64,000 bases of DNA, taken from assembly GCA_035623075.1 (NCBI GenBank), contig DASPUC010000023.1, positions 1 through 64,000 on the forward strand, read 5' to 3'. The position numbers and the translations under genes were made by a program. The notes below the pieces were generated by a model that was not told where the DNA came from, made no database searches, and saw nothing but the letters and a program-made list of their open reading frames with translations. This DNA is from Nitrospiraceae bacterium. GTDB taxonomy: Bacteria; Nitrospirota; Nitrospiria; Nitrospirales; Nitrospiraceae. Shown in pieces: positions 1 through 64,000 of this stretch (the stretch's first letter is position 1; each line of letters opens with the position of its first letter).

Positions 1-2
1 AA

Positions 3-335
3 GTATTATCCGCAAAGCCAGGCTCTGTGAATCTGCGATATACGGACGGTGACCCCGAAGCTCTGTATCTGGCAATACAGCTAGAACATATCTTGGTAAA
101 ATCACATTGGAAAATCGGCGTGGGGGCCGTCAAGCCTGCTAACGGAATTGTATTTGGAATTAATCTTCCTGAGGCAGATAATCCAGACCGACAGACTCTC
201 GGAGAAGCACTATTAGCTGCAAAAATATCCTTCGGTTCGCAGCCGATGTTACCTATTGCTATAGGGTTTGGGATGTCCAACATTCCTGACGCCCCAATAC
301 TGATGATCGGCTCAAGGGCGCCTGTACTGCCATAA
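3..335 (+). CDS. C-terminal part of an unidentified protein (cut by window edge)
   Basis: The frame is open from the left edge to a TAA at 333-335, so only about 110 C-terminal residues are seen and the true start lies outside. An internal GTG at 27 is unlikely to be the start, because codons before it read on without a stop. The fragment has an alternating hydrophobic pattern with a G/P-rich tail. I recognise no family motif and assign no function. The next gene is on the opposite strand, so this is the 3' end of a transcription unit. Confidence 0.5.
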   Translation, partial: VLSAKPGSVNLRYTDGDPEALYLAIQLEHILVKSHWKIGVGAVKPANGIVFGINLPEADNPDRQTLGEALLAAKISFGSQPMLPIAIGFGMSNIPDAPILMIGSRAPVLP

Positions 336-484
336 CTTCCCACGAAAATAAGCAATAAAAGAGTAGCCCAGAATAGTCGATTCCGTTTATGGGTGTCAAG
401 TGCGTTATAATCGCCATAATTTTGATGGCTTCTAGGCTGGAGATGAGGCCTCAACCGGCCCACTGACTCTGTCGGCAAGTGGCC

Positions 485-2302
485 CTAGAGCGTGTGTTCG
501 AGTTGCTGGACCATGCCTCGAATCGTATCGAACCCTGATTGCCAGAAAGCCTCCGAAGTCATGTCGACTCCCACCTTGGCCAGGATAGTTTGCGGGGGTT
601 CTGACCCACCGGTACTGAGGAGATCCAAATACTTGGGCACAAAGGACGCACCTTCCTCCTGATACATCCGATACAAGGCCAGGACGAGGAGATTCCCAAA
701 ACTGTACGCGTAGCAATAGAACGGGCTGGCGAATATGTGGGGGATGCTGAGCCATTCCCATCGAAACTCGTCGGGAACTTTGACGGCTTTCCCAAACTGT
801 TGTCGCAGATCGGTCAAATAGGTCTGGGCCAAGTCCGTCACGGTCGAGCCTTGTGCAACCATCTCGTGCGCTCGATTCTCAAAGAGGACAAAATACGCTT
901 GCCGGAGGACTGTCGCATAGATGTCATCCAATTGGTTTAGAAGGAGTCCCTGTCGCACGTTTGTGTTTGTTTCCTGTTGCATCAGCGAATCGGAGAGAAT
1001 CCGCTCGCCAAAGACAGAGGCTGTTTCCGCCAAAGGCAGCGTAGAGTGGAACGTAAATACGGAATGGCGCTCCGCCAGCATGCCGTGCACAGCGTGACCA
1101 AGTTCATGGGCCATGGTTGCAATGTCACGGGCCTCACCAGTGAAATTCAAGAGGACGTAAGGAGTAAGAGCAGGCACGACGCTGTAGCAATAGGCTCCGC
1201 CAATCTTGCCTGATCTGGTCGGGGCGTCGAGATGTTGCTCATCAATGACACGGCGAGCGAGATCCGCGAACTTCGGCGAAAAGCCTCGATAGGCTTCGAG
1301 CACCATTCGGACGGCATCTTCGTAGCGATAGGTCTTTTGTTCTGTTCGATGAGGAGCATAGATGTGATACCGACTCATTGGCCGGATCTTGCAAAGGCGA
1401 CCCTTGATGCGGAAGTATTCCTGAAAGATCTCACCGTTGCGGCGGCAGACGGCGAGCAGCGAATCCACGGCCTTGTCAGGGATATCATTGCCGAGATTGC
1501 GCGTGGCAATCGGTGTGGAGAATCGTCGAAGCTGGAGATTCTCCGACTTCCAGTCGTGTACAAGAGTTTTGTAAATCTCCCCCAGCAAATCATGCTGTCC
1601 AGCGAATACACGATAGAGCTCCCGATAGGCGGATTCGCGCAGGCGGGCGCTCGGATGGCGCAGATAGGCCGTTAGTTCCTCGCGCGTCAGCGCGAGCCGT
1701 TTGCCCTTCACTGTGAGGGTAAACGTCAAGCTGTTGGTCACGATGTCATACAGTTGATTGAGTGCACTACGGCCGGTGATGTTCTTGATATGAATGATCT
1801 TTTCTTCTGGTTCGCTCAGAGTGTGGGGCTGGTATCGGCGGATCGTTTCCAGGTGGTATCGGAGAGATCCCGTTCCTGCCATGAGCCGCCGTGCGTTATC
1901 CTGATCGACCCCTTGCCACCAGAGATCGAAGAACAAGAGACGATTACTAATGGCGGTCAGCCGTTCTTCCACTTTCGTTTTGAAGGAGCGGGCTTCGAGA
2001 TTCTTGGTGTTCTCCGAGAACCAGAGATACGCATACGCTCCAAGGCGTGATGATGAATGTGCAATCTCCTGGCTGAGGTCGAGCAGCTGACGAAAATCTT
2101 CACGGGCCATCGTCGGGGCAAGTTTAGGACGCCAAGCCTCGAACCGTGAAACCTGGGCTTCAAGATCCGCGAGGTATGCGTCAAATTGACCAACAGGGTC
2201 TTTGACGAGATCTGCGAGGTTCCATCGGTCTGAACATGTCTGACCGGCCGCTTTGGATGACGTTCGACGCATGTGCTGGCGGCGAGACGAAGCAAGGGTC
2301 AT
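485..2302 (-). CDS. pepF: M3-family oligoendopeptidase F
   Basis: About 605 residues, the usual size for PepF, a cytoplasmic zinc metallopeptidase that degrades oligopeptides. The catalytic HExxH signature is present as HELGHAVH near residue 400, preceded by MA, and a downstream glutamate in the ETASVFGE segment is a likely third zinc ligand. The N-terminal part is the helical PepF-type domain. I place the start at the fourth in-frame codon (ATG at 2300-2302) because a GGAG sits 9 nt upstream of it; the ATG at 2311 directly abuts that GGAG. The gene stands alone between convergent and divergent neighbours. Family assignment is firm; substrate is inferred. Confidence 0.93.
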   Translation of the reverse strand: MTLASSRRQHMRRTSSKAAGQTCSDRWNLADLVKDPVGQFDAYLADLEAQVSRFEAWRPKLAPTMAREDFRQLLDLSQEIAHSSSRLGAYAYLWFSENTKNLEARSFKTKVEERLTAISNRLLFFDLWWQGVDQDNARRLMAGTGSLRYHLETIRRYQPHTLSEPEEKIIHIKNITGRSALNQLYDIVTNSLTFTLTVKGKRLALTREELTAYLRHPSARLRESAYRELYRVFAGQHDLLGEIYKTLVHDWKSENLQLRRFSTPIATRNLGNDIPDKAVDSLLAVCRRNGEIFQEYFRIKGRLCKIRPMSRYHIYAPHRTEQKTYRYEDAVRMVLEAYRGFSPKFADLARRVIDEQHLDAPTRSGKIGGAYCYSVVPALTPYVLLNFTGEARDIATMAHELGHAVHGMLAERHSVFTFHSTLPLAETASVFGERILSDSLMQQETNTNVRQGLLLNQLDDIYATVLRQAYFVLFENRAHEMVAQGSTVTDLAQTYLTDLRQQFGKAVKVPDEFRWEWLSIPHIFASPFYCYAYSFGNLLVLALYRMYQEEGASFVPKYLDLLSTGGSEPPQTILAKVGVDMTSEAFWQSGFDTIRGMVQQLEHTL

Positions 2303-2355
2303 GATGGTCATCTCCGTGAGGTGCTAATCCATTCTCTGTCATCATATCATTCCTG

Positions 2356-2781
2356 TTGGGTTGTACGAGCACAATTTCTCCGGCTGGTCGTGAGGGGAAC
2401 TTCATCAAGGGTCTCGCAACAGGTATGATATCGAAGACGTTCGGACAAAATATGACTGGCCAGGAGCTCAATCGTGCAATTCAATATGTCACGGCGAGTA
2501 CATCGTACAGTCGGGAGATTGTGGCAGAGATCCTGCGTACTGGGCTGGGCGAACTGACAGCGCTGGCAACTCAGAGCGCTCAGCGCTTTGAGCGCGAGCC
2601 CTTGCTGGAGTATGTGTCGCAGTGGACGATCAAACGCACCGGCCATCCAGAGCCGCTGGTTCGGGAAATCTTAGGCTGTGCCGGACGCTGGCTGGACGAG
2701 GTGTATGAAGAAATCTCGAAGCATCAGCCGGAATTGCTTCATGAGCCGTCGAAGGATGATGAAGGGGCCGAACCGGTGTGA
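2356..2781 (+). CDS. Hypothetical protein, likely cotranscribed with the next gene
   Basis: An acidic, helix-rich protein of up to 141 residues with no domain that I recognise. The first 20-30 residues look unlike the rest and may be untranslated; in-frame ATG codons at 2425 and 2452 (starting MTGQELN) are alternative starts. The region after 2452 has alternating hydrophobic positions typical of a folded helical protein. It ends four bases before the start of the next gene, so the two are probably translated together. Function unknown. Confidence 0.55.
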   Translation: MGCTSTISPAGREGNFIKGLATGMISKTFGQNMTGQELNRAIQYVTASTSYSREIVAEILRTGLGELTALATQSAQRFEREPLLEYVSQWTIKRTGHPEPLVREILGCAGRWLDEVYEEISKHQPELLHEPSKDDEGAEPV

Positions 2782-2784
2782 TCT

Positions 2785-3633
2785 ATGGCAAGATGGCGAC
2801 CACGGCGGACGGTGCGTGTAGTCTCTCGTTTCCACGAGTCGCAAGAAGGTCTTCGCGCATCGCTGCGGTCCGAAGAGCCGCAGCGGCTTTCCCGGCACGT
2901 CGAAGACAGCTATACCGCCCTTCGTCGACACTGTGTCGATCATTCCAGCCTTCTTTGTCTGGGGCGCCTCCTCAACCGATTAACCCATCACGATCCCGGT
3001 GTCCAAGAATCCGCATTAGCCGAACTCGAACTCGCCATACAACTGATTCGTGTGGGGACCAGGGTCAGGTTCCTGCCAGAATCCCAGGCGAGGACCGCCG
3101 ATCTCGAATGTCATCTCGGCAGAGACTGCTTCTTTGTGGAAGTCACAGCCATGGTCGGCTCGGCAGAACGGCGACGGCTTCCCCTCCGTGGTCTGATGGA
3201 TGAGGCGGAACAGGGGAAGGAGGAGGACCGCGGCGTGATTCTCGTCCATCGGATTCTCGCCAGGATTTCGCAGAAGGCCAAACAGTTCGCGGATTATTGC
3301 TACCCGGTGATTCTCAGCATCTCGATTCCGCGAGCAGATTTGAAAGGATTACGCCAGAGCAGGCGGGAGGAGATCAGGTTGGATCTCAAGAATCTTTCAG
3401 GGGCAGTTACGCTGCTGTTGCAGACGGTGCCGCATCTGAGCGCCGTGTTGATCGCCTTATGGGATGTCATGCCGCTGCCGGCACAGGCTGCAACCAGATT
3501 GGCCAATGTGGAGTTCGTAGAGCGGACGAAGTACCAGAAAGGATATCCACGAGTCCGCTTGCTGATTGAAAATCCCGGTGCCATGGCAGCGCTGACTGAA
3601 CAACAGAGCGAAGCGTTCCGACAGCTTTTGTAA
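2785..3633 (+). CDS. Hypothetical protein with a possible PD-(D/E)XK-like core
   Basis: A basic protein of 282 residues. Around residues 108-125 it shows an acidic residue pair in a strand (ADLECHL) followed by a hydrophobic strand carrying a glutamate (FFVEVTA), which resembles the D...E-x-K/T core of PD-(D/E)XK nuclease-like domains. The canonical lysine is replaced by threonine, so activity is uncertain. The N-terminal third is arginine-rich and the C-terminal half is alpha/beta. It follows the preceding hypothetical gene with a 3-nt gap. The nuclease-fold idea is inference from a weak motif and would need profile comparison. Confidence 0.6.
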   Translation: MARWRPRRTVRVVSRFHESQEGLRASLRSEEPQRLSRHVEDSYTALRRHCVDHSSLLCLGRLLNRLTHHDPGVQESALAELELAIQLIRVGTRVRFLPESQARTADLECHLGRDCFFVEVTAMVGSAERRRLPLRGLMDEAEQGKEEDRGVILVHRILARISQKAKQFADYCYPVILSISIPRADLKGLRQSRREEIRLDLKNLSGAVTLLLQTVPHLSAVLIALWDVMPLPAQAATRLANVEFVERTKYQKGYPRVRLLIENPGAMAALTEQQSEAFRQLL

Positions 3634-3690
3634 TGCAATTCTCCGAACACAGACGTCCTCGTGAGGGAAACTGGAGAGGATGGTGTTTGA

Positions 3691-4008
3691 CTAGGTCCGC
3701 AGGGAGCTGGCGAGTGCTTCGAGGTTCTTCGTCACCATGGCATCGCCGTTGTTGGTAGAGACGTTGATGCCGCTTGTGCACACCGCACGACATTCATCGA
3801 TGCGTCCGAGTTTGTGAAGCGATTGGGCCAGTGCAAAATAGGCGGCAGAATAGCTGGGCTTGACCGTGACACATTGTTGGAGGGCCTTGGCGGCTTCGTC
3901 AAAATTCCCATCCTCCATATAGGCTTTCCCCAATCCGAACCAGGCCACATCGTCATTCGGATCGATTGCGAGAACTTTCTTTAATGGCTCGATTCGTGGA
4001 TTGGGCAT
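3691..4008 (-). CDS. Small TPR-repeat protein
   Basis: About 105 residues composed of two to three tetratricopeptide repeats. The pattern W-xx-LG-xx-Y-x7-A-x3 is clear in the segment GLGKAYMEDGNFDEAAKAL, and a second repeat follows (YFALAQSLHKLGRIDEC). The start is the ATG at 4006-4008 because a strong ribosome site (AGGGGG) lies 5 nt upstream; a longer in-frame extension has no such site. It is probably a cytoplasmic adaptor involved in protein-protein contacts; the partner is unknown. Its promoter region overlaps that of the divergent amidohydrolase gene. Confidence 0.8.
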   Translation of the reverse strand: MPNPRIEPLKKVLAIDPNDDVAWFGLGKAYMEDGNFDEAAKALQQCVTVKPSYSAAYFALAQSLHKLGRIDECRAVCTSGINVSTNNGDAMVTKNLEALASSLRT

Positions 4009-4112
4009 CGTTCCCCCTGGTGAACTCTGATCGACGGTACCACGCATCTCCGCTGATTGTCTATGCCGCTCATCGCGTGCTACGATTTCTTTTCGTTCCG
4101 GAGGACTGTTCT

Positions 4113-5057
4113 ATGGGCAAGACTGGACTCGTTTACGATCCGCGCTACCTCGAGCACGATATGGGGATGGGACATCCTGAATCCCCAAATCGTCTTCGCT
4201 CGATCATGCAGCGGCTGGAGCAAAGCGGAACGCTCCAGCGGCTCATTCGGATTGAAGCTCGAAGAGCTGAAGACGAATGGATAACACAAATACATCAGCC
4301 GGGATACGTCGCGGCGCTGGCGAAACATGCACCGACACAAGGTCGCATCTCGCTCGATCCCGATACGTCCATGTCGCCGGGATCGTTGACCGCTGCTTAT
4401 CTCGCAGCAGGTGGGACACTCGCCGCTGTCGATGCAATCATGAGTCGCCAGGTCGAGCATGTGTTCTGTGCGGTGCGTCCGCCCGGACATCACGCCGAAG
4501 CAGGTCGTGCGATGGGATTTTGCCTCTTCAACAATGTCGCGATCGCAGCCCGTTACGCGCAGAAGCGATACGCACTTCAAAGGGTTCTCATCGTTGATTG
4601 GGATGTGCATCACGGGAACGGCACGCAACATAGTTTTGAAGACGATCCCTCGATCCTGTTTTTTAGCACTCACCAATACCCCCACTATCCTGGGACGGGG
4701 CGTGGGACGGAGCGGGGCACCAGTGCTGGAGAGCAATTCACGATCAACGTGCCGATGGAGGCAGGTGAGGGAGATGAAGACTACCAGGCCGTTTTTAACA
4801 AAACGCTTGTTCCGGCAGCGGATAATTTCAAGCCGGACTTCGTGATGATTTCAGCCGGCTTTGATGCGCATAGAGACGATCCGCTTGCAAGTATGGGGTT
4901 GACGGAGGCCGGTTATGCAGATCTGACTGCGATCGTCGCCGGAATCGCCAAGCGATATGCTCACGGGAGAATTCTCTCGACGCTTGAGGGGGGATATAAC
5001 CTGACGGCGCTGGCTGCCTCTGTCGACGCCCATCTCACAGCACTGTTGAACGCATGA
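4113..5057 (+). CDS. Histone deacetylase-family (acetoin utilisation-like) amidohydrolase
   Basis: About 314 residues from the ATG at 4113, which has a GGAGG-like site 8-12 nt upstream. The family motifs are present: the catalytic loop RPPGHHAE, the MGFCLFNN segment, the metal-binding DWDVHHGNGT, and SAGFDAHRDDP with the third zinc ligand. It belongs to the bacterial class II HDAC-like/AcuC-like group, which removes acyl groups from lysine or small amines. The stop overlaps the next gene by 4 nt (ATGA), so translation is coupled to the five-haem cytochrome, an unexpected partner. Substrate is unknown. Confidence 0.93.
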   Translation: MGKTGLVYDPRYLEHDMGMGHPESPNRLRSIMQRLEQSGTLQRLIRIEARRAEDEWITQIHQPGYVAALAKHAPTQGRISLDPDTSMSPGSLTAAYLAAGGTLAAVDAIMSRQVEHVFCAVRPPGHHAEAGRAMGFCLFNNVAIAARYAQKRYALQRVLIVDWDVHHGNGTQHSFEDDPSILFFSTHQYPHYPGTGRGTERGTSAGEQFTINVPMEAGEGDEDYQAVFNKTLVPAADNFKPDFVMISAGFDAHRDDPLASMGLTEAGYADLTAIVAGIAKRYAHGRILSTLEGGYNLTALAASVDAHLTALLNA

Positions 5058-6343
5058 CCCGTGGACTCACAATCGGTCTTGGTGCGGCGCTTGCCGTCGG
5101 AGCGGTGTATGTCTATTACACCGAAATCAAGCCGGTTGTGATCTTCGGCTTGCGATCCGACTACGCCCATGCCATTCCTTTTCAAAAAATTCCTGCCGGA
5201 CTCGACAGTCTCAAGGCCGAGTCCTGCGGCACCTGCCACCGCGAGATTTACGATGAGTGGAAGACGAGCATCCATGCGCACGCCTTCGCGGATCCGTTCT
5301 TTCAAGCATATTGGAAAAAAGACAAGAACATCTGGGTCTGTTTGAACTGCCATACACCGCTCGAGAACCAGCAGCCGACGCTCATCAAGGACATTCCTCG
5401 GGGGCGCGTCGAGAAGGCGATCGAGGAACCGAATCCCCGCTATGATCCGGAATACCAAAAGGAAGCCATCACCTGTGCCGCCTGCCATGTGCGTGACGGG
5501 ATCATTTATGGGCCGTTCGAGGATTCAGCAGCCCCTCATCCGACAAAATTTGATCCCAACTTTCGTACGACGCAGATCTGCTATCGTTGTCACAACGTCG
5601 TATCCGGCCCGGCCCAGTTCTATAATGTGGCCCCCTGCGGCACCTATGCTGAATATGAAGGCAAGTTCTTCATGCGGGAGCGGGGTTTCATCTGCCAGAG
5701 CTGTCACATGCCGGAGATCGATCGACCGGTTGCTACAGATGGCCCGATTCGGCGTGGACGCCAGCATCTCTGGCGCGGAGGGCACGATCCGGACATGATC
5801 AAACGGGCCGTGGCGGTGCAGGTCAAGGCCGACCCACCGGATCCGAAGCCGGGCGAACAGGTGACCTTTACCCTGACGTTGATCAACGCCGGTGCCGGCC
5901 ACAAGATTCCGACGGGGGACCCCGACAGGCATTTTACGATCGAGTTTCTGATCGAGGATCGCACGAAACAGGTGGTTCACCAGGAAAAGTCGACAATCGG
6001 ACGATGGATTATGTGGCAACCGGTCGTTGCAGAGTTGTACGATAACCGGCTGCTGCCACTGGCCAGCCGCGAATACCGATTTGCCTATCGAATGCCGGCT
6101 GAATCTGAGGGCTTGGCCCTGAAGGCCCGCGTGCAGTACCATATCCTCACCGATGGGCAGCACGAGATGCTCCGTACGAAGTACGGATTGGCGGCCAATG
6201 ATCCGTATCGATTCGAGATTTATGTCCGAGAGTTTCCGCTGGCCACGGATCTGGCGGACGTATTGAGCCGGGAGAGCAATCGACTGGCGACCGCCCTTGC
6301 TCAGCCGGAATCGGTGAGCTGTCGCGTGAAAGCTGATAGCTGA
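5054..6343 (+). CDS. Membrane-anchored five-haem cytochrome c (cytochrome c554-like)
   Basis: A protein of 429 residues with an N-terminal uncleaved signal anchor (about residues 7-22) and five CxxCH haem-c motifs at about 58, 96, 141, 176 and 214. The haem region resembles the cytochrome c554 fold family. The C-terminal 200 residues have no haem site and form a beta-rich domain. It is predicted to sit in the periplasm anchored to the inner membrane and to act in electron transfer; the donor and acceptor cannot be told from the sequence. It overlaps the upstream HDAC-like gene by 4 nt and is followed by a rhodanese gene after 33 nt. Confidence 0.9.
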   Translation: MTRGLTIGLGAALAVGAVYVYYTEIKPVVIFGLRSDYAHAIPFQKIPAGLDSLKAESCGTCHREIYDEWKTSIHAHAFADPFFQAYWKKDKNIWVCLNCHTPLENQQPTLIKDIPRGRVEKAIEEPNPRYDPEYQKEAITCAACHVRDGIIYGPFEDSAAPHPTKFDPNFRTTQICYRCHNVVSGPAQFYNVAPCGTYAEYEGKFFMRERGFICQSCHMPEIDRPVATDGPIRRGRQHLWRGGHDPDMIKRAVAVQVKADPPDPKPGEQVTFTLTLINAGAGHKIPTGDPDRHFTIEFLIEDRTKQVVHQEKSTIGRWIMWQPVVAELYDNRLLPLASREYRFAYRMPAESEGLALKARVQYHILTDGQHEMLRTKYGLAANDPYRFEIYVREFPLATDLADVLSRESNRLATALAQPESVSCRVKADS

Positions 6344-6376
6344 TCAACAAAAGCTGATCGCAAGAAGGGGAGTACC

Positions 6377-7258
6377 ATGACGCATCCGTTCTTGATCGAT
6401 ACTGAGACGCTCCAGAAAGGCTTGGGACAGCCGGGCCTCGTTGTCATCGACGTCCGCGGACGTGCGGCCTATGAATTCGGCGGTCACATTCCCGGTGCGA
6501 TCAATTCCACCTGGCACGAGTACAGCGATCCCACTGCCGTCGCGAAGGGTGTGCTCGATCCCGATCTCGATCGCATGCGGCAGAAAATTCGTGCTCTGGG
6601 AATTAATGACGACAGTGAGATCGTGATTTACTCCAATCCCTTCGACAATTGGGGCGACGAAGGTCGCATGTTCTGGATGTTGGAGTATTTGGGACATCAG
6701 CACCTACGGATTCTCGACGGGGGATGGGTTAAGTGGGTGGAAGAGAGGCGCCCGTTTGAACATGGGCCTGTACGACCGAAACCGGGAAACTTTACGGTCA
6801 GGGTGAAGGCCGAAGTAATGGCCAACAAGGAAGAGGTGAAGCAGCTCGTTAAGCAGCCGAGGCCGGACACGGTGATCATCGATGCCCGTAGCCTCGAAGA
6901 ATATCTTGGCAAGGAAATCTCGGGGATTCCACGTCCCGGGCATATCCCTTCGGCCATGCATATCGGATGGAACGGATTTTTGCAGCCTAACGCGACCGTC
7001 AAGGATGTCGAGGCGATCAAGGCCAGTCTGGACGAGAAAGGTCTTCACCCAGATCAAGCCGTGGTGTGCTATTGCACTGGCGGAGTTCGCTCGGCCTGGC
7101 TCTATTTTGTGCTAAAGCTTGCCGGTTATCGGAAGGTACGTAACTATCCCGGCTCGTGGTGGGAATGGAGCCGGGACTTTGCCTGTCCGGTGGAAAAGGA
7201 TTTTAAAGGCTTGCAGAAGGTACTGGGTCTTGTCGATGAGGCAGCCCGGCCTTCTTGA
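6377..7258 (+). CDS. Two-domain rhodanese (thiosulfate/3-mercaptopyruvate sulfurtransferase)
   Basis: A protein of 293 residues with two tandem rhodanese domains. The N-terminal domain (about 5-130) lacks a catalytic cysteine at the usual loop, as is common. The C-terminal domain carries the active loop CYCTGGVR, in which Cys233 is the likely persulfide carrier. It transfers sulfane sulfur from thiosulfate or mercaptopyruvate to cyanide or thiols. There is no clear signal peptide, so it is probably cytoplasmic. An AAGGGGAG site precedes the ATG. It may belong to the same transcript as the cytochrome gene. Confidence 0.92.
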   Translation: MTHPFLIDTETLQKGLGQPGLVVIDVRGRAAYEFGGHIPGAINSTWHEYSDPTAVAKGVLDPDLDRMRQKIRALGINDDSEIVIYSNPFDNWGDEGRMFWMLEYLGHQHLRILDGGWVKWVEERRPFEHGPVRPKPGNFTVRVKAEVMANKEEVKQLVKQPRPDTVIIDARSLEEYLGKEISGIPRPGHIPSAMHIGWNGFLQPNATVKDVEAIKASLDEKGLHPDQAVVCYCTGGVRSAWLYFVLKLAGYRKVRNYPGSWWEWSRDFACPVEKDFKGLQKVLGLVDEAARPS

Positions 7259-7357
7259 CAGGCAAAAAATGCCTGTGTAAGGTGAATCAAGTTCTCGGGA
7301 CTTTTCGTTATCATCGTCCATTTCACCCTGCCAATCTCAACCACGGAGGAGGGACTC

Positions 7358-7705
7358 ATGAGAATTCAACGCGGAGCACTTGTTGTCGCGGCGGTCGCAG
7401 CACTGGTCGGCGTACCGCTACTCGGTGGGCTGGCCTTGGCCGACAATAAGCATGTGAGCGAAGCGCTCGAACATGCGAAGGAAGCCGTGTCTCATGGGAA
7501 ACAAGGCCATGCCGATGCCCTCGTAAAACATGCGGAGGGGGCGCTTAAGCATGCAGAGGCGGCCCAGAAGGATGTGAAGAATCCGCACTTGGACGAAGGT
7601 GTCAAAGAACTCCAGGCAGCCGTCGAGCATGGGAAGGCCGGTCATGCGGATGTGGCGACCAAACATGCTGAGGGAGCCGTCACGCATCTGTCCGAAGTGA
7701 AGTAA
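7358..7705 (+). CDS. smbP: SmbP-like periplasmic small metal-binding protein
   Basis: A 115-residue precursor with a cleavable signal peptide ending near ALA at residue 28. The mature part is a repeated helical pattern of roughly 7-residue steps rich in H, K, A and E (HAKEAVSHGKQGHADALVKH and similar), with many regularly spaced histidines. This matches SmbP of Nitrosomonas europaea, a periplasmic four-helix protein that binds copper and other divalent metals. An AGGAGG site precedes the ATG, and a strong terminator follows. It is probably a single-gene transcript with a metal-buffering role. Confidence 0.9.
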   Translation: MRIQRGALVVAAVAALVGVPLLGGLALADNKHVSEALEHAKEAVSHGKQGHADALVKHAEGALKHAEAAQKDVKNPHLDEGVKELQAAVEHGKAGHADVATKHAEGAVTHLSEVK

Positions 7706-7727
7706 CTAATCAGACCAGAAGCGAGTT

Positions 7728-7758
7728 CAACGGGCAGGGGAGTTCCCCCTGCCCGTTG
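7728..7758 (+). terminator. Strong intrinsic terminator-like hairpin after smbP
   Basis: A perfect 13-bp stem (CAACGGGCAGGGG pairing with CCCCTGCCCGTTG) with a 5-nt loop lies 23 nt after the smbP stop. The following bases are only moderately T-rich (TTGTCTG). It separates smbP from the nitrilase-family gene and shows that a TTG at 7756 is not that gene's start, because it lies inside the stem. Confidence 0.8.
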
Positions 7759-7779
7759 TTGTCTGAAGAGGTTCCAAAC

Positions 7780-8568
7780 GTGCGAGTCGGGTACTATCAA
7801 AATAATCCGCGGTTCGGGGAAGTCGCCCAGAACCTCGATCAGATCGAGGCGAAGCTCGAACAGGCTGAAGCAGACCTGCTCGTCCTGCCCGAGTTCTGTG
7901 TGTCCGGCTACCAGTTTGCCTCCCGCGAGGAGGTGCGACAACTCTCGGAACCGGTCCCCCATGGCCCGACGACTAGGCGCCTGCTCGACATCGCAAAGAA
8001 GCGTCGCATGGTGATTGTCGCAGGACTTCCAGAGCAGGCAGGAGCAGCCTCGTATAACTCGGCGGTCGTCGTCAGTCCGTCTGGCTTCCTCGGCTGTTAT
8101 CGCAAAACTCACCTCTTTTTCGAAGAGACGTTGTTTTTTACCCCGGGTGATACGGGATTCCAGGTATGGGACATCGGGCCGGCCAAGATTGGGGTCATGG
8201 TGTGTTTCGATTGGTACTACCCCGAATCGGCACGGACACTTGCGCTGAAGGGAGCCGAGATTCTCTGTCATCCGTCGAATTTGGTCCTACCGAATTGCCC
8301 GGACTCCATGCCGGTTCGATGTCTGGAGAATCGTGTGTTCGCCGTGACCTGTAATCGGATCGGGACTGAAGCGCGCGGAGGTAAAGATCCATTGGTCTAT
8401 ATCGGCAACAGCGAAGTCGTCACTCCTCGGGGCACGATTTTGCATCGTGCCCCACGAGATCAGGAAGAACTCTGCATCGTCGAGATCGACCCAGCGGACG
8501 CGCGAAATAAATCCGTCACCCGGTACAATGATCTCTTGCGCGACCGACGTGAATCCCTCTACAAGTGA
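7780..8568 (+). CDS. Carbon-nitrogen (nitrilase-superfamily) hydrolase
   Basis: About 262 residues from a GTG at 7780, which has a GAAGAGG site about 8 nt upstream and lies clear of the terminator. The Glu-Lys-Cys catalytic triad of the nitrilase superfamily is visible: LPEFCVSGY (Glu), YRKTHLF (Lys) and VMVCFDWYYPE (Cys). This superfamily hydrolyses amides, N-carbamoyl groups or omega-amides in the cytoplasm; the substrate cannot be named here. Gene size fits a single-domain amidase. Confidence 0.92.
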   Translation: MRVGYYQNNPRFGEVAQNLDQIEAKLEQAEADLLVLPEFCVSGYQFASREEVRQLSEPVPHGPTTRRLLDIAKKRRMVIVAGLPEQAGAASYNSAVVVSPSGFLGCYRKTHLFFEETLFFTPGDTGFQVWDIGPAKIGVMVCFDWYYPESARTLALKGAEILCHPSNLVLPNCPDSMPVRCLENRVFAVTCNRIGTEARGGKDPLVYIGNSEVVTPRGTILHRAPRDQEELCIVEIDPADARNKSVTRYNDLLRDRRESLYK

Positions 8569-8628
8569 GGCGACAGGGTTTCTGCCTACGGCTTGCACGC
8601 AGGTCGGCGCCGCGGTAGGATCACAATC

Positions 8629-9192
8629 ATGAAGAGCCTCCCTCTCGGAAAGGGAATTTTTTTGGTCGCCGCTCCGTCCTTGCGGGATCCGAATTTTCGG
8701 CAATCAGTGGTCCTGCTCTGTGAACACGGGGCGGAGGGTGCGCTGGGCGTGATCGTCAATCGGCCGACGGCCATGTCGGTGTCCGAAGCGCTACCTCAGG
8801 TGCCGGTGCTCGAAAGTCAGCGGCACGTCCTTTTTCAAGGCGGGCCGGTCCAGACGAATCAGGTGATGATGCTCTATCGACTCGAGCAGTTGCCGGATAA
8901 TTCCCATCACGTTTTTGATGGGGTCTGCCTCGGCGGCGACATGGCACTGGTCGATCAGATCCTGACTGGCAATCCGGGTAAGGATGCATTCCGCGCATAT
9001 CTTGGCTATTCCGGCTGGGGCCCTGGACAACTGGAAGCCGAAATGAAAACCGGATCCTGGATTACGATTCCGGCGGATCCCAGCCTGGTGTTTGACAAAG
9101 ATCCTGCTCGGATCTGGCCGGATATCTTCAAGTCGCTCGGTGAAGGCTATCGCCACTATGCCGATATGCCGTTCGATCCATCGCTAAATTAG
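8629..9192 (+). CDS. YqgE/AlgH-family protein
   Basis: A protein of 187 residues starting at the ATG at 8629, which has a GTAGGA site upstream. Diagnostic features are the LVAAPSLRDPNF opening, the G-x-IVNRP segment, and F-x-GGPV further on. The family is widespread in Gram-negative bacteria; a crystal-fold family is known but its biochemical role is unsettled, with AlgH linked to alginate regulation in Pseudomonas. It lies about 60 nt after the nitrilase-family gene and may share its transcript. Confidence 0.9.
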   Translation: MKSLPLGKGIFLVAAPSLRDPNFRQSVVLLCEHGAEGALGVIVNRPTAMSVSEALPQVPVLESQRHVLFQGGPVQTNQVMMLYRLEQLPDNSHHVFDGVCLGGDMALVDQILTGNPGKDAFRAYLGYSGWGPGQLEAEMKTGSWITIPADPSLVFDKDPARIWPDIFKSLGEGYRHYADMPFDPSLN

Positions 9193-9297
9193 CCAGCGTT
9201 CTTCAGCAACCCTTCTGCCTTTTCCTCTCACATGTCGCGCACCTTTTTGAAACAGCTCCATTGAAGCTCTGTTCATCCGGTGTTAGGCTCTCACTCC

Positions 9298-10551
9298 ATG
9301 CGATGCCTTCGTCAGGGCCGATTGAGCGTCGGTTTCATGATCGACATGACGGGATTGCTATTGACTGTATACCTGTCGAGCGGCTGCGGTGTCGCCTATA
9401 CCGTCATCAAGTCTGAGGCAAAAATGGATCGCTTGACAGTGCCGATGACGAAAGCTCAAGTCGTCGAAGAAATCGGCTGGCCGGATCGAGTCCTGCGCGA
9501 CGATGGGCGGATGTTGGTATGGGAATATTCGCTGACGGCTCGGAACCAGTGGCTCTATGAACTGGGTCTCTGTCCTTTTTCGATCCTGATTGGCGGGTGT
9601 CTGATCTATCCCTTTACCAACATTGCCATGGAAGATGAGCGCGAATATCCACACCATGTCGTGCTCGTGGACGACGAACTCTGTGCCTGGGGTCCGCCAG
9701 CCGCTATCCTCCAGCGACGTCGGGCCTGTGAAACGGTGGGGATTCCGCATGCACGAAACGGCGGAACACCGGGACGGCCCGAGCCGGTCGTGACGGGCCT
9801 TGGTCCTATCAATCGGGAAACCATCGATCACTATCGCACCATGGCCGTCATGCTCTTCGAGGACGCCGCCGGTGCGCCGGGGTCCGGGTCGCGCGTGGCG
9901 GGAATCATCACGACACTGCTGCTCGACCTCGACATCAACGCGGTTGAACGGGCCAAACTGGATGAGGTGCTCAAGGAACAGGTCATCCAGTTAACCCATA
10001 CCGATGATGCCAACGTGCTCAAGGTCGGCAAGCTGGTCGGCGCGCAGGCTATTCTTGTCGGCGGGGTCCAGCAGTGGGAACGCCATGAGGAGGCCGTCAC
10101 CAGTAGTGTGTCCCTCTCGCTCCGCATGATCGATGTGGAAACCGGGCAGCTGCTTTTCAGTGGCGAAGGTCACTTGACCGATCCGACAAGCGACGATCCG
10201 GAAGGATCAGCGAGATTAATCGCCCATCGAATTCTGGCCCGATTCGGCTCACAGACCGGTCTCTTGGGATCGGGTCGTATCGGGGTGAATTGGGAGCTGC
10301 AAGAATCGGCCGGTAGACGGTTTTATCTGGTGCGTGAACTGAGGAGCGGTCTGCCGGCTGAAAAGGCTGGTCTCAAGGTCGGCGATCGTGTGGTGGCCTG
10401 CAATGGCTCGTCGCTTGCGACGGTGAAAAAGGAACGAGATGCCAAGCGGCTTTGCCAGGTCGAGGCGGGGCAAACCCTCCACCTCGAGGTACAGCGTGCC
10501 GATCAACCGATTGAAGTCGTAGTAACTGCTGAAAGACGCCCGGGACTATAG
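9298..10551 (+). CDS. Probable lipoprotein with SmpA-like, CsgG-like and PDZ domains
   Basis: About 417 residues from the ATG at 9298 (a GTG at 9280 is an alternative). A hydrophobic N-terminus ends in LSSGC, a slightly atypical lipobox. Three parts follow: a BamE/SmpA-like segment (about 40-80, MTKAQVVEEIGWPD), a CsgG/LpoB-like ATP-independent domain (about 180-310, with RVAGIITTLLL and VGAQAILVGGV), and a C-terminal PDZ domain (about 335-410, AEKAGLKVGDRV). It is probably an outer-membrane periplasmic lipoprotein for envelope assembly or secretion. The combination is unusual; the exact role is not known. Confidence 0.8.
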   Translation: MRCLRQGRLSVGFMIDMTGLLLTVYLSSGCGVAYTVIKSEAKMDRLTVPMTKAQVVEEIGWPDRVLRDDGRMLVWEYSLTARNQWLYELGLCPFSILIGGCLIYPFTNIAMEDEREYPHHVVLVDDELCAWGPPAAILQRRRACETVGIPHARNGGTPGRPEPVVTGLGPINRETIDHYRTMAVMLFEDAAGAPGSGSRVAGIITTLLLDLDINAVERAKLDEVLKEQVIQLTHTDDANVLKVGKLVGAQAILVGGVQQWERHEEAVTSSVSLSLRMIDVETGQLLFSGEGHLTDPTSDDPEGSARLIAHRILARFGSQTGLLGSGRIGVNWELQESAGRRFYLVRELRSGLPAEKAGLKVGDRVVACNGSSLATVKKERDAKRLCQVEAGQTLHLEVQRADQPIEVVVTAERRPGL

Positions 10552-10585
10552 CGAAGCGATGTGTACATAGGAGCAGGAGAGAAGC

Positions 10586-11965
10586 ATGGATCATTCAAAG
10601 ACGCCACAGTCCGGAACGGATGCGTTGCTAAAGAAAATACATGAGCGGCCGCAAATGCCGCTGGCGGAATGGCTCCGCGCACCGGCCCATGCCCATTATA
10701 TGGCCTTCCGCATGTCTGACCCGCCTGCCCAACGTGCGGCCAGCCGGGCGGAATTTCAATCGCTGCTCGGAGCCTTCAAGATCGCCGAAGAAACCACGGT
10801 CATCCGGGAGACATTTGGCTACGGTATCAAGGAAGCGGAGACCGGCGACCGATTGATCGTGGTCTGGCAGGCGCACACCGAATACTACAACTACCAGCTG
10901 TGGCATCTGCCGCCTGAAGGAAAACCAGAGGTTTCGTTCGGGCCGCTGACGTTTCCCAACTACACGTTTCCCATCACACCGCTCGGCACAGAAGTCTGTC
11001 GCCTAGATATCCTGCTCACGGCGGATTCGACGCCTTCGCGCGAACGGATGCGGGTGTTGTTGCCTGGGCCGGTTCTCTATGGGAGCAGGATTTTTGACGG
11101 GGAGACAAGCCTCGTCACCAGCTTTACACCTGATGAACAAGGACGGGAGCGCTATTGGGTCGGCCTCGGATCGCCACAGGCGCAGGCTTCACGACTGAAA
11201 GACATCGTCGATGCTATCGTGAGAATTGAAACCTACTACCATCTGCTCTTGATGCAAAAGCCGCTGTTCTCCTCAGCCATCGACCAGGTCTACAAATTCG
11301 AGCAAGTTCATTTGAAACAACGGGAGATCATTACGGGCCACATCGCGCACGCGAATTCAGAGACACTTCAACGATGGCTCAACAGTCTCACGCAAGACCT
11401 GCTGAAAACGAACCGCATTGCCGGGAGGCTGCACTTCGAACTGTCTGCCTCGTTGCCTTATGACAAGATCGTTCATACCACGATTGCGTCGTTGTCAGAA
11501 CGGCCGATGGAGGTTTACCGACCTGTGTCCGACTATGTCCTCAGCGGGATCACAGGAGTGGCCGAAGGCTATCAGCAGCTCCTCAAGCGCATCGAGACAT
11601 TGCGAGGCGGGTTTGAAGGGATCATCTCAATCATCCGTGCCCGCGTCGATCTGATCTTGGAAGGCCAGAACCTCACGCTGTTGCAAAGCGTCGACAAAAC
11701 GACGAAGAGCCAGGCCATCCTGCAACATACGGTCGAAGGACTGTCGGTCATCGTGATTGCCTATTATCTGGCCGGGCTCGCCGGAGTGATCTTCAAGGGA
11801 TTCTACGATATGGGATGGCTCAAGAACGCCAATATCGCATCAGCAATCTTTGTTCCGATCGCGATTGGCCTTGCCTTCGTCATCACGACGGTCAGTAAGA
11901 AGTATCTACACAAGAAACTGTCGAGAGAACATTCGCCAGAGAAAATCGATAGGCCACAGCCCTGA
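10586..11965 (+). CDS. DUF3422-family membrane protein
   Basis: A protein of 459 residues matching the DUF3422 family by its opening (PLAEWLRAPAHAHY), the WQAHTEYYNYQLW segment near residue 95, and a central helical region. Two transmembrane helices lie near the C-terminus (about 382-405 and 418-440), so the bulk of the protein is a soluble domain followed by a membrane anchor. Its function is not established. An AGGAG-containing site precedes the ATG. It starts 34 nt after the PDZ lipoprotein gene and may be cotranscribed with it. Confidence 0.85.
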   Translation: MDHSKTPQSGTDALLKKIHERPQMPLAEWLRAPAHAHYMAFRMSDPPAQRAASRAEFQSLLGAFKIAEETTVIRETFGYGIKEAETGDRLIVVWQAHTEYYNYQLWHLPPEGKPEVSFGPLTFPNYTFPITPLGTEVCRLDILLTADSTPSRERMRVLLPGPVLYGSRIFDGETSLVTSFTPDEQGRERYWVGLGSPQAQASRLKDIVDAIVRIETYYHLLLMQKPLFSSAIDQVYKFEQVHLKQREIITGHIAHANSETLQRWLNSLTQDLLKTNRIAGRLHFELSASLPYDKIVHTTIASLSERPMEVYRPVSDYVLSGITGVAEGYQQLLKRIETLRGGFEGIISIIRARVDLILEGQNLTLLQSVDKTTKSQAILQHTVEGLSVIVIAYYLAGLAGVIFKGFYDMGWLKNANIASAIFVPIAIGLAFVITTVSKKYLHKKLSREHSPEKIDRPQP

Positions 11966-12093
11966 CTCCTTGGAAACAGGGAGGATCGTACGGAATTGAG
12001 CAACCTGACACCATAGTCTCCACTGTAGCAAACGGTGTTGATGTATTTCCGGAGGGTCGATGAGATTAGAGGGAACAGCGAAGACGGATTGAT

Positions 12094-14886
12094 CTAGCTC
12101 CTAAGAATATGTGTATCTGACAGAAACTTGCCGGTGTGAGAGGTGGCAATCTTTGCCACCTGTTCCGGTCGTCCCTCCGCGACAATCTCTCCGCCTGCCG
12201 CACCGCCTTCCGGGCCGAGATCGATAATCCAATCCGCTGATTTGATCACGTCCAAATTATGTTCCACCACGACGAGAGTATTCCCCGCGTTGACGAGCTT
12301 GTGCAGGACGGACAAGAGCTTCTTGATGTCTTCAAAGTGCAAACCGGTCGTCGGCTCGTCCATGATGTACAGCACATCCTTGGCGGCGGAATCCTTCAGC
12401 TCCGCCGCAATCTTCAGGCGCTGCGCTTCTCCGCCGGATAGCGTGGTGGCGGATTGGCCCAATCTCACATAGCCGAGCCCGATTGAAGAAAGGAGATGGA
12501 GTTTCGCGGAGAGTCTTGGCGCGTTCAAGAAGAAGGCCAGGGCCTCGTCGACCGTCAGGTCGAGGACATCGGCGATGGTTTTCCCGCGATGTCGGATGGC
12601 GAGGACTTGCGGTTTGAACCGTTTTCCCTCGCAGGTCTCGCACGGGACATAGATGTCCTCGAAAAAGTACATCTCCAATTTTTCAACCCCGCTGCCCTCG
12701 CAGCGTTCGCACCGGCCCTCCGAGGCATTGAACGAGAAATGGGTGGGCGTGAGTCCCTGACGAAATGCGTCCCGTTCTGAAGCGAAGATGGAGCGAATCT
12801 CGTCGAACGCTTTGAGATAGGTGATGGGATTCGACCTGGGCGTTCGCCCGATCGGTTGCTGATCGATCAGTCGGACTCCTTTGAGATGTTCCAATCCTCT
12901 GATGGCCTTGAAGCGTCCCATAGGCAGCGACCCTACACGAAAGGCACGAGCGACGGCACAGTAGAGCGTGTCTTCCACCAGCGTACTCTTCCCGGATCCG
13001 GAGACACCGGTCACGCAGACCAACATGCCGAGCGGAATGCGCACGACCAGATCCCTCAGGTTGTGTTCGCTGGCTCCGGCCAACACGAGCACCTTGCCAG
13101 TTCCTGAGCGGCGCGATTTCGGCAATGAAATGGAAGCTTCGCCGCGAAGGTAGCGGGCGGTGAGGGACCGGCGATCTGACAGAAATTCTTTTGTTGGAGC
13201 TGCACAGACGACTTCACCTCCCTTTTCTCCGGAACCGGGTCCCAATTCCACGATGTAATCGGCCGACTCGATTATGTGGCGGTCGTGCTCAACGACAACG
13301 ACCGTGTTGCCTGCCACAGCCAGGTCATTGAGAATGCCGGCCAACAAGTCTGTATCTCGCGCATGAAGTCCGATCGTGGGCTCGTCGAGCACGTAGAGCG
13401 TCCCGACCAAGCCGGAGCCGAGCTGATTGGCGAGGGATACTCGTTGAGCTTCACCGCCGGACAGGGTTTTTGTCTGGCGCGTGAGCGTCAGATAGCCTAA
13501 CCCGACTCGCCGGAGAAACCTCAGCTTGGCATTGAGCTGGCGCAGAATGTCCTGCGCGATAGTCTGTTCGAAGGGCCTCAACGTCAGCGACTCGATCCAG
13601 CTTGCGACCGCGTCGATGGTGAGTTCGGAAATATCATGAATGTCACGGCCTGCAATCTTGACGTACCGTGCGTCAGGTTTCAGCCGGCTGCCTCGACAGA
13701 TCGGACAGGTGTAGGGTGTGCGATAACGACTCAGCAGCACACGGACGTGAAGTTTGTAGCGTTTCCCCTCCATGTATTCGAAGAAATCATGGATCCCTTC
13801 AAACGAGTCGTCACCGTCCCAGAGCTTCTGTTGAACGGCGTGAGGCAGCTCCTTGAAGGGAATCGTAGTATCGATCCCCTGACGTTTCACGGCCAGGAGC
13901 ATTTGCTTCTGCCACCAATCCGTTCCCGCCTTGCTCCAGGGTTCAATCGCCCCTTGAGCGAGAGACTTGGCGTGATCCGGTATAACAAGGGCATGATCGT
14001 AGCGGAGGATGTTGCCGAAGCCTTTGCATTCGGGGCAGGCGCCGAGCGGATGGTTGAATGAGAACAGGATGGGCCTGAGGGGTTCGAAGGTTCGCCCACA
14101 CCGCTGGCAGCGAAACCGAGTGCTGTAGACAACTGTGCGTTGTCCGATCACATCGACGAAACATTGGCCTTCGCCTTCCTGAAACGCGGTTTCGATGGCT
14201 TCGACCAATCGAGAACGGTTGTCGGACCGAATGAACAGACGATCGAGCACGACCTGCATGGGCTGGTTTTTCCCAAACGAGTGAGCCCCGGCTTCGTGAA
14301 GATCGAGCACCTCCTCTGCGACCTTGATACGTGAGTATCCTCTGGTCAAGAGCGATTGCACGAACGGGTGTTCTTGTTTGTGGGCCGGCGGGGCGATGGG
14401 GAACAGGACCATGGCGCGTGCTCCTGAATATCGATCGAGTACGTCCTGTGCAGCCGTATCGGGCTGGAAGCTGCAGGCCTCTTCGTGGCAGTCGGGGCAC
14501 GTCGGTCGTCCAATCTTCGAAAAGAGCAGGCGCAGGAGATCGGAGATTTCCGTGGCCGTTCCAACTGTGGAACGGGCTGTCCGGACTTGGTTCTTTTGCT
14601 CGATGGCGATGGCGGGACGAATGTTGAGAACTTTGTCTACGTCGGGCCTCGCTACCTTGTCCAGAAACATGCGAGCATAGGTCGAAAGGGATTCGACGTA
14701 GCGCCACTGGCCTTCCGCGAACAGCGTATCGAAGGCCAGGGAGGATTTGCCGGAGCCGGATACACCGGTAATGGCCGTCACCTGATTATGGGGAATGCGG
14801 AGCGAGATGTTCTTCAGGTTGTTTTGTCTGGCGCCCTCGATCAACAGGTCTCGATCCTGATCGGGGGAGAGAGGGATTGATCCCAT
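12094..14886 (-). CDS. uvrA: UvrABC excinuclease subunit A
   Basis: A protein of 930 residues, close to the usual 940. It has two ABC ATPase modules: the first Walker A is GVSGSGKSSLAFD near residue 40 and the second GVSGSGKSTLVED near 630. Signature motifs LSGGEAQR occur twice, each followed by a DEPT Walker B. Zinc-binding cysteine clusters are visible, including CQRCG with CPECKGFG, and CERCEGSG with CETCEGKR. UvrA dimers find bulky DNA lesions and load UvrB. uvrB lies 10 kb away in this window, and uvrA stands alone on the minus strand. Confidence 0.97.
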   Translation of the reverse strand: MGSIPLSPDQDRDLLIEGARQNNLKNISLRIPHNQVTAITGVSGSGKSSLAFDTLFAEGQWRYVESLSTYARMFLDKVARPDVDKVLNIRPAIAIEQKNQVRTARSTVGTATEISDLLRLLFSKIGRPTCPDCHEEACSFQPDTAAQDVLDRYSGARAMVLFPIAPPAHKQEHPFVQSLLTRGYSRIKVAEEVLDLHEAGAHSFGKNQPMQVVLDRLFIRSDNRSRLVEAIETAFQEGEGQCFVDVIGQRTVVYSTRFRCQRCGRTFEPLRPILFSFNHPLGACPECKGFGNILRYDHALVIPDHAKSLAQGAIEPWSKAGTDWWQKQMLLAVKRQGIDTTIPFKELPHAVQQKLWDGDDSFEGIHDFFEYMEGKRYKLHVRVLLSRYRTPYTCPICRGSRLKPDARYVKIAGRDIHDISELTIDAVASWIESLTLRPFEQTIAQDILRQLNAKLRFLRRVGLGYLTLTRQTKTLSGGEAQRVSLANQLGSGLVGTLYVLDEPTIGLHARDTDLLAGILNDLAVAGNTVVVVEHDRHIIESADYIVELGPGSGEKGGEVVCAAPTKEFLSDRRSLTARYLRGEASISLPKSRRSGTGKVLVLAGASEHNLRDLVVRIPLGMLVCVTGVSGSGKSTLVEDTLYCAVARAFRVGSLPMGRFKAIRGLEHLKGVRLIDQQPIGRTPRSNPITYLKAFDEIRSIFASERDAFRQGLTPTHFSFNASEGRCERCEGSGVEKLEMYFFEDIYVPCETCEGKRFKPQVLAIRHRGKTIADVLDLTVDEALAFFLNAPRLSAKLHLLSSIGLGYVRLGQSATTLSGGEAQRLKIAAELKDSAAKDVLYIMDEPTTGLHFEDIKKLLSVLHKLVNAGNTLVVVEHNLDVIKSADWIIDLGPEGGAAGGEIVAEGRPEQVAKIATSHTGKFLSDTHILRS

Positions 14887-15101
14887 GTGGAAGAGCCCCC
14901 ATATTTAAACGTGTCATGGTAGCAAGGCTGCCGCCATGCTTCAATGGGACGCCGGGGGCCGGATTTGTAGATTCGCTTGGGAATTCTTGTCGGGAATGAG
15001 ACGATGAGACGATCTGAGTTTTGCCGATGCCGAAAGAACCGTCTTCCATTCCATGGGTCAATCACGTAACCTGATTTGCGCGGAAGGGGATCACCCGCTC
15101 C

Positions 15102-15680
15102 ATGACACAGTCCTCTGTGCCAACCGATTACCTTGAGCTTGGACGTCAACTCGCGCAGTTGCTCGGGTCGAGTCTCCAAGGCGACTCCGGCGAGGCGTTG
15201 AAAGAATTAGCTCGCGCCTTTGACCCTTCGGCGAACGAGTCACGGATCAGCGCGGAGGTGTTCCTGTTTCACAAGTATCTCGTCGTACAAACCTGTGTGG
15301 GGGTTTTTCCTGAGGCATACGTCGGACATGTGATCGGCGGACTCTTTGCGGCACTCAATGAGAAGGCTCTGGGACTCGATCTCAACCAGGACCGGCAGGA
15401 TGCGATGGAGCAGATGTGGCGAATGCGCGCCAAGCAATTCGATGAGCCCTTTGCGCGAGATCGGGAGCACTTTCTGGATGAAGGGAGCGACCCGACTTAC
15501 TGGAAACAGAGCATTATGCAGTTCTGCCAGAATGTTCGTGCAACCGACAATCCTCCCGATATCTGGGCCGGCGGCGAAGGACCTTCTCACCATGCCAGCC
15601 GGTGCGTCATGCACACCGTTGATACGCTCGTGACGGCGATGACGCAAATGAAGCGCGTGCACTTCGGCGACGAAAGCTAA
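15102..15680 (+). CDS. Hypothetical cytoplasmic protein
   Basis: A soluble, acidic, largely helical protein of 192 residues with no signal peptide or membrane segment. The only features are a W/Y/F-rich C-terminal half and a histidine-containing segment (PSHHASRCVMH). I recognise no family. The 215-nt gap upstream separates it from the divergently transcribed uvrA, so it has its own promoter. Composition matches the neighbours, which supports a real gene. Confidence 0.7.
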   Translation: MTQSSVPTDYLELGRQLAQLLGSSLQGDSGEALKELARAFDPSANESRISAEVFLFHKYLVVQTCVGVFPEAYVGHVIGGLFAALNEKALGLDLNQDRQDAMEQMWRMRAKQFDEPFARDREHFLDEGSDPTYWKQSIMQFCQNVRATDNPPDIWAGGEGPSHHASRCVMHTVDTLVTAMTQMKRVHFGDES

Positions 15681-15769
15681 GGCCCCCACCTCCGGCTCTA
15701 CCATTACTCCGCTGACAAGCTACTCCGCGACGACGCACACGAAAGTCGTTGAGACGGGACATCGCGCGG

Positions 15770-16294
15770 TTAGTTATAGGCGAAGGGAGAGAGGGGAGGG
15801 AGAGGCTTTCCGTCAGGCTGAGGGAAATGAACGGACAGATAGTCTCTGAGCCTCGTTGCGGCGTCTGGGCGGAGGCTGAGCAATTCCACACCGAACTCGG
15901 TGCTGTCTGTCCATCGAACAATGGCTTGATGAATGTCCAAGGGAGCCGGTTGATCTTGCAAATAGAGTCTCAGCGAAAGCACGGTTCCTCGTGGGAGCGG
16001 CTGTTCACTCTTGATCCGCCACCCCTCTCGCGAGAGGTTGATAAGGGCACCTTTCCCTGCCCCCTGAGGGGTCAAATATTCCAGCTCGCAATGGAGGTAG
16101 TGTCGAGGGGCGCGGCGTGGCGAATGCCACGATCCTGGGGAAGGTTTGCCGGCTGTCTCCTCTTGATTCGATGGTGCTGAGGGTTGTGATCGAGTGGGCC
16201 GAGGGATCCGAACACGCCAGAACTCAGAGGAAATCCAGGCGGCCGTGCTGATCGCCAGTCCGATGATCAGCACAAATTCGACAAGGCTTAGCAT
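15770..16294 (-). CDS. Membrane-anchored PilZ-like protein
   Basis: A protein of 174 residues with one N-terminal transmembrane helix (about 5-25), a proline/serine-rich linker, and a C-terminal PilZ-like beta-barrel (about 65-165). The barrel shows INLSREGWRI (the D/N-x-S-x-x-G part of the c-di-GMP signature) and a C-terminal W-x-x-x-x-E-F-G-V-E-L strand. The upstream RxxxR arginine motif is not clear, so c-di-GMP binding is uncertain. A strong GAGGAGG site precedes the ATG. It is probably a signalling effector at the inner membrane. Confidence 0.75.
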   Translation of the reverse strand: MLSLVEFVLIIGLAISTAAWISSEFWRVRIPRPTRSQPSAPSNQEETAGKPSPGSWHSPRRAPRHYLHCELEYLTPQGAGKGALINLSREGWRIKSEQPLPRGTVLSLRLYLQDQPAPLDIHQAIVRWTDSTEFGVELLSLRPDAATRLRDYLSVHFPQPDGKPLPPLSPFAYN

Positions 16295-16479
16295 GCACGA
16301 CCTCCTCGTCTAACGGCCTTCTCGCCTGCTCACGGAGTAACCATAACCAGGGGCCAGATTGTTGGTCAGTCCCCAAATTGGGTACATCCAAGGTAGGGGA
16401 AAGTGCGAATCGTCGCTCCAGCAGAGTGGTCTGCACGTGTCGGAGGGTTGAGGGGATTACCCTGCTGTGGTAGGGGACT

Positions 16480-16668
16480 TCAGCGGAGTGCGACTTTCAG
16501 GACTCCCACACGTCCGATATAGAGTGCCAAGGACAGACCCATCGTCGGCCAAAGTCCGATGCGCGGCACTCCAAGGATCATGGCGGTGACATTGACGAGC
16601 CAGGGTCGGGCGAACCAGAGAAGGTTTTTCGCATAGCTCAGGAGATGATCGGAGCCGCCGGGCTCCCT
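16480..16668 (-). other. Hydrophobic open frame directly after the RNase Z-like stop codon
   Basis: Sixty-two sense codons lie in the same frame immediately downstream of the TGA of the RNase Z-like gene and end at a TGA at 16480-16482. They encode a plausible membrane-type peptide (segments YAKNLLWFARPWLVNV, WPTMGLSLALYIGRVGVL). No ATG occurs before mid-peptide, but a GTG overlapping the stop of the upstream gene (GTGA) lies in another frame. It could be a frameshifted small gene, a gene remnant, or a stop-codon readthrough extension. Function unknown. Confidence 0.4.
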
Positions 16669-17688
16669 TCACTCTTCTCGGAAAGCCTCCATGGCCTCCC
16701 GTTCGATCGCGTCACCCTGTCCCGTATACCGTGACGAGAAGTGGAACACGATGAGGTCGCGCACAGCGGCCTTCCGTGCCAGCCATCCGGCCTGTCTGGC
16801 CGTCAGGTGATACCGGTCGAACGCCTTCTCACGGTCTGCGTCCAAGTAGGGTGATTCGCAGTAGAACATATCGGCTCCGTGCGCGAGGTCGGCGATCTTC
16901 GCTTCATTTTCTTCATCAAATCGAGCGTCGACGACGTAGGCGACCTTTTGGCCTCGCGAGATTGTGAGGAACCTTTCCTTGATCTCACCGAGGACAAACT
17001 CGCGCTCCTCCGGGCGATGTTCAAAGTAGAGGATGACGGGAAACCGAAACGTGTCCGGCTGGCCTTGCCAAAGATACTGTTTCACATCCTTGAGCCACGA
17101 TCCGACCGGTAAACCCGCCTCATGCAGTTTCTGCTTGTTCACGTTGATATGGAAGGGCTCCTCCAGCGAATAGGCGAACGACGGAATACGGTGGTTCAAC
17201 GCCACCGCTTTCACGGTGAGTCGGGGTTCCTCCAGAATGGTGAAGGGATTGTTGCCTTGTTGTGCGGGGAAGGGTTCGCGTTCGATTTCGTGCAACATGA
17301 ATCCATCCGTTGCCCGAAACGTTGCGCGGTGAATGTCACCCGGATGAAACTCCTTGACCTCGATCGTCAGTGGATAGCCGTCCACGAGATTCCAGGTATA
17401 GCCGTTGAGTTTTCCCTTGACGTTGGCAATCAGGCTCGGAGGTCCGTACAAGCGGACAGTCTTCCCTCTGCCGAGAGCAACTCGGAGGACGGCGTCGAAC
17501 CCGATGAAATGGTCCATATGGGTATGGGAGATGAAGATATCGTTGGCGCGAAGCAACCGTGTCGGTCCCAGTGCGCTGTTCTCACCGAGATCGAAGAGCA
17601 GGGCGCGTTTCGACCATCGGACTTCGATGTAGACTCCGGGATCCCCGAAGACGTCATTCACAAGGTAACTTGAGAAGGATGGATTCAT
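16669..17688 (-). CDS. Metallo-beta-lactamase-fold hydrolase, RNase Z-like
   Basis: A protein of 339 residues with the metal site SHTHMDHFIGFD near residue 54, an N-terminal strand that ends in an FDLGE segment, and a C-terminal histidine motif HFSSRY near 318. The order and spacing resemble the RNase Z/ElaC group, which matures tRNA 3' ends, although the sequence diverges from typical RNase Z, so another phosphodiesterase activity is possible. It starts 9 nt after the CPBP-like gene and is the last clear gene of a tight three-gene minus-strand group. Confidence 0.85.
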   Translation of the reverse strand: MNPSFSSYLVNDVFGDPGVYIEVRWSKRALLFDLGENSALGPTRLLRANDIFISHTHMDHFIGFDAVLRVALGRGKTVRLYGPPSLIANVKGKLNGYTWNLVDGYPLTIEVKEFHPGDIHRATFRATDGFMLHEIEREPFPAQQGNNPFTILEEPRLTVKAVALNHRIPSFAYSLEEPFHINVNKQKLHEAGLPVGSWLKDVKQYLWQGQPDTFRFPVILYFEHRPEEREFVLGEIKERFLTISRGQKVAYVVDARFDEENEAKIADLAHGADMFYCESPYLDADREKAFDRYHLTARQAGWLARKAAVRDLIVFHFSSRYTGQGDAIEREAMEAFREE

Positions 17689-17697
17689 CGACGCCCG

Positions 17698-18414
17698 TCA
17701 ACCGAACAAGACAGTTCGTATGACACTATACATGATGATGACTTCAACCGCATGGGCGATGATAGTGAGGTAGAGATTGCGTGTTCTCACCCACAGGAGA
17801 CCCCAGATCACACCGTCCCATAGTGCGATCCAATGGAGGTGACGGAATGTGTGTACCATAAAGGGATCGAAGGCAAACACGAAGGCGCTGACTCCGATCG
17901 CTCCACCGGATAGCCACGACCTCGCGCGGGTTCCGAATATGGTACGACCCAGGGCGAGTAGACGTCCTAGCAGAAAGCCGCGGAAATTCAACTCAACACA
18001 TACGGCAATCGCAGAAATAAACCACGGGATCATGATAAGTAATGGAATCTGAGCGTGTGGCGTGTCTTTCAGGAACGTAATGTCCTCGCCGAGTCGCGGC
18101 ACGGTCTCCAAGATGATGAACGTATTGAAGCCCCCCAACAGGAGTCCGGTGATCAGACCAACGCGCAGGCCTGCGCCCAGCCCGTCTGGCTGTAGGCCTA
18201 ATCGAGGTATGAGTGTCGTATTGTGCTGTGCCCACAGAGCCAGCGCGAGATAGCTCAGAATCTGAGGAATAAACTGGATGAGGGTCTGTGCCTGTAGGGA
18301 TTCAGGCAGGATGTAGAAGTTGAGCGTAGCCGCGATGGGGAGCAGGGCCAGGCCTGCCCCCCGTTCTTCAGTCTGAGTCGGCCTCTGCGAGGCGTTCGGC
18401 TCAGGTTCCGCCAT
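17698..18414 (-). CDS. CPBP-like intramembrane protease homologue, possibly degenerate
   Basis: A protein of 238 residues with about six to seven predicted membrane helices. The CPBP (Abi) metalloprotease family has EExxxRG and two later histidine motifs. Here the first motif reads VELNFRG, so one of the two glutamates is a valine, while HLHW and IAHAVE are present near the C-terminus. It is therefore either a divergent active protease or a non-catalytic relative. It lies 8 nt after tolC and 9 nt before the RNase Z-like gene. Confidence 0.7.
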   Translation of the reverse strand: MAEPEPNASQRPTQTEERGAGLALLPIAATLNFYILPESLQAQTLIQFIPQILSYLALALWAQHNTTLIPRLGLQPDGLGAGLRVGLITGLLLGGFNTFIILETVPRLGEDITFLKDTPHAQIPLLIMIPWFISAIAVCVELNFRGFLLGRLLALGRTIFGTRARSWLSGGAIGVSAFVFAFDPFMVHTFRHLHWIALWDGVIWGLLWVRTRNLYLTIIAHAVEVIIMYSVIRTVLFG

Positions 18415-18422
18415 TGCGGTAG

Positions 18423-19982
18423 TTACTGGATCTGAAGGTTATAGCGATCGAGCGTGCTGGCCTTGTGTCGCGCGAGATTCGAGAGCGACTTGTTGTAATC
18501 CACGGTAGCGCGCAATTCATTCCCTTGGGCCGTGGCCAGATCGCGCTGAAAATCCAGGACGAAGCGTGTCGTGCTGAGTCCGACCTTCAGGCGCTCTTGC
18601 TCAGCCTGCAATTGCTTTTCCGCCATGATCCGCGCCGACCTGGTCGTTTCGATCCGTTTGAAATCGGTTTGAACCCGTCGTACGGCCTCGCGCACGCCGA
18701 TGATGATCTGCTGCCGAACACTGACGACCGTCGCTTCCGCGTTCTTCATCTCGATCTGCCGTTTGTTGAATGTACTCCAAGCCGAGCGATTTCCCAACGG
18801 ATAACTGAGGACGAGCCCGGCGCCGTAGTTGTAGAAGTCGCCGCTGAAGTTATTGTTCACGGAATTGGGGTAATTGCTCCCCAGTCCAGCCATGCCCACC
18901 GTCCCTTGGAACGACAACGTCGGCAGCAACTGGTTTTTGGCGAATTTGGCGTTAAGATTGCTTGTCTCCATGTTTTTCTTGGCCTGAACGATTTCCGGGC
19001 GTCGTTCGATGGCGATGTCGATGGCTTCTGGAAGGCTGATGGGTTCCAACGTGACGACCGGTGGGTCGAGCAGAGTTAGTCGTAGATCCTCACGGAGTTC
19101 TTCTTCAGCCGGGTTGAGTAACCGGCGCAACTGATCTTCCTGGTCGCGAATCGCTTTTTCCGCCACGATGACCTGTTCCACACGAGACGCCACGGCAGCC
19201 TCTGCTTGCAGGACGTCGACGATCGACATGACTCCGGCTTTGGCTTTTGCACGGTTACTCGCCAGCAGTTCTTGCGCGGCTTTCAAGGCGGCTTCGGCAA
19301 CCTTGAGGTTTTCATTGGCGAAGACGACTTCCCAATACGTTTGCTCGACCGTCGCCACGACGGTGAGCACACGGTCGCGAAACACGTGCTCTTCCACCGT
19401 TGCGTTGTTCTGGGCAATGTTGATGAAAGTTTTGGTGAGCTCGATGCCAGCGTTTCGCAGTAACGGTTGTGTCAGTGTCAGGACCAGTCCTCCGGTATAG
19501 GCTGGGTTGAATAAGAACCCGGTCGCCACACTCTGATTGACATTGGTTCGAGCTGGACTGTAATTCAGGTCAATATTGCCGCCCGTGAGCAGATTCGTCG
19601 TCGCATCGACCGTGACGGAATCGACTCGCTGATCAAATGTTTGGATCTCTGTGAGATTACCCGTCGTTCCTCCGAAGACCGGTCGGTTCAGCGGACTCAC
19701 GGTTCTCGTATATTGGCCGTTGACACTGAGCGTCGGATCGAACTTGGCCTGCTCGACCGTGATATCAAATAAGCGGCTTTCCTTCGTCTGCCGGCTAATG
19801 CTGATATCAAGGTTATTTCGAAGGGCTCGCAGGGCCGCATCGGCAAGCGACATGGCTTCGCGACGTTCCGGAGCAGCCGGCTTTGTGTCCTCCGCAGCCT
19901 GGCTCAGGCCGGAAAATGCAGTGAGGACAAGACTGAGGAGAAAGCCCAACCACCATGGTCTTGTTGTGTTCCATCGATTCAT
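18423..19982 (-). CDS. TolC-family outer-membrane efflux protein
   Basis: About 519 residues from the ATG at 19980-19982, which follows an AAAGGGGG ribosome site; an upstream in-frame ATG lacks one. A signal peptide ends near SQAAE. The body has the two tandem TolC repeats of long amphipathic helices (about 180-270 and 360-470, Q-, A-, E-rich heptads) joined by strands with aromatic residues. It forms a trimeric channel tunnel for type I secretion or RND efflux. No inner-membrane pump or adaptor gene is next to it. Confidence 0.9.
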   Translation of the reverse strand: MNRWNTTRPWWLGFLLSLVLTAFSGLSQAAEDTKPAAPERREAMSLADAALRALRNNLDISISRQTKESRLFDITVEQAKFDPTLSVNGQYTRTVSPLNRPVFGGTTGNLTEIQTFDQRVDSVTVDATTNLLTGGNIDLNYSPARTNVNQSVATGFLFNPAYTGGLVLTLTQPLLRNAGIELTKTFINIAQNNATVEEHVFRDRVLTVVATVEQTYWEVVFANENLKVAEAALKAAQELLASNRAKAKAGVMSIVDVLQAEAAVASRVEQVIVAEKAIRDQEDQLRRLLNPAEEELREDLRLTLLDPPVVTLEPISLPEAIDIAIERRPEIVQAKKNMETSNLNAKFAKNQLLPTLSFQGTVGMAGLGSNYPNSVNNNFSGDFYNYGAGLVLSYPLGNRSAWSTFNKRQIEMKNAEATVVSVRQQIIIGVREAVRRVQTDFKRIETTRSARIMAEKQLQAEQERLKVGLSTTRFVLDFQRDLATAQGNELRATVDYNKSLSNLARHKASTLDRYNLQIQ

Positions 19983-20070
19983 AAAGCCCCCTTTGGTCGA
20001 CAACATGCCTGGGAACATACTATAATGATATTTGGTTAGGCTGTCATGAACATAGTGTGAAGCTGCCGGT

Positions 20071-20481
20071 ATGCGTGTGAAACACCTTTTTCCATTGCTG
20101 AGTGGGGTAGCGCTGTTCGTTGTTGGGGCGATGCTCCCATTGGATCACGCGTGGGGACAAACGGTATCGGGAGTCCGCTCGTTCGACGGCGGAGTTGGAC
20201 CACTGTTCAATCTAGTGGGGCCCGGAAATCTCTACTTGGACAATCAGGGCACACAGGGGTATCTCTACACGCCAGGAGTTAATTTCGAATCCTATAATTT
20301 TCGCAACCCAACAAGCGGCCAGGCCTGGTCTGGGGCCTTGATGACTCTTGGGCCGCAACTGTCGGTCGGACTGATCCAAGGGGCGAATCAATCAGGCACA
20401 GGTATTGTGTTGCCGCGGCCGCCACTTCAAACTCCACCACTCCTTCCGATCCAATCGACCATTCTCGAAGACATTCCATAA
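20071..20481 (+). CDS. Small secreted protein of unknown function
   Basis: A 136-residue protein with a clear signal peptide (about 1-32, cleavage near AWG-QT). The mature part is rich in glycine, asparagine, proline and leucine and lacks a recognisable domain; the proline-rich tail (about 110-130) is notable. It starts 89 nt from the divergent tolC start, so the two share a promoter region. It is probably periplasmic or outer-membrane associated. Confidence 0.65.
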   Translation: MRVKHLFPLLSGVALFVVGAMLPLDHAWGQTVSGVRSFDGGVGPLFNLVGPGNLYLDNQGTQGYLYTPGVNFESYNFRNPTSGQAWSGALMTLGPQLSVGLIQGANQSGTGIVLPRPPLQTPPLLPIQSTILEDIP

Positions 20482-20562
20482 TAAGCACGAAGGCGAGGGG
20501 CTAGAGGCTAGGGGGCAAGGAAGAGTTTCCCTTTGCCTTGCGCCTCTTGTCCCATGCCTCAG

Positions 20563-22152
20563 TCATGGTGCATTCGCGAGTTGCCAGGTGAGTGCGAGAA
20601 CGTAACGGGCCGCAGAAACAAGAATCTCTTGATTGAGTGTCTCGACCGTGTCCGTCGGTTGATGAAAATGGGGGTGTACTCCCCCGCTCACGACGGTGAC
20701 CGTGGGAACCCCTGCTTCTTTAAACGGCACATGGTCACCACCAGGGAAAAACCCGAACACATCCACGTTATCGGCGAGACCGGCGGACTGTCCTGCCTCC
20801 TGGACGACGTGCTTGTCTAACCCGGTTACGCCAAGAGTCAATCGTCCGTTTCCGATTCCCGCATGATCGATGTTGATCATCCCTTTGGTCTGGCCGAGTG
20901 GAATCACCGGTTTCGAAACGTAGAGCCGTGATCCAAGCAGGCCTTGCTCCTCGCCGCTAAATGACAGAAAGAGCAGCGTGCGTTTGGGTTTGATTGGTAG
21001 CCTGGCAAGAGTCCGGGCGACCTCCAATATGACGGCGGTTCCCGAGGCGTTGTCATCAGCGCCGGAGAAAAGTAAACCGGCTTGTTTCCCGAAATGATCT
21101 CGATGCGCCCCGATCACAATAGCCTCATCCGCCAATTTCGGATCGGTTCCGGGCAGCATCGCCACCACGTTGATCAAGAATCCCTGCTCCTGACGTACTT
21201 CCCAATCAAGCACCCCGAAGTAGTCCGTGCGAAAAGACCGAGGTGTGGGGGAACCATTCAGCTGCTCCTGGATTGTGCGCAGTTGTCTCGATTTGGAAGG
21301 ATCGGTTCCCGTGAGGATGTATTCCGCTTGCGAGGTGCTGATCCAGGCGCCGGGCAGCCTGTCACCTTCTGCAGAGAGACTGTAGAAGGCGGTCGGCCGT
21401 CCTGTCACGCCGCGACGCATCTCATAGGCACTCAGGACCGGTCCTGTCGCGGTCAGGTATGCAATGGCACCTTTCTGGCGGGCGATCCGAATCTTGTCTG
21501 CATGGGTAATCGTTCCCTTGTAATGATCAGGCTTGCCCCTTAGAAACAGGACGATGCAATTGTTTACCTCGACTCCGTCGTACTCATTCATGCCGGCGGC
21601 TGAATCGACAATGCCGTACCCGACGAAGACGATCGGTGCACGAACGTGAGAGGACGGAGAATCGAGCACCGGCAGAAAGTCCGTTCCGAGTTCCTGGCTC
21701 AGCGGTACCCGTGCCGTCGAGATTTGCAGAACCGGCGCGGGGGCAATGATGACGGCCTTGTGGGGAGCCGACATGAAGCCGGTCGCCAGTGACCCAAGGC
21801 CTTCTCCAGAACCACCTAAAGTATTGAATCGATCCGATGGAACAGCAACAAGGTTCAGCTGAGATGCTCGGAGTCGATCTGCGACCCATTGTGCCGATCG
21901 CAGATCATCGTCGGTTCCGGTTTGCCGGCCGTTGAACGCTATCCCACTTAGGGTCGCCACATCGGCCATCATGCGTTCGCCTGATACCTGATCAATCGTT
22001 GAACTCAGCGCGCCACGTTCGTCGAGTGGGTGGACAGAGAAAGGGAAGACGACGAACGCGATAGTGATGATCAGAACGAAGGCCAAGTGCAGTACGAGGA
22101 ATCCTGCTCTGACAAGCATTTTGCTCAATCCATGTCGTCGCCGGGTGTACAT
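20563..22152 (-). CDS. Secreted M28-family zinc aminopeptidase with PA domain
   Basis: A protein of 529 residues with an N-terminal membrane or signal segment (about 14-40). A protease-associated (PA)-type insert precedes the catalytic part (about 330-525), which has the M28 metal site in order: IGAHRDHFG (His), GADDNASG (bridging Asp) and SFSGEEQGLLGS (Glu-Glu). A later HVPF contributes a further ligand. Such enzymes remove N-terminal residues from peptides in the periplasm. The ATG at 22152 is used; an internal ATG 12 codons on is an alternative. Confidence 0.92.
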   Translation of the reverse strand: MYTRRRHGLSKMLVRAGFLVLHLAFVLIITIAFVVFPFSVHPLDERGALSSTIDQVSGERMMADVATLSGIAFNGRQTGTDDDLRSAQWVADRLRASQLNLVAVPSDRFNTLGGSGEGLGSLATGFMSAPHKAVIIAPAPVLQISTARVPLSQELGTDFLPVLDSPSSHVRAPIVFVGYGIVDSAAGMNEYDGVEVNNCIVLFLRGKPDHYKGTITHADKIRIARQKGAIAYLTATGPVLSAYEMRRGVTGRPTAFYSLSAEGDRLPGAWISTSQAEYILTGTDPSKSRQLRTIQEQLNGSPTPRSFRTDYFGVLDWEVRQEQGFLINVVAMLPGTDPKLADEAIVIGAHRDHFGKQAGLLFSGADDNASGTAVILEVARTLARLPIKPKRTLLFLSFSGEEQGLLGSRLYVSKPVIPLGQTKGMINIDHAGIGNGRLTLGVTGLDKHVVQEAGQSAGLADNVDVFGFFPGGDHVPFKEAGVPTVTVVSGGVHPHFHQPTDTVETLNQEILVSAARYVLALTWQLANAP

Positions 22153-22291
22153 AGGAGCCTATATAGCATAGATTGAACGGTGATGGAGACCGGTTGCAGA
22201 GCCGCTTCCGGCCAGGGTAGTATCCTGCCTCATGAATGCAAGACGGCCGGTCTCAGCCGTCCCACCGCCGACCTAGGGAGGGGAGAGAATC

Positions 22292-22546
22292 GTGGGTGCC
22301 AGCGATCAGAGCAAGGGCCTATACGATCATCTGTATCGGCGGTTCTTCGAAAATCGTGATAGCCATCAGGGATATGAATTCCAGCATGCGCCGAGCGGGA
22401 GCGCACCAACGCCGGTTCTGTCGTTCGGTCGAAAACTCCGGTGGTGGACGTGGGATCGATGGCAACGCCGGAAGAAAATTCTGGCGGAACGAGATCGCCT
22501 TCAGCGGGAAATTCTTGAGATCAAGAAACGCTCTTCATCTTCCTAA
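22292..22546 (+). CDS. Small basic hypothetical protein
   Basis: An 84-residue protein starting at a GTG that follows an AGGGGAGAG site. It is rich in arginine, lysine and aromatics in the middle (RKLRWWTWDRWQRRKK) and ends in a helical, charged tail. It stops one base before the next start, so it is translationally coupled to the next gene. The start site and spacing support a real gene; no family recognised. Confidence 0.6.
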   Translation: MGASDQSKGLYDHLYRRFFENRDSHQGYEFQHAPSGSAPTPVLSFGRKLRWWTWDRWQRRKKILAERDRLQREILEIKKRSSSS

Positions 22547-22547
22547 C

Positions 22548-23366
22548 ATGTTGCGCACGTTCTCGGTAAAAAAAGCCTCCTGGTGCAAGAGGAAGACAGG
22601 GTTCTCCGTTGCAGGGGTGGCTTTTGTTCTGGCTGTCATGGTCGGTGAATGGGCGGCGCTCCACTCTACCGTTCAGGCATTGCAGGCCGAGAGCCAAACC
22701 GACAAAGAGGCCAACTTCAAGCGACAGGCGTTAGGAGGGTTGTTTAACCAATGGGCGTTCGATACGCAGAAGCCGGATGAACCTCCGAGCGGTTTTTCGC
22801 CCGTGGATTTCGGAGAAGGACCGGCTGCGATATGGCACGTTGCCGCTGATGCCGAAGCTCCGACCAAACCCAACGTGGTCAGGGGATCCTCCTCTTGCCA
22901 GGAGAGTACGTGCTATCGACTGCTGGTGGCGGATAAGTTCGAATATGAGTATCCCGACATTACCGTCAGGCTTCAACTCCCTGGTCAGGGGGCTGTCGGG
23001 ATAGGAGGAGTTGTTCTTGGTGTCAAAGATGCGAAGAACTTTTACGCCGTGTCGGTCGATCTGGTCGGACAAACGCTCGAAATCTTTCGTGTGATCGATG
23101 GGAAGGAATCGGTCTTAGGCCGGGCTCCGATTAAACCGAAGGCGGTGGCGTGGCATACCATTCGGGTCCAGCGTAATACGATCATCAGCAAAGACTTTAT
23201 GGAGACGTTTTTTGACGGGCAGTTAGTAGCCTCGGTGGAAGACCAGGCCCTTGGCCTTGGTCGAATCGGACTGCTCATTCAAGGGAAGACAACGTTATCT
23301 TTCGACAGCTTGCACGCAGTCCCGCTCTATTCTCACCGCCCCTTGTCTCCTCCTGCTGCATACTAG
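22548..23366 (+). CDS. Exported protein with LamG/concanavalin-like domain
   Basis: About 272 residues from the ATG at 22548. An N-terminal signal or membrane segment (about 18-38) precedes a beta-rich domain. The segment from about 130 to 265 has the strand pattern of LamG-like/DUF1080 concanavalin domains (VGIGGVVLGV, YAVSVDL, IRVQRNTI, FDGQLVASVED, GRIGLLIQG). It probably binds glycan or another envelope ligand; there is no obvious catalytic residue set. It follows the small basic gene by one base. Confidence 0.75.
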   Translation: MLRTFSVKKASWCKRKTGFSVAGVAFVLAVMVGEWAALHSTVQALQAESQTDKEANFKRQALGGLFNQWAFDTQKPDEPPSGFSPVDFGEGPAAIWHVAADAEAPTKPNVVRGSSSCQESTCYRLLVADKFEYEYPDITVRLQLPGQGAVGIGGVVLGVKDAKNFYAVSVDLVGQTLEIFRVIDGKESVLGRAPIKPKAVAWHTIRVQRNTIISKDFMETFFDGQLVASVEDQALGLGRIGLLIQGKTTLSFDSLHAVPLYSHRPLSPPAAY

Positions 23367-23634
23367 AGCTCTCATATGCTCGGTGGGAACTGTGTGATCG
23401 TGCTTGCTTTTGGACTAGTTGTAAGGTAGAGTGGAGTTGTGTATCACTGCGAAAGGCCTGGTAGTGGTGCAATAGAAATAGTGACAAGGCCTGAACTGAT
23501 GTTGTTTTGGTCGTGCCCGGGAATCTGATCGGAAGCCAGAGCTAAGCCGCCACCGTGTTTGCGTCTTCGGCCCATTCCTTCCTCACTTCGTTCTCGAGTC
23601 CAAGACAACACCAATATCTCAAAGGAGGAACCCA

Positions 23635-23934
23635 ATGGGTTCGAAGATTTATGTTGGGGGTTTGCCGTATTCCACAACCGAGCAGCAACTGAGCGATCTG
23701 TTTGCTGCACACGGGACAGTGGCGTCAGCCCGGATCATCACTGACAAGTTTACCGGCCAGTCCCGTGGCTTTGGATTCGTGGAGATGTCCGCGGATAACG
23801 AAGCGCAGGCGGCAATCACGGCGCTGAACGGCACCCAGTTGGGTGGCCGCACGTTGACGGTCAACGAAGCACGTCCCCAGGAGCCACGTTCCGGCGGCGG
23901 AGGCCGCGGCGGATTCGGCGGCGGGCGGCGATAA
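23635..23934 (+). CDS. RRM-type RNA-binding protein with glycine-rich tail
   Basis: A 99-residue protein with one RNA recognition motif: RNP2 KIYVGGLPY near residue 4 and RNP1 RGFGFVEM near residue 44. A short glycine/arginine tail follows (about 82-99). Such proteins bind single-stranded RNA and are often induced by cold. An AAAGGAGG site precedes the ATG, a long untranslated leader of about 260 nt lies upstream, and a perfect terminator hairpin lies downstream. A DEAD-box helicase gene follows, a common companion in cold adaptation. Confidence 0.95.
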   Translation: MGSKIYVGGLPYSTTEQQLSDLFAAHGTVASARIITDKFTGQSRGFGFVEMSADNEAQAAITALNGTQLGGRTLTVNEARPQEPRSGGGGRGGFGGGRR

Positions 23935-23957
23935 ACCGCAACAAGAAGAAAACCATT

Positions 23958-23980
23958 GGGGCCACCGTCATGGTGGCCCC
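23958..23980 (+). terminator. Intrinsic terminator-like hairpin after the RRM gene
   Basis: A perfect 9-bp stem (GGGGCCACC with GGTGGCCCC) and 5-nt loop, 23 nt after the stop codon, followed by a moderately T-rich stretch. It probably ends or attenuates the RRM transcript before the helicase gene. Confidence 0.75.
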
Positions 23981-24084
23981 GCTATTTCCTTCCTAGAATT
24001 GCCCATCGTTTCGATGCCTCACTCGGCTGTCTGATTCGCGGCCGAACCGTGCAGTCCGAGGAAGTTCACAACACAAGGAGTGTT

Positions 24085-25392
24085 ATGTCGACATTTGCTA
24101 AAATGAGTCTACCCCTGTTCCTCGCCCAGCGTCTGCAGCATGCTGGGATGATCAATCCCACGCCTGTCCAAAAGGCTGCGATTCCGCTGGGGCTTGAAGG
24201 CCGCGATGTTCTCGCCCAGGCCAAAACGGGGAGCGGGAAAACGTTAGCCTTCTTACTGCCGCTGATCGAGCGGGCGCTGCGCTGCGAGTTACTGTCGTTC
24301 GGGTCCGGGCAGTTTCCGAACACGGGAAGCAGTCCCGCCGGTGGACCAAAGTTTTTGGTTTTAGCTCCAACCAGGGAGCTCGCGCTGCAGATTGAAACCG
24401 AGTTGCGCAAGTATGCGCCAGCCGCCCTCACGTCCCTCGCCGTTTATGGGGGCACACCGATCGAGCGCCATTACCGTGCGCTGAAACGCCCGCCGATGGT
24501 CGTCGTGGGTACTCCCGGCCGTTTATTGGATCTGGTCGGATCCGGCCACCTGCGTCTTGGCGCCGTCACGTTTCTGGTGATGGACGAGGCGGATCAAATG
24601 TTGGATCGCGGGTTCTTGCCGGACATCAAGCGAATCCTGAATCTGCTCCCACGGGAGCGCCAGACGTTGCTGTTTTCGGCGACGTTCGCGTCAGAAATCC
24701 AGACCCTCGCGCAGAGCATGCAGCGCGATCCGGTTCGCGTCTCCGTCGACCCCGGTCTGAACAGCCCGACGTCGATCGTGCATGCCTACTATGTCGTGCC
24801 GGCCGAGCAGTCAAGGATGCAACTGGTTCATACATTGCTCCAGACGGTGAAGCCGGGAGAGCGATCGATGGTGTTTTGCGACCAGAAGTACAAAGTACGC
24901 CGCTTGGCGGCGCGACTGGGCGGTGAACCGGCCTCGGTCGGTTCGTTGACCGGCAATCATAGCCAGGCACAACGGGAACGTACGCTCGGTTCGTTTCGAA
25001 CAGGTCGGCTCCGTTCACTCGTCGCCACCGATGTGGCAGCGAGGGGGTTGGACATACCCGATGTGTCACAGGTCATTCACTATGAATTGCCTGCCAACCC
25101 GAATTCGTATGTACACCGCAGCGGTCGGACCGGACGGGCGGAACGGCAGGGATCGACCTTTTTGATTCTGTCTCAAGCGGAAGAGCGAGAGTATTTGCAC
25201 ATGGTGCGTCAGTTGCGCATCAAGACAACGAAATTGCCTCTTCCCACACTCGCGACCTTACCACCGGCTGCCGCGCCGACGAACGAAGACAAGCTGGCAC
25301 GCCACCCTCGGCCTCAGCACAGACCAGATCGCGGGCCGAGAGGATTTCAGGAGAAAAACGGCCGGCTATCAAGCTCGAGGTCCCGATGGTAA
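24085..25392 (+). CDS. DEAD-box ATP-dependent RNA helicase (RhlE-like)
   Basis: A protein of 435 residues beginning at an ATG with AAGGAG 4 nt upstream. All helicase motifs are in order: Q motif NPTPVQKAAIP, Walker A AKTGSGKT, PTRELALQ, Walker B MDEADQML, SAT, VATDVAARGLDIP and HRSGRTGRA. The C-terminal tail (about 405-435) is rich in arginine, proline and lysine, a common RNA-anchoring tail. It probably unwinds RNA in ribosome assembly or cold response; pairing with the RRM gene supports this. Confidence 0.96.
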   Translation: MSTFAKMSLPLFLAQRLQHAGMINPTPVQKAAIPLGLEGRDVLAQAKTGSGKTLAFLLPLIERALRCELLSFGSGQFPNTGSSPAGGPKFLVLAPTRELALQIETELRKYAPAALTSLAVYGGTPIERHYRALKRPPMVVVGTPGRLLDLVGSGHLRLGAVTFLVMDEADQMLDRGFLPDIKRILNLLPRERQTLLFSATFASEIQTLAQSMQRDPVRVSVDPGLNSPTSIVHAYYVVPAEQSRMQLVHTLLQTVKPGERSMVFCDQKYKVRRLAARLGGEPASVGSLTGNHSQAQRERTLGSFRTGRLRSLVATDVAARGLDIPDVSQVIHYELPANPNSYVHRSGRTGRAERQGSTFLILSQAEEREYLHMVRQLRIKTTKLPLPTLATLPPAAAPTNEDKLARHPRPQHRPDRGPRGFQEKNGRLSSSRSRW

Positions 25393-25416
25393 GATGACGG
25401 CGGGAATATCGCCGCC

Positions 25417-27426
25417 ATGCCGTCGTTTCGCCTAGAAGCCCCGTTTGCACCTTGTGGAGACCAAGGGCCAGCAATTGACCAGCTGGCTGCAGGGGTTCGG
25501 GCGGGGACGAAACATCAAGTGCTCTTGGGAGTTACAGGCTCCGGCAAAACCTTCACGATGGCCAACCTGATCGAGCGTGCGCAAAAGCCCACGCTCGTGC
25601 TGGTGCATAACAAGACGCTCGCCGGGCAGCTGTACCAGGAATTCAAACAGTTCTTCCCCCACAACGCAGTCGAATACTTCATCAGCTATTACGATTACTA
25701 CCAACCGGAAGCCTACATTCCGCAATCGGACACGTACATCGCCAAAGACGCGTCGATTAACGATGCGATTGATCAGATGCGCCATGCGGCGACGACCTCG
25801 CTCCTGCAGCGCAACGACGTGGTGATCGTCTCATCGGTCTCTTGTATCTATGGGCTCGGCTCGCCCGAGGTGTATCACGGTATGGTGGTCTACCTTGAAG
25901 AGGGAATGGAGATCAGACGAGAAAAGATTCTGGCGAAGCTGGTCGAGATCCAGTACGCGCGCAACGACATCGATTTCCATCGCGGAACTTTTCGTGCGCG
26001 CGGCGATGTCATCGAGATTTTCCCGGCTTCGAACGAAGCCGTGTCGGTACGGATCGAACTCTTCGGGGATGTCGTCGATGCGATTCATGAAATCGATCCG
26101 CTGACCGGAAAGTCGCTGAAGAAACTTCCCAAAGTCACGGTCTATCCAAACACGCACTACCTCATCGCCCCCGATCGGTATGAACGGGCCATCACGGGCA
26201 TCGAAGAGGAGCTCGACGAGCGGGTCGCCTATTTCAAGACACACAATCAACTGGTGGAAGCACAGCGTATTGCGCAGCGGACGAAGTTTGATTTGGAGAT
26301 GATCCGCGCGATGGGCTACTGCCACGGCATCGAAAACTATTCCCGCCACCTCAGCGGGCGGGCACCGGGCGAGCCGCCTCCTACGCTGATCGATTATTTC
26401 CCCAAGGACTTTCTGTTGATTGTTGATGAATCGCACGCGACAATTCCACAAGTGGGCGGCATGTACGAAGGTGACTATTCACGGAAAAAGACGCTCGTGG
26501 AATACGGATTCCGGCTCCCGTCGGCGGTGGATAACCGGCCATTGAAGTTTGCGGAGTTTGAACGTTGTCTGAATCAGGTGGTGTATGTCTCAGCGACGCC
26601 GGGTCCCTACGAATTGGAGCATGCGCGTGGGCATGTGGTCGAACAAATCATTCGACCGACCGGGCTTATGGATCCCGTGATCGACGTGCGGCCGGCAAAA
26701 GGGCAGGTCGATCACCTCCTCAGTGAAGTACGAGCGGAGGTCGCAGTGGGAGGGCGGGTGCTCGTCACCACACTCACGAAGCGGATGGCCGAGGACTTGA
26801 CCGAGTATTATCATGACCTTGGCGTCAAGGTGCGGTACCTCCATTCCGACATTAAGACATTGGAACGGGCTGAGATTGTGCGGGACTTGCGCCGCGGGGT
26901 CTTCGACGTCCTGGTCGGCATCAATTTGTTGCGGGAAGGGCTGGATCTGCCGGAGGTGAGCCTTGTTGCCATTCTCGATGCGGACAAAGAAGGCTATCTT
27001 CGCTCGCATCGCTCCTTGATTCAGACCTCCGGTCGAGCGGCGAGACATGTGCGGGGTCGCGTCATCTTCTACGGCGATGTGATTACCGACTCGATGCAAT
27101 TGGCCATTGACGAGACGGCGCGGCGTCGCCGGATCCAAGCCGAGTACAACCTGGTCCACGGGATCGTGCCCGAAAGTGTCAGAAAGGACATTCCGCCACT
27201 CGAATACGCCACGGCGGAGTTGGATTACGTCCAACTGGATCTGGCAGCCGAATCATCACCGGGCTATGAGAAGGATGAGGCAGTCGAGGAGACGATTCAT
27301 CGCTTGGAGTTGGAGATGAAAGCGGCGGCAAAAGAGTTGGAGTTTGAGCGAGCGGCAGTGCTGCGCAATCGGATCCGAGACCTCAGACTCAGAGAACTGA
27401 CGTTGAAAGAGGAGGTGAGTGATTAG
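25417..27426 (+). CDS. uvrB: UvrABC excinuclease subunit B
   Basis: A protein of 669 residues, the usual length. The Walker A motif [10 protein letters not shown] lies near residue 40, the beta-hairpin [12 protein letters not shown] near 90, DESHAT near 338, and the helicase motif QTSGRAARH near 535. A C-terminal UVR domain (about 625-665, [11 protein letters not shown]...) contacts UvrC. UvrB verifies DNA damage after delivery by UvrA. The end overlaps the convergent DUF4321 gene by a few bases. Confidence 0.98.
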
Positions 27427-27683
27427 ACGTTCTTGTACAGGTAGATCCCCAGGAACATGCCCAACAGGCTGAGCAGATTGATCTTCAAGCTGAAGCCGAT
27501 CGTGAATTTGGCCAGGATGAGATCGATGGTCAGCGGTGGGCTGATGCCGGGCGTAAAGTTCGTCGCAAAAATCGCTTGAATGGTGCCTTGCGGCGCCATG
27601 ACCCGCAGGATTTCTCCCAAGATCCCACCCAGTAAGCCGCCGATCAGCACAAAAATGAGAAGGAGAAGAGGGGATTTTCTCAC
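27423..27683 (-). CDS. DUF4321-family small membrane protein
   Basis: An 86-residue protein with a GTG start and two predicted membrane helices (about 5-28 and 62-82) around a glycine-rich first segment ([10 protein letters not shown]). The pattern fits DUF4321, a family of unknown function. It converges with uvrB, overlapping its stop. Confidence 0.75.
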
Positions 27684-27907
27684 GGTTCCGGTCTCATGCA
27701 GTCGATGATTGTCTCGATGCGGTACTCATCAGGACCATAGCGAAAGGTCTCTAGTCTGTCAACAAGTTGCACGGTCTTTCTGTGCCGGATCGTCCCTTGA
27801 CTTCTCCCCATCCGTCAATTAGACTGACCGATACTCTTTTGCTAGATTTTTCGAGGCGATCGGAGATCTGGGCGTAAGGCTTCGATGGCCTTTTTCTTTG
27901 TGAACCC

Positions 27908-29254
27908 ATGCTGGACAGTTTAAGCGAGAAATTCGAGAAAATTCTGAAGAAGCTCCGCGGTTCCGGGGTGCTAACGGCACAGGACATCGCGGAAGCTTTG
28001 AAAGAGGTACGCCTCGCTCTGCTGGAAGCTGACGTCAATTTCAAAATCGTCAAGGAGTTCCTCGAGCGAGTTCGTGTCAAAGCAGTTGGTCACGAGGTCC
28101 TGCAGAGTCTGACTCCCGGTCACCAGGTGGTCAAGATAGTCTGGGACGAGCTGCGGGAGATGATGGGCCAGGAACGGGCCGGCCTCGCGCTCGTTTCCAA
28201 CCCGCCCACCGTCGTGATGATGGTGGGACTCCAGGGGGCTGGCAAAACGACGACCTGCGGGAAGCTCGCCAGGTTGTTCAAAGGACAGGGGAGACGCGTG
28301 CTCATGGTTGCAGCGGACCCTCGGCGGCCGGCAGCCGGTGAGCAGTTGGCGAGTCTCGGGCGCGATCTCCAGATTGATGTCCACCGGGCTGAGCAGGCCC
28401 ACGCATCTCAAGCGGACGTAGTCCGTATCTGCCAGGCTGGAGTGGAGCGAGCAGGGGATCAAGGATACGACCTCGTGCTGTTGGATACCGGTGGTCGACT
28501 CCACATCGACGACGAATTGATGAACGAATTGGTCGCGGTCAAGAGCGCGGTCCGCCCCCACGAAGTATTGCTCGTAGCCGACGCCATGACGGGACAGGAT
28601 GCCGTGACCATGGCGACCCAGTTCGATCAACGAGTCGGACTCACCGGAATTGTTCTGACCAAGGTTGAAGGCGATGCCCGTGGCGGTGCGGTACTGTCCA
28701 TCCGGGCGGTGACCGGCAAGCCGATCAAGTTTATCGGAGTCGGTGAAAAGCTCGACGCGCTCGAGCCGTTTCATCCTGATCGGATGGCCTCGCGCATTCT
28801 CGGGATGGGCGACGTGCTTTCGCTGATCGAAAAGGCCCAAGAGACCTTTACCCGCGAACAGGCCGAAGAAGCCCAGAAGCGGCTGACCAGTAATACCTTT
28901 ACGCTGGCCGATTTCCGGGATCAGTTGGGGCAAGTCAATCGCCTCGGCTCCTTGGACCAGATTCTGGGGATGTTGCCGGGCGGCCAGAAGCTCAAGGGAG
29001 CGATGGAAGGGCAGCTGCCGGAACGGGAAATGAAGCGGGTGGCTGCGATGATCGATTCGATGACCCCGCGTGAACGGCGTGATCATACCATCATCAACGG
29101 CAGCAGAAAGAAACGGATCGCTCGGGGAAGCGGCACCAGCGTGCCCGAAGTCAATCGATTGATTAAGCAGTTTCTCGGAGCGAGAAAGATGGCGAAGGCG
29201 ATGACAGGGGCTGGGAGCCGGAGGCAACTCGCGCAACTCCTGCGGTCGATGTGA
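27908..29254 (+). CDS. ffh: Signal recognition particle protein Ffh (SRP54)
   Basis: A protein of 448 residues. The N domain covers about 1-90, the GTPase G domain about 95-295 (GLQGAGKTTTCGKLA, DTGGRLHIDDEL, TKVEGDARGG, GVGEKLD), and the methionine-rich M domain follows with the SRP RNA-binding helix region RGSGTSVPEVNRLIKQF. Ffh binds 4.5S RNA and targets nascent membrane proteins to FtsY. It heads the conserved rpsP-rimM-trmD-rplS run. No SRP RNA gene is visible nearby. Confidence 0.98.
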   Translation: MLDSLSEKFEKILKKLRGSGVLTAQDIAEALKEVRLALLEADVNFKIVKEFLERVRVKAVGHEVLQSLTPGHQVVKIVWDELREMMGQERAGLALVSNPPTVVMMVGLQGAGKTTTCGKLARLFKGQGRRVLMVAADPRRPAAGEQLASLGRDLQIDVHRAEQAHASQADVVRICQAGVERAGDQGYDLVLLDTGGRLHIDDELMNELVAVKSAVRPHEVLLVADAMTGQDAVTMATQFDQRVGLTGIVLTKVEGDARGGAVLSIRAVTGKPIKFIGVGEKLDALEPFHPDRMASRILGMGDVLSLIEKAQETFTREQAEEAQKRLTSNTFTLADFRDQLGQVNRLGSLDQILGMLPGGQKLKGAMEGQLPEREMKRVAAMIDSMTPRERRDHTIINGSRKKRIARGSGTSVPEVNRLIKQFLGARKMAKAMTGAGSRRQLAQLLRSM

Positions 29255-29370
29255 ATCATCATGGCATGCAGCTGCCAGCGATCAGCTTTCAGCCCCGTGC
29301 AGAATCCAATTTGACGTGTCAAGGAGCAGACAGCTGAAGGCTGAACGCTCATTAATCAAGGAGGACGATA

Positions 29371-29655
29371 GTGGCAGTTCATCTGAGACTCACGAGAACA
29401 GGACGACACAAGCGGCCGCTCTATCGGGTCGTGGCGGCTGATTCGCGCAAGCCTCGGGACGGGCGGTTCCTTGAAATCCTGGGAACCTTTGATCCGCTGA
29501 AGGAGCCGGCGGTGCCGGAACTCAAACAGGATCGAGTCCTCACCTGGTTGCGGCAGGGCGCACAACCGACCGTGACGGTGCGGACGCTGCTGCGCCGGTC
29601 CGGCCTGTGGAAACAGTTTGAGGGTGAGAAGGCGGCCAAGAAAAAGGGCGCGTGA
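29371..29655 (+). CDS. rpsP: 30S ribosomal protein S16
   Basis: A 94-residue basic protein that matches bS16 from its opening (VAVHLRLTRTGRHKRPLYRVV) through GRFLEILGTFDP. A GTG start follows a GGAGG site about 8 nt upstream. S16 binds 16S rRNA and aids 30S assembly. It lies between ffh and rimM in the conserved order. Confidence 0.98.
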   Translation: MAVHLRLTRTGRHKRPLYRVVAADSRKPRDGRFLEILGTFDPLKEPAVPELKQDRVLTWLRQGAQPTVTVRTLLRRSGLWKQFEGEKAAKKKGA

Positions 29656-29668
29656 AACCGTGGAAGCG

Positions 29669-30196
29669 ATGTCGGCGGACCGAGTCACGATCGGGAGGAT
29701 CGAGCGACCGTTCGGTGTAAAGGGAGAGGTCAAGGTTCGTTCGTTGAGCGACGTCCCCGGCCGTTTCGATCATCTGGAGAAGGTCAGCGTCGTGGTGTCA
29801 GACGGGAGAGCGATCGAGGCGACGGTCACGCACGTGCGGTCGGCTGGTCCCGGTTTCATCATGGGCCTCGAAGGCGTTACGTCCCCTGAGGAAGCAGGGG
29901 CATTCCGCGGAGGGCTCATCCAGGTGCCGCGTATGACACATTCCGGGTCGCCAGAACACACCTGCTATGAATGCGATCTTATCGGGATGACGGTGGAGAG
30001 TGACATGGGAGACGAAGTCGGGACGATCGAGGCGATCTGGGACGTGCCGGGGAATCATGTACTGGTTGTTCGAAAAGGGTCGCAGGAAGTGTTGATTCCC
30101 GCCGCCAAAGACCTGATCACGAAGGTTGACGTGGCAGGGCGCCGGATGACGGTCCGCGCCATCGACGGATTAATCGAGTATCACGATGCGGTGTGA
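29669..30196 (+). CDS. rimM: 16S rRNA maturation protein RimM
   Basis: About 175 residues from the ATG at 29669; an in-frame GTG at 29660 is a close alternative. The RimM N-terminal domain opens with VTIGRIERPFGVKGEVKV, and the PRC-barrel C-terminal part contains GTIEAIWDVPGNHVLVV and LIPAAKDLI. RimM assists maturation of the 30S head and contacts S19. It begins 13 nt after rpsP and overlaps trmD by 11 nt. Confidence 0.97.
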   Translation: MSADRVTIGRIERPFGVKGEVKVRSLSDVPGRFDHLEKVSVVVSDGRAIEATVTHVRSAGPGFIMGLEGVTSPEEAGAFRGGLIQVPRMTHSGSPEHTCYECDLIGMTVESDMGDEVGTIEAIWDVPGNHVLVVRKGSQEVLIPAAKDLITKVDVAGRRMTVRAIDGLIEYHDAV

Positions 30197-30986
30197 CGTT
30201 CTCACATTATTCCCGGACATGATCGCCCCGGTGCTCGACCAGAGCATGCTCAAGCGCGCGCAAGAGAAGGGGCTCCTCGAGGTGCGCATCAGGAATCTGC
30301 GTGACTACACGCTGGATCGCCACAAAGTTGCTGACGATGTGCCCTACGGCGGAGGGGCCGGGATGGTGATGAAGGCCGAGCCGATCCTGCGTGCCGTGGA
30401 GACGATCACGGCCGAGTACCAGCATGCCGGGGAGCACACACGATTGCTCTTCCCGTCTCCGCAAGGCCGGCCCTTTACCCAGGACTATGCGAAGGAACTC
30501 GCCGCCGAGAGCCAGAGGCTCATCATCCTGTGCGGACATTATGAAGGGGTCGATGAACGGGTGCGGCTTGCGCTCCAGCCGGAGGAGATGTCGGTAGGAG
30601 ATTATGTCCTGACCGGCGGAGAATTGCCGGCACTCATCCTCATCGACGCGGCCGCTCGATTGGTTCCCGGTGTACTGGGCGATCCGGAGTCCATCGTCGA
30701 GGAATCGTTTTCAGATTCGACGTTGGAGTACCCGCACTATACGAGACCGGCGGAGGTGCGGGGGATGACCGTCCCGGAAGTTTTGCTCTCCGGCCACCAT
30801 GAGGCGATTCGACTGTGGCGGCGGAAAGAAGCCCTGCGGAACACGTACCGCAGGCGCCCGGACCTCTTGAGGGATCGGGTATTGAATGCAGAAGATCGAC
30901 GATTACTGGATGAACTTATTCGCGAGGGCGTAGGATCTGCGCCTGTTCGTTGTGGGGAGGGAGGATCACACCATGAATCGGCTTGA
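30186..30986 (+). CDS. trmD: tRNA (guanine37-N1)-methyltransferase
   Basis: A protein of 266 residues. It is a SPOUT methyltransferase with the trefoil-knot segments [12 protein letters not shown] and [13 protein letters not shown], and an opening segment that reads LTLFPDMI. TrmD makes m1G37 next to the anticodon and prevents frameshifting. It overlaps rimM at the start and the rplS start at its end, fitting coupled translation in this operon. Confidence 0.98.
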
Positions 30987-31404
30987 ACGAATCCAACGCT
31001 CGTTGACGAAGAAATCGCTGCCTCGTTTTGAGATTGGCGACACGGTCCGTGTCCACGTGAAAGTCATCGAGGGAGAAAAGGAGCGGATCCAGGTGTATGA
31101 GGGCGTAGTGATCGCCCGCAAAGGGACGCTGAACACCGAGATGTTCACCGTGCGCAAAGTGTCCTATGGTGTGGGAGTCGAGCGGATTTTCCCCGTGCAC
31201 TCACCGATCGTGACGCGCATTGAGGTCGTACGCCAAGGGAAAGTCCGCCGCGCGAAGTTGTATTACCTGCGCGGGAAGAAGGGCAAGTTTGCCAAGGTCG
31301 AAGATCGCGAGTTCGTGGGAGAGTCGAAACGCCAGCCCGGAGCCGCTCAGACTGAGCGAGTCTCCGAAGAAACGGCTGAGCCTGCAGGCGCTGCAAAATC
31401 ATAG
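30973..31404 (+). CDS. rplS: 50S ribosomal protein L19
   Basis: A protein of 143 residues from the ATG at 30973, preceded by GGAGGGAGG. The bL19 core is clear: [33 protein letters not shown] and [16 protein letters not shown]-terminal tail of about 30 polar residues extends beyond the usual 115-120, and is rich in E, A and T. L19 lies at the 30S-50S interface. Start overlaps the trmD end by 14 nt. Confidence 0.97.
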
Positions 31405-31457
31405 TCACAGGCGCTCCGAATCGTTCGCGAGCCTGATCGCGAGTGCCCGCTGGTAGT

Positions 31458-32099
31458 ATGACACCCCAGGGCGATCTCGTGGAACCCACCGACGATTTTG
31501 AAGTAGAAGCTCGGAGATGCGGCTATCGGCGTGTCGCCGGTCTTGACGAAGCCGGTCGAGGTCCCCTCGCCGGTCCTGTCGTGGCAGCCGCGGTGATTCT
31601 CCCCGCACGCTGCCGTCTTACGGGAATCAACGATTCCAAACAGCTCTCAGAGTCCGAGCGGGAAGGGCTCTACGACGTGATCGTCCGACGGGCGATCGGA
31701 GTCGGAATCGGAATTGCCACCGAGCGGGAAATCGACAGCCTGAACATTCTCGAGGCCACACGAACGGCGATGCGTCGGGCGATCGATGCGCTCGCCGTGG
31801 CGCCGGATTGTCTGTTGACCGACGCCATGGACCTCCCGGGCCTCGGCATTCCCCTGCGCGCCATCATCAAGGGCGACGCCTTGTCACGCTCGATCGCCGC
31901 GGCGTCGATCGTGGCGAAAGTGACGAGGGACCGATTGATGGCGGACTATCATCGGACCTACCCCCAATACAATTTTCTTTCCCATAAGGGATACGGAACG
32001 GAAGAACATTTGCAACGATTGGCCGAGTACGGCCCCTGTTCGCTTCATCGGCGGACGTTCGCACCGGTTGCGGCTGTGCTGACAGGACGTGATTCCTGA
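31458..32099 (+). CDS. rnhB: Ribonuclease HII
   Basis: About 213 residues from the ATG at 31458. The RNase HII catalytic set is present: GLDEAGRGPLAGP (DEAGRG), an acidic DSKQLSE, and TDAM in a later strand, with the SHKGYGT C-terminal segment. It removes RNA from RNA-DNA hybrids and single ribonucleotides in DNA. It lies 53 nt after rplS and is part of the same conserved run. Confidence 0.96.
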   Translation: MTPQGDLVEPTDDFEVEARRCGYRRVAGLDEAGRGPLAGPVVAAAVILPARCRLTGINDSKQLSESEREGLYDVIVRRAIGVGIGIATEREIDSLNILEATRTAMRRAIDALAVAPDCLLTDAMDLPGLGIPLRAIIKGDALSRSIAAASIVAKVTRDRLMADYHRTYPQYNFLSHKGYGTEEHLQRLAEYGPCSLHRRTFAPVAAVLTGRDS

Positions 32100-32150
32100 G
32101 GCAGACCTCCGCTGCCTGAAGCCTACATTCCTACGGACGATTGAGCGGCA

Positions 32151-32537
32151 ATGCTTGACCCCCGGCGACTCTTTGGGCAAGAAGGAGAATCAGTAGCGGA
32201 ACGGTACTTGCGTCGGAAAGGCTATCGGGTCCTTGAACGCAATGCACGTTCCTCGGTGGGGGAACTGGATTTGGTCGTGGAGGATGGCGCGGTGCTGGTG
32301 TTTGTCGAAGTCAAATCGCGCCACAGCGATGCCTACGGTGGCGCCGTCCATGCTGTGCATCAACGCAAGCAGGACAAACTGATCCGATTGGCCGCCCAAT
32401 ATCTGGCCCGCCATCACATCACCAATCGGCTGTGCCGGTTCGATGTCGTATTGGTGCAGGGGACGGAAGCGAGCGAGGCTCAGATTCACCATATTCAAAA
32501 TGCCTTCGAAGTGTCGGGAGACGATCTCCGGTGGTGA
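32151..32537 (+). CDS. yraN: YraN-family (UPF0102) nuclease-fold protein
   Basis: A 128-residue protein matching UPF0102: GEDAA-like opening replaced by GQEGESVAERYL, then LERNARSSVGELDLVV and VFVEVKSRHS, the latter giving the PD-(D/E)XK-type E-x-K. The family is thought to be a Holliday-junction-resolvase-like nuclease and sits next to rnhB in many genomes. The role is not settled. Confidence 0.93.
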   Translation: MLDPRRLFGQEGESVAERYLRRKGYRVLERNARSSVGELDLVVEDGAVLVFVEVKSRHSDAYGGAVHAVHQRKQDKLIRLAAQYLARHHITNRLCRFDVVLVQGTEASEAQIHHIQNAFEVSGDDLRW

Positions 32538-32544
32538 CACCCAG

Positions 32545-33213
32545 ATGATTCAACTGATTCACGTCTTCAAGTACTATAATCGGAGAGCGGCGCTCACGGA
32601 TGTCACGCTCGACATCGAAAAGGGCGAATTCGTATTGCTGATGGGACCGAGCGGGTCCGGGAAATCGACGCTCCTCCGGATGCTGATCGGGGCCGAACAG
32701 CCGGACGACGGACATGTGTTCGTGCAGGGCAAGAACGTCACGAAACTCAAGTCTTCGGAAATCCCCTATCTGCGCCGAAAGATCGGGACGGTCTTTCAAG
32801 ACTTCCGCCTCTTGCCGAAAAAGTCCGTCTTTGACAACGTGGCGCTGCCGCTGGTCGTGCAGGGAGCCTCGGCGGTCGACATCCGCCGCAAGGTGACCGA
32901 GGCGTTGCGAGCGGTCGGTGTAGACCACAAGCGAGACCAGTTGCCCGTCGGTTTGTCGACAGGAGAGCAACAGCGCGTCTGCGTTGCCCGGGCGATTGTA
33001 AACGGTCCGGTGGTGTTGCTGGCCGATGAGCCGACCGGGAATTTGGATCCCGGACTTACCAGCGAGATCATGGAACTCTTCAAACTCATCAACGCCCGTG
33101 GCACGACGGTCGTTGTGGCCACTCACGATCCGCTCGTCATGGCGCAAGTTAATCGACGGGTGGTCAAGCTGGAGCAGGGGATGTTGCTGCCGGAACAGCG
33201 GGTGCTGGCATGA
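32545..33213 (+). CDS. ftsE: Cell-division ATP-binding protein FtsE
   Basis: About 222 residues from the ATG at 32545. The ABC motifs are GPSGSGKSTLL (Walker A), LSTGEQQRVCVARAI (signature) and LLADEPTGNLDP (Walker B). FtsE with FtsX controls septal murein hydrolases through EnvC. It overlaps ftsX by 4 nt (ATGA), and envC and ctpA follow, so the operon fits this role. yraN ends 7 nt upstream. Confidence 0.97.
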   Translation: MIQLIHVFKYYNRRAALTDVTLDIEKGEFVLLMGPSGSGKSTLLRMLIGAEQPDDGHVFVQGKNVTKLKSSEIPYLRRKIGTVFQDFRLLPKKSVFDNVALPLVVQGASAVDIRRKVTEALRAVGVDHKRDQLPVGLSTGEQQRVCVARAIVNGPVVLLADEPTGNLDPGLTSEIMELFKLINARGTTVVVATHDPLVMAQVNRRVVKLEQGMLLPEQRVLA

Positions 33214-34109
33214 GAACCATCTTCTACCTGTTACGGGAGGCGTGGGCCAACCTCCGGACCAACCGGACCACGACGATGGTGGCCATCCTGACCACGGCCT
33301 TTACACTGGCCTGTGTCGGCATTTTTCTGTTGCTCTTTGTGAATCTGCGCGCCGCGGCCGGCTGGCTCCAGGAGGACGTCAAGATTATGGTCTATCTGGA
33401 TGATCGGGTCTCGCGCGAATCGGCGGCGACGATCGAACAACAGTTGCGAAGCGATCGTGCGCTCGCGTCATTAGTGTTTATCTCCAAAGAACAGGCGCTC
33501 GGTGAATTCAAAGCACAGTTTCCGTCAGAATCCCATCTCCTCGAGGGGTTGGGGCAGAATCCGTTGCCGGCCTCGTTTGTCGTCACCTTATCCCCGCAAT
33601 ATCGCGCGCCGGATGCCGTCAAGCGCTGGGCGGAACGTGTCCGGACTATCACAGGGGTTGCGAAGGTCGATTATAATCAGGATTGGATCAATGCCTTGGC
33701 GACCGTGATACGGTCCATTGAGTTGATTGCCATCGGAGTGGGAGTCGTGTTGTCGGCCGCGGCGGTGACGATTATCGGAAATACGATACGGCTCACGCTC
33801 TATGCGCGGCGTGACGAATTGGCCATTCTTCGGCTCATCGGAGCGACCAGGACCTTTATTCACATCCCCTATCTGCTGGAAGGAGCGGCGCTGGGTGCCT
33901 TAGGCAGTACGGTGTCGCTGATCATGTTGAAGGTCGTCTACGAAGTGTTTCGACAACAAGTGCGTGCGATGGGCCGCCTGGCCGGTTTGGAGCAGATGGT
34001 GACATTTTTCTCTCCTGAGATCTGCCTAGCATTGATCATCGTCGGGATGGGGCTCGGCTGCGCCGGCAGCTTCGTCTCGCTGCGGCGTTTCGTGGAGGCG
34101 AAGGTATGA
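33210..34109 (+). CDS. ftsX: Cell-division protein FtsX
   Basis: A protein of 299 residues with four predicted membrane helices: one near the N-terminus (about 25-48), then three in the C-terminal half (about 170-195, 225-250, 268-290). A large periplasmic loop lies between the first two and would contact EnvC. It is the permease subunit of the FtsEX complex in the inner membrane. It overlaps ftsE and envC by 4 nt on each side. Confidence 0.95.
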   Translation: MRTIFYLLREAWANLRTNRTTTMVAILTTAFTLACVGIFLLLFVNLRAAAGWLQEDVKIMVYLDDRVSRESAATIEQQLRSDRALASLVFISKEQALGEFKAQFPSESHLLEGLGQNPLPASFVVTLSPQYRAPDAVKRWAERVRTITGVAKVDYNQDWINALATVIRSIELIAIGVGVVLSAAAVTIIGNTIRLTLYARRDELAILRLIGATRTFIHIPYLLEGAALGALGSTVSLIMLKVVYEVFRQQVRAMGRLAGLEQMVTFFSPEICLALIIVGMGLGCAGSFVSLRRFVEAKV

Positions 34110-35290
34110 CGAGGTCGAGGCAGCTGTTGCTCGCCGCCGTGATCGCGGGAAGTCTCTCTCCCATGGTATCGATCGGAGCCGGAACCGACACGCTGAGCGA
34201 CAAGATCGAAAAGGAACGCAAGACGCTCGATCAACTCAAGGATCAGATTGAAGAAAAGCGCAAGCAAGCGGATGAGGCAGGCAAAAAGCGCGATTCGGTG
34301 TTACAGGGGCTTCAATCATTGGACGAACGACTCGTCCAATATCGACAGGCGCATCAGGATATCAGCCGGAAGGTCCGGAAGAAGGATCAGGAAATCGACA
34401 CGCTCACGCGGCAGATGTCGTCTCTCCGGGAGCACATCGACGAACGTCGGGATGCGATCTTAGCCCGCCTGCGCATCCAATATATGGAAGGGCGGCTGGG
34501 CCATTGGAAAACGCTGCTGGCCTCGGATTCGTACGGTGACTTCCAGCGGCGGCTTTTGTATCTTTCTGCCGTCTCGGAACGGGACTATGCACTGATGGAA
34601 ACCTTCCGCGCCGATGTCGAGCTGATGCAACGAGCGGAGCGCCAACGGGAGGACGCCCGTACCAACATGCTGGTCTATAAGCAGAGCACCGAAAAACACC
34701 TGAACGATATCAAAGCGCTCAAAAAGGAAAAGAGGGTGTATCTGACCAGCATCACCCATGAAAAGGAATCGTACGAGCGAGCCCTGCAGGAGCTTGAGCG
34801 ATCCGCCTCGCGGGTCGACAGCCTCCTGCGCGAACTGGAAAACCGCCGTCGCGCTGCGATGGTCAAGCCCCCCGCCGGGAGCCTGCCGCGCGGATTGAAA
34901 GGCCTACTACCCTGGCCGGCGGAAGGGAGCGTCATCACGTATTTCGGCCGGCAGAAACATCCGACCTTCAATACCTACGTGCAGCGGAAGGGCATTGAAA
35001 TCCGGACGTCCGAAGGGAGCAGCATCCATGCGGTCATGCCGGGCACCGTGGTCTATGCCGACTGGTTGAAAGGATACGGACTCGTTATAATTATCGATCA
35101 TGCCAACGGGTTCTTTTCACTCTACGCCCATGCGTCCAAGATTCTCACCTCGGTAGGAGCGCAGGTGACGGCCGGTCAGGCGATCGGCGAAACCGGAGAT
35201 ACGGGCATGACGGGCGAAAATACTTTATACTTCGAGCTGCGAGAGGGGGCGGACCCCGTCGACCCCCTCCAATGGTTGGCGAAACGATAA
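34106..35290 (+). CDS. envC: EnvC-like murein hydrolase activator
   Basis: A protein of 394 residues with a signal peptide (about 1-25), a long coiled coil (about 27-255, heptad-rich in K, E, Q and R), and a C-terminal LytM/M23 domain (about 275-390). The LytM metal site is degenerate: the HxxxD position reads KGIEI and the HxH position reads LYFEL. This matches EnvC, which activates amidases without cutting peptidoglycan itself. Its place after ftsEX, with 4-nt overlap, supports the call strongly. Confidence 0.93.
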   Translation: MTRSRQLLLAAVIAGSLSPMVSIGAGTDTLSDKIEKERKTLDQLKDQIEEKRKQADEAGKKRDSVLQGLQSLDERLVQYRQAHQDISRKVRKKDQEIDTLTRQMSSLREHIDERRDAILARLRIQYMEGRLGHWKTLLASDSYGDFQRRLLYLSAVSERDYALMETFRADVELMQRAERQREDARTNMLVYKQSTEKHLNDIKALKKEKRVYLTSITHEKESYERALQELERSASRVDSLLRELENRRRAAMVKPPAGSLPRGLKGLLPWPAEGSVITYFGRQKHPTFNTYVQRKGIEIRTSEGSSIHAVMPGTVVYADWLKGYGLVIIIDHANGFFSLYAHASKILTSVGAQVTAGQAIGETGDTGMTGENTLYFELREGADPVDPLQWLAKR

Positions 35291-35314
35291 CGAACGCGAA
35301 AGGATGTGAGAACC

Positions 35315-36682
35315 ATGGAACAGTATCCACGACGACGTTTCTGGCTGATGGCACCGCTGATCGCGATCGCGATCGCGATCGTGTTCGGGGTCCTCATCGG
35401 CAAAGGCTGGGAGCGAACGGGGCATGCGACGGAAACGTATGAGGAACTGAAGACCTTTTCAGAGGTCCTGACCCAGGTGCAGAAAAATTATGTCGATGAG
35501 ACCAAAGTCAAGGACCTCGTGCAGGGAGCGATTCGCGGCATGTTGTCGACCCTCGATCCCCACTCGGCCTATATGACGCCCGAGATGTACAAGGAGATGC
35601 AGGTGGAGACGAAGGGTGAGTTCGGCGGCGTCGGGATCCAGATCGGCGTGAAAGAAAATCGCCTGGCTGTGATCGCGCCGATCGAAGGCACGCCCGCTCA
35701 CCGTGCGGGTATCAAAGCCGGCGACTTCATCACCAAGGTCAACGATGAGTCCACCAAAGATCTGACGCTGATGGATGCGGTGCAAAAGATGCGGGGACCG
35801 AAGGGGACCAAGGTGAACCTGACCGTGCAACGGGACGGCACACCGGACCTCCTGCAGTTCACGCTCATCCGCGATACGATCAAGATCGAGAGCGTCAAAG
35901 CCAAAACGATGGAGAATATGGGGTACGTCCGGTTGACTCAGTTTCAGGAAGCGACCGGCCGGGATCTGAGCAAAGCGCTGAAACAGTTCAAAGAGCAAAA
36001 AGTTCAAGGGACGATCTTGGATTTGCGGAATAATCCGGGCGGGTTACTGACGGCAGCGGTGGAAGTGTCCGAGCAATTCCTCCCCAGCGGGAAGTTGGTG
36101 GTCTACACGAAAGGGCGCGAGAGTAAGAAGGACGAATGGTTAGCAAAAGGCAAGGATCAGATGGAAGACGCCCCTATGATTATTCTGGTGAACGAAGGGT
36201 CGGCCAGCGCGTCTGAAATTGTTGCCGGGGCGTTGCAGGATTGGGGACGGGCGGTGATTGTCGGGACGACGTCGTTTGGGAAGGGTTCGGTGCAGACCAT
36301 ACTCCCGCTCGGGGACGGGTCGGGGCTGCGCCTCACCACGGCAAAGTACTACACCCCGAAGGGCCGGTCGATCCAGTCGACGGGCATCACGCCGGATATT
36401 GTCGTGAAGGTGCAACCAACGACCACGGCGAAGGCGGGCGAGGGGAAGTCGGGTGAAAAAGAAGCTGACGCCAAGACCGCAAAACCGCCGGCCGCGAAAG
36501 ACCAACCGGCTACGAACGGGAAACCGTCGGAAGAGGGAACCAAGAACGGGACGACACCGGCGCCGCTATCGTTTGATGTGGCGGGCGAGCCTTCACTGGA
36601 GCAAGACGTGCAGCTGCAGAAAGCCGTGGAGCTCTTAAAGAGCTGGAAGATTTTCAAGGGACTCCCTCAGGCGCAGTCCTAA
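35315..36682 (+). CDS. ctpA: S41-family C-terminal processing peptidase
   Basis: About 455 residues from the ATG at 35315, with AGGATG upstream. It has one N-terminal membrane or signal segment (about 11-32), a PDZ domain (about 100-180, GVGIQIG...AHRAGIKAGDFI), and the serine-lysine catalytic core: NEGSASASEIVAGAL with the nucleophile and TSFGKGSVQ with the lysine. A low-complexity K/A/P/E-rich linker follows (about 375-420). Ctp proteases process periplasmic and cell-wall proteins. It follows envC in the division operon. Confidence 0.96.
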   Translation: MEQYPRRRFWLMAPLIAIAIAIVFGVLIGKGWERTGHATETYEELKTFSEVLTQVQKNYVDETKVKDLVQGAIRGMLSTLDPHSAYMTPEMYKEMQVETKGEFGGVGIQIGVKENRLAVIAPIEGTPAHRAGIKAGDFITKVNDESTKDLTLMDAVQKMRGPKGTKVNLTVQRDGTPDLLQFTLIRDTIKIESVKAKTMENMGYVRLTQFQEATGRDLSKALKQFKEQKVQGTILDLRNNPGGLLTAAVEVSEQFLPSGKLVVYTKGRESKKDEWLAKGKDQMEDAPMIILVNEGSASASEIVAGALQDWGRAVIVGTTSFGKGSVQTILPLGDGSGLRLTTAKYYTPKGRSIQSTGITPDIVVKVQPTTTAKAGEGKSGEKEADAKTAKPPAAKDQPATNGKPSEEGTKNGTTPAPLSFDVAGEPSLEQDVQLQKAVELLKSWKIFKGLPQAQS

Positions 36683-37137
36683 GTACGCAGCCGTCGAATG
36701 GCCTCCAGAAGCGTCTCCTCCGACCCGGAAAACCCGGGGATCGTCCGAAGCAGGTGCGATCGCACAAGCTGTTCGAGGGCGGGCAGGGTTCGAATGTTGA
36801 GACGGGTGTACAGGTAACTCACGAGTGATTCTGAGAGGCCCGGCAGGCCCGCCCAGTGTTTGACTTCGTCGGGAAGCGGGGTCCGCAACGCCTCATACGC
36901 TTGGAAGGTCCCCGTCTGCAAAATCTCCACAATCTTATCCGCTAAGTCCCGGCCGACCCCGTCAATGTCTTCCAGCACCTGTCGTCTCGCGACGTCCGCC
37001 ACGTCTTCCTCAAGCCCCTCGATGCTGTCCGCCGCCCGGTGATAGGCTCTGATCCGATAGGGATTGTCGCGCCGCGCCGCCAAGAGGTCGGCCATGGATC
37101 GAAAGAGTGTCGCCACCTGTTGATTGTGCTCAAACAT
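36679..37137 (-). CDS. Stand-alone PolX-like N-terminal HhH domain protein
   Basis: A 152-residue protein like the N-terminal DNA-binding (8-kDa and HhH) part of family X DNA polymerases. It opens with QQVATLFRSMADLL, then NPYRIRAYHRAADSI and helix-hairpin-helix segments (DIDGVGRDLADKI, LPGLSESLVSYLY, IPGFSGSEETLLEAI). The nucleotidyltransferase and PHP domains of PolX are absent. It probably binds DNA. It overlaps the ctpA end by 4 bases in convergent orientation. Confidence 0.8.
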   Translation of the reverse strand: MFEHNQQVATLFRSMADLLAARRDNPYRIRAYHRAADSIEGLEEDVADVARRQVLEDIDGVGRDLADKIVEILQTGTFQAYEALRTPLPDEVKHWAGLPGLSESLVSYLYTRLNIRTLPALEQLVRSHLLRTIPGFSGSEETLLEAIRRLRT

Positions 37138-37263
37138 GGGGTGTACAAGGCAGATTCACAATAATAGTAATATTCTGCAACCGTGGAAGGGCCGGAGGCA
37201 AGGGGACCGGCGGGATATCGGGTTTGTTGACAACCGGTTTTCTGGTCCCATAGGATGACGGAC

Positions 37264-37530
37264 ATGGTCGAATCCATTCAAATCCAGGTGAACGGGGAAT
37301 CGCGTCCCTGGCGGGCAGGGGCGACGGTCGGAGAACTGCTGCGCGAACTGGATATCACGAGCGAGCGCGTCGCGGTCGAGCTGAACCTGGAAATCCTGGA
37401 TCGCAAAGAGTTTGATCGGCGCGGGATCAAGGACGGCGACCGGCTGGAGATTCTCAGCTTTATCGGCGGCGGCGGTGTAAATAGAGCAATCACTCCCAGG
37501 ACCGTCGATAGTGTATGGAGTGGACGATGA
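37264..37530 (+). CDS. thiS: Sulfur carrier protein ThiS with a C-terminal extension
   Basis: An 88-residue protein from the ATG at 37264 (an ATG at 37255 is alternative). It is a ubiquitin-like beta-grasp protein for thiazole biosynthesis: [44 protein letters not shown]. Typical ThiS ends at the GG needed for thiocarboxylation. Here 17 further residues follow. The stop overlaps the thiG start by 4 nt with a good ribosome site, so the extension is genuinely in frame. ThiF/ThiH/ThiC are not in the window, and no TPP riboswitch is visible upstream. Confidence 0.9.
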
Positions 37531-38303
37531 ACACGAATGATCGGCTGACGATTGCCGGACGAGAATTCAAATCCCGCTTGTGGGTGGGAACCGGCAAGTA
37601 CAAGGATTTTATCGAAACGCAAAAGGCGATCGAAGCCTCGGGGGCTGAGGTCGTCACGGTCGCGGTCCGTCGGGTCAACATTACAGATCGTTCCAAAGAG
37701 AATCTGCTCGACTATCTCGATCCCAAGAAGTACGTCATCCTCCCCAATACGGCGGGGTGCTATACCGTCGAAGACGCCGTGCGCTATGCGCGGCTCGCGC
37801 GGGCGGCAGGCGTGTCCGATCTGGTCAAGCTCGAAGTGCTGGGCGATGAGAAAACGCTGTTCCCCGATACCGCCGGGCTGATCGAAGCCGCCAAAATTCT
37901 GATCAAGGAAGGATTCATCGTCCTGCCCTATACGAACGACGACCCCATCGTGGCCAAGAAGCTGGTGGATATCGGCTGCCCCGCGGTGATGCCGTTGGCG
38001 GCGCCGATCGGGTCCGGTCTAGGCATTCGTAATCCCTACAATCTCAAGATCATCATGGAGCAGGTCAAGATTCCCGTCATCGTCGACGCCGGTGTCGGGA
38101 CGGCATCCGACGCGGCGCTGGCGATGGAGTATGGAGCCGACGCGGTGCTCATGAACACGGCGATTGCCGGTGCCCAGGATCCGATTGCCATGGCCGAAGC
38201 GATGAAATACGCCGTGCATGCCGGACGTCTGGCCTACAAAGCCGGACGCATTCCGCGAAAGTTGTACGCCACGGCCAGCAGTCCCATCGAGGGGATGTTA
38301 TAG
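37527..38303 (+). CDS. thiG: Thiazole synthase
   Basis: A 258-residue protein from the ATG at 37527 with GGAGTGG upstream; an in-frame ATG at 37515 is an alternative. ThiG motifs are clear: GTGKYKDF, the Schiff-base region [12 protein letters not shown] and [15 protein letters not shown], and the phosphate loop [12 protein letters not shown]. It joins DXP, dehydroglycine and ThiS thiocarboxylate into the thiazole ring. It overlaps thiS by 4 nt. Confidence 0.98.
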
Positions 38304-38356
38304 AGAAGTGCTGATTGAGTCTCAACACTCAGCACTTGCTGCGCAGTACTTCTCTC

Positions 38357-38992
38357 ATGCCCGCCGTTGATTTTCGTCTGCTGCTCGTCACCGATCGTCA
38401 ACAGACCGGTGGACGCCCGCTGCTCGATGTGCTGACGAGTGCACTCGCGGCCGGTGTCCGAGCCATTCAGCTTCGCGAACGCGATCTCTCTTCACGTGAC
38501 CTGCTGCGTCTTGCACGGGACGTGCAGCGGCTCACGATCGCCTCAGGAGCTCAGCTCCTGATCAATGACCGCGTCGACGTCGCGATGACGCTCGACAACG
38601 TGGGCGTGCACTTGCGGGCGAATAGTCTGCCGGTCACCGTGGCGAGGAAACTGCTCGGAGGACAGCGTGTCATCGGACTCTCCGCGCATTCCGTCGACGA
38701 AGTGGTGCGCGGCGAAGCCGAAGGAGCCGATTATGTGGTCCTCGGGCCCGTTTATGAGACGCCGTCGAAAGCTATGTACGGCGCGCCGCTCGGAGTGCGT
38801 GCGCTCGAAGAAGCGTGTCGACGTATCCGCGTGCCGGTGATCGGCATCGGCGGAGTGACGGCGACGCGCGCGCGCGACGTGCGACGCGCCGGTGTGTTCG
38901 GCGTCGCGGTGGTAACGGCCGTGCTCGCTGCGGATGATGTCGAACGCGCGGTGCGTGAGTTGCTCGATGCAGTGTCGATGTCGTCGTCATGA
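38357..38992 (+). CDS. thiE: Thiamine-phosphate synthase
   Basis: About 211 residues from the ATG at 38357; a TTG at 38315 in the same frame is possible, and neither has a good ribosome site. The ThiE TIM barrel is shown by LLLVTDRQ, AIQLRERDLSSRDLL, LLINDRVDVA, LSAHSVDEV, YVVLGPVYETPSK and IGIGGVTAT. It couples the thiazole and pyrimidine moieties. The 3' end of the gene is very rich in CG steps. Confidence 0.96.
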   Translation: MPAVDFRLLLVTDRQQTGGRPLLDVLTSALAAGVRAIQLRERDLSSRDLLRLARDVQRLTIASGAQLLINDRVDVAMTLDNVGVHLRANSLPVTVARKLLGGQRVIGLSAHSVDEVVRGEAEGADYVVLGPVYETPSKAMYGAPLGVRALEEACRRIRVPVIGIGGVTATRARDVRRAGVFGVAVVTAVLAADDVERAVRELLDAVSMSSS

Positions 38993-39123
38993 TCGTGATG
39001 TGCTCATATCGTCGTGCGAGATCTTGCAGTCCAGTTGACCGTGAAAAAAACGGATGATAGAATCCGCCAAGACTTGGACTTCTCGATCTTGATAAGGATT
39101 GACGCGAGTCCGCGAGCCTCTTC

Positions 39124-40893
39124 ATGGGTGAGAAGAAAGAAAGTCCGAGCCGACTCCGGTCCCTCAGAGATTCCGTCAGGCACATCACGAATCGATTATC
39201 CGAGGGAGAAACGGACGTGATCCACCGAAACGACGAACATGCCCGTGAAGTCGACAAGCTTCGTGTGCAGATCCAGTCGATGGAAGACGAACTCCGCCGG
39301 CTGTATCAATCCCGGTACCAGCTCGACCAAGCCACCAAACAGAACGAGAAGTTGGTCGCCACGCTTCAGGAATCCAAGGCGCAGATCGAAGCCTTGCGCG
39401 CCGAAGTCGAAAAACTGACGGCACCGCCGTCCACCTACGCCATCTTTTCCAGTTTGAATCCGGACGGAACGGGGAACGTCTACGTCTCCGGACGGAAGAT
39501 GAAGGTCAGCCTGCATCCGTCGATCAAAGCGAAAGCGCTCCGCAAGGGACAAGAGGTCGTCCTGAACGAGGCGCTCAACGTCATCGAGGCCAAGGCCTTC
39601 GACGTGCAGGGAGAAGTCGTCAGGCTGAAGGACGTGTTGGAAGGCAACCGCGCGTTGGTGACGCTGCATTTTGATGAAGAGAAAGTCGCCGAGCTGGGCG
39701 ATCCGTTGTTGCTCGAGCGGCTGAGCGTCGGCGATCACCTGCTCTACGATCCGCGGTCTGGCTGCGTCATCGAAAAACTGCCGAAGTCCGAGGCCGAGGA
39801 GTTGGTCCTGGAAGAAGTGCCTGACGTCGACTATGCCCAGATCGGCGGGTTGCAGCATGAGCTCGAACAGGTGCGCGACGCCGTGGAATTGCCGTTCCTG
39901 CACCCGGCACTCTTCTCGGATTTCAAACTCAGTGCGCCAAAGGGCGTATTACTCTATGGGCCGCCGGGCTGCGGGAAAACATTGATCGCAAAGGCCGTGG
40001 CGAATTCCATCGCGAAGAAACTCGGGCATCTGACGGGCAAGGAAGTCCGCAGCTACTTCCTGCACGTGAAGGGGCCGGAGTTGCTGAATAAATATGTCGG
40101 CGAATCCGAGCGTCAGGTGCGCGAAGTCTTCAAGAAGGCGAAGGAACGGGCCGCGGACGGCAATCCCGTCATCGTGTTCTTCGATGAAATGGACGCACTC
40201 TTCAGAACACGGGGCACGGGGATTTCCTCCGATGTTGAGTCGACCATCGTGCCGCAGTTCCTGTCCGAGATCGACGGCGTCGAGCGGTTGCGGAACGTCA
40301 TCGTGATCGGCGCGAGCAACCGGCAGGATTTGATCGACCCGGCCGTTCTGCGTGCCGGCCGGCTGGACGTGAAGGTCAGGGTCGGGCGCCCGGATGCCGT
40401 GGCGGCGAAGGATATCTTCTCCAAGTACCTGAGCCCGGACCTGCCGTTCGCCGAGGACGAGTTGAAGCGTCATGGCGGAGACGCCCAGGCGCTGGTCGAG
40501 CACTTAACCACGATAACCGTGGACGCGATGTACGCCGCCTCGGAGGAGAACAAATTCATCGAGGTGACCTACGCCAACGGTGAGAAAGAAATTCTCTACT
40601 TCAAAGACTTTGCGAGCGGTGCGTTGATTGAAGGCATCGTCGCGCGAGCGAAGAAGTACGCGGTCAAGCGCGCGATTGCGCAGGAAGGCCGCGGGCTGCG
40701 CTCCGAAGATCTGATCCGCGCGATCCGGGAAGAGTTCAAGGAGCACGAAGACCTCCCCAATACGACCAACCCCGATGACTGGGCCAAGGTCGCCGGCAAG
40801 AAAGGTGAAAAGATCGTCCACCTCCGGACGATCAGCGGCGGATCGACCGAGTCGCGACAGATTGAAACCATGACGACGGGCCATTATCTGTAA
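39124..40893 (+). CDS. arc: Proteasome-associated ATPase (ARC/Mpa)
   Basis: A protein of 589 residues. An N-terminal coiled coil (about 40-100) is followed by an OB-fold (about 105-230) and an AAA domain (about 255-480) with GPPGCGKT, FFDEMDALF and the second-region-of-homology arginine segment. The C-terminus ends HYL, matching the hydrophobic-Tyr-X motif that docks into the alpha ring of the 20S proteasome. It unfolds tagged substrates. It heads the run with dop, prcB, prcA and pafA. Confidence 0.96.
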   Translation: MGEKKESPSRLRSLRDSVRHITNRLSEGETDVIHRNDEHAREVDKLRVQIQSMEDELRRLYQSRYQLDQATKQNEKLVATLQESKAQIEALRAEVEKLTAPPSTYAIFSSLNPDGTGNVYVSGRKMKVSLHPSIKAKALRKGQEVVLNEALNVIEAKAFDVQGEVVRLKDVLEGNRALVTLHFDEEKVAELGDPLLLERLSVGDHLLYDPRSGCVIEKLPKSEAEELVLEEVPDVDYAQIGGLQHELEQVRDAVELPFLHPALFSDFKLSAPKGVLLYGPPGCGKTLIAKAVANSIAKKLGHLTGKEVRSYFLHVKGPELLNKYVGESERQVREVFKKAKERAADGNPVIVFFDEMDALFRTRGTGISSDVESTIVPQFLSEIDGVERLRNVIVIGASNRQDLIDPAVLRAGRLDVKVRVGRPDAVAAKDIFSKYLSPDLPFAEDELKRHGGDAQALVEHLTTITVDAMYAASEENKFIEVTYANGEKEILYFKDFASGALIEGIVARAKKYAVKRAIAQEGRGLRSEDLIRAIREEFKEHEDLPNTTNPDDWAKVAGKKGEKIVHLRTISGGSTESRQIETMTTGHYL

Positions 40894-40904
40894 GACCTGA
40901 CTCC

Positions 40905-42404
40905 ATGCCAGACGTGAAACCGCCGACGACTTCTCGCGTACTGGGAACGGAAACGGAGTTCGGGATCGCGTCACGCGATGCCACTGCTTCCGATCCCGTG
41001 TCGAACTCGATCGCCGTGATCGGGCATTACCCCGGACTGCCGGCGCCGCAAGCCATCTGGGATTACGAAAACGAGAACCCGTTGCTCGACGCGCGGGGAT
41101 TTGAGGTGGACGGGGAGCGGGAACGGCCCAATCCGGACTACAACCGGCAACTCAATAAGGTGTTGGCGAACGGCGGACGTCTCTACGTCGATGGCGCCCA
41201 CCCCGAGTACTCGATTCCCGAATGCACCAACGCGCGGGAAGTCGTGGCGTTCGAGCGGATCGGGGAGCGCATCCTCGCCCAGTCTCTTGATCGCATGACG
41301 AGCGCGAGGGGCCGCGAACTGTGCGTCATCTACAAGAACAACTCCGACGGGAAAGGCAATAGCTACGGGTACCACGAGAACTATCTCGTCTCTCGATCGG
41401 TGCCGTTCGACCGTCTGGTCAAGGTGCTCGCGCCGTTCTTCGTGACCAGGCCCATCTATGCCGGGGCGGGGAAGGTCGGAGCGGAGAACCAGACCAGTCC
41501 GGCCGAGTACCAGATCTCCCAACGAGCCGATTTCTTCGAATGCCTCGTCGACCTCAATACGATGGTCCGGCGGCCGATCGTCAATTCACGCGACGAACCC
41601 CATGCCGACTACGGAAAATATCGCCGCCTGCACGTCATCGTCGGCGATGCGAACATGGCGGAGGTGTCAACCTATCTGAAAGTCGGAACCCTCAATATCG
41701 TGCTTGAGCTGGTAGAGGCAGGGGCGGACTTGCCGCAGTTCGACCTGGAAGATCCGGTCTTCGCGATCAAACAGGTGTCGCGCGACCTAACGATGAACGG
41801 CACGCTCAAGCTCGCCGGAGGTCGCGCCACGACTGCCGTGGCGATTCAGTGCGCATACCTGAAGGCGGCAATGAATTTCTACGCCTGCCACGAAATCAGC
41901 CAGGTCACCAAGGATATCCTGGTCCGATGGGAAGAGGTGCTGGAGAAACTCGAGCGGGACCCCCGGACACTGGTGCGCGAGCTGGATTGGGTGGCCAAGC
42001 GCCATCTCATCGAATCGTACATGGAGCGGAAGGGGTGCGGATGGGACGACCCGCGCGTGCGGCTCATGGATCTGCAGTACCACGACGTCCGTCAGGACAG
42101 GGGTCTCTACTACACGCTGGAGCGCAGCAACATGATCGAGCGTGTGGTGCAGGAGGCCGAAATCGTGCGCGCCGAATTCACGCCGCCTTCCGGGACCCGC
42201 GCCTACTTCCGCGGCCGGTGCGCCGGGAAGTTCGGCAAGTCCTTGTACGGTGCGAGCTGGACGTCTGTGCTCTTCGACATCGGCAACACCACCATTAAGA
42301 AAGTTCCGCTCATGGACCCGCTTCGCGGGACCGAGTCGCTGACCGCCGAACTGTTCGAACAGTCAGACAGCGCGGCGTCTTTGCTCGAGAGACTGAAGGC
42401 GTGA
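40905..42404 (+). CDS. dop: Pup deamidase/depupylase Dop
   Basis: A 499-residue glutamine-synthetase-like enzyme. GTETEFGI marks the nucleotide/metal site, and LYVDGAHPEYS contains the conserved aspartate (D96) needed for catalysis. It retains a long segment between about 22 and 60 that is the position of the Dop-loop, which separates it from the ligase PafA. Dop deamidates the C-terminal glutamine of Pup and removes Pup from substrates. It lies 11 nt after arc and only 33 nt before prcB. Confidence 0.95.
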   Translation: MPDVKPPTTSRVLGTETEFGIASRDATASDPVSNSIAVIGHYPGLPAPQAIWDYENENPLLDARGFEVDGERERPNPDYNRQLNKVLANGGRLYVDGAHPEYSIPECTNAREVVAFERIGERILAQSLDRMTSARGRELCVIYKNNSDGKGNSYGYHENYLVSRSVPFDRLVKVLAPFFVTRPIYAGAGKVGAENQTSPAEYQISQRADFFECLVDLNTMVRRPIVNSRDEPHADYGKYRRLHVIVGDANMAEVSTYLKVGTLNIVLELVEAGADLPQFDLEDPVFAIKQVSRDLTMNGTLKLAGGRATTAVAIQCAYLKAAMNFYACHEISQVTKDILVRWEEVLEKLERDPRTLVRELDWVAKRHLIESYMERKGCGWDDPRVRLMDLQYHDVRQDRGLYYTLERSNMIERVVQEAEIVRAEFTPPSGTRAYFRGRCAGKFGKSLYGASWTSVLFDIGNTTIKKVPLMDPLRGTESLTAELFEQSDSAASLLERLKA

Positions 42405-42437
42405 TCGCAGTGGGCCACGTTCCCTCCTGACGCCACC

Positions 42438-43265
42438 ATGAAGCTGCCATTTCTGCCAAACCATGACGACGCGAGTTTCTTCAACTTCCTGACCCGTCAC
42501 CATCCCGACCTCACCCCTGCAGGCAGGAGTTGGACCGCTTCGACGCCGGCTCCGATCGAATCGCCTCGTGCGCAGGTGCCGATGACAGTTCCCCAGGCCA
42601 CGACGGTTCTGGCGATCAAGTACCAGCAGGGGGTGGTGATTGCGGGCGATCGGCGCGCGACCGAAGGGTACCAGATTGCCGAGCGGCGGATCGAAAAGGT
42701 GTTCAAAATCGACGAGTATTCCGCCATGGCGATCGCGGGAGCCGCCGGGCCGTGCATCGAAATGGCCAAGTTGTTCCAAACCGAGTTGGAGCACTACGAA
42801 AAACTCGAAGGGGTCCAACTGTCCTGCGAGGGGAAGGCCAACAAGCTCGGACAGATGGTCAAGGCCAACCTGCCGATGGTGTTTCAGGGGCTCGTCGTGA
42901 TGCCGCTCTACGTCGGCTACGATATGAAACGCACCGAAGGGCGGATCTTCAAGTACGATCTCGCCGGAGGACGCTACGAAGAGTCGGACTATCATGCCAT
43001 TGGATCCGGCGGCAAAGATGCGCGCAATACGATGCGGGAACATTTCACAAAAGGGATGGCCGAACAGGATGCGCTGAAACTGGCCCTCCTTGCCCTTTAC
43101 AACGCGGCGGATGACGATGTCGGGACCGGCGGGCCGGATCTTGTGCGGGGTATCTATCCGACGGCCAAAATCGTGAATGCCACCGGCATCACCGACGTGT
43201 CCGAACAACAGATCCGCGGAATCTACGACGGGGTCCTCGCCACCAGACGGTCCAAGGAGAGCTGA
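42438..43265 (+). CDS. prcB: 20S proteasome beta subunit, with propeptide
   Basis: A 275-residue precursor. A propeptide of 54 residues (containing FFNFLTRHHPDL, as in actinobacterial PrcB) precedes the mature N-terminus TTVLAIKY. Counting from that threonine, the catalytic set falls at Thr1, Asp17 and Lys33. The remainder shows the beta-subunit core (AIAGAAGPC, AADDDVGTGGPDLVRGI). It is the proteolytic subunit of the barrel. It lies 2 nt before prcA. Confidence 0.97.
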   Translation: MKLPFLPNHDDASFFNFLTRHHPDLTPAGRSWTASTPAPIESPRAQVPMTVPQATTVLAIKYQQGVVIAGDRRATEGYQIAERRIEKVFKIDEYSAMAIAGAAGPCIEMAKLFQTELEHYEKLEGVQLSCEGKANKLGQMVKANLPMVFQGLVVMPLYVGYDMKRTEGRIFKYDLAGGRYEESDYHAIGSGGKDARNTMREHFTKGMAEQDALKLALLALYNAADDDVGTGGPDLVRGIYPTAKIVNATGITDVSEQQIRGIYDGVLATRRSKES

Positions 43266-43267
43266 TC

Positions 43268-43954
43268 ATGCCGCTGCCCTACTACGTCTCACCCGAGCAG
43301 ATGATGCAGGACAAGGCGGAGTATGCCAAGAAAGGCATCGCCAAGGGCCGGTCGATCATCGCCATGGAATATGCCGACGGGATTCTCTTGGCGGCGGATA
43401 ACCCCAGCGCGTCGCTCCACAAAATTTCCGAGGTCTACGACAACATCGCCTTCGCGGGAGCGGGGAAGTACAGCGAGTTCGAAAACCTGCGCAAGGCGGG
43501 CATCCGTCACGCCGATCTCAAGGGGTTCATGTACAGCCGCGAAGACGTCACGGCACGGTCTCTGGCGAACGGCTATTCCCAGAGCCTCGGCACGATCTTC
43601 AGTCAGGAACTCAAGCCGCTCGAAGTCGAAATTCTCGTCGTGCAGGTCGGACATAACGGCCATACCAACGAAATCTACCGGATTTCCTTCGACGGGAGCA
43701 TCATCGACGAAAAGAGTTTTGCGGTGATCGGTGGGAAATCCGATGCCGTCCAGACGGCGCTGAAGGACAAAGCGGCGGCCCAGCCGCCGAACCTCAAAGC
43801 CGTGCTGAGCCTCTGTGTCTCGGCGCTGGAACAGACCTCCAATCAGAAATTGCCGGTCGAGGGGCTGGAAGTCGCCGCGCTCGATCGGACCCGTGACGGC
43901 CGAAAATTCCGTCGGTTCTCTCCTGCCGAGATCAAGCAACTCCTCTCCGCGTAG
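43268..43954 (+). CDS. prcA: 20S proteasome alpha subunit
   Basis: A 228-residue protein. It opens with MPLPYYVSPEQMMQDKAEYAKKGIAKGRSI (given in part), the alpha-type N-terminus that gates the pore, and continues with ILLAADNPS and IAFAGAGKYSEF. No threonine nucleophile is present, as expected of an alpha subunit. It forms the outer rings that dock ARC. It lies directly before a palindromic repeat. Confidence 0.96.
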   Translation: MPLPYYVSPEQMMQDKAEYAKKGIAKGRSIIAMEYADGILLAADNPSASLHKISEVYDNIAFAGAGKYSEFENLRKAGIRHADLKGFMYSREDVTARSLANGYSQSLGTIFSQELKPLEVEILVVQVGHNGHTNEIYRISFDGSIIDEKSFAVIGGKSDAVQTALKDKAAAQPPNLKAVLSLCVSALEQTSNQKLPVEGLEVAALDRTRDGRKFRRFSPAEIKQLLSA

Positions 43955-44079
43955 CAGGATGCTGAAAAAGTCCGTCAGCTTTGTTCTCGCGTCGCTTAGA
44001 GGCTCACCGTACGGGACAAAGTACGCCTCGCCTCTTCGCTCACTGCGGCCGCGCTGAACGGCCTTTTTGACCATCCTGC
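43954..44079. repeat. 126-bp imperfect palindromic (MITE/REP-like) element
   Basis: The element begins at the last base of prcA. Its ends match as an inverted repeat: GCAGGATGCTGAAAAAG at 43954 and the reverse complement of CTTTTTGACCATCCTGC ending at 44079. The interior is also self-complementary around the TAGAGGC / GCGAAGAGGCG core, so it could fold into one long hairpin. From memory, closely similar elements recur in other Nitrospira genomes; this was not tested. It carries no gene. Confidence 0.75.
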
Positions 44080-44247
44080 AGGGTGCACTGATGCCATCCG
44101 CGATTGCGCGCCCCCTGTGTTTCCCCTGTGGTCACATCTTTTCCACCAACTAGCTAGTTCCGTTTGATTGCCATTCTCGACGTTCAGTTGAAGAAGGCCG
44201 GGCTCGCGTGTATTCTGTTAACATTAGTTATGATGCCCCCCGGACCC

Positions 44248-45624
44248 ATGAAACAGCGGATCTTCGGCCTGGAGAATGAGTATGGCCTGATCTTCTCCCC
44301 GAACGGCCGCATCTATCTGCCGATGGAGAAGGTGCTGGGTTATATCTTCGAAGGCCTGATCCCCAACAGCTGGCCCTCCAACGCGTTCCTCGTCAATGGC
44401 GCGCGGTTCTACCAGGATACGGGGTGCCATCCGGAGTATTCGACGCCGGAATGCGACAACATCCTCGATCTCGTCGTGCACGACAAGGCCGGAGAGCGGC
44501 TGCTCGAAGCGTGTCTGCCGGCGGCGGAGGAACGGCTGCGCGAGGAAGGCCTCTCGGGCGAGATTTATATCTTCAAGAACAATACCGACTCGCTCGGCAA
44601 CACCTACGGCTGCCACGAAAATTTTCTCATGCGCCGCGACGTCGATTTCTGGAAGGTCACGGAACAGCTGATTCCGTTTTTCGTGACCAGGCAAATTTAC
44701 ACCGGCGCGGGAAAAGTGCTGAAAGTTTCCGGCAAGCCGCAGTTTTTCATCTCGCAACGCGCCCAGCACATTCACGAAAAGACTTCCTCGTCGACGACCT
44801 CCTCGCGCAGCATCATCAATACCAGGGATGAACCGCACGCCGATGCCGAACGGTACCGCCGCCTGCACATCATCGTCGGCGATTCCAACATGTCCGAATA
44901 TGCCACCTATCTGAAGGTGGGGACCGCCGCGCTGGTCCTCTCCATGATCGAAGAGGGCTTCACCGTGCACGGCATGGAGCTGGAAGATCCGGTCAAGGCG
45001 ATCCGTGAAATCTCCCGCGACGCCACGCTCAAACGCAAAATCAAACTGGACGACGGCCGGCAGATGACCGCGATCGAAATTCAGCGCGTCTACCTGGACC
45101 GGGCGCAAGACTATCTGGCGCAGCAGGACCACGATCCGATCCACGACGATGTGTTCGAACGATGGGCCTCGATGCTCGATCGATTGGAAGACGATCCGAT
45201 GCAGTTGGTCCGGGAAGTCGACTGGATCACCAAGAAACACCTCATTCAGTCGTACGCGGACAAGAAGGGATGCGGCTGGGACGATCCGCGGGTCTTCCTG
45301 CTCGATCTCCAGTTCCACGACGTGAAGCGGACGCGCGGGTTGTATTATCTCATGGAGTCGCGCGGGCTCATCGAGCGGATCGTCGGGGAAGAATCGGTCC
45401 AACGGGCCATGTCGACGCCGCCGCAGACCACGAGGGCCAAGGTGCGCGGCGATTTCATCCGCTTCGCCCGGGCGAAGAATCGCTCGTATACGGTGGACTG
45501 GACCTATCTCAAACTGAACGGCTATTGGGAGGAAACGATCCTCTGTATGGATCCCTTCAGCGCCGTGAATCGGCGGGTGGATGAGCTCGTGTCCCAGGTC
45601 TCGGGATTACGGTTCTACCGATGA
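44248..45624 (+). CDS. pafA: Pup--protein ligase PafA
   Basis: About 458 residues from the ATG at 44248 (upstream in-frame starts at 44230 and 44233 are possible). It is the ligase paralogue of Dop: GLENEYGLI at the nucleotide site and FYQDTGCHPEYSTPE with the catalytic aspartate D57. It lacks the long loop seen in Dop. It joins Pup glutamate to substrate lysines. It overlaps the M23 gene by 4 nt, so the two are translated together. Confidence 0.95.
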   Translation: MKQRIFGLENEYGLIFSPNGRIYLPMEKVLGYIFEGLIPNSWPSNAFLVNGARFYQDTGCHPEYSTPECDNILDLVVHDKAGERLLEACLPAAEERLREEGLSGEIYIFKNNTDSLGNTYGCHENFLMRRDVDFWKVTEQLIPFFVTRQIYTGAGKVLKVSGKPQFFISQRAQHIHEKTSSSTTSSRSIINTRDEPHADAERYRRLHIIVGDSNMSEYATYLKVGTAALVLSMIEEGFTVHGMELEDPVKAIREISRDATLKRKIKLDDGRQMTAIEIQRVYLDRAQDYLAQQDHDPIHDDVFERWASMLDRLEDDPMQLVREVDWITKKHLIQSYADKKGCGWDDPRVFLLDLQFHDVKRTRGLYYLMESRGLIERIVGEESVQRAMSTPPQTTRAKVRGDFIRFARAKNRSYTVDWTYLKLNGYWEETILCMDPFSAVNRRVDELVSQVSGLRFYR

Positions 45625-46625
45625 TTATTCCGGCGATCAAAAAAGCCCGACTGCGCATCTCGCAACTCGACCGCACGGTCGTGACGGCGGTCGTGCTGCT
45701 GGCCAGCGTGTTTCCCGTCGAGCTGTTTCCGAATACGCCGACGCAGCCGAAAGGCATCGACGGGCAGTACAGTGGCAAGCAGGGCCAGGTAATTGTAGTC
45801 AAGATCCCTGCTGATGAACAGGCCACGGAGGTCCGGGGAACGTTCCTCACGCGGGCGATTCCGTTTTTCCCCGATCCCCGGTCGGCAGGGGCGCCGGGCT
45901 ATGTAGGTCTACTCGGGATCGACATGCAGGATGAGCCGGGAACCCATGAATTGGCGATCGACGTTCAATCGGGCGAGCAGGTTCGCAAGCTGAGCTTCAA
46001 CGTACTGGTGGTCAAAGAAAAATTTCACGTCGAGCATCTCACGCTGCCCAAGGACAAGGTCGACCTCGATGAAAAAAGCCGGGCGCGGTGGAAGGCCGAG
46101 CAGGAACAGGTGAAGCTAGCCCTGGCGGAAAATTCACGTCTCCGGTTGTGGCGGAGCGACTTCATCGAGCCGGTCAACGGCAAACGCACCGGCATCTTCG
46201 GCAGTGTCCGGATCATGAACGGCCAAGCCAGGAGCCCCCATAACGGCGAAGACATCGGCGCGCCGATCGGCACCGACGTGGCGGCCACCAACGACGGGAT
46301 TGTGCGGATCACCGTCGATCACCTCTTGTCCGGCCGGGGAGTCTATGTCGACCATGGCCTCGGCTTCTACTCGATGTATTTCCATTTGTCGGAAGTTCTC
46401 GTCAAAGACGGCGATTTAGTGAGGGCGGGCCAGATCATCGGCAAGGTCGGTGTGACCGGCCGTGCCACCGGGCCGCATCTCCATTGGGGCGTCAAATTGA
46501 ACGGTGCTCGTGTGAACCCCTATGCGTTGCTCGATCTCCCGTTCAAGAACGGCTCTTCCCCCGCCACGACGGTCGCTGCTCCGGAAACAGCCGCTCCCGT
46601 GCCGGCCGTTCCAGTGAAAGATTAG
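45621..46625 (+). CDS. M23-family metallopeptidase with N-terminal Ig-like domain
   Basis: A 334-residue exported protein. A hydrophobic signal segment (about 18-35) precedes a beta-rich domain (about 45-135) and the catalytic M23 domain (about 195-315). The metal-binding motifs are intact: HNGEDIG (H-xxx-D) and GPHLHWGV (HxH). Such enzymes cut peptidoglycan cross-links. It overlaps pafA by 4 nt, placing a cell-wall enzyme in the proteasome operon. A low-complexity A/P/V tail follows. Confidence 0.92.
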   Translation: MIIPAIKKARLRISQLDRTVVTAVVLLASVFPVELFPNTPTQPKGIDGQYSGKQGQVIVVKIPADEQATEVRGTFLTRAIPFFPDPRSAGAPGYVGLLGIDMQDEPGTHELAIDVQSGEQVRKLSFNVLVVKEKFHVEHLTLPKDKVDLDEKSRARWKAEQEQVKLALAENSRLRLWRSDFIEPVNGKRTGIFGSVRIMNGQARSPHNGEDIGAPIGTDVAATNDGIVRITVDHLLSGRGVYVDHGLGFYSMYFHLSEVLVKDGDLVRAGQIIGKVGVTGRATGPHLHWGVKLNGARVNPYALLDLPFKNGSSPATTVAAPETAAPVPAVPVKD

Positions 46626-46789
46626 CCTGCATCACTTCGAGCGGGCTGAAGGCCGGATAGGCCCAGATACTCCGTCCGTGTACGCCATGCGTCATACGCG
46701 CCTAGCGTTCGGATCTAGGGCGATGTCTTGAGGGGAAAGCGGTATGCTGCATCAGCTCTACCGATAAGGCTCCCTCAGAAAGATCTTCG

Positions 46790-48193
46790 GTGACCAGCAC
46801 CGACCACTTGCAAGCGGAACAAACTCCAGCAGAGGACCAGGTACCGAACCGCCGTCCGCGGTTGCCGCTCTACACGCAAGTCCTCATCGCCGTGGCCTGT
46901 GGAACGGCATTCGGAGCCGCGTTCGGCCAGGAACCCTACTGGGGCGGACTGCGCAACGAAGACCTCGGCCAGCTCGGCCTGTTCGTCGTCACGCTGCTCA
47001 AGACGCTGGCGATTCCGCTCATCTTCTTCGCGATCGTCGATGGGTTCATGCGCACCAACATCCCGCTGGGCCAGGGCACCAGGCTGCTTGCCATCTGCCT
47101 CATCAACGTCTCGGTTGCCATGACGATCGGCCTCGTGATCATGAACACCTGGAAGCCGGGTCTGGCCTGGTCCGACCACATGGATGAGCTGCTGAATGTC
47201 ATGCCCGGCTCAACAGCATCGTCGGCCGCCTCGTCCAAAGGGTTCGCGTCGGATCAGCTGAAACCGTTTGAAAGCCTTGTCGCCTATATTCCGCAGAGCA
47301 TGCTGCGCCCCTTCGCGACGAATAACGTGATCGGGGTCGTGATACTCGCGCTCGTCACGGGCGCCCTCCTTCGCCGAGTGCGGACCGCGAGGGAATCGAG
47401 CGGGAGGGGGGCAGGCAGACTCGCGGAGGGAATCGAGCACGTCTATCGCCTGCTCATGCAGGCGCTCGGCTGGATCGTCCGTGCCATCCCCTTCGCCGTC
47501 TTCGGCGTCCTGGCCTATGTCGTCGGGAGGGCCGGGATCGGCGCGTTCTCCGTCCTCTGGATTTTTCTCGCCGCGACGCTGCTCGGCCTCGGGCTGCATG
47601 CGCTGGTCTACTATCCCGCCGTCGCCTGGCTCGTCGGCAAGAAGCCGCCCAAGGAATTCTTCGGCCAAAGCGCCGATGCAATCATGACCGCCGTGTCGTG
47701 CAACAGCAGTCTGGCCACCGTCCCGGTCACGCTCCGGTGCCTCGAACGGATGAAGGTCTCACCCGAATCCGCACGCCTCTCCGCCTGCGTCGGCACCAAC
47801 CTCAATAACGACGGCATCACCCTCTATGAAGCGATGGCCGCGCTCTTTCTCACGCAGGCGCTGGGGTTCCATCTGCCGATGGCCAATCAGCTCCTGATCG
47901 TCATGGCATCGATCGTCGCTGGCGTCGGGGTGGCGGGAATTCCGGAAGCGGGCCTGATCGTCTTGCCGCTCGTCCTCTCTGCGGCCGGGTTGCCGAATCA
48001 CATCATTGCCGCCGCGATTCCATTGATCCTCACGGTCGATTGGATCATTGCCAGAGCCCGCTCAGGCGTGAATGTCCTGAGCGATATACTCGTTGCCATC
48101 CTCCTCGACATCGGGCGTGACAAGCAGACTGCCGCCGAACCCATCCCGTTGTTGTCCGGATCCTCGGAGCCCAACACCACGATGTCCCGCTGA
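46790..48193 (+). CDS. Dicarboxylate/amino acid:cation symporter (DAACS family)
   Basis: A 467-residue membrane protein with a GTG start and about eight to ten predicted helices. The DAACS hallmarks are in the C-terminal half: a serine-rich re-entrant loop (TAVSCNSSLATVP), the NNDGITLYEAMAALF segment, and AGIPEAGLIVLPLVLSAAGLP. It would take up glutamate, aspartate or C4-dicarboxylates with sodium or protons. It has no operon partner, and substrate is not determinable. It is the last gene of the dense region. Confidence 0.92.
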   Translation: MTSTDHLQAEQTPAEDQVPNRRPRLPLYTQVLIAVACGTAFGAAFGQEPYWGGLRNEDLGQLGLFVVTLLKTLAIPLIFFAIVDGFMRTNIPLGQGTRLLAICLINVSVAMTIGLVIMNTWKPGLAWSDHMDELLNVMPGSTASSAASSKGFASDQLKPFESLVAYIPQSMLRPFATNNVIGVVILALVTGALLRRVRTARESSGRGAGRLAEGIEHVYRLLMQALGWIVRAIPFAVFGVLAYVVGRAGIGAFSVLWIFLAATLLGLGLHALVYYPAVAWLVGKKPPKEFFGQSADAIMTAVSCNSSLATVPVTLRCLERMKVSPESARLSACVGTNLNNDGITLYEAMAALFLTQALGFHLPMANQLLIVMASIVAGVGVAGIPEAGLIVLPLVLSAAGLPNHIIAAAIPLILTVDWIIARARSGVNVLSDILVAILLDIGRDKQTAAEPIPLLSGSSEPNTTMSR

Positions 48194-48230
48194 GCGCGTC
48201 TCGCCAGTCCTGTTGCTCGCGCTCGTCCAT

Positions 48231-48343
48231 CTGGTTTATGTGGTTTGTTTGGTTCGTTTCGTTGGTCCAATCGATGGACGAAATTAACCAGATAAACCAG
48301 AACAACCAGACAAACGAAATAAACGGGACAAACCAGAGAAACC
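48231..48343. repeat. Period-9 degenerate tandem repeats in inverted orientation
   Basis: From 48288 six 9-bp units follow each other: CCAGATAAA, CCAGAACAA, CCAGACAAA, CGAAATAAA, CGGGACAAA and CCAGAGAAA. From 48231 the complementary type (TGGTTTATG, TGGTTTGTT and so on) runs toward them, so the whole block is an imperfect palindrome around a TCGAT centre. Similar units recur near 48805-48860 and 56435-56485. The block lies just after the symporter stop. Confidence 0.8.
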
Positions 48344-48366
48344 GCCATTCAGATGGATAATTCCGG

Positions 48367-48834
48367 TTGTACAAGCGGGTGGCGGCCAGTAAGCTGGATG
48401 AGGGCGTGTGGGACCGCCTTGAGAGCGTGAGAAAACCGAAGACCAATATCTGGACGCTGGTCCTCGCGATCGCCTTCGCCTGTGCCGTGGCAGCGCTGGA
48501 CCTGCAGCCTCGATTTCAGGGCGTGCCCTGGTATGGATTCTTCGTCGTCCCGGTCATCTGGGTCGCCCTCTGGTCTGCGGAGGACGATGTCTGTCCACTC
48601 ATTGCCGTGGCTGTTATCGTCACGGGTCTCACGATCGTCCGAAGCCACATCTCCCTCCGCATCCTGGCGCTGGCGCCGGTCGTAGACCGCCTCATCGTCG
48701 TGAGCATCGTATGGCTCACCGTTCTCCTCGCCATTCTGCGGAAACGCACGCGCCGCACGTTTAAATGGATCACCCTTGCCGGGAGGCAGTGGGAACCGGA
48801 CAACTCCGGCAACCAGACACACAAGACCAACTAA
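48367..48834 (+). CDS. Small hydrophobic protein, possibly a gene remnant
   Basis: A 155-residue reading frame from a TTG, with three to four predicted membrane helices (about 28-46, 55-70, 75-95, 105-122). No domain is recognised. It resembles the membrane-sensor part of histidine kinases but has no signalling domain after it, so it may be the remnant of a larger gene. The C-terminal 20 residues run into period-9 repeat sequence, which supports an altered end. Confidence 0.45.
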   Translation: MYKRVAASKLDEGVWDRLESVRKPKTNIWTLVLAIAFACAVAALDLQPRFQGVPWYGFFVVPVIWVALWSAEDDVCPLIAVAVIVTGLTIVRSHISLRILALAPVVDRLIVVSIVWLTVLLAILRKRTRRTFKWITLAGRQWEPDNSGNQTHKTN

Positions 48835-49154
48835 ACGACCCGGACAAACCAGACAAACCCGCCTCCCGCCTGCCCTGAGCATGTCGAAGGGCCTCCCGTG
48901 TCGCAAGCTATTAGCCATCAGCTCTCAGCTCTTCAGCCCCCCTCGCATCACGCGTCACGTTTCACGTCTTGCAAGCTCTCAGCCATCAGCTCCTTGGTCC
49001 TGCCATACGCCATACGCTCTTATTCCCTGACGCCTCCCATCCGCGACGCTCGTCCCGCTCTTCTCTGTTGCACCATCCGCACGGTCAGCAGAACCCATTG
49101 CAAAGGGCATGAAATCGCCGTACAGTTAGGCCATCACCTTGGAGGGTGGCGCCT
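48835..49154. repeat. Gene-free stretch of period-9 and period-7 repeats
   Basis: No convincing gene. The left end (to about 48860) continues the period-9 repeat series. A REP-like piece (CCTGAGCATGTCGAAGGG) lies near 48876. From about 48898 period-7 runs appear: AGCCATC/AGCTCTC-type, then CACGT-type, then CATACGC-type up to about 49020. The rest, up to the antitoxin ribosome site, shows no feature. Confidence 0.7.
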
Positions 49155-49385
49155 ATGCCAAAATCAGTAGCAGAACTGGAGCGGGAAGCCCGGCGTTTGC
49201 CGGCACAAGAGCGTGCACTGCTGGCGCAACACTTGATTGCCAGCATCGATCCCGGAGAGGATATCGATGCGGAAGCAGCCTGGCTGGAAGAAGCTGAACG
49301 CCGCTACCAAGCCTACCGTCAGGGTAAACTAACTGCCAAGCCAGTCGATCAAGTCTTTCGTGAAGCAAAATCCCAACTCAAATGA
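49155..49385 (+). CDS. Type II antitoxin, Unstab_antitox/addiction-module component
   Basis: A 76-residue protein from the ATG at 49155, with GGAGGG 10 nt upstream. It matches the putative addiction-module component family (opening VAELEREARRLPAQERALLAQHLI, given in part; W-x-E-E-A-E-R-R in the middle). It overlaps the toxin by 4 nt (ATGA), the usual antitoxin-first order. It would neutralise the ParE-like toxin that follows. Confidence 0.9.
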   Translation: MPKSVAELEREARRLPAQERALLAQHLIASIDPGEDIDAEAAWLEEAERRYQAYRQGKLTAKPVDQVFREAKSQLK

Positions 49386-49696
49386 CCGTCGTCGTGTTTC
49401 TTCCCCCCGCTCAGGAGGAAATGACGGAGGCGGCACGGTTTTATGAAACCGAATCAATGGGGTTAGGAACGGAATTTCTCGCTGAGGTTGAACGGACGGT
49501 TGCAGCAATCACCTCCCATCCAAAGGCCGCTCCGAAAGTAAAGCAGGACATCCGACGTCGTTTATTGAAGCGATTTCCTTTCGGCATCTTGTATGCCGCC
49601 ACCATGGACGAAATCGTGGTCCTCGCCGTCATGCATCTCCGCCGCCGCCCCGGTTACTGGCAAGACCGCCTTGGCTCATCAAACCCATCACAGTAA
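49382..49696 (+). CDS. ParE/RelE-superfamily toxin
   Basis: A 104-residue basic protein with ParE features: an N-terminal helical pair (AQEEMTEAARFYE, FLAEVERTVAAI), the strand RRRLLKRFPFGILYA and the C-terminal IVVLAVMHLRRRPGYW. ParE members poison gyrase and RelE members cut mRNA; the sequence alone does not settle which. It is coupled to the antitoxin by a 4-nt overlap. Confidence 0.92.
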   Translation: MTVVVFLPPAQEEMTEAARFYETESMGLGTEFLAEVERTVAAITSHPKAAPKVKQDIRRRLLKRFPFGILYAATMDEIVVLAVMHLRRRPGYWQDRLGSSNPSQ

Positions 49697-49752
49697 AGAG
49701 CCGTTCACAGACCCCGCGCCTGCCCCAGAAGAATACGTGCATTCCATCTCCT

Positions 49753-49885
49753 CAGTCCGATCAACGAGATAGACCGATCTCGCCATTAGCTATCAGCGAT
49801 CAGCCATCAGCACTCTGCTTGTGTCATACGCGATACGCCATACGCTCTGGCTCCCTCGGCCAGCAGCACTCAGCACTTTCGGGTC
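49753..49885. repeat. Period-7 repeat block with a conserved leader
   Basis: An AATACGTGCATT phrase lies near 49732, then CGAGATAGACCGATCTCG (a 6-bp palindrome) at about 49766, then period-7 units of AGC-type (AGCTATC, AGCGATC, AGCCATC) and CATACGC-type. The same leader and order recur at about 56485. No gene is visible. Confidence 0.75.
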
Positions 49886-49893
49886 CTCTGCTG

Positions 49894-50151
49894 CTAGGCT
49901 TCCTGAATCCGCACGAACTGGCGCGCGCCGCGCAAGTCATCCATCGTGCACAGATTCAGTTCCAGCAGCAGATGCTCCAGTGCTGCAACCCGGGCCGTCA
50001 CCTCCGGCAGCACGATGTCGATTCGATCGATCAACTCGTCCAGTCGGCGATGGAGCCCAGTTCCTCCGCTCTCAGCCGACGGGCCCTTCCTCACCCGCCC
50101 TGCCGGCCGACGTGGTCCCCGCTTGCGCGGACCTTTCCTCTTGGGTGGCAT
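49894..50151 (-). CDS. Small basic protein with helical C-terminus
   Basis: An 85-residue protein starting at an ATG preceded by GAGGAGG, one of the best ribosome sites in this area, so it is likely real. The first 25 residues are almost all K, R, P and G and could bind nucleic acid; the remainder is a predicted helical hairpin (LDELIDRIDIVLPEVTARVAALEHLLLE, given in part). No known family recognised. Confidence 0.65.
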   Translation of the reverse strand: MPPKRKGPRKRGPRRPAGRVRKGPSAESGGTGLHRRLDELIDRIDIVLPEVTARVAALEHLLLELNLCTMDDLRGARQFVRIQEA

Positions 50152-50328
50152 AGGTCCCTCCTCGTTCGATCGAATCCTCTACGCGTCTTTCCATAATTGG
50201 TCAAGCGCCATCGTGATGAAGACGCGGTCGTCTGACCAAGCTGAGCCGTCGGCTTGACCTTTATTCCATCTCGTCGTAATGTCCCTGACTCGTTCTGTTA
50301 ACTGCCGGACGCGCACGGGGAGCCTGAG

Positions 50329-52416
50329 ATGAAACGCCCGCCGTTCATGCACCCGCTCATTCCGGTCTGTCTCGCGCCTGTCGCGCTGCTGATTGGTCTG
50401 CTCATCCATCTTCTATGGCCTCAACGCATCTGGGTCGACGCGCCCCTGCATGCTGCCATCGAAGCGGTGGGCGGCTTGGCGGCGATCCTCACGGGGCTGG
50501 TGTTACTCGCGCGGAAAGGGGAGTGGGAAGACGAGCGGCTCCAGGGAGTGGCGAGCGGATTACTGGGCATGGGGATACTCGAAGAGTTCCACGCCGTGTC
50601 CTCGATCGGCGAGGGCTTCGTGCTCCTGCGCAGCGCAGCCAGCCTCCTCGGGGGCGTGGCCTTCTCGTTTGTGTGGCATCCGCGGGGACTGTTCGGTGAG
50701 CGGACCAGAGAACTGATTCCCTATCTCGTCACCGCCGTCGTGGTCACCTTCGGGACGGTCGTCATCGCCGCTCCCCAGCACCTGCCCCGGTTCACGGTGG
50801 AGGACCAATTCGCGCCGATCGCCCTCGCGGTGAACGGCGTCGCCGCCCTCTTGTTCCTCGCCGGTGCGGCGGGGTTTTGGCTCGAGTCCAGACGGACCGG
50901 CAGGCCGGAACATCAGCTCTTGGCATCGTTGGGGATCCTGTTCGGTTTGGCCGAAACGATGTTCCTCTTTTCGGCCCCGTGGCATAGCGAATGGTGGGTC
51001 TGGCATTTCGTGCGATTGGCCGCCTACGTGCTGGCGCTGACGTATGTGAGCCGCGGCTATCTGCGAATGGTCGGAGAAACCCGACGCGCGCTGGCGGAGG
51101 CCAAACGGTCTGGACGGCGTCTGGCCTCGGAGTACGCGGTGACGCGAGTCTTGGCCGATCCGGTGAGCCTCAAAGACTTCGGCCACACCGTGTTGCAAGC
51201 GATATTGCAAGCGATCGGGGAGAGCCTCGACTGGGAATTGGGTATGTTCTGGGGGGTGGACGAGCCGCAACAGGAACTCCGGCTTGTCGATCTGTGGCAT
51301 GCGCCGCAGATGGAGGCGGAGGCGTTCGTGCAGGATAGCCGCGGCCGGACGTTCCGGCGCGGCGAGGGACTCGTCGGACGAACCTGGGCGGCCGGCAAGC
51401 CGATCTGGATTCCCGACGTGGTCGCGGACCCCACGTTCCGGCGGGTCACGATGGCCGAAAAGGTGGGCCTGCGCGGCGCATTCGCCTGTCCGGTTCAGAA
51501 AGGCGACGAGACCTACGGCGTCATGGAATTTTTCTTCCGTGAAGTCCGTGAGCCGGATCAAGACGACTTCCACATGGTGGCCAATCTCGGGATGAGGCTC
51601 GGTCTGTTCATTGACCGCAAGCGGATCGAAGAGGAACTCCGCCGAACCGAAGCCCGCCTGGTGGAGGAGCAGCGGTTGGCCGAAGTGGCGCGAGTGGCGG
51701 GCGATATCGGCCACGATCTCAAGAACTTGCTCATGCCGATCCAGAGCGGAGCCGCACTCCTGGAGGGAGAATTGCGGGACTGTTTCACACAGTTGCCGGA
51801 GCCAGCGGTGAACGCGATGAAGCCGGGGTACGAGGTGGCGCAGGAGCTCATCGAGATGATCAGACGATCGTCACACCGCATTCACGACCGGGTCAAAGAG
51901 ATCGCCGATTCGGTGAAGGGCCTGACGCGGCCCCTGCAGTTTGCCCCCTGCCGCGTCACCGACATCGTGTCGGGCGTGTACGCGACGCTCCACATCCTGG
52001 CCGACGAACGCCAGGTCCTCCTTCGCACGGAGAGGCTCGAGACCCTGCCGGTGATTCAGGCCGATGAAAGCCGGCTCTTCAACGCCATCTACAACCTGGT
52101 GAGCAATGCGATCCCCGAAGTGCCGTCGGGTGGTTCGGTGACCGTGCAGGGCCGCACGGATCCATCAGGGAAAAAGATCGTGCTGTCGATCATCGACACC
52201 GGGAAGGGCATGTCGCCCGAGGTCCGGGACAGTCTCTTCACCTACCAGGCGATCAGCCGCAAAGTCGGCGGGACCGGACTCGGCACGAAGATCGTGAAAG
52301 ACGTGGTGGACGCCCATGGAGGCACGATCACGGTCGAAAGCAAGGAAGGGATGGGCACGTCATTCCATGTCACGCTCTCGGTCGACGGTCCCCCCGCTCG
52401 CTCTCGCCTCGCCTAA
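50329..52416 (+). CDS. Membrane sensor histidine kinase with GAF domain
   Basis: A protein of 695 residues. An N-terminal membrane region of about seven helices (about 10-240) is followed by a GAF domain (about 285-430), a phosphoacceptor helix with the H-box GHDLKNLL near 465, and an HATPase domain (N-box NLVSNAIPEVP, G1 DTGKGM, G2 GGTGLGTKI). No response regulator is adjacent, so the partner is elsewhere. The signal is unknown. A GGGGAG site precedes the ATG. Confidence 0.94.
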   Translation: MKRPPFMHPLIPVCLAPVALLIGLLIHLLWPQRIWVDAPLHAAIEAVGGLAAILTGLVLLARKGEWEDERLQGVASGLLGMGILEEFHAVSSIGEGFVLLRSAASLLGGVAFSFVWHPRGLFGERTRELIPYLVTAVVVTFGTVVIAAPQHLPRFTVEDQFAPIALAVNGVAALLFLAGAAGFWLESRRTGRPEHQLLASLGILFGLAETMFLFSAPWHSEWWVWHFVRLAAYVLALTYVSRGYLRMVGETRRALAEAKRSGRRLASEYAVTRVLADPVSLKDFGHTVLQAILQAIGESLDWELGMFWGVDEPQQELRLVDLWHAPQMEAEAFVQDSRGRTFRRGEGLVGRTWAAGKPIWIPDVVADPTFRRVTMAEKVGLRGAFACPVQKGDETYGVMEFFFREVREPDQDDFHMVANLGMRLGLFIDRKRIEEELRRTEARLVEEQRLAEVARVAGDIGHDLKNLLMPIQSGAALLEGELRDCFTQLPEPAVNAMKPGYEVAQELIEMIRRSSHRIHDRVKEIADSVKGLTRPLQFAPCRVTDIVSGVYATLHILADERQVLLRTERLETLPVIQADESRLFNAIYNLVSNAIPEVPSGGSVTVQGRTDPSGKKIVLSIIDTGKGMSPEVRDSLFTYQAISRKVGGTGLGTKIVKDVVDAHGGTITVESKEGMGTSFHVTLSVDGPPARSRLA

Positions 52417-52419
52417 CGC

Positions 52420-52560
52420 CTCACGTGCCGCAAGCTCTCAGCCATCAACTCTCAGCTCTTTGGTCGTGCCATACGCGATAAGCCATAAGCTCCTATCTGC
52501 AGTTCCCGTTCGTGCCATACGCTATACGCCATACGCTCGTATCCGCAGTTCCCGCCAGTC
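52420..52560. repeat. Period-7 repeat block after the kinase gene
   Basis: Units of CACGT-type, AGC-type (AGCCATC, AACTCTC, AGCTCTT) and CATACGC-type follow one another, including GCCATACGCTATACGCCATACG near 52520 (given in part). It separates the kinase from the convergent secreted protein gene. No gene is visible. Confidence 0.75.
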
Positions 52561-52563
52561 TCT

Positions 52564-53739
52564 CTATTGGGCGCTGGCCCGCAGCCCGTTCTTCTGAAAA
52601 TGATTCGGCAGCGGCATGATGCAGTTCGGGTTGAACCCCGCCGCCTTCAGAGTATCGATGCTGCCCAGGACTTTGTCCTCCTGCAGATCGATCACCGTGA
52701 TGGACCCGTCGCTCATCCCTTCCAAATTGAGAAAGCTGTTTTGGACGAACAGGTACCGTTCGTCAGGCGACAGGACCGTATGATGGGCGCCCCCCGCCGT
52801 TGAGACAGCTTTGAGAAACTTCGGCTGCCGCGGATCGGTATTGTCGTACAGATTGACGAACCCCGGCTTGGCCGTGGTGACGAACAGACGGTCTCCCTTC
52901 TTGTTGTACATCATTTCCAACGGCATCCCTTGTTCACGTGGACCGAAGTCATCAATCTGATTGAACGAGAAGGCCTTGGTCTTAGGATCCCAGACCCCCA
53001 CCCATAGCGTCCCTTCCAACATGTTGGTGACGTGTACGACCGGCGGATTCGCGTTCGGCGAGAACATGACCTCGACGGGAGCCGCCTTGGCGGGAGACGG
53101 CTTCGATGAGACCTTATAGGTGGACAGGACTTTCCCGGTACTCGCTTCCAACATAGTAACCGTCTCACCCGCCTCCGACATGTCCGGTTTGACAGTGCTC
53201 GTGACCAGAATGCGATCAATGCCGTTGTGAATGGCAATGCCGTGCGGATAGAGGATAAAGGCCTCCGACGGCTGGGCCGCGCTGATCGTTTTGATCGGCT
53301 GGTCCTTCACGGCGTCTCCCATAATCACGTTGCTCGAGCCCATGCAGGTCAGAAACCATGTCTTGTTGTCTTCCGACACCACGATGTCTTCGCCGAGCTG
53401 ACAGTCCGGCACGGGGATGGCGCGCAGCCGGTAGGGAAACTGGGTGAGATTGACGACGTGGAGGAGGGGTTTCCCCAAGGCCGTGATGTAGGCTTTGCTC
53501 TTATCGCGGTTGAAAAAAATGTGGTGGGCGACGAGGTCGGACGGAAGCGGGATCTCCATCAGGATCTTCCCGAAGTCTGACGACGCGGGATCAATGTCCA
53601 TGATCGCGATCCCTTCCCGCCTCACCTTCTGATCAGGCTTACTCTCAAAGTTCAACAGGGCCAGAATCTCCGCCGAGGCCAGAGACGTACACGCAAGACA
53701 CAGCCCGACGGCGAACGAGCAGAGTCGGAGCAGTTTCAT
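52564..53739 (-). CDS. Secreted beta-propeller (YVTN-like) protein
   Basis: About 391 residues from the ATG at 53737-53739, which has GGAGG 8 nt upstream. A signal peptide ends at about ASA-EIL (residue 22). The rest has repeated strands typical of YVTN/lactonase-like propellers (HVVNLTQFPYRL, VSEDNKTWFLTCMG, VLSPDERYLFVQNSF, VIDLQEDKVLGSIDTL). It is probably periplasmic, and could be a sensor or a scaffold. No catalytic residue set is recognised. Confidence 0.8.
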   Translation of the reverse strand: MKLLRLCSFAVGLCLACTSLASAEILALLNFESKPDQKVRREGIAIMDIDPASSDFGKILMEIPLPSDLVAHHIFFNRDKSKAYITALGKPLLHVVNLTQFPYRLRAIPVPDCQLGEDIVVSEDNKTWFLTCMGSSNVIMGDAVKDQPIKTISAAQPSEAFILYPHGIAIHNGIDRILVTSTVKPDMSEAGETVTMLEASTGKVLSTYKVSSKPSPAKAAPVEVMFSPNANPPVVHVTNMLEGTLWVGVWDPKTKAFSFNQIDDFGPREQGMPLEMMYNKKGDRLFVTTAKPGFVNLYDNTDPRQPKFLKAVSTAGGAHHTVLSPDERYLFVQNSFLNLEGMSDGSITVIDLQEDKVLGSIDTLKAAGFNPNCIMPLPNHFQKNGLRASAQ

Positions 53740-54287
53740 CGAAGAACCTCCAGTGACAGACATGCGATGCCTCCTTTGGATGTAAGATCCGGTTGGAAAA
53801 CGTTGTCAGGATCGTTGATACGACATGCCGCACTATAGCGCGATCACATGGGTGGAGTCTTATCCGAGCGTCTGGGTCTCTTGATCGTGTGATGCTCGGC
53901 CGCAGCTCACTTGACTGAGCGTCCGAGAGACTTTGCTGATGAACACAACGAGCGAGCTTGGAAGGACCATGTTATTCAACGCCCGCATGGAAATCCCTCC
54001 GACATCTTCCCAACCATCAAGCTCTGTACTCCTCTCCGAGGATTGAATCAACAGCTGCCGGATCCCTCACGCCGCTCGCTCTTAGCTATCAGCCATCAGC
54101 GATAAGCCCGTCCCGCGAGTCGCGCCTGTCCCGCCCGTCTCGCTCTCAGCGATCAGCTCTCAGCACTCAGCACTTCCGGCCCGCCTCCCGCTCAAGGTTC
54201 TTAGGCGCAACCTTCCTAGAGTTGGAGGCGGGGAGGTAGCTGGCGTTCCCAGGATGAATTGGCTAGACTACGGACAGGAGGTGAGTG
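53740..54287. other. 548-bp gap between secreted protein and MNT gene; repeats at its right end
   Basis: The left part contains the promoter area of the propeller gene and no gene that I trust. From about 54070 to 54180 period-7 AGC-type units occur (AGCTATC, AGCCATC, AGCGATC), with a CCCGTCCCGCGAG-type stretch among them. An AGGAGG at about 54278 belongs to the next gene. No RNA gene is visible. Confidence 0.6.
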
Positions 54288-54578
54288 ATGAGTATCCGGC
54301 AATTGCTCCGGTCTAAGAGAAGGAAAATTCTTGAGATTGCCGCGCGCCATGGGGCACGGAAAGTGCGTGTGTTTGGATCGGTGGCGCGGGGAAAGACTCG
54401 GCGAGGAAGCGACATCGACCTCCTGGTTGAGATGGATGAAGGCCGGAGCCTGCTCGATCATGCCGCACTCATTCTCGACTTGGAGCGTTTACTCAGGCGC
54501 CCGGTCTACGTGGCTTCGGAACGGGGGCTCCGTCCACCCGTCCGGAAACAAGTGTTGAAAGACGCGATCACCTTATGA
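54288..54578 (+). CDS. mntA: MNT-type nucleotidyltransferase antitoxin
   Basis: A 96-residue protein (ATG at 54288; GTG at 54285 also possible) with AGGAGG upstream. The nucleotidyltransferase signature GSVARGKTRRGSDIDLLVE has the G-S-x(10)-S-D-x-D pattern. MntA-type antitoxins modify HepT toxins with AMP. Its stop overlaps the start of the hepT frame (ATGA), the standard arrangement. Confidence 0.92.
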   Translation: MSIRQLLRSKRRKILEIAARHGARKVRVFGSVARGKTRRGSDIDLLVEMDEGRSLLDHAALILDLERLLRRPVYVASERGLRPPVRKQVLKDAITL

Positions 54579-54928
54579 GGGATGATCGCTAGCGCATTCA
54601 AGACATTATCGACGCGATTAAACGGATCGAACGCTATGCGAAGCGTGGCCGGCGCGTCTTCGAGGAAGACGAACTGGTCCACACATGGATGATTCACCAC
54701 ATTCAGATCATTGGCGAAGCAGCCAGCAAGCTCACCCCTCCCTTCCGCAAAACGCATCACGGCATACCGTGGCCCCAGATTATCAAAATGCGCCATGTCT
54801 TGGTTCATGACTATTTCGGAATCGATCTGGCCGAAGTCTGGGCCGCTGTGGTACGGGACCTGCCCACCCTCAAGAAACAAATTAGTAACATCCTCAAGCG
54901 CCCGACCAAGCGCCCGTCAAAGAACTAA
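54575..54928 (+). pseudogene. hepT: hepT toxin gene with a nonsense codon at position 6
   Basis: The full 117-codon HepT frame runs from the ATG at 54575, overlapping mntA, to a TAA at 54928, except for a TAG at 54590-54592. Before it the codons read MRDDR and after it RIQDIIDAIKRIERYA, where family members usually have glutamate at the stop (GAG to TAG). The R-x4-H toxin motif RHVLVH is intact. The next ATG is at 54689, which would remove about 38 residues. The toxin is probably inactive unless the stop is suppressed or is an assembly error. Confidence 0.85.
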
Positions 54929-55337
54929 GCTGACATTCCCCCCCCCTTGCCCCTCCCTCGACTGGGCTCGGCCTGCGACGAGCTCCCCTCGACATGCTCG
55001 GGGCCTGAGCTGGTCGAAGGCAGTCGAGTCGGACGGTGAGCCGCCCATCGACTTCGCTCAGGGCTGTGAGCTTGTCGAACGGTCAAACCGTCGAAGGGCC
55101 TCACGTCTCGCAAGCTCTCAGCTCTTTGGTCCTGCCATACGCTATAAGCCATACGCCATACGCTCTTGCTTCCCGGCCTTCTCACTCCTTACTTCTCACT
55201 GTTCACACCGCGTTCCACTCGCCTCGCCCAACGCCTCGTAAATACTTCCATTTCGGCCTCCTTCCGTTGATTTCGCGGAGTGAAAACGGTATCTCCATGC
55301 ACGCTGAAAAATGCGCTGTACAGGCCGGGGAGGGAGT
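54929..55337. repeat. Gene-free gap with REP-like and period-7 repeats and an ORF6N leader
   Basis: From about 54950 to 55105 several inverted GTCGAAGG/CTTCGAC-type units occur (CTCGACATGCTCGGGG, GAGCTGGTCGAAGG, GACTTCGCTCAGGGC). From 55105 to 55200 period-7 CACGT-, AGC- and CATACGC-type units follow. From 55236 a phrase AAATACTTCCATTTCGGC and the following bases match the leader at about 58160. No gene is visible. Confidence 0.75.
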
Positions 55338-55855
55338 ATGGGTGTACTGATACCTCGCGAGCAAATTGAGCAGAGAATCCTCGTGATCCGGGGTCATCGG
55401 GTCATGTTGGATTCGGATTTGGCTTCTCTGTATGGAGTCACAACCTTCAATCTCAACAAGGCCGTAAAGCGAAACATCGATCGGTTCCCGGAAGACTTTA
55501 TGTTTCAATTAGCGACCGAAGAAGCCGCGGCTTTGAGATTCCAAATTGGAATATCAAAGAGCCAAGGAAGGGGAGGACGGCGATATCCACCTTATGTTTT
55601 CACAGAACAAGGTGTGGCCATGCTCTCTGTGTGCTGAGGAGCAAACGGGCTATTCAAGTCAACATCGCCATCATGCGCGCATTCGTGAAGCTCCGCGACC
55701 TCGCCGGAAGCCATAAAGAGTTGGCAGCCAAATTGCAACAACTCGAACGAAAAGTTGGTGGACATGACACGCAGATCCGATCCCTCTTCGAAGCCATCCG
55801 CCAGCTCATGGAGCCGCCCCCGCCGAAATCCCGCCGCATCGGATTCAAGACGTGA
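55338..55855 (+). pseudogene. ORF6N-domain (KilA-N-like) gene, frameshifted
   Basis: The first frame encodes an ORF6N domain ([25 protein letters not shown], given in part; [28 protein letters not shown]) and ends at a TGA at 55635-55637. The rest of the protein ([19 protein letters not shown], then a coiled coil and [11 protein letters not shown]) continues in the other frame. Joining the frames near 55626-55632 restores the family sequence, so one base is missing or gained there. ORF6N proteins are found in phages and as chromosomal orphans. A GGGAGG site precedes the ATG. Confidence 0.85.
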
Positions 55856-55918
55856 AGGGAAGCGATCACGCCTTCCAAAGCTGCCGCTTGAACAACAGGA
55901 TTGAATTAGCGTATATAC

Positions 55919-56218
55919 ATGAATACGTTTGCCTGGGATATCGCCAAAGCGATAGCCAACTTTGAAAAACACGGTGTTCCGTTTGAGGAAGCAGCCACCG
56001 TCTTCGGTGATCCCGACGGAATGGACGGGGTAGATGCGGCGCACTCGACACATGAGCATAGGCGCCAACGCATCGGGCAATCGGTGACAGGCCGTATTCT
56101 GTTTGTCGTGTATACCGTGCGGAGGATCGCCCATGAGAAGAAAACGACGCTTCGCATCATCAGCGCCAGGCAGGCGAGCCGGCGCGAGCGTGAAGCATAT
56201 GCCGGATTCAGAGATTGA
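55919..56218 (+). CDS. brnT: BrnT-family type II toxin
   Basis: A 99-residue protein of the BrnT family: FAWDIAKAIANFEKHGVPFEEAATVFGD (given in part), then a strand with R-x-x-x-I-G and IRIISARQASRRERE near the C-terminus. BrnT is an RNase-like toxin that blocks translation. The toxin comes first, as usual, and overlaps the antitoxin gene by 20 nt. There is no clear ribosome site. Confidence 0.93.
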   Translation: MNTFAWDIAKAIANFEKHGVPFEEAATVFGDPDGMDGVDAAHSTHEHRRQRIGQSVTGRILFVVYTVRRIAHEKKTTLRIISARQASRREREAYAGFRD

Positions 56219-56429
56219 TTTCTCCGATATTCCCGAACTGACCGAGGCAGAGCTCAAACGCATGCGTCGGGTCGGCAGACCGTCCACCGGCATGGCCAAG
56301 CAACTGATTGCGATCCGGCTCTCACCGCGTCTGCTTGCTCAGCTACGGAAGATGGCAGCGAAGCAGAAGAAACCGTATCAGACGCTCATCCATGAGCTCT
56401 TGGAGAAAGCCGCCTCACACGCCGCGTGA
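56199..56429 (+). CDS. brnA: BrnA-family antitoxin
   Basis: A 76-residue protein from the ATG at 56199; a GTG at 56190 is an alternative. It has an acidic N-terminal part (MPDSEIDFSDIPELTEAEL, given in part) and a ribbon-helix-helix C-terminal part (KQLIAIRLSPRLLAQLRKMA, given in part). It is expected to bind BrnT and repress the operon promoter. Confidence 0.92.
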   Translation: MPDSEIDFSDIPELTEAELKRMRRVGRPSTGMAKQLIAIRLSPRLLAQLRKMAAKQKKPYQTLIHELLEKAASHAA

Positions 56430-56637
56430 CATCGTGTGTTTGGTTCTTCTGGTTTATGCGGTTTGTTTCGTGCGTTTGGTCTGATCAACGAGATAGACCG
56501 ATCTCGCTCTTAGCGATCAGCCATCAGCTCTTTGGCCCTGCCATAAGCTATACGCTATAAGCCATAAGCTCTTGCTCCCTCGGCCATCAGCTCTCAGCAC
56601 TCCGCACTTCCGGCCCGCGTGCCGCCGTCTAATCCGC
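56430..56637. repeat. Period-9 and period-7 repeat block after brnA
   Basis: Period-9 units run first (TTTGGTTCT, TCTGGTTTA, TGCGGTTTG, TTTCGTGCG), then CGAGATAGACCGATCTCG at about 56489, the same phrase as at 49766, then AGC-type and CATACGC/AAGC-type period-7 units. No gene is visible. It sits between convergent genes. Confidence 0.8.
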
Positions 56638-57045
56638 TTACCACGGCGTCCCATCTCGTTTTGTAATCAGGACCGTCCGAGCCCTATCCTCCTGGTCGTA
56701 CGTGACGACGGCTCGTCCTTCTGATCCTTGCAGCGCAGTCAATTCCAAAGGCCACAGGACCAACTCAGCAAGTCCGATCGTGAACAGATCCGCAGCGACA
56801 TAAGGAACGATGCGTAACTTTGATGCGCCGTGATTCCCGTCGATAAACTCGTACACCTCGGTCCGCTCATTCGCCTTCGCCACGTCACTGGTCTTTGGCG
56901 TCCCAAACACCGACATCACCTGAGGACGGGTACTACCGACCTTCACTTGGTCGACCGGAACGGACGGTGGCGCCGTCGCGGCTTTATAGATCGAACAACC
57001 TGGTGCTGCGAATCCCATCAGTAGGAGCGCAATGATCAGTCTCAT
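56638..57045 (-). CDS. Lipoprotein with BamE/SmpA-like domain
   Basis: About 135 residues from the ATG at 57043-57045, preceded by AGGAGGTGGG. A signal peptide ends in AAPGC, a lipobox. The segment VKVGSTRPQVMSVFGTPKTS matches the SmpA/OmlA-type beta-alpha unit. The second half carries a hydrophobic segment (about 80-100). It closely parallels the gene at the right edge of the window, which suggests two paralogues. It is probably an outer-membrane lipoprotein. Confidence 0.8.
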   Translation of the reverse strand: MRLIIALLLMGFAAPGCSIYKAATAPPSVPVDQVKVGSTRPQVMSVFGTPKTSDVAKANERTEVYEFIDGNHGASKLRIVPYVAADLFTIGLAELVLWPLELTALQGSEGRAVVTYDQEDRARTVLITKRDGTPW

Positions 57046-57449
57046 AACCCACCTCCTGCTCTTTGTCAGAGCACCTTCACAACTCAATCTCCGAATGGAA
57101 ACACCTCGCACCAATCTAATCGGCATAAATCGTGCCGTCTGGCAGAAAAATGGATGAGCTCAGAATTTCTAGGAAATTAGGAAGGGGAGGATCTGAGACA
57201 GAAAGACGAGATGAATCTGAATTGATTCCTGCCCGAATCTCGTTCGATTCTCAGGCACTTTTGGCGTCATTGGCTATCGGCCATCAGCTATCAGCTCTTT
57301 GCTCGTGCCATACGCTCTTGTCGGCGCTTCATGCCTCACGTCCTTGACACCAGCCCCATCGTTATTCAGTTGGATGACTTTCGTCCTAGAGTGCGCTAGA
57401 CTCCGACCCGATGGTATGAGACCGCAAGCAGGGCAGGGGTCATGACAGA
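57046..57449. other. 404-bp gap with a period-7 block
   Basis: The left side holds the lipoprotein promoter region. A frame at 57132-57347 is open but has no ribosome site, no domain, and runs into repeats. From about 57270 period-7 AGC-type units (GGCCATC, AGCTATC) and CATACGC/CACGT-type units appear. The right end shows nothing of note until the DUF4258 gene. Confidence 0.55.
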
Positions 57450-57737
57450 ATGAGTCAATTTCGCCTGGTCTTTCGGGTCCATGCGATTCAGCGGATGTTT
57501 CAACGCAGGATCAGCAAGGAAGAAGTGAAACAGGTGATTGCAACTGGGGAAACCATTGAAACCTACGCGACGGATAAGCCCTTTCCCAGTCGACTCATAC
57601 TGGGATGGAGTGGATCTCGACCCATACATGTCGTGGCGGCTGACGATGCTCATGCCCAAGAAACAATCATCGTCACGGTGTATCAGCCAGATGCTGTAGA
57701 GTGGGAAACCGGATTCAAGAGGAGGAAGCCTCGATGA
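57450..57737 (+). CDS. DUF4258-family protein, probable toxin
   Basis: A 95-residue basic protein: FRVHAIQRMFQRRISKEEVKQVI (given in part), then GETIETYA, LILGW, and IIVTVYQPDAVEW. The R-M-x-x-R-x-I pattern fits DUF4258. It is coupled by a 4-nt overlap to a YgiT-type zinc-finger protein, a common pairing that is probably a toxin-antitoxin module. Activity is inferred. Confidence 0.85.
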   Translation: MSQFRLVFRVHAIQRMFQRRISKEEVKQVIATGETIETYATDKPFPSRLILGWSGSRPIHVVAADDAHAQETIIVTVYQPDAVEWETGFKRRKPR

Positions 57738-57961
57738 TGTGTGTGATTTGCAAGACTGGCGAGACACAGCCTGGTACAGCCACGGTGACGCTCGAGCGTG
57801 ACGGGGCAACAGTCGTAATCAAAGGAGTCCCGGCGCGCGTGTGTAAGAATTGCGGGGAAGAATACGTTGAAGAAAGCGTCACCTCTCATCTGTTGAAGAC
57901 GGCCGAAGAGGCGGTGCGTGCCGGGGTCCAAGTGGACGTCAGAACCTACGCAGCTGCCTAG
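57734..57961 (+). CDS. YgiT-type zinc-finger (MqsA-like) antitoxin component
   Basis: A 75-residue protein from the ATG at 57734. CVIC and CKNCGEEY near residues 3 and 40 form a zinc finger, as in MqsA-type antitoxins, and a short helix follows. The DNA-binding HTH of full-length MqsA is absent. It overlaps the DUF4258 gene by 4 nt. Confidence 0.85.
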   Translation: MMCVICKTGETQPGTATVTLERDGATVVIKGVPARVCKNCGEEYVEESVTSHLLKTAEEAVRAGVQVDVRTYAAA

Positions 57962-57964
57962 TAC

Positions 57965-58140
57965 CTTCGGCCTCTCGCCTTACGCCTCACGTCTTACGTT
58001 TCGCGTCCTTCCCCTTGCCCCTTGCCTCTCGCCTGCCCTGTTCTTAGCTATCAGCCATCAGCTATCAGCTGTCAGCTCTCAGCACTTCCGAGCCGCCTCC
58101 CGTCTTCTGTCTCATTCCTTCTCACTTCTCACTTTCAACA
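57965..58140. repeat. Period-7 repeat block, best example in the window
   Basis: From 57976: CGCCTTA, CGCCTCA, CGTCTTA, CGTTTCG, CGTCCTT, each 7 nt. From 58046: AGCTATC, AGCCATC, AGCTATC, AGCTGTC, AGCTCTC, AGCACTT. Between them lie CCTTGCC-type repeats. The two runs are back to back with different unit types but the same period. No gene is visible. Confidence 0.85.
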
Positions 58141-58149
58141 GGCACCCAA

Positions 58150-58330
58150 CCCCTCGCAAATACTTCTATTTTGGCTATCCCTCCGTTGATTTCGGTCAAT
58201 GAAAACTGTATCTCTCTGTGGCCTCGGGGATACACCCCACATACTGAGAGAGGAGCATGCTCGCTGTGGTACCTCGCAGGCAGATTGAACAGACGATCAA
58301 GGTCACAAATAGTGACCTAAAAATCATGCG
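58150..58330 (+). pseudogene. Remnant of a second ORF6N gene with its leader
   Basis: AAATACTTCTATTTTGGC at about 58160 and the following 40 nt match the leader of the ORF6N gene at 55236 (AAATACTTCCATTTCGGC), including a GTTGATTTC phrase. Then a start-like region encodes VVPRRQIEQTI, which matches [12 protein letters not shown] of the gene at 55338. After about 20 codons the similarity ends and the frame is soon lost. It is a truncated duplicate. Confidence 0.7.
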
Positions 58331-58408
58331 TGGACAGGAGAGATTGTGGGACTGAAACGGATTTTCATGCTACCCCGTGCCGCCCGAATTCACCGCATAA
58401 TGGTGGAG

Positions 58409-58437
58409 TTGACATTATGTCAGATATGACATACGAT
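58409..58437 (+). promoter_or_regulatory. Promoter with palindromic operator for the RelE/XRE module
   Basis: A consensus -35 box TTGACA at 58409-58414 is followed after 17 nt by TACGAT at 58432-58437. Between and over the -10 lies the inverted repeat TATGTCA-GATA-TGACATA (58416-58433), perfect in both arms. It lies 24 nt before the toxin start. It is likely the operator of the XRE protein encoded second in this module, which would give autorepression. Confidence 0.75.
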
Positions 58438-58460
58438 CTTGTTCCGAAACAGGTTGGTGT

Positions 58461-58814
58461 GTGAGGAGATCCAGAGGAGACAAACCTCTGGTCTGGCTCC
58501 GGGGTGAGGTCAAAACACCGCCTTTTTCCCAAGCTGGGCGACTCGAAGCAGGATATCTCCTCAGATTATTGCAACAAGGAGAATCGCTTGGGCTTCCGCA
58601 CTCACGGCCTATGCCGGTCATCGGATCACGATGTCATGAATTGCGCATTAATGACGAGGCCGGCACGTTTCGCATCATATATAGGGCGGATACCGACGCG
58701 GTTGTCATCCTCGATGTCTTCATGAAGAAGACACCGCAGACACCACAATCGGTCATTGCATCCTGTAAGCGCCGACTCCGCGAGTACGAGCGACAGGGTG
58801 AGGGAGGGGAGTAA
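58461..58814 (+). CDS. Gp49-like RelE/HigB-type toxin
   Basis: A 117-residue protein with a GTG start. It matches the phage-derived Gp49/RelE group: KPLVWLRGEVKTPPFS, then LGLPHSRPMPVIGSRCHELRI (given in part), RIIYRADTDAVVIL and a terminal helix with KK-x-PQTP. Such toxins cut mRNA. It is followed after 2 nt by an XRE antitoxin gene, the toxin-first order of HigBA. Confidence 0.93.
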   Translation: MRRSRGDKPLVWLRGEVKTPPFSQAGRLEAGYLLRLLQQGESLGLPHSRPMPVIGSRCHELRINDEAGTFRIIYRADTDAVVILDVFMKKTPQTPQSVIASCKRRLREYERQGEGGE

Positions 58815-58816
58815 CC

Positions 58817-59158
58817 ATGAGGAAAAGAAAACGTGCAAGCTTGGAAGCCGCAGGGTGGGCAGTAGGATCGGTAAAGGAGTTTCTCGGCCTGTCTGAAGCC
58901 GACGCGGTCTTGATTGAAATGAAGCTGGCCCTCAGCCGTAGCCTTCGGGACCGGCGAAAGAAACATGGTCTGTCACAGGTTCAGCTCGCTGAACGACTCC
59001 AATCGAGTCAATCTCGGGTTGCCAAAATGGAAGCGGGGGATCCCTCAGTCTCAATGGATCTCCTCGTCAGCTCGCTGCTCCTGCTCGGAGCCAGCTCGAC
59101 CGACCTTGCCAAAGCCATTCGGGGCGAAGGCCGAAGCAAGAACGGACGTGCCGCATAA
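58817..59158 (+). CDS. XRE-family HTH antitoxin (HigA-like)
   Basis: A 113-residue protein with an HTH region at about 47-98: LRDRRKKHGLSQVQLAERLQ, SSQSRVAKMEAGD. An N-terminal extension (about 1-30) carries FLGLSEADA, common to antitoxins of this type. It should bind the toxin and the operator at 58416-58433. It lies 2 nt after the toxin gene. Confidence 0.93.
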   Translation: MRKRKRASLEAAGWAVGSVKEFLGLSEADAVLIEMKLALSRSLRDRRKKHGLSQVQLAERLQSSQSRVAKMEAGDPSVSMDLLVSSLLLLGASSTDLAKAIRGEGRSKNGRAA

Positions 59159-59590
59159 TCCTTGCCCCTCGGCTCGGCTCTTTCCTCTCACTCCTGGCTT
59201 CTCACTTTTCACTGTTCACATCCCGTCTCGCACGTCCCGCCGAGCGAATACGTGCATTTCATCTTGCCTTGGAGAGAAGAGCCTATGGCCAATGGCTTAT
59301 GGCACAGGCAGTGGGAGAAACACGGGCCGCTCTTTGTTCGTGCTATAGGCCATACGCTCTTGTTCCCTCCGCCATCAGCTATCAGCCATCAGCTCTTTGG
59401 TCCTGCCATACGCCATACGCTCTTGTCGGCGCTTCACGCCTCCCGGCCACGTCCCTAGGGATTCGCCTAGCCTCCTTTCGGAGAATTGCTTTCTTTCGCC
59501 GAAAAAGGTAAGGGATTCGGCTTGAATACTGGGATTTCTCGTGGAAAAAGGTATTCTTCGGCGCGTTGTTGGTCTTAAGAGGAGCCTCTC
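59159..59590. repeat. 432-bp gap with repeats before the four-gene operon
   Basis: It includes a GAATACGTGCATTTCATC phrase at about 59247, period-7 AGC-type and CATACGC-type units (about 59340-59430) and a TCGGCGCTTCACG phrase matching that at 57327. From 59465 to 59590 the sequence is unlike the repeats and should hold the operon promoter, but I see no convincing -35/-10 pair. No gene. Confidence 0.65.
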
Positions 59591-59941
59591 ATGGATCGTA
59601 TGGAGACGGTCATCAAAGAGATTCGAAGATTCATCGCCGAACGAGACTGGAGCCAATTTCACGATCCCAAAAATCTCGCTATGGCGGTGGCCTCTGAAGC
59701 TTGAGAGCTATTGGCTGAGTATCGATGGATATCGAACACCGAAGCGGACCAACTTACCAAGAGCAAAGATAAACGTGCGCAGGTTGCAGCGGAAGCAGCT
59801 GATGTTGGAATCGCTCTCCTCCTTTTCTGCGACAGAATTGGCGTGGACCTGATTGATGCTATTCGAACCAAGATGGTGACGAACTCTCACAATTACCCCG
59901 CTGATGAATCAAAAGGCAAAGCCGAAAGACCTAGGAAATGA
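59591..59941 (+). pseudogene. MazG-like nucleotide pyrophosphohydrolase gene, interrupted by TGA
   Basis: The frame from the ATG at 59591 (AGGAG upstream) reads VIKEIRRFIAERDWSQFHDPKNLAMAVASEA (given in part), then TGA at 59702-59704, then ELLAEYRWIS and later AAEAADVGIALLLFCDRIG, to 59941. This is the MazG-like family, which hydrolyses NTPs or dNTPs. The stop falls inside the metal-binding E-x-x-E motif, most likely GGA to TGA. A TTG at 59711 could restart but would lack the first metal glutamates. First gene of the operon; it overlaps the next by 4 nt. Confidence 0.8.
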
Positions 59942-60864
59942 GACTCTGGGTCGGTGTGACGGACGGAGATTGGTATCGGTATCTCAGCAAGCGTCCAGAC
60001 CTCGATGAAGTGAATTTCTGGCAGCCAGGAGGAAATCGCGAGTTTAGTGCGCTCTCTCCTGGCGAATTGTTCCTTTTTAAGCTGCATTACCCCGAAAATA
60101 TGATCGTGGGCGGTGGCTTCTTTGCTACGTCCTCAATTCTTCCATGTAGTCTCGCTTGGGAAACCTTTGGTGAGAAGAACGGAGCCAACACCTATGCGGA
60201 GATGAGGCGCCGCATTGAAAAGTATCGAAAATCGGAGCCCCAGCCGCACGAAGATTACAAAGTTGGATGCATCATCGTTGAGCAGCCATTCTTTCTTGGG
60301 AGATCAACTTGGATCGCTGTCCCATCGAGTTTCGCGAAGAACATAGTTTCAGGAAAAAGATATGACATCGCATCGCAGGATGGGAGAGAGCTGTGGGAGT
60401 CAGTTCAAACCGCACTAAGAGCACAGGGTGTGTCCAATCAATATGCGTCAGATAGCCCGAGACCCGTCTATGGCGAGTCCGTTCTTATTACACCCCGTAT
60501 TGGGCAGGGTGCATTTCGTGTGATGGTGACGGATACGTACGAGAGAAGGTGTGCTATCACAAAAGAAAGAGCCTTACCCGTGCTTCAAGCGGCCCATATC
60601 AAGCCGGTGGCAGAGGGTGGCCAACATCGAATCGACAATGGCCTTCTTCTCCGATCCGATGTGCATACCTTGTTTGACCGAGGCTATCTAACGGTGACAC
60701 CTGATTACACGGTGCAAGTGAGCCGCCGTTTAAAGATGGATTTCGATAATGGCGAACATTATTTCCAGTTGCAAGGAACGAAAATATGGGTGCCACCTCA
60801 TCTCAACGACCAACCCAGTCGAGAAGTCCTAGAGTGGCATGCTGATACCGTGTTTATGGGATGA
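59938..60864 (+). CDS. PUA-like domain fused to HNH nuclease
   Basis: A 308-residue protein. The N-terminal part (about 1-160) resembles PUA/EVE-like folds that read modified bases: WVGVTDGDWYRYL, LSPGELFLFKLHYPEN, IVGGGFFATSSILPCSLAWE. The C-terminal part (about 190-260) is an HNH_2-type nuclease: RRCAITKERALPVLQAAHIKPVAEGG (given in part), IDNGLLLRSDVHTLFD. Modified-base-dependent nucleases of this layout are known. It overlaps the mazG-like frame by 4 nt and precedes the next gene by 3 nt. Confidence 0.85.
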   Translation: MRLWVGVTDGDWYRYLSKRPDLDEVNFWQPGGNREFSALSPGELFLFKLHYPENMIVGGGFFATSSILPCSLAWETFGEKNGANTYAEMRRRIEKYRKSEPQPHEDYKVGCIIVEQPFFLGRSTWIAVPSSFAKNIVSGKRYDIASQDGRELWESVQTALRAQGVSNQYASDSPRPVYGESVLITPRIGQGAFRVMVTDTYERRCAITKERALPVLQAAHIKPVAEGGQHRIDNGLLLRSDVHTLFDRGYLTVTPDYTVQVSRRLKMDFDNGEHYFQLQGTKIWVPPHLNDQPSREVLEWHADTVFMG

Positions 60865-60867
60865 GTG

Positions 60868-61797
60868 ATGCCGTATATCTTCCTCGTTAATGAAACGAAT
60901 CGTCACATCTGTATCCAACACAGATTATTTGGGGTGCCTGCAACAGATCGCGCAAGGAGCCAGATCAGCAGCGTAGTCAAAGGTGACCAGCTATTTCTCT
61001 ATATCTATGGAACCGGGTTGTTGTACGGCCCGTTTAGAGCAGAATCTAATCTATTCCTGGAGAAATATCCTGAGCAAGGACCGTGGAACCTTTCACCCGT
61101 TGATAAGAAGCACGGCTACTATCCCTATCGCTTGCATGTCAGCACCGACGAGCTTCGGGGCCATGGTATCCCGTTCAAGAAAATCGAACGATTGAACATA
61201 GGTTTGAATACTGAACTTCTTCAACGGAAGAGCGTTGTATATGCGTCTCCCTTTCAAGCGCACATCTTTGAAGAGCTACTGCGCGATCTGCCAGTGGAAC
61301 GAGAGGTGGGACCCGTGGCAGAGAAGGATTTTTCTCACCTTGAGAGCATATACACGAGAACGGTGGAGGTGACCGACAGCCAAGAGAAAGCCCTGCAGCT
61401 TCTAGTTCAAAAAAACTTCGAACAGCTGGAGGAAGGAGTTAAGCCTGTCACATCTTACTTCAACGTGCAGTACGGCACAATTCGCGGGGAGATCGATATT
61501 TTAGGTCAAGACAAAGAGCGCAATTACGTTGTTACGGAGCTAAAAGCAGAAAACCTGAAGAAGGATATCTGGACCCAACTACTCACCTATTCCCATGTGA
61601 TTAGAGACATCTATGCCAAGCATGAAGGGGTAGAGGTGCGTACGTTCTTAATTTGTCCGGGCTTTGATCGCAGGACTTTCTATTCTTATCCTGAACTGAA
61701 GAAGCTTCTAAAAAGGCAAGAGTCTGTGCGTGTGTTCAAGTACGAGACGAATTTCAAAGACCGAATATCATTCGAAGAGATTCCGGTCACGATTTAA
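60868..61797 (+). CDS. EVE/YTH-like domain fused to PD-(D/E)XK nuclease
   Basis: A 309-residue protein from the ATG at 60868 (GTG at 60865 possible). The N-terminal part (about 1-110) has the EVE pattern: YIFLVNETNRHI, LFGVPATDR, VVKGDQLFLYIYGTGLLYGPF (given in part), YYPYRLHVS. The C-terminal part (about 165-290) has a PD-(D/E)XK core: GEIDILG and YVVTELKAE, giving D...E-x-K as in NucS/DUF91-like nucleases. It is expected to sense a modified base and cut nearby DNA. It lies between the HNH gene and the HNH-HIT gene. Confidence 0.82.
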   Translation: MPYIFLVNETNRHICIQHRLFGVPATDRARSQISSVVKGDQLFLYIYGTGLLYGPFRAESNLFLEKYPEQGPWNLSPVDKKHGYYPYRLHVSTDELRGHGIPFKKIERLNIGLNTELLQRKSVVYASPFQAHIFEELLRDLPVEREVGPVAEKDFSHLESIYTRTVEVTDSQEKALQLLVQKNFEQLEEGVKPVTSYFNVQYGTIRGEIDILGQDKERNYVVTELKAENLKKDIWTQLLTYSHVIRDIYAKHEGVEVRTFLICPGFDRRTFYSYPELKKLLKRQESVRVFKYETNFKDRISFEEIPVTI

Positions 61798-61828
61798 ACC
61801 TGTCGCCTGTCCCACATCGGAGACAGAT

Positions 61829-62812
61829 ATGACCTACAAACAACTCGTTGACTTTATTGAACGTCGTATGAGGATGTCGCATATCTACCAGCCCGTTATG
61901 CTCCTGACTCTGCTGCAGCACGACGGCGAATGCTCAGAGACCGACATTGCACGGGCTATCTCGATGCATGATCCAACCCAGATTGAATACTACGAAGCGA
62001 TCACAAGAAATATGGTCGGTCGCGTGCTGACCCGGCACGGAATTGTGAAGCGGGATGGCAAGCGGTTTAGTCTTCTGGCCGCACATTCACTTTCAAAGGA
62101 CCAACGTACTGAACTCCGACGACTACTGATGGCAAAGCTGGATCAATATATTGCAAAGCGGGGTGAAAGGATCTGGCAGCATCGCAAGCTGGCACTCGGC
62201 GACATCTCGGGAACCGTCAAATATGAAGTCCTAAAACGAGCAAGCACACGCTGCGAACTCTGCGGCATCTCGAACAGTGATCGCGCTCTCGAAGTTGACC
62301 ACATTGTTCCTAGGAACCATGGCGGCAGCGATGAAGTCGCCAATCTACAGGCTCTTTGCTAAAGCTGCAATTCGATGAAGCGTGATCGGGATGCCACTGA
62401 CTTCCGGGCGTTGCGCGAATCCTATGACCATCGCGAGGACACTTGCCCGTTCTGCGCTCGACAGAAAGCCGGTAACATCTCTCTGGAGAACGAACTGTGT
62501 TTTGGAATCAAGGATGAATACCCGGTGACTGATTTCCACATGCTGGTCATCCCGAAGAGACACGTGTCGGATTTCTTTGAACTGTACGAGCCTGAAAGAC
62601 ATGCTTGTGTTCGGCTCTTAGACGAAGCAAAGCGCAGATCGAAGCAGCAGGATCCTACCATTGCGGGTTTCAATGTTGGCATCAACGTGGGCGAAGCCGC
62701 CGGCCAAACCGTTCATCATTGCCACGTCCATTTGATTCCTAGGCGAAGCGGCGATGTCGAGCAGCCTCGCGGAGGTGTGCGAAACGTCATTCCAGGCAAG
62801 GGAGCTTATTAG
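61829..62812 (+). pseudogene. HNH-HIT fusion gene, interrupted by TAA
   Basis: From the ATG at 61829 (CGGAGA upstream) about 177 codons encode a winged-helix-like N-terminal part and an HNH zinc site (CELCG, VDHIVPRNHGGSDE, NLQALC). A TAA at 62360-62362 then interrupts, and the frame continues SCNSMKRDRDATDFR, then a HIT domain (CPFC, HMLVIPKRH, HHCHVHLIPRR) to 62812. The stop falls between the two zinc cysteines, where relatives usually have tyrosine or lysine. The HIT half has an ATG at 62375. Last gene of the operon. Confidence 0.82.
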
Positions 62813-62887
62813 AAGTAAGGGAGAAGAAAAGGGGCCAGGCTACTTAATCGATAGGGTTAAGTCATCGATCATCTCGAGTCCGCCTTA

Positions 62888-63068
62888 GGAGTCTGTCCGA
62901 GTATTCCCTTCTGCTGCGGCAAATGATACTGGTACATCTGCTTCGTTCTCGGCCTGAGACAATCCTCTACGTATTGCAGAGAATACGCCTCTGGTTCTCT
63001 CTGGCCTGTGGCCTCGCAGCTGGACCGCCTCCTTTGCCTCGTGACGAAGGGCTACTCGGACAGGCTCC
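62888..63068. repeat. 181-bp MITE-like element with 24-bp terminal inverted repeats
   Basis: The left end GGAGTCTGTCCGAGTA at 62888 matches the complement of TACTCGGACAGGCTCC ending at 63068, with one mismatch in 16; the match extends (TTCCCTTC against GCCCTTCG) to about 21 of 24. The interior has an open frame of 60 codons without a ribosome site and no known domain. No clear target duplication is seen. It lies between the operon and a lipoprotein gene. Confidence 0.7.
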
Positions 63069-63129
63069 TGACCAATTCCGTCTGATCGCGAATGATCTTA
63101 CGGACCATGACAAGTAAATGGAGACTCAC

Positions 63130-63663
63130 ATGAAACCATTGAATGGTGTTCTGGCGTGGCTCCTGATTGTGGCTGTCATTCCAGCTTGTACAGGGAAGGA
63201 AGAGACGACGAGTGGTGAGCAAAAGGGAACCGGAGCAGCAAGAACGCAAGAGGAAGTTCTCCTCGAAAAGACCATCACTGATCTGGCCAGCCGAGGGACG
63301 GAATTCCCGAAAACAAAAGACTCACAATCGATCCTTCGCTTCTATTCTCGAGGTTACGCTGGGATCAATAACGGAAAGTCTGAGTCTCTGAAGGACATTG
63401 AGAAGTACCTCTCCGACCTTATCGAGCGAATCAATCGCGGTGAACCTATCGGTGTCTCGGCAAAAGTGTCTAACATCAAAACAAGTGTCACTGGTCCGTC
63501 AGGATGGGCGACGTATGATTATGACTATAAGGTAGGCCGTGGCGGAGTCGTTCTACAGGCTGAGCAAGGCAAATGCACGACGATTTTCAGGAAGCAAGGG
63601 GACTCGTGGCTCATCCAACATGATCACTGTTCGACGGAAAGCCCTCCGATTTTTCTACGATGA
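63130..63663 (+). CDS. Lipoprotein, possible NTF2-like/SnoaL-type fold
   Basis: About 177 residues from the ATG at 63130, with GGAGA upstream. A signal peptide ends in VIPAC (lipobox). The mature part has an early helix (EVLLEKTITDLASRG) and strands with YDYDYKVGRGG, TTIFRKQGDSWLIQHDHCS, a pattern like NTF2-like or DUF4440-type folds. It is probably in the periplasm. The fold is inferred. Confidence 0.7.
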   Translation: MKPLNGVLAWLLIVAVIPACTGKEETTSGEQKGTGAARTQEEVLLEKTITDLASRGTEFPKTKDSQSILRFYSRGYAGINNGKSESLKDIEKYLSDLIERINRGEPIGVSAKVSNIKTSVTGPSGWATYDYDYKVGRGGVVLQAEQGKCTTIFRKQGDSWLIQHDHCSTESPPIFLR

Positions 63664-63675
63664 AGGAGTCTCTGT

Positions 63676-64000
63676 TCACTGAACTGTTATGGAGGTGAGC
63701 TCCTCTGTCTTGTCGAAGTCGACGGTGGCCCACGTCGTGTTACATCTCATGCCGATCTCGCTCGGCGTGGCGAACATTTCCCAAACCCCTAAGGAGACGA
63801 TGTCCATGAGAAGGTTGCCCGTGCCGCGAACATCTTTGTCTTGGTAAGCCTCTGGGGAGATTTGACAATAGCTAAAGACGTCTTCTCGGCTTCCATCGTC
63901 CTTTTCTGTGCTCAATGCCGGCTCGCCTAATCGCTCAATCACCTCCATCCGTGACCAGCCAAGCGAGGGTGTAGGAACTGGAGGTGGGAGCGTGAAGGCC
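63676..64000 (-). CDS. C-terminal part of a BamE/SmpA-like lipoprotein (cut by window edge)
   Basis: The frame is open from the right edge to a stop at 63676; an internal ATG at 63946-63948 is probably not the start, since the codons before it (PTPSLGWSR) continue a protein of this type. SLGWSRMEVIERLGEPALST matches the SmpA-type unit, and the remainder (GNLLMDIVSLGVWEMFATPSE, given in part) parallels the lipoprotein at 56638. The N-terminus and lipobox lie beyond the window. Confidence 0.7.
   Translation of the reverse strand, partial: AFTLPPPVPTPSLGWSRMEVIERLGEPALSTEKDDGSREDVFSYCQISPEAYQDKDVRGTGNLLMDIVSLGVWEMFATPSEIGMRCNTTWATVDFDKTEELTSITVQ

Follow-up and report, generated by a model that had tools for sequence, protein, structure and literature searches.

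In the window (the whole stretch of DNA analyzed here, 64,000 nucleotides from a Nitrospiraceae bacterium), four consecutive genes on the + strand (59591-62812) encode, in this order, a MazG-like pyrophosphatase, a PUA-like/HNH nuclease, a DCD/NucS-like nuclease and an HNH-HIT fusion (hereafter slots 1 to 4). With moderate confidence, we read this operon as a modification-dependent (type IV-like) restriction cluster, which comes with a pyrophosphatase removing modified dCTP and which was recently inactivated in part in this genome. The restriction role of the cluster is well supported, and for slot 1 we infer the removal of modified dCTP (i.e. substrate sanitation).

Modification-dependent restriction enzymes have no partner methylase and, to our knowledge, it is rarely asked how stray modified nucleotides are kept from marking the host DNA. 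The pairing of a pyrophosphatase with a modified-DNA nuclease, which recurs in unrelated bacteria, suggests how hosts avoid self-cutting.

Results

Operon layout and domain composition

A preliminary description of this locus, made from the DNA letters, gave the coordinates, strand, gene order and gaps correctly (Table 1); the gaps are -4, 0 or 3 (according to which start codon slot 3 uses) and 31 nt. Its domain calls also hold, by Pfam for most domains and by a structure model for the PUA-like N-terminus of slot 2, and all Pfam matches (PF12643, PF13391, PF10539, PF01939, PF01844 and PF01230) exceed the Pfam curated cut-offs. The same description took the four genes as open and overlooked two in-frame stops, a TGA in slot 1 and a TAA in slot 4; slots 2 and 3 are open. 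Rfam and promoter/terminator scans of the locus gave no useful match. The operon sits in an island rich in toxin-antitoxin genes.

Table 1. Features of the operon and its surroundings, in window coordinates
Feature	Position	Strand	Basis or remark
Leader 5' of the MazG-like gene	59533..59590	+	conserved, common to the window and L219 (blastn)
Slot 1, MazG-like (RS21-C6/DCTPP1-like) NTP pyrophosphatase, interrupted	59591..59941	+	PF12643 E=7.5e-8; relatives
In-frame TGA, slot-1 codon 38	59702..59704	+	sense codon at that site in intact relatives
Slot 2, predicted PUA/ASCH-like + HNH_2 endonuclease, 308 aa, intact	59938..60864	+	PF13391, AF2, Foldseek
Exchangeable block	60863..61816	+	without homology to L219; between two blastn blocks
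Slot 3, DCD (EVE-like) + NucS-like PD-(D/E)XK nuclease, 309-310 aa, intact	60865/60868..61797	+	PF10539, PF01939
Slot 4, N-terminal domain + HNH + HIT fusion, 327 codons, interrupted	61829..62812	+	PF01844, PF01230
In-frame TAA, slot-4 codon 178	62360..62362	+	sense codon at that site in intact relatives
Downstream open frame, 145 aa, entire HIT domain	62375..62812	+	ATG 12 nt past the TAA of slot 4

A conserved operon with an exchanged slot 3

The four-gene set is a real unit, beyond chance: a second genome of this family (L219) shows the identical gene order, and two DNA blocks (59533-60862 and 61817-62814 in blastn) are homologous between the two. The first block aligns to positions 302-1632 of L219 with 75% identity, and the leader is nearly identical from GGTATTCTTCGGCGCG up to the start codon. 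Between the blocks, L219 carries a 1258-nt segment with an EVE-HNH gene, the homology ending at the gene borders. In place of the DCD/NucS-like protein of the window, this segment encodes a close, full-length homologue of VcaM4I (E=8e-89). The alignment covers the pocket residues reported for VcaM4I (PMC7897488), and the EVE domain is shared at the sequence level. Slot 2 of L219 is frameshifted. L219 is the only other genome found with all four slots, slot 3 differing. The preliminary description took the four genes as a single fixed set, but slot 3 is exchangeable and the DCD-NucS protein of the window is without a full-length relative in the collections searched.

Slots 2 and 3: putative reader nucleases

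The HNH_2 domain of slot 2 is recognized by PF13391 (E=8e-12), and its PUA-like N-terminus has no Pfam match. The AF2 (AlphaFold) model (pLDDT 89.1) gives Foldseek matches to VcaM4I (4e-10), TagI (2e-5) and ZmASCH (TM 0.66); the PUA fold previously supposed for slot 2 thus appears in a structure model, and because of these matches to VcaM4I, TagI and ASCH domains slot 2 is a PUA-superfamily HNH nuclease, with the PUA-type domain N-terminal and the HNH C-terminal. Slot 2 retains 68 of the 70 alignment columns conserved at 95% or more. VcaM4I (EVE-HNH, PDB 6yex) cleaves 5mC/5hmC DNA, and variants of it were tested for T4gt restriction (PMC7897488). It resembles slot 2 in its HNH half and in having a PUA-superfamily N-terminus, but by sequence the N-terminal domain of slot 2 does not match the EVE domain, and in fold it comes closer to ASCH; moreover, VcaM4I is described as a single-gene enzyme and not within a pyrophosphatase operon (PMC7897488). 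Since the sequence alignment is limited to the HNH half (residues 159-269, E=9e-9; profile match 168-306), slot 2 appears VcaM4I-like, yet we do not class it as a member of the EVE-HNH family. Its relatives adjoin other HNH nucleases and HsdR/HsdS, ISP and C5-methyltransferase genes.

In slot 3, the EVE-like reader domain claimed earlier for the N-terminus is borne out by a curated DCD match (PF10539, E=1.5e-8, 35.0 bits against a cut-off of 27.8), followed by NucS_C (PF01939, E=2.8e-7, 31.0 bits against 24), matches to NucS PDB entries (E=5e-4) and a PD-(D/E)XK catalytic motif (EIDIL...ELK). Its single-sequence AF2 model (pLDDT 36) is unusable for fold search. Exactly this architecture belongs to the DCD-/EVE-PD-(D/E)XK enzymes predicted as type IV restriction enzymes by Bell, Wolf & Koonin 2020 (PMC7641849), but no close relative of slot 3 was found, and the main text of that paper names neither NucS-type nucleases nor MazG partners. 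No full-length relative of slot 3 turned up in searches, the single-sequence scans among them detecting close relatives only, that covered 198 genomes from the phylum, 147 from the family, 247 and 299 from two further phyla, the 32 genomes that contain slot-2 relatives, plasmids, phages, viral contigs and genome contigs. The candidates rejected share only the DCD half, joined to a methyltransferase (L002/L003), only the NucS half, with another N-terminus (L161-L163), or only a short stretch (L237).

Slot 1: a DCTPP1-like pyrophosphatase

Slot 1 of the window is 78% identical to the intact L219 gene and 72% to that of L081. The best PDB matches of its relatives are to RS21-C6/DCTPP1 (E=2e-20; PDB 2a3q, 6sqw), an enzyme named, together with E. 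coli Orf135, as a 5-methyl-dCTP hydrolase (PMC10742078, PMC4491611). Residues E63, E66, W47, W73, E95 and D98 of DCTPP1 are kept in the family, the ExxE...ExxD metal motif and the base-stacking W47/W73 being present in the window copy (stop aside) and in six relatives. However, two pocket residues are replaced (H38 by I or L; Y102 by A, S, V, M or L), so that a preference of slot 1 for 5-modified dCTP is unproven; slot 1 further differs from RS21-C6/DCTPP1 in standing in a restriction operon and, in the window, in being interrupted. A literature search that reached a minority of subscription journals found no paper joining MazG with the EVE domain, type IV restriction or DUF2075, and the single paper combining Schlafen and MazG is unrelated.

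Slot 4 and the two internal stops

The HNH-HIT fusion is a family without a name in the libraries searched, with a conserved architecture of 327-350 aa and HNH and HIT motifs in 13 independent lineages (<80% identity). The window copy is 87% identical to the intact L219 gene and 86% to that of L236, and retains 85 of 90 invariant residues. Its HIT half weakly matches (E=4e-8) the ThsC HIT protein of Thoeris type II (PADLOC; PMC8565338), but slot 4 is fused to an HNH domain and the four operon proteins match no other Thoeris model. On a Polaromonas plasmid (L078), the annotated HNH that adjoins a HIT gene resembles slot 4 only distantly, over 47 residues (E=3.5), and gives no support.

The TGA of slot 1 falls between the two metal-binding Glu of the ExxE motif, and the TAA of slot 4 within the second CxxC pair of the HNH zinc motif, which is therefore incomplete. 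Stop-codon reassignment is rejected, since slot 2 ends with TGA and slot 3 with TAA at the expected lengths, and an old HNH-HIT pseudogene is ruled out by a dN/dS of 0.07 both before and after the TAA. Uninterrupted relatives exist (L081, L219 and L236). The two stops are recent lesions or sequencing errors, and our best reading is an operon partly inactivated recently in the window genome and nearly intact in L219. If re-initiated, the HIT frame behind the TAA could be made alone.

Gene neighborhoods in other genomes

Homologues cluster elsewhere, in keeping with the grouping put forward in the preliminary description: besides the four slots of L219, MazG and PUA-HNH occur together in at least eight other loci, and further pairs exist. 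MazG stands before slot 2 in the window, L081 and L219, after it in L082, L065, L068, L070 and L201, and divergently in L085; this adjacency needs at least four label changes on the slot-2 tree, the pairing having arisen several times, in both gene orders. MazG lies within the flanks of only 8 of 92 slot-2 loci, most slot-2 genes being without it. In Deinococcus NW-56, slot 2 is followed by a hypothetical protein, which its sequence rules out as a MazG. PUA-HNH is paired with EVE-HNH (slots 2 and 3) in L132/L136, and EVE-HNH with HNH-HIT (slots 3 and 4) in L171.

EVE-HNH genes are preceded by MazG in L222, and by an Orf135-like Nudix on a Sphingomonas plasmid and on a viral contig. Of these Nudix genes, the one in L318 has a full-length match to 2rrk (CTP pyrophosphohydrolase) and stands 20 nt ahead of EVE-HNH, and the one in L243 is similar. 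Among 80 viral EVE-HNH loci, none has MazG and one has the Nudix. A PADLOC search with the four operon proteins gave no whole-protein match to any named multi-gene system (only partial matches to HNH, HIT and nuclease domains). The legend of Fig. 9 in PMC7641849 remarks on a MutT gene adjacent to SauUSI-type restriction genes, likewise a nucleotide pyrophosphohydrolase adjoining a restriction-enzyme gene, but the enzyme families differ from those of the present operon and the legend proposes no function.

Discussion

By their architecture, slots 2 and 3 are single-chain nucleases, each with a PUA-superfamily reader and a cutting domain (PUA/ASCH-HNH; DCD-NucS, or EVE-HNH in L219); in the proposed mechanism, they may flip and read a modified base in incoming DNA, most likely a 5-modified cytosine by analogy with VcaM4I, and then cut. 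Slot 1 would hydrolyze 5-modified dCTP (5-methyl- or 5-hydroxymethyl-dCTP), whether salvaged from degraded DNA or synthesized by the phage, presumably keeping the mark off the host DNA, which would otherwise be a target, and starving the phage of it. Slot 4 may be an accessory nuclease whose HIT domain binds nucleotides; its task might be to remove nucleotidyl adducts from cut ends or to hydrolyze nucleotides. In the window genome, slot 1 is disrupted, as is the HNH of slot 4; slots 2 and 3 may remain active. The earlier idea of two modified-base readers joined to a nucleotide-pool enzyme is strengthened by MazG being DCTPP1/RS21-C6-like; the intactness of the operon that went with it is unsupported.

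The same nucleases could be combined with a MazG acting as a metabolic effector or brake, depleting dNTPs or alarmone-type nucleotides upon infection (abortive defense). MazG enzymes can have broad NTP substrates (M. tuberculosis MazG is reported to hydrolyze all canonical NTPs, PMC10014863), a 2026 model predicts MazG domains in defense systems, their substrate not being given (PMC13092281), and MazG is associated with Schlafen-type helicases as well, no reader being present there (L221). However, the nearest solved relatives are specifically RS21-C6/DCTPP1 and an Orf135-type Nudix takes the same place ahead of EVE-HNH, pointing to cytosine nucleotides; we regard such an effector as unlikely.

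It is also rather improbable that the genes form no functional unit and are independent defense genes accumulated in the toxin-antitoxin/defense island, co-oriented by accident: the relatives of slots 2 and 4 are mostly separate from one another, slot 3 lacks relatives, L081 contains just slots 1 and 2, and the short contig of G846 carries slot 4 but no other slot; yet the order and leader shared with L219, the repeated origin of the MazG/slot-2 pair in both orders and the overlapping or near-zero gene spacing argue for a unit. The HNH-HIT, perhaps with the entire set, might instead be selfish or phage-derived cargo (a homing-type or packaging-associated HNH). Full-length HNH-HIT genes indeed occur in 14 viral or prophage contigs, near serine recombinases and GIY-YIG-type genes and also between methyltransferase and terminase genes. 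Nevertheless, defense cargo is common on mobile elements, a modified-base-reader nuclease adjoins HNH-HIT in three of the 13 independent lineages (among the neighbors being EVE-HNH in L171 and SRA-HNH in L185), and in L173 it sits among restriction- and defense-type genes; we regard cargo of this kind as very unlikely.

Returning to restriction with nucleotide sanitation, we tentatively propose an undescribed principle of self-protection, in which a modified-cytosine-reading nuclease is accompanied by its own 5-modified-dCTP pyrophosphatase, which is MazG/DCTPP1-like in some lineages and Nudix/Orf135-like in others, sparing the host chromosome and denying the mark to the phage, with an exchangeable reader slot (EVE-HNH or DCD-NucS). 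That slot 3 is filled by one or the other of two reader nucleases within a conserved operon illustrates how these systems may come to recognize a different modification. Broken copies are many, which suggests that carrying the nucleases has a cost or pays off only at times. If the proposal is true, two unrelated families that include known 5-methyl-dCTP hydrolases, placed beside such enzymes, would be a concrete and easily tested answer to how host DNA stays unmarked, and would add a new type of accessory gene to those sought in defense islands.

Results

The preliminary description read the locus as a four-gene operon of modified-base readers, nucleases and nucleotide hydrolases. Pfam bears out its domain calls (MazG-like, HNH_2, DCD with NucS_C, and HNH with HIT, for slots 1 to 4), every match exceeding the curated cut-off; in NCBIfam and PADLOC the operon proteins match models in part only, and no named defence system among these models fits the operon. 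The plus strand and the gene spacing also agree with that account, but not all of the genes are open: on translation, slot 1 is stopped in frame by a TGA at codon 38 and slot 4 by a TAA at codon 178, slots 2 and 3 being uninterrupted. An altered genetic code is ruled out as an explanation, because slot 2 terminates with TGA and slot 3 with TAA, both at normal length. Given its stop, the HNH of slot 4 cannot be complete; the HIT domain might still be produced separately, since it has its own ATG at 62375, 3' of the TAA.

The operon is nevertheless a real unit, as judged from a same-family locus, L219 (L numbers denote loci from other genomes, plasmids or viral contigs), with all four slots in window order. 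Two window stretches are homologous in DNA to L219: 59533-60862, which opens 58 nt 5' of the start of MazG, and 61817-62814. The slot-3 blocks between them are unrelated, and slot 3 is exchangeable. For HNH-HIT compared with L219, dN/dS is 0.07 (dS near 1) and equal on either side of the window TAA, which argues that selection maintained the gene until recently. Damage is common in related loci (slot 2 of L219, L068 and L070; EVE-HNH of L222) and, if its stops are real, the window would hold a partly dismantled system.

Features of the window and of compared loci
Feature	Location	Remark
Slot 1, MazG-like	window 59591-59941
Slot 2, PUA-like/HNH	window 59938-60864
Slot 3, DCD/NucS-like	window 60865/60868-61797
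Slot 4, HNH-HIT	window 61829-62812
MazG	L219 (genome G806, contig C187) 362-712	78% identical to slot 1
Slot 2	L219 709-1634	85%/73% identical to window; one frameshift
Slot 3, EVE-HNH	L219 1792-2781	329 aa
HNH-HIT	L219 2903-3886	intact; 87% identical to slot 4
Toxin-antitoxin-rich island	window 54288-59158	5' of operon
MNT/HEPN-like pair	window 54288-54922	HEPN without clear start codon
ORF6N-like gene	window	broken; frameshift near 55622
BrnT/BrnA-like	window 55919-56429
YgiT-type pair	window 57450-57961
HigB/HigA-like	window 58461-59158
Dispersed intergenic repeat	window 49782-49875, 52433-52553, 55113-55181, 56506-56605, 57269-57320, 59329-59420; L071:3602-4651	units like CCATACGCTATAAGCCATACGCTC / AGCTATCAGCCATCAGCTCT; copies 80-94% identical; numerous in window's contig
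Slot-2 relative and following genes	L202:2898-8052	relative 451 aa
DCD-methyltransferase-like fusion	L003:1480-3322
MazG-helicase pair	L221:5093-7894; L222:5307-8126; L151:4712-6946	helicase 624-797 aa

The slot 2 model (alignment of 46 relatives, pLDDT 89.1) has as its best PDB matches in Foldseek VcaM4I (EVE-HNH) and TagI (SRA-HNH), followed by a Zymomonas ASCH domain (TM 0.66 on target) and by weaker matches, ScoMcrA and EVE-type proteins among them. These matches agree with the PUA fold proposed earlier, and the model shows a PUA-superfamily reader joined to an HNH nuclease. Slot 2 would thus resemble EVE-HNH enzymes in its mode of working, yet it lies outside that family, since the sequence match to VcaM4I covers only the HNH half. 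The L202 relative bears an additional EVE-looking N-terminal domain; a PLD-type nuclease gene comes next, then two genes resembling DNA cytosine methyltransferases.

Slot 3 matches DCD at its N-terminus (Pfam) and NucS at its C-terminus, retaining the active-site residues EID...ELK; DCD is an EVE-like reader found fused to PD-(D/E)XK nucleases (Bell, Wolf and Koonin, PMC7641849). Single-sequence scans, sensitive to close relatives only, gave no full-length relative in 198 genomes of the phylum, 147 of the family, 247 + 299 of two other phyla, 32 with slot-2 relatives, plasmids, phages or viral/genome contigs; the single-sequence AF2 model has a pLDDT of 36. The EVE-HNH of L219 matches VcaM4I along its entire length (E=8e-89), with Q10, T11, E15, W22, P24 and W82, the 5mC/5hmC pocket reported for VcaM4I (PMC7897488), identical in the pairwise alignment. 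In L002 and L003, DCD is fused to a DNA-methyltransferase-like domain, as in Bell et al. 2020, followed in L003 by a 228-aa gene, possibly a nuclease.

Operon homologues also cluster elsewhere, the point on which the preliminary description had proposed neighbourhood analysis (four slots in L219, slot pairs in other loci). Around slot 2 (80 relatives sampled, from many phyla), an HMM search picked out a flanking MazG at 8 of 92 loci, directly adjacent in 6; further cases are L070, L219 and the window. Relative to slot 2, MazG is 5' in the window, L081 and L219, 3' in L082, L065, L068, L070 and L201, and divergent in L085, its label requiring at least 4 changes on the slot 2 tree; L151 (with a Schlafen-type helicase) and L100 hold both within one longer stretch, other genes intervening. 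EVE-HNH stands directly 3' of slot 2 in L132 and L136, a further HNH_2 nuclease beside slot 2 at 10 loci, and type I or ISP restriction genes near slot 2 at several. Slot 2 is in tandem, in either order, with a ~310-aa HNH_2 protein (N-terminal domain of no assigned type, motif PQRGIFKP) in L083, L091, L092, L121, L126, L141, L145, L147, L153 and L158.

At <80% identity, full-length HNH-HIT comprises 13 lineages, of which 3 have a modified-base-reader nuclease as neighbour; it begins 20 nt after the end of an EVE-HNH in L171 and adjoins an SRA-like HNH in L185. Many other HNH-HIT genes are carried by prophages or recombinase elements. Large serine recombinases lie close by in L183, L184, L186, L187, L188, L189 and L190; a GIY-YIG protein (PF20815) follows directly in L187, and GIY-YIG-looking proteins follow in L184, L186, L188 and L190.

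A recurrent pair (L221, L222, L151) consists of a MazG-like gene and, directly 3' of it, a gene for a Schlafen group 3-type helicase (PF09848), with a broken EVE-HNH downstream in L222 and slot 2 in L151. In L221, which has genes 77-81% identical to the window HigA and BrnA, the pair is reached from the toxin-antitoxin island.

Discussion

Slots 2 and 3 very probably serve in modification-dependent restriction, and a functional tie of slot 1 to them is rather likely. On a Sphingomonas plasmid (L318), a Nudix gene lies 20 nt 5' of EVE-HNH and matches over its full length the CTP pyrophosphohydrolase 2rrk, which is Orf135; in L243, a Nudix 54% identical to it is also 5' of EVE-HNH. The nearest solved relatives of the slot-1 family are RS21-C6 and DCTPP1 (E=2e-20), the latter preferring dCTP and 5-modified dCTP (PMC4491611), and RS21-C6/DCTPP1 and E. 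coli Orf135 are designated 5-methyl-dCTP hydrolases (PMC10742078). Given these placements, two unrelated folds, each with known 5-methyl-dCTP hydrolases, adjoin modified-cytosine-reading enzymes. Such a pyrophosphatase (slot 1 or Nudix) would keep 5-modified dCTP out of host DNA and would also deny it to phage.

Slot 1 may, as a more general alternative, be a broad dNTP depletion enzyme. PMC4491611 names eight pocket residues of DCTPP1; the slot-1 family keeps six (W47, E63, E66, W73, E95, D98), H38 and Y102 being replaced, and sanitation specifically of 5-modified dCTP is a tentative assignment, somewhat short of an even chance. Any role for the HIT domain of slot 4 would be a guess. Should the stops be genuine, slots 2 and 3 would here persist without MazG, a natural experiment on whether they require it.
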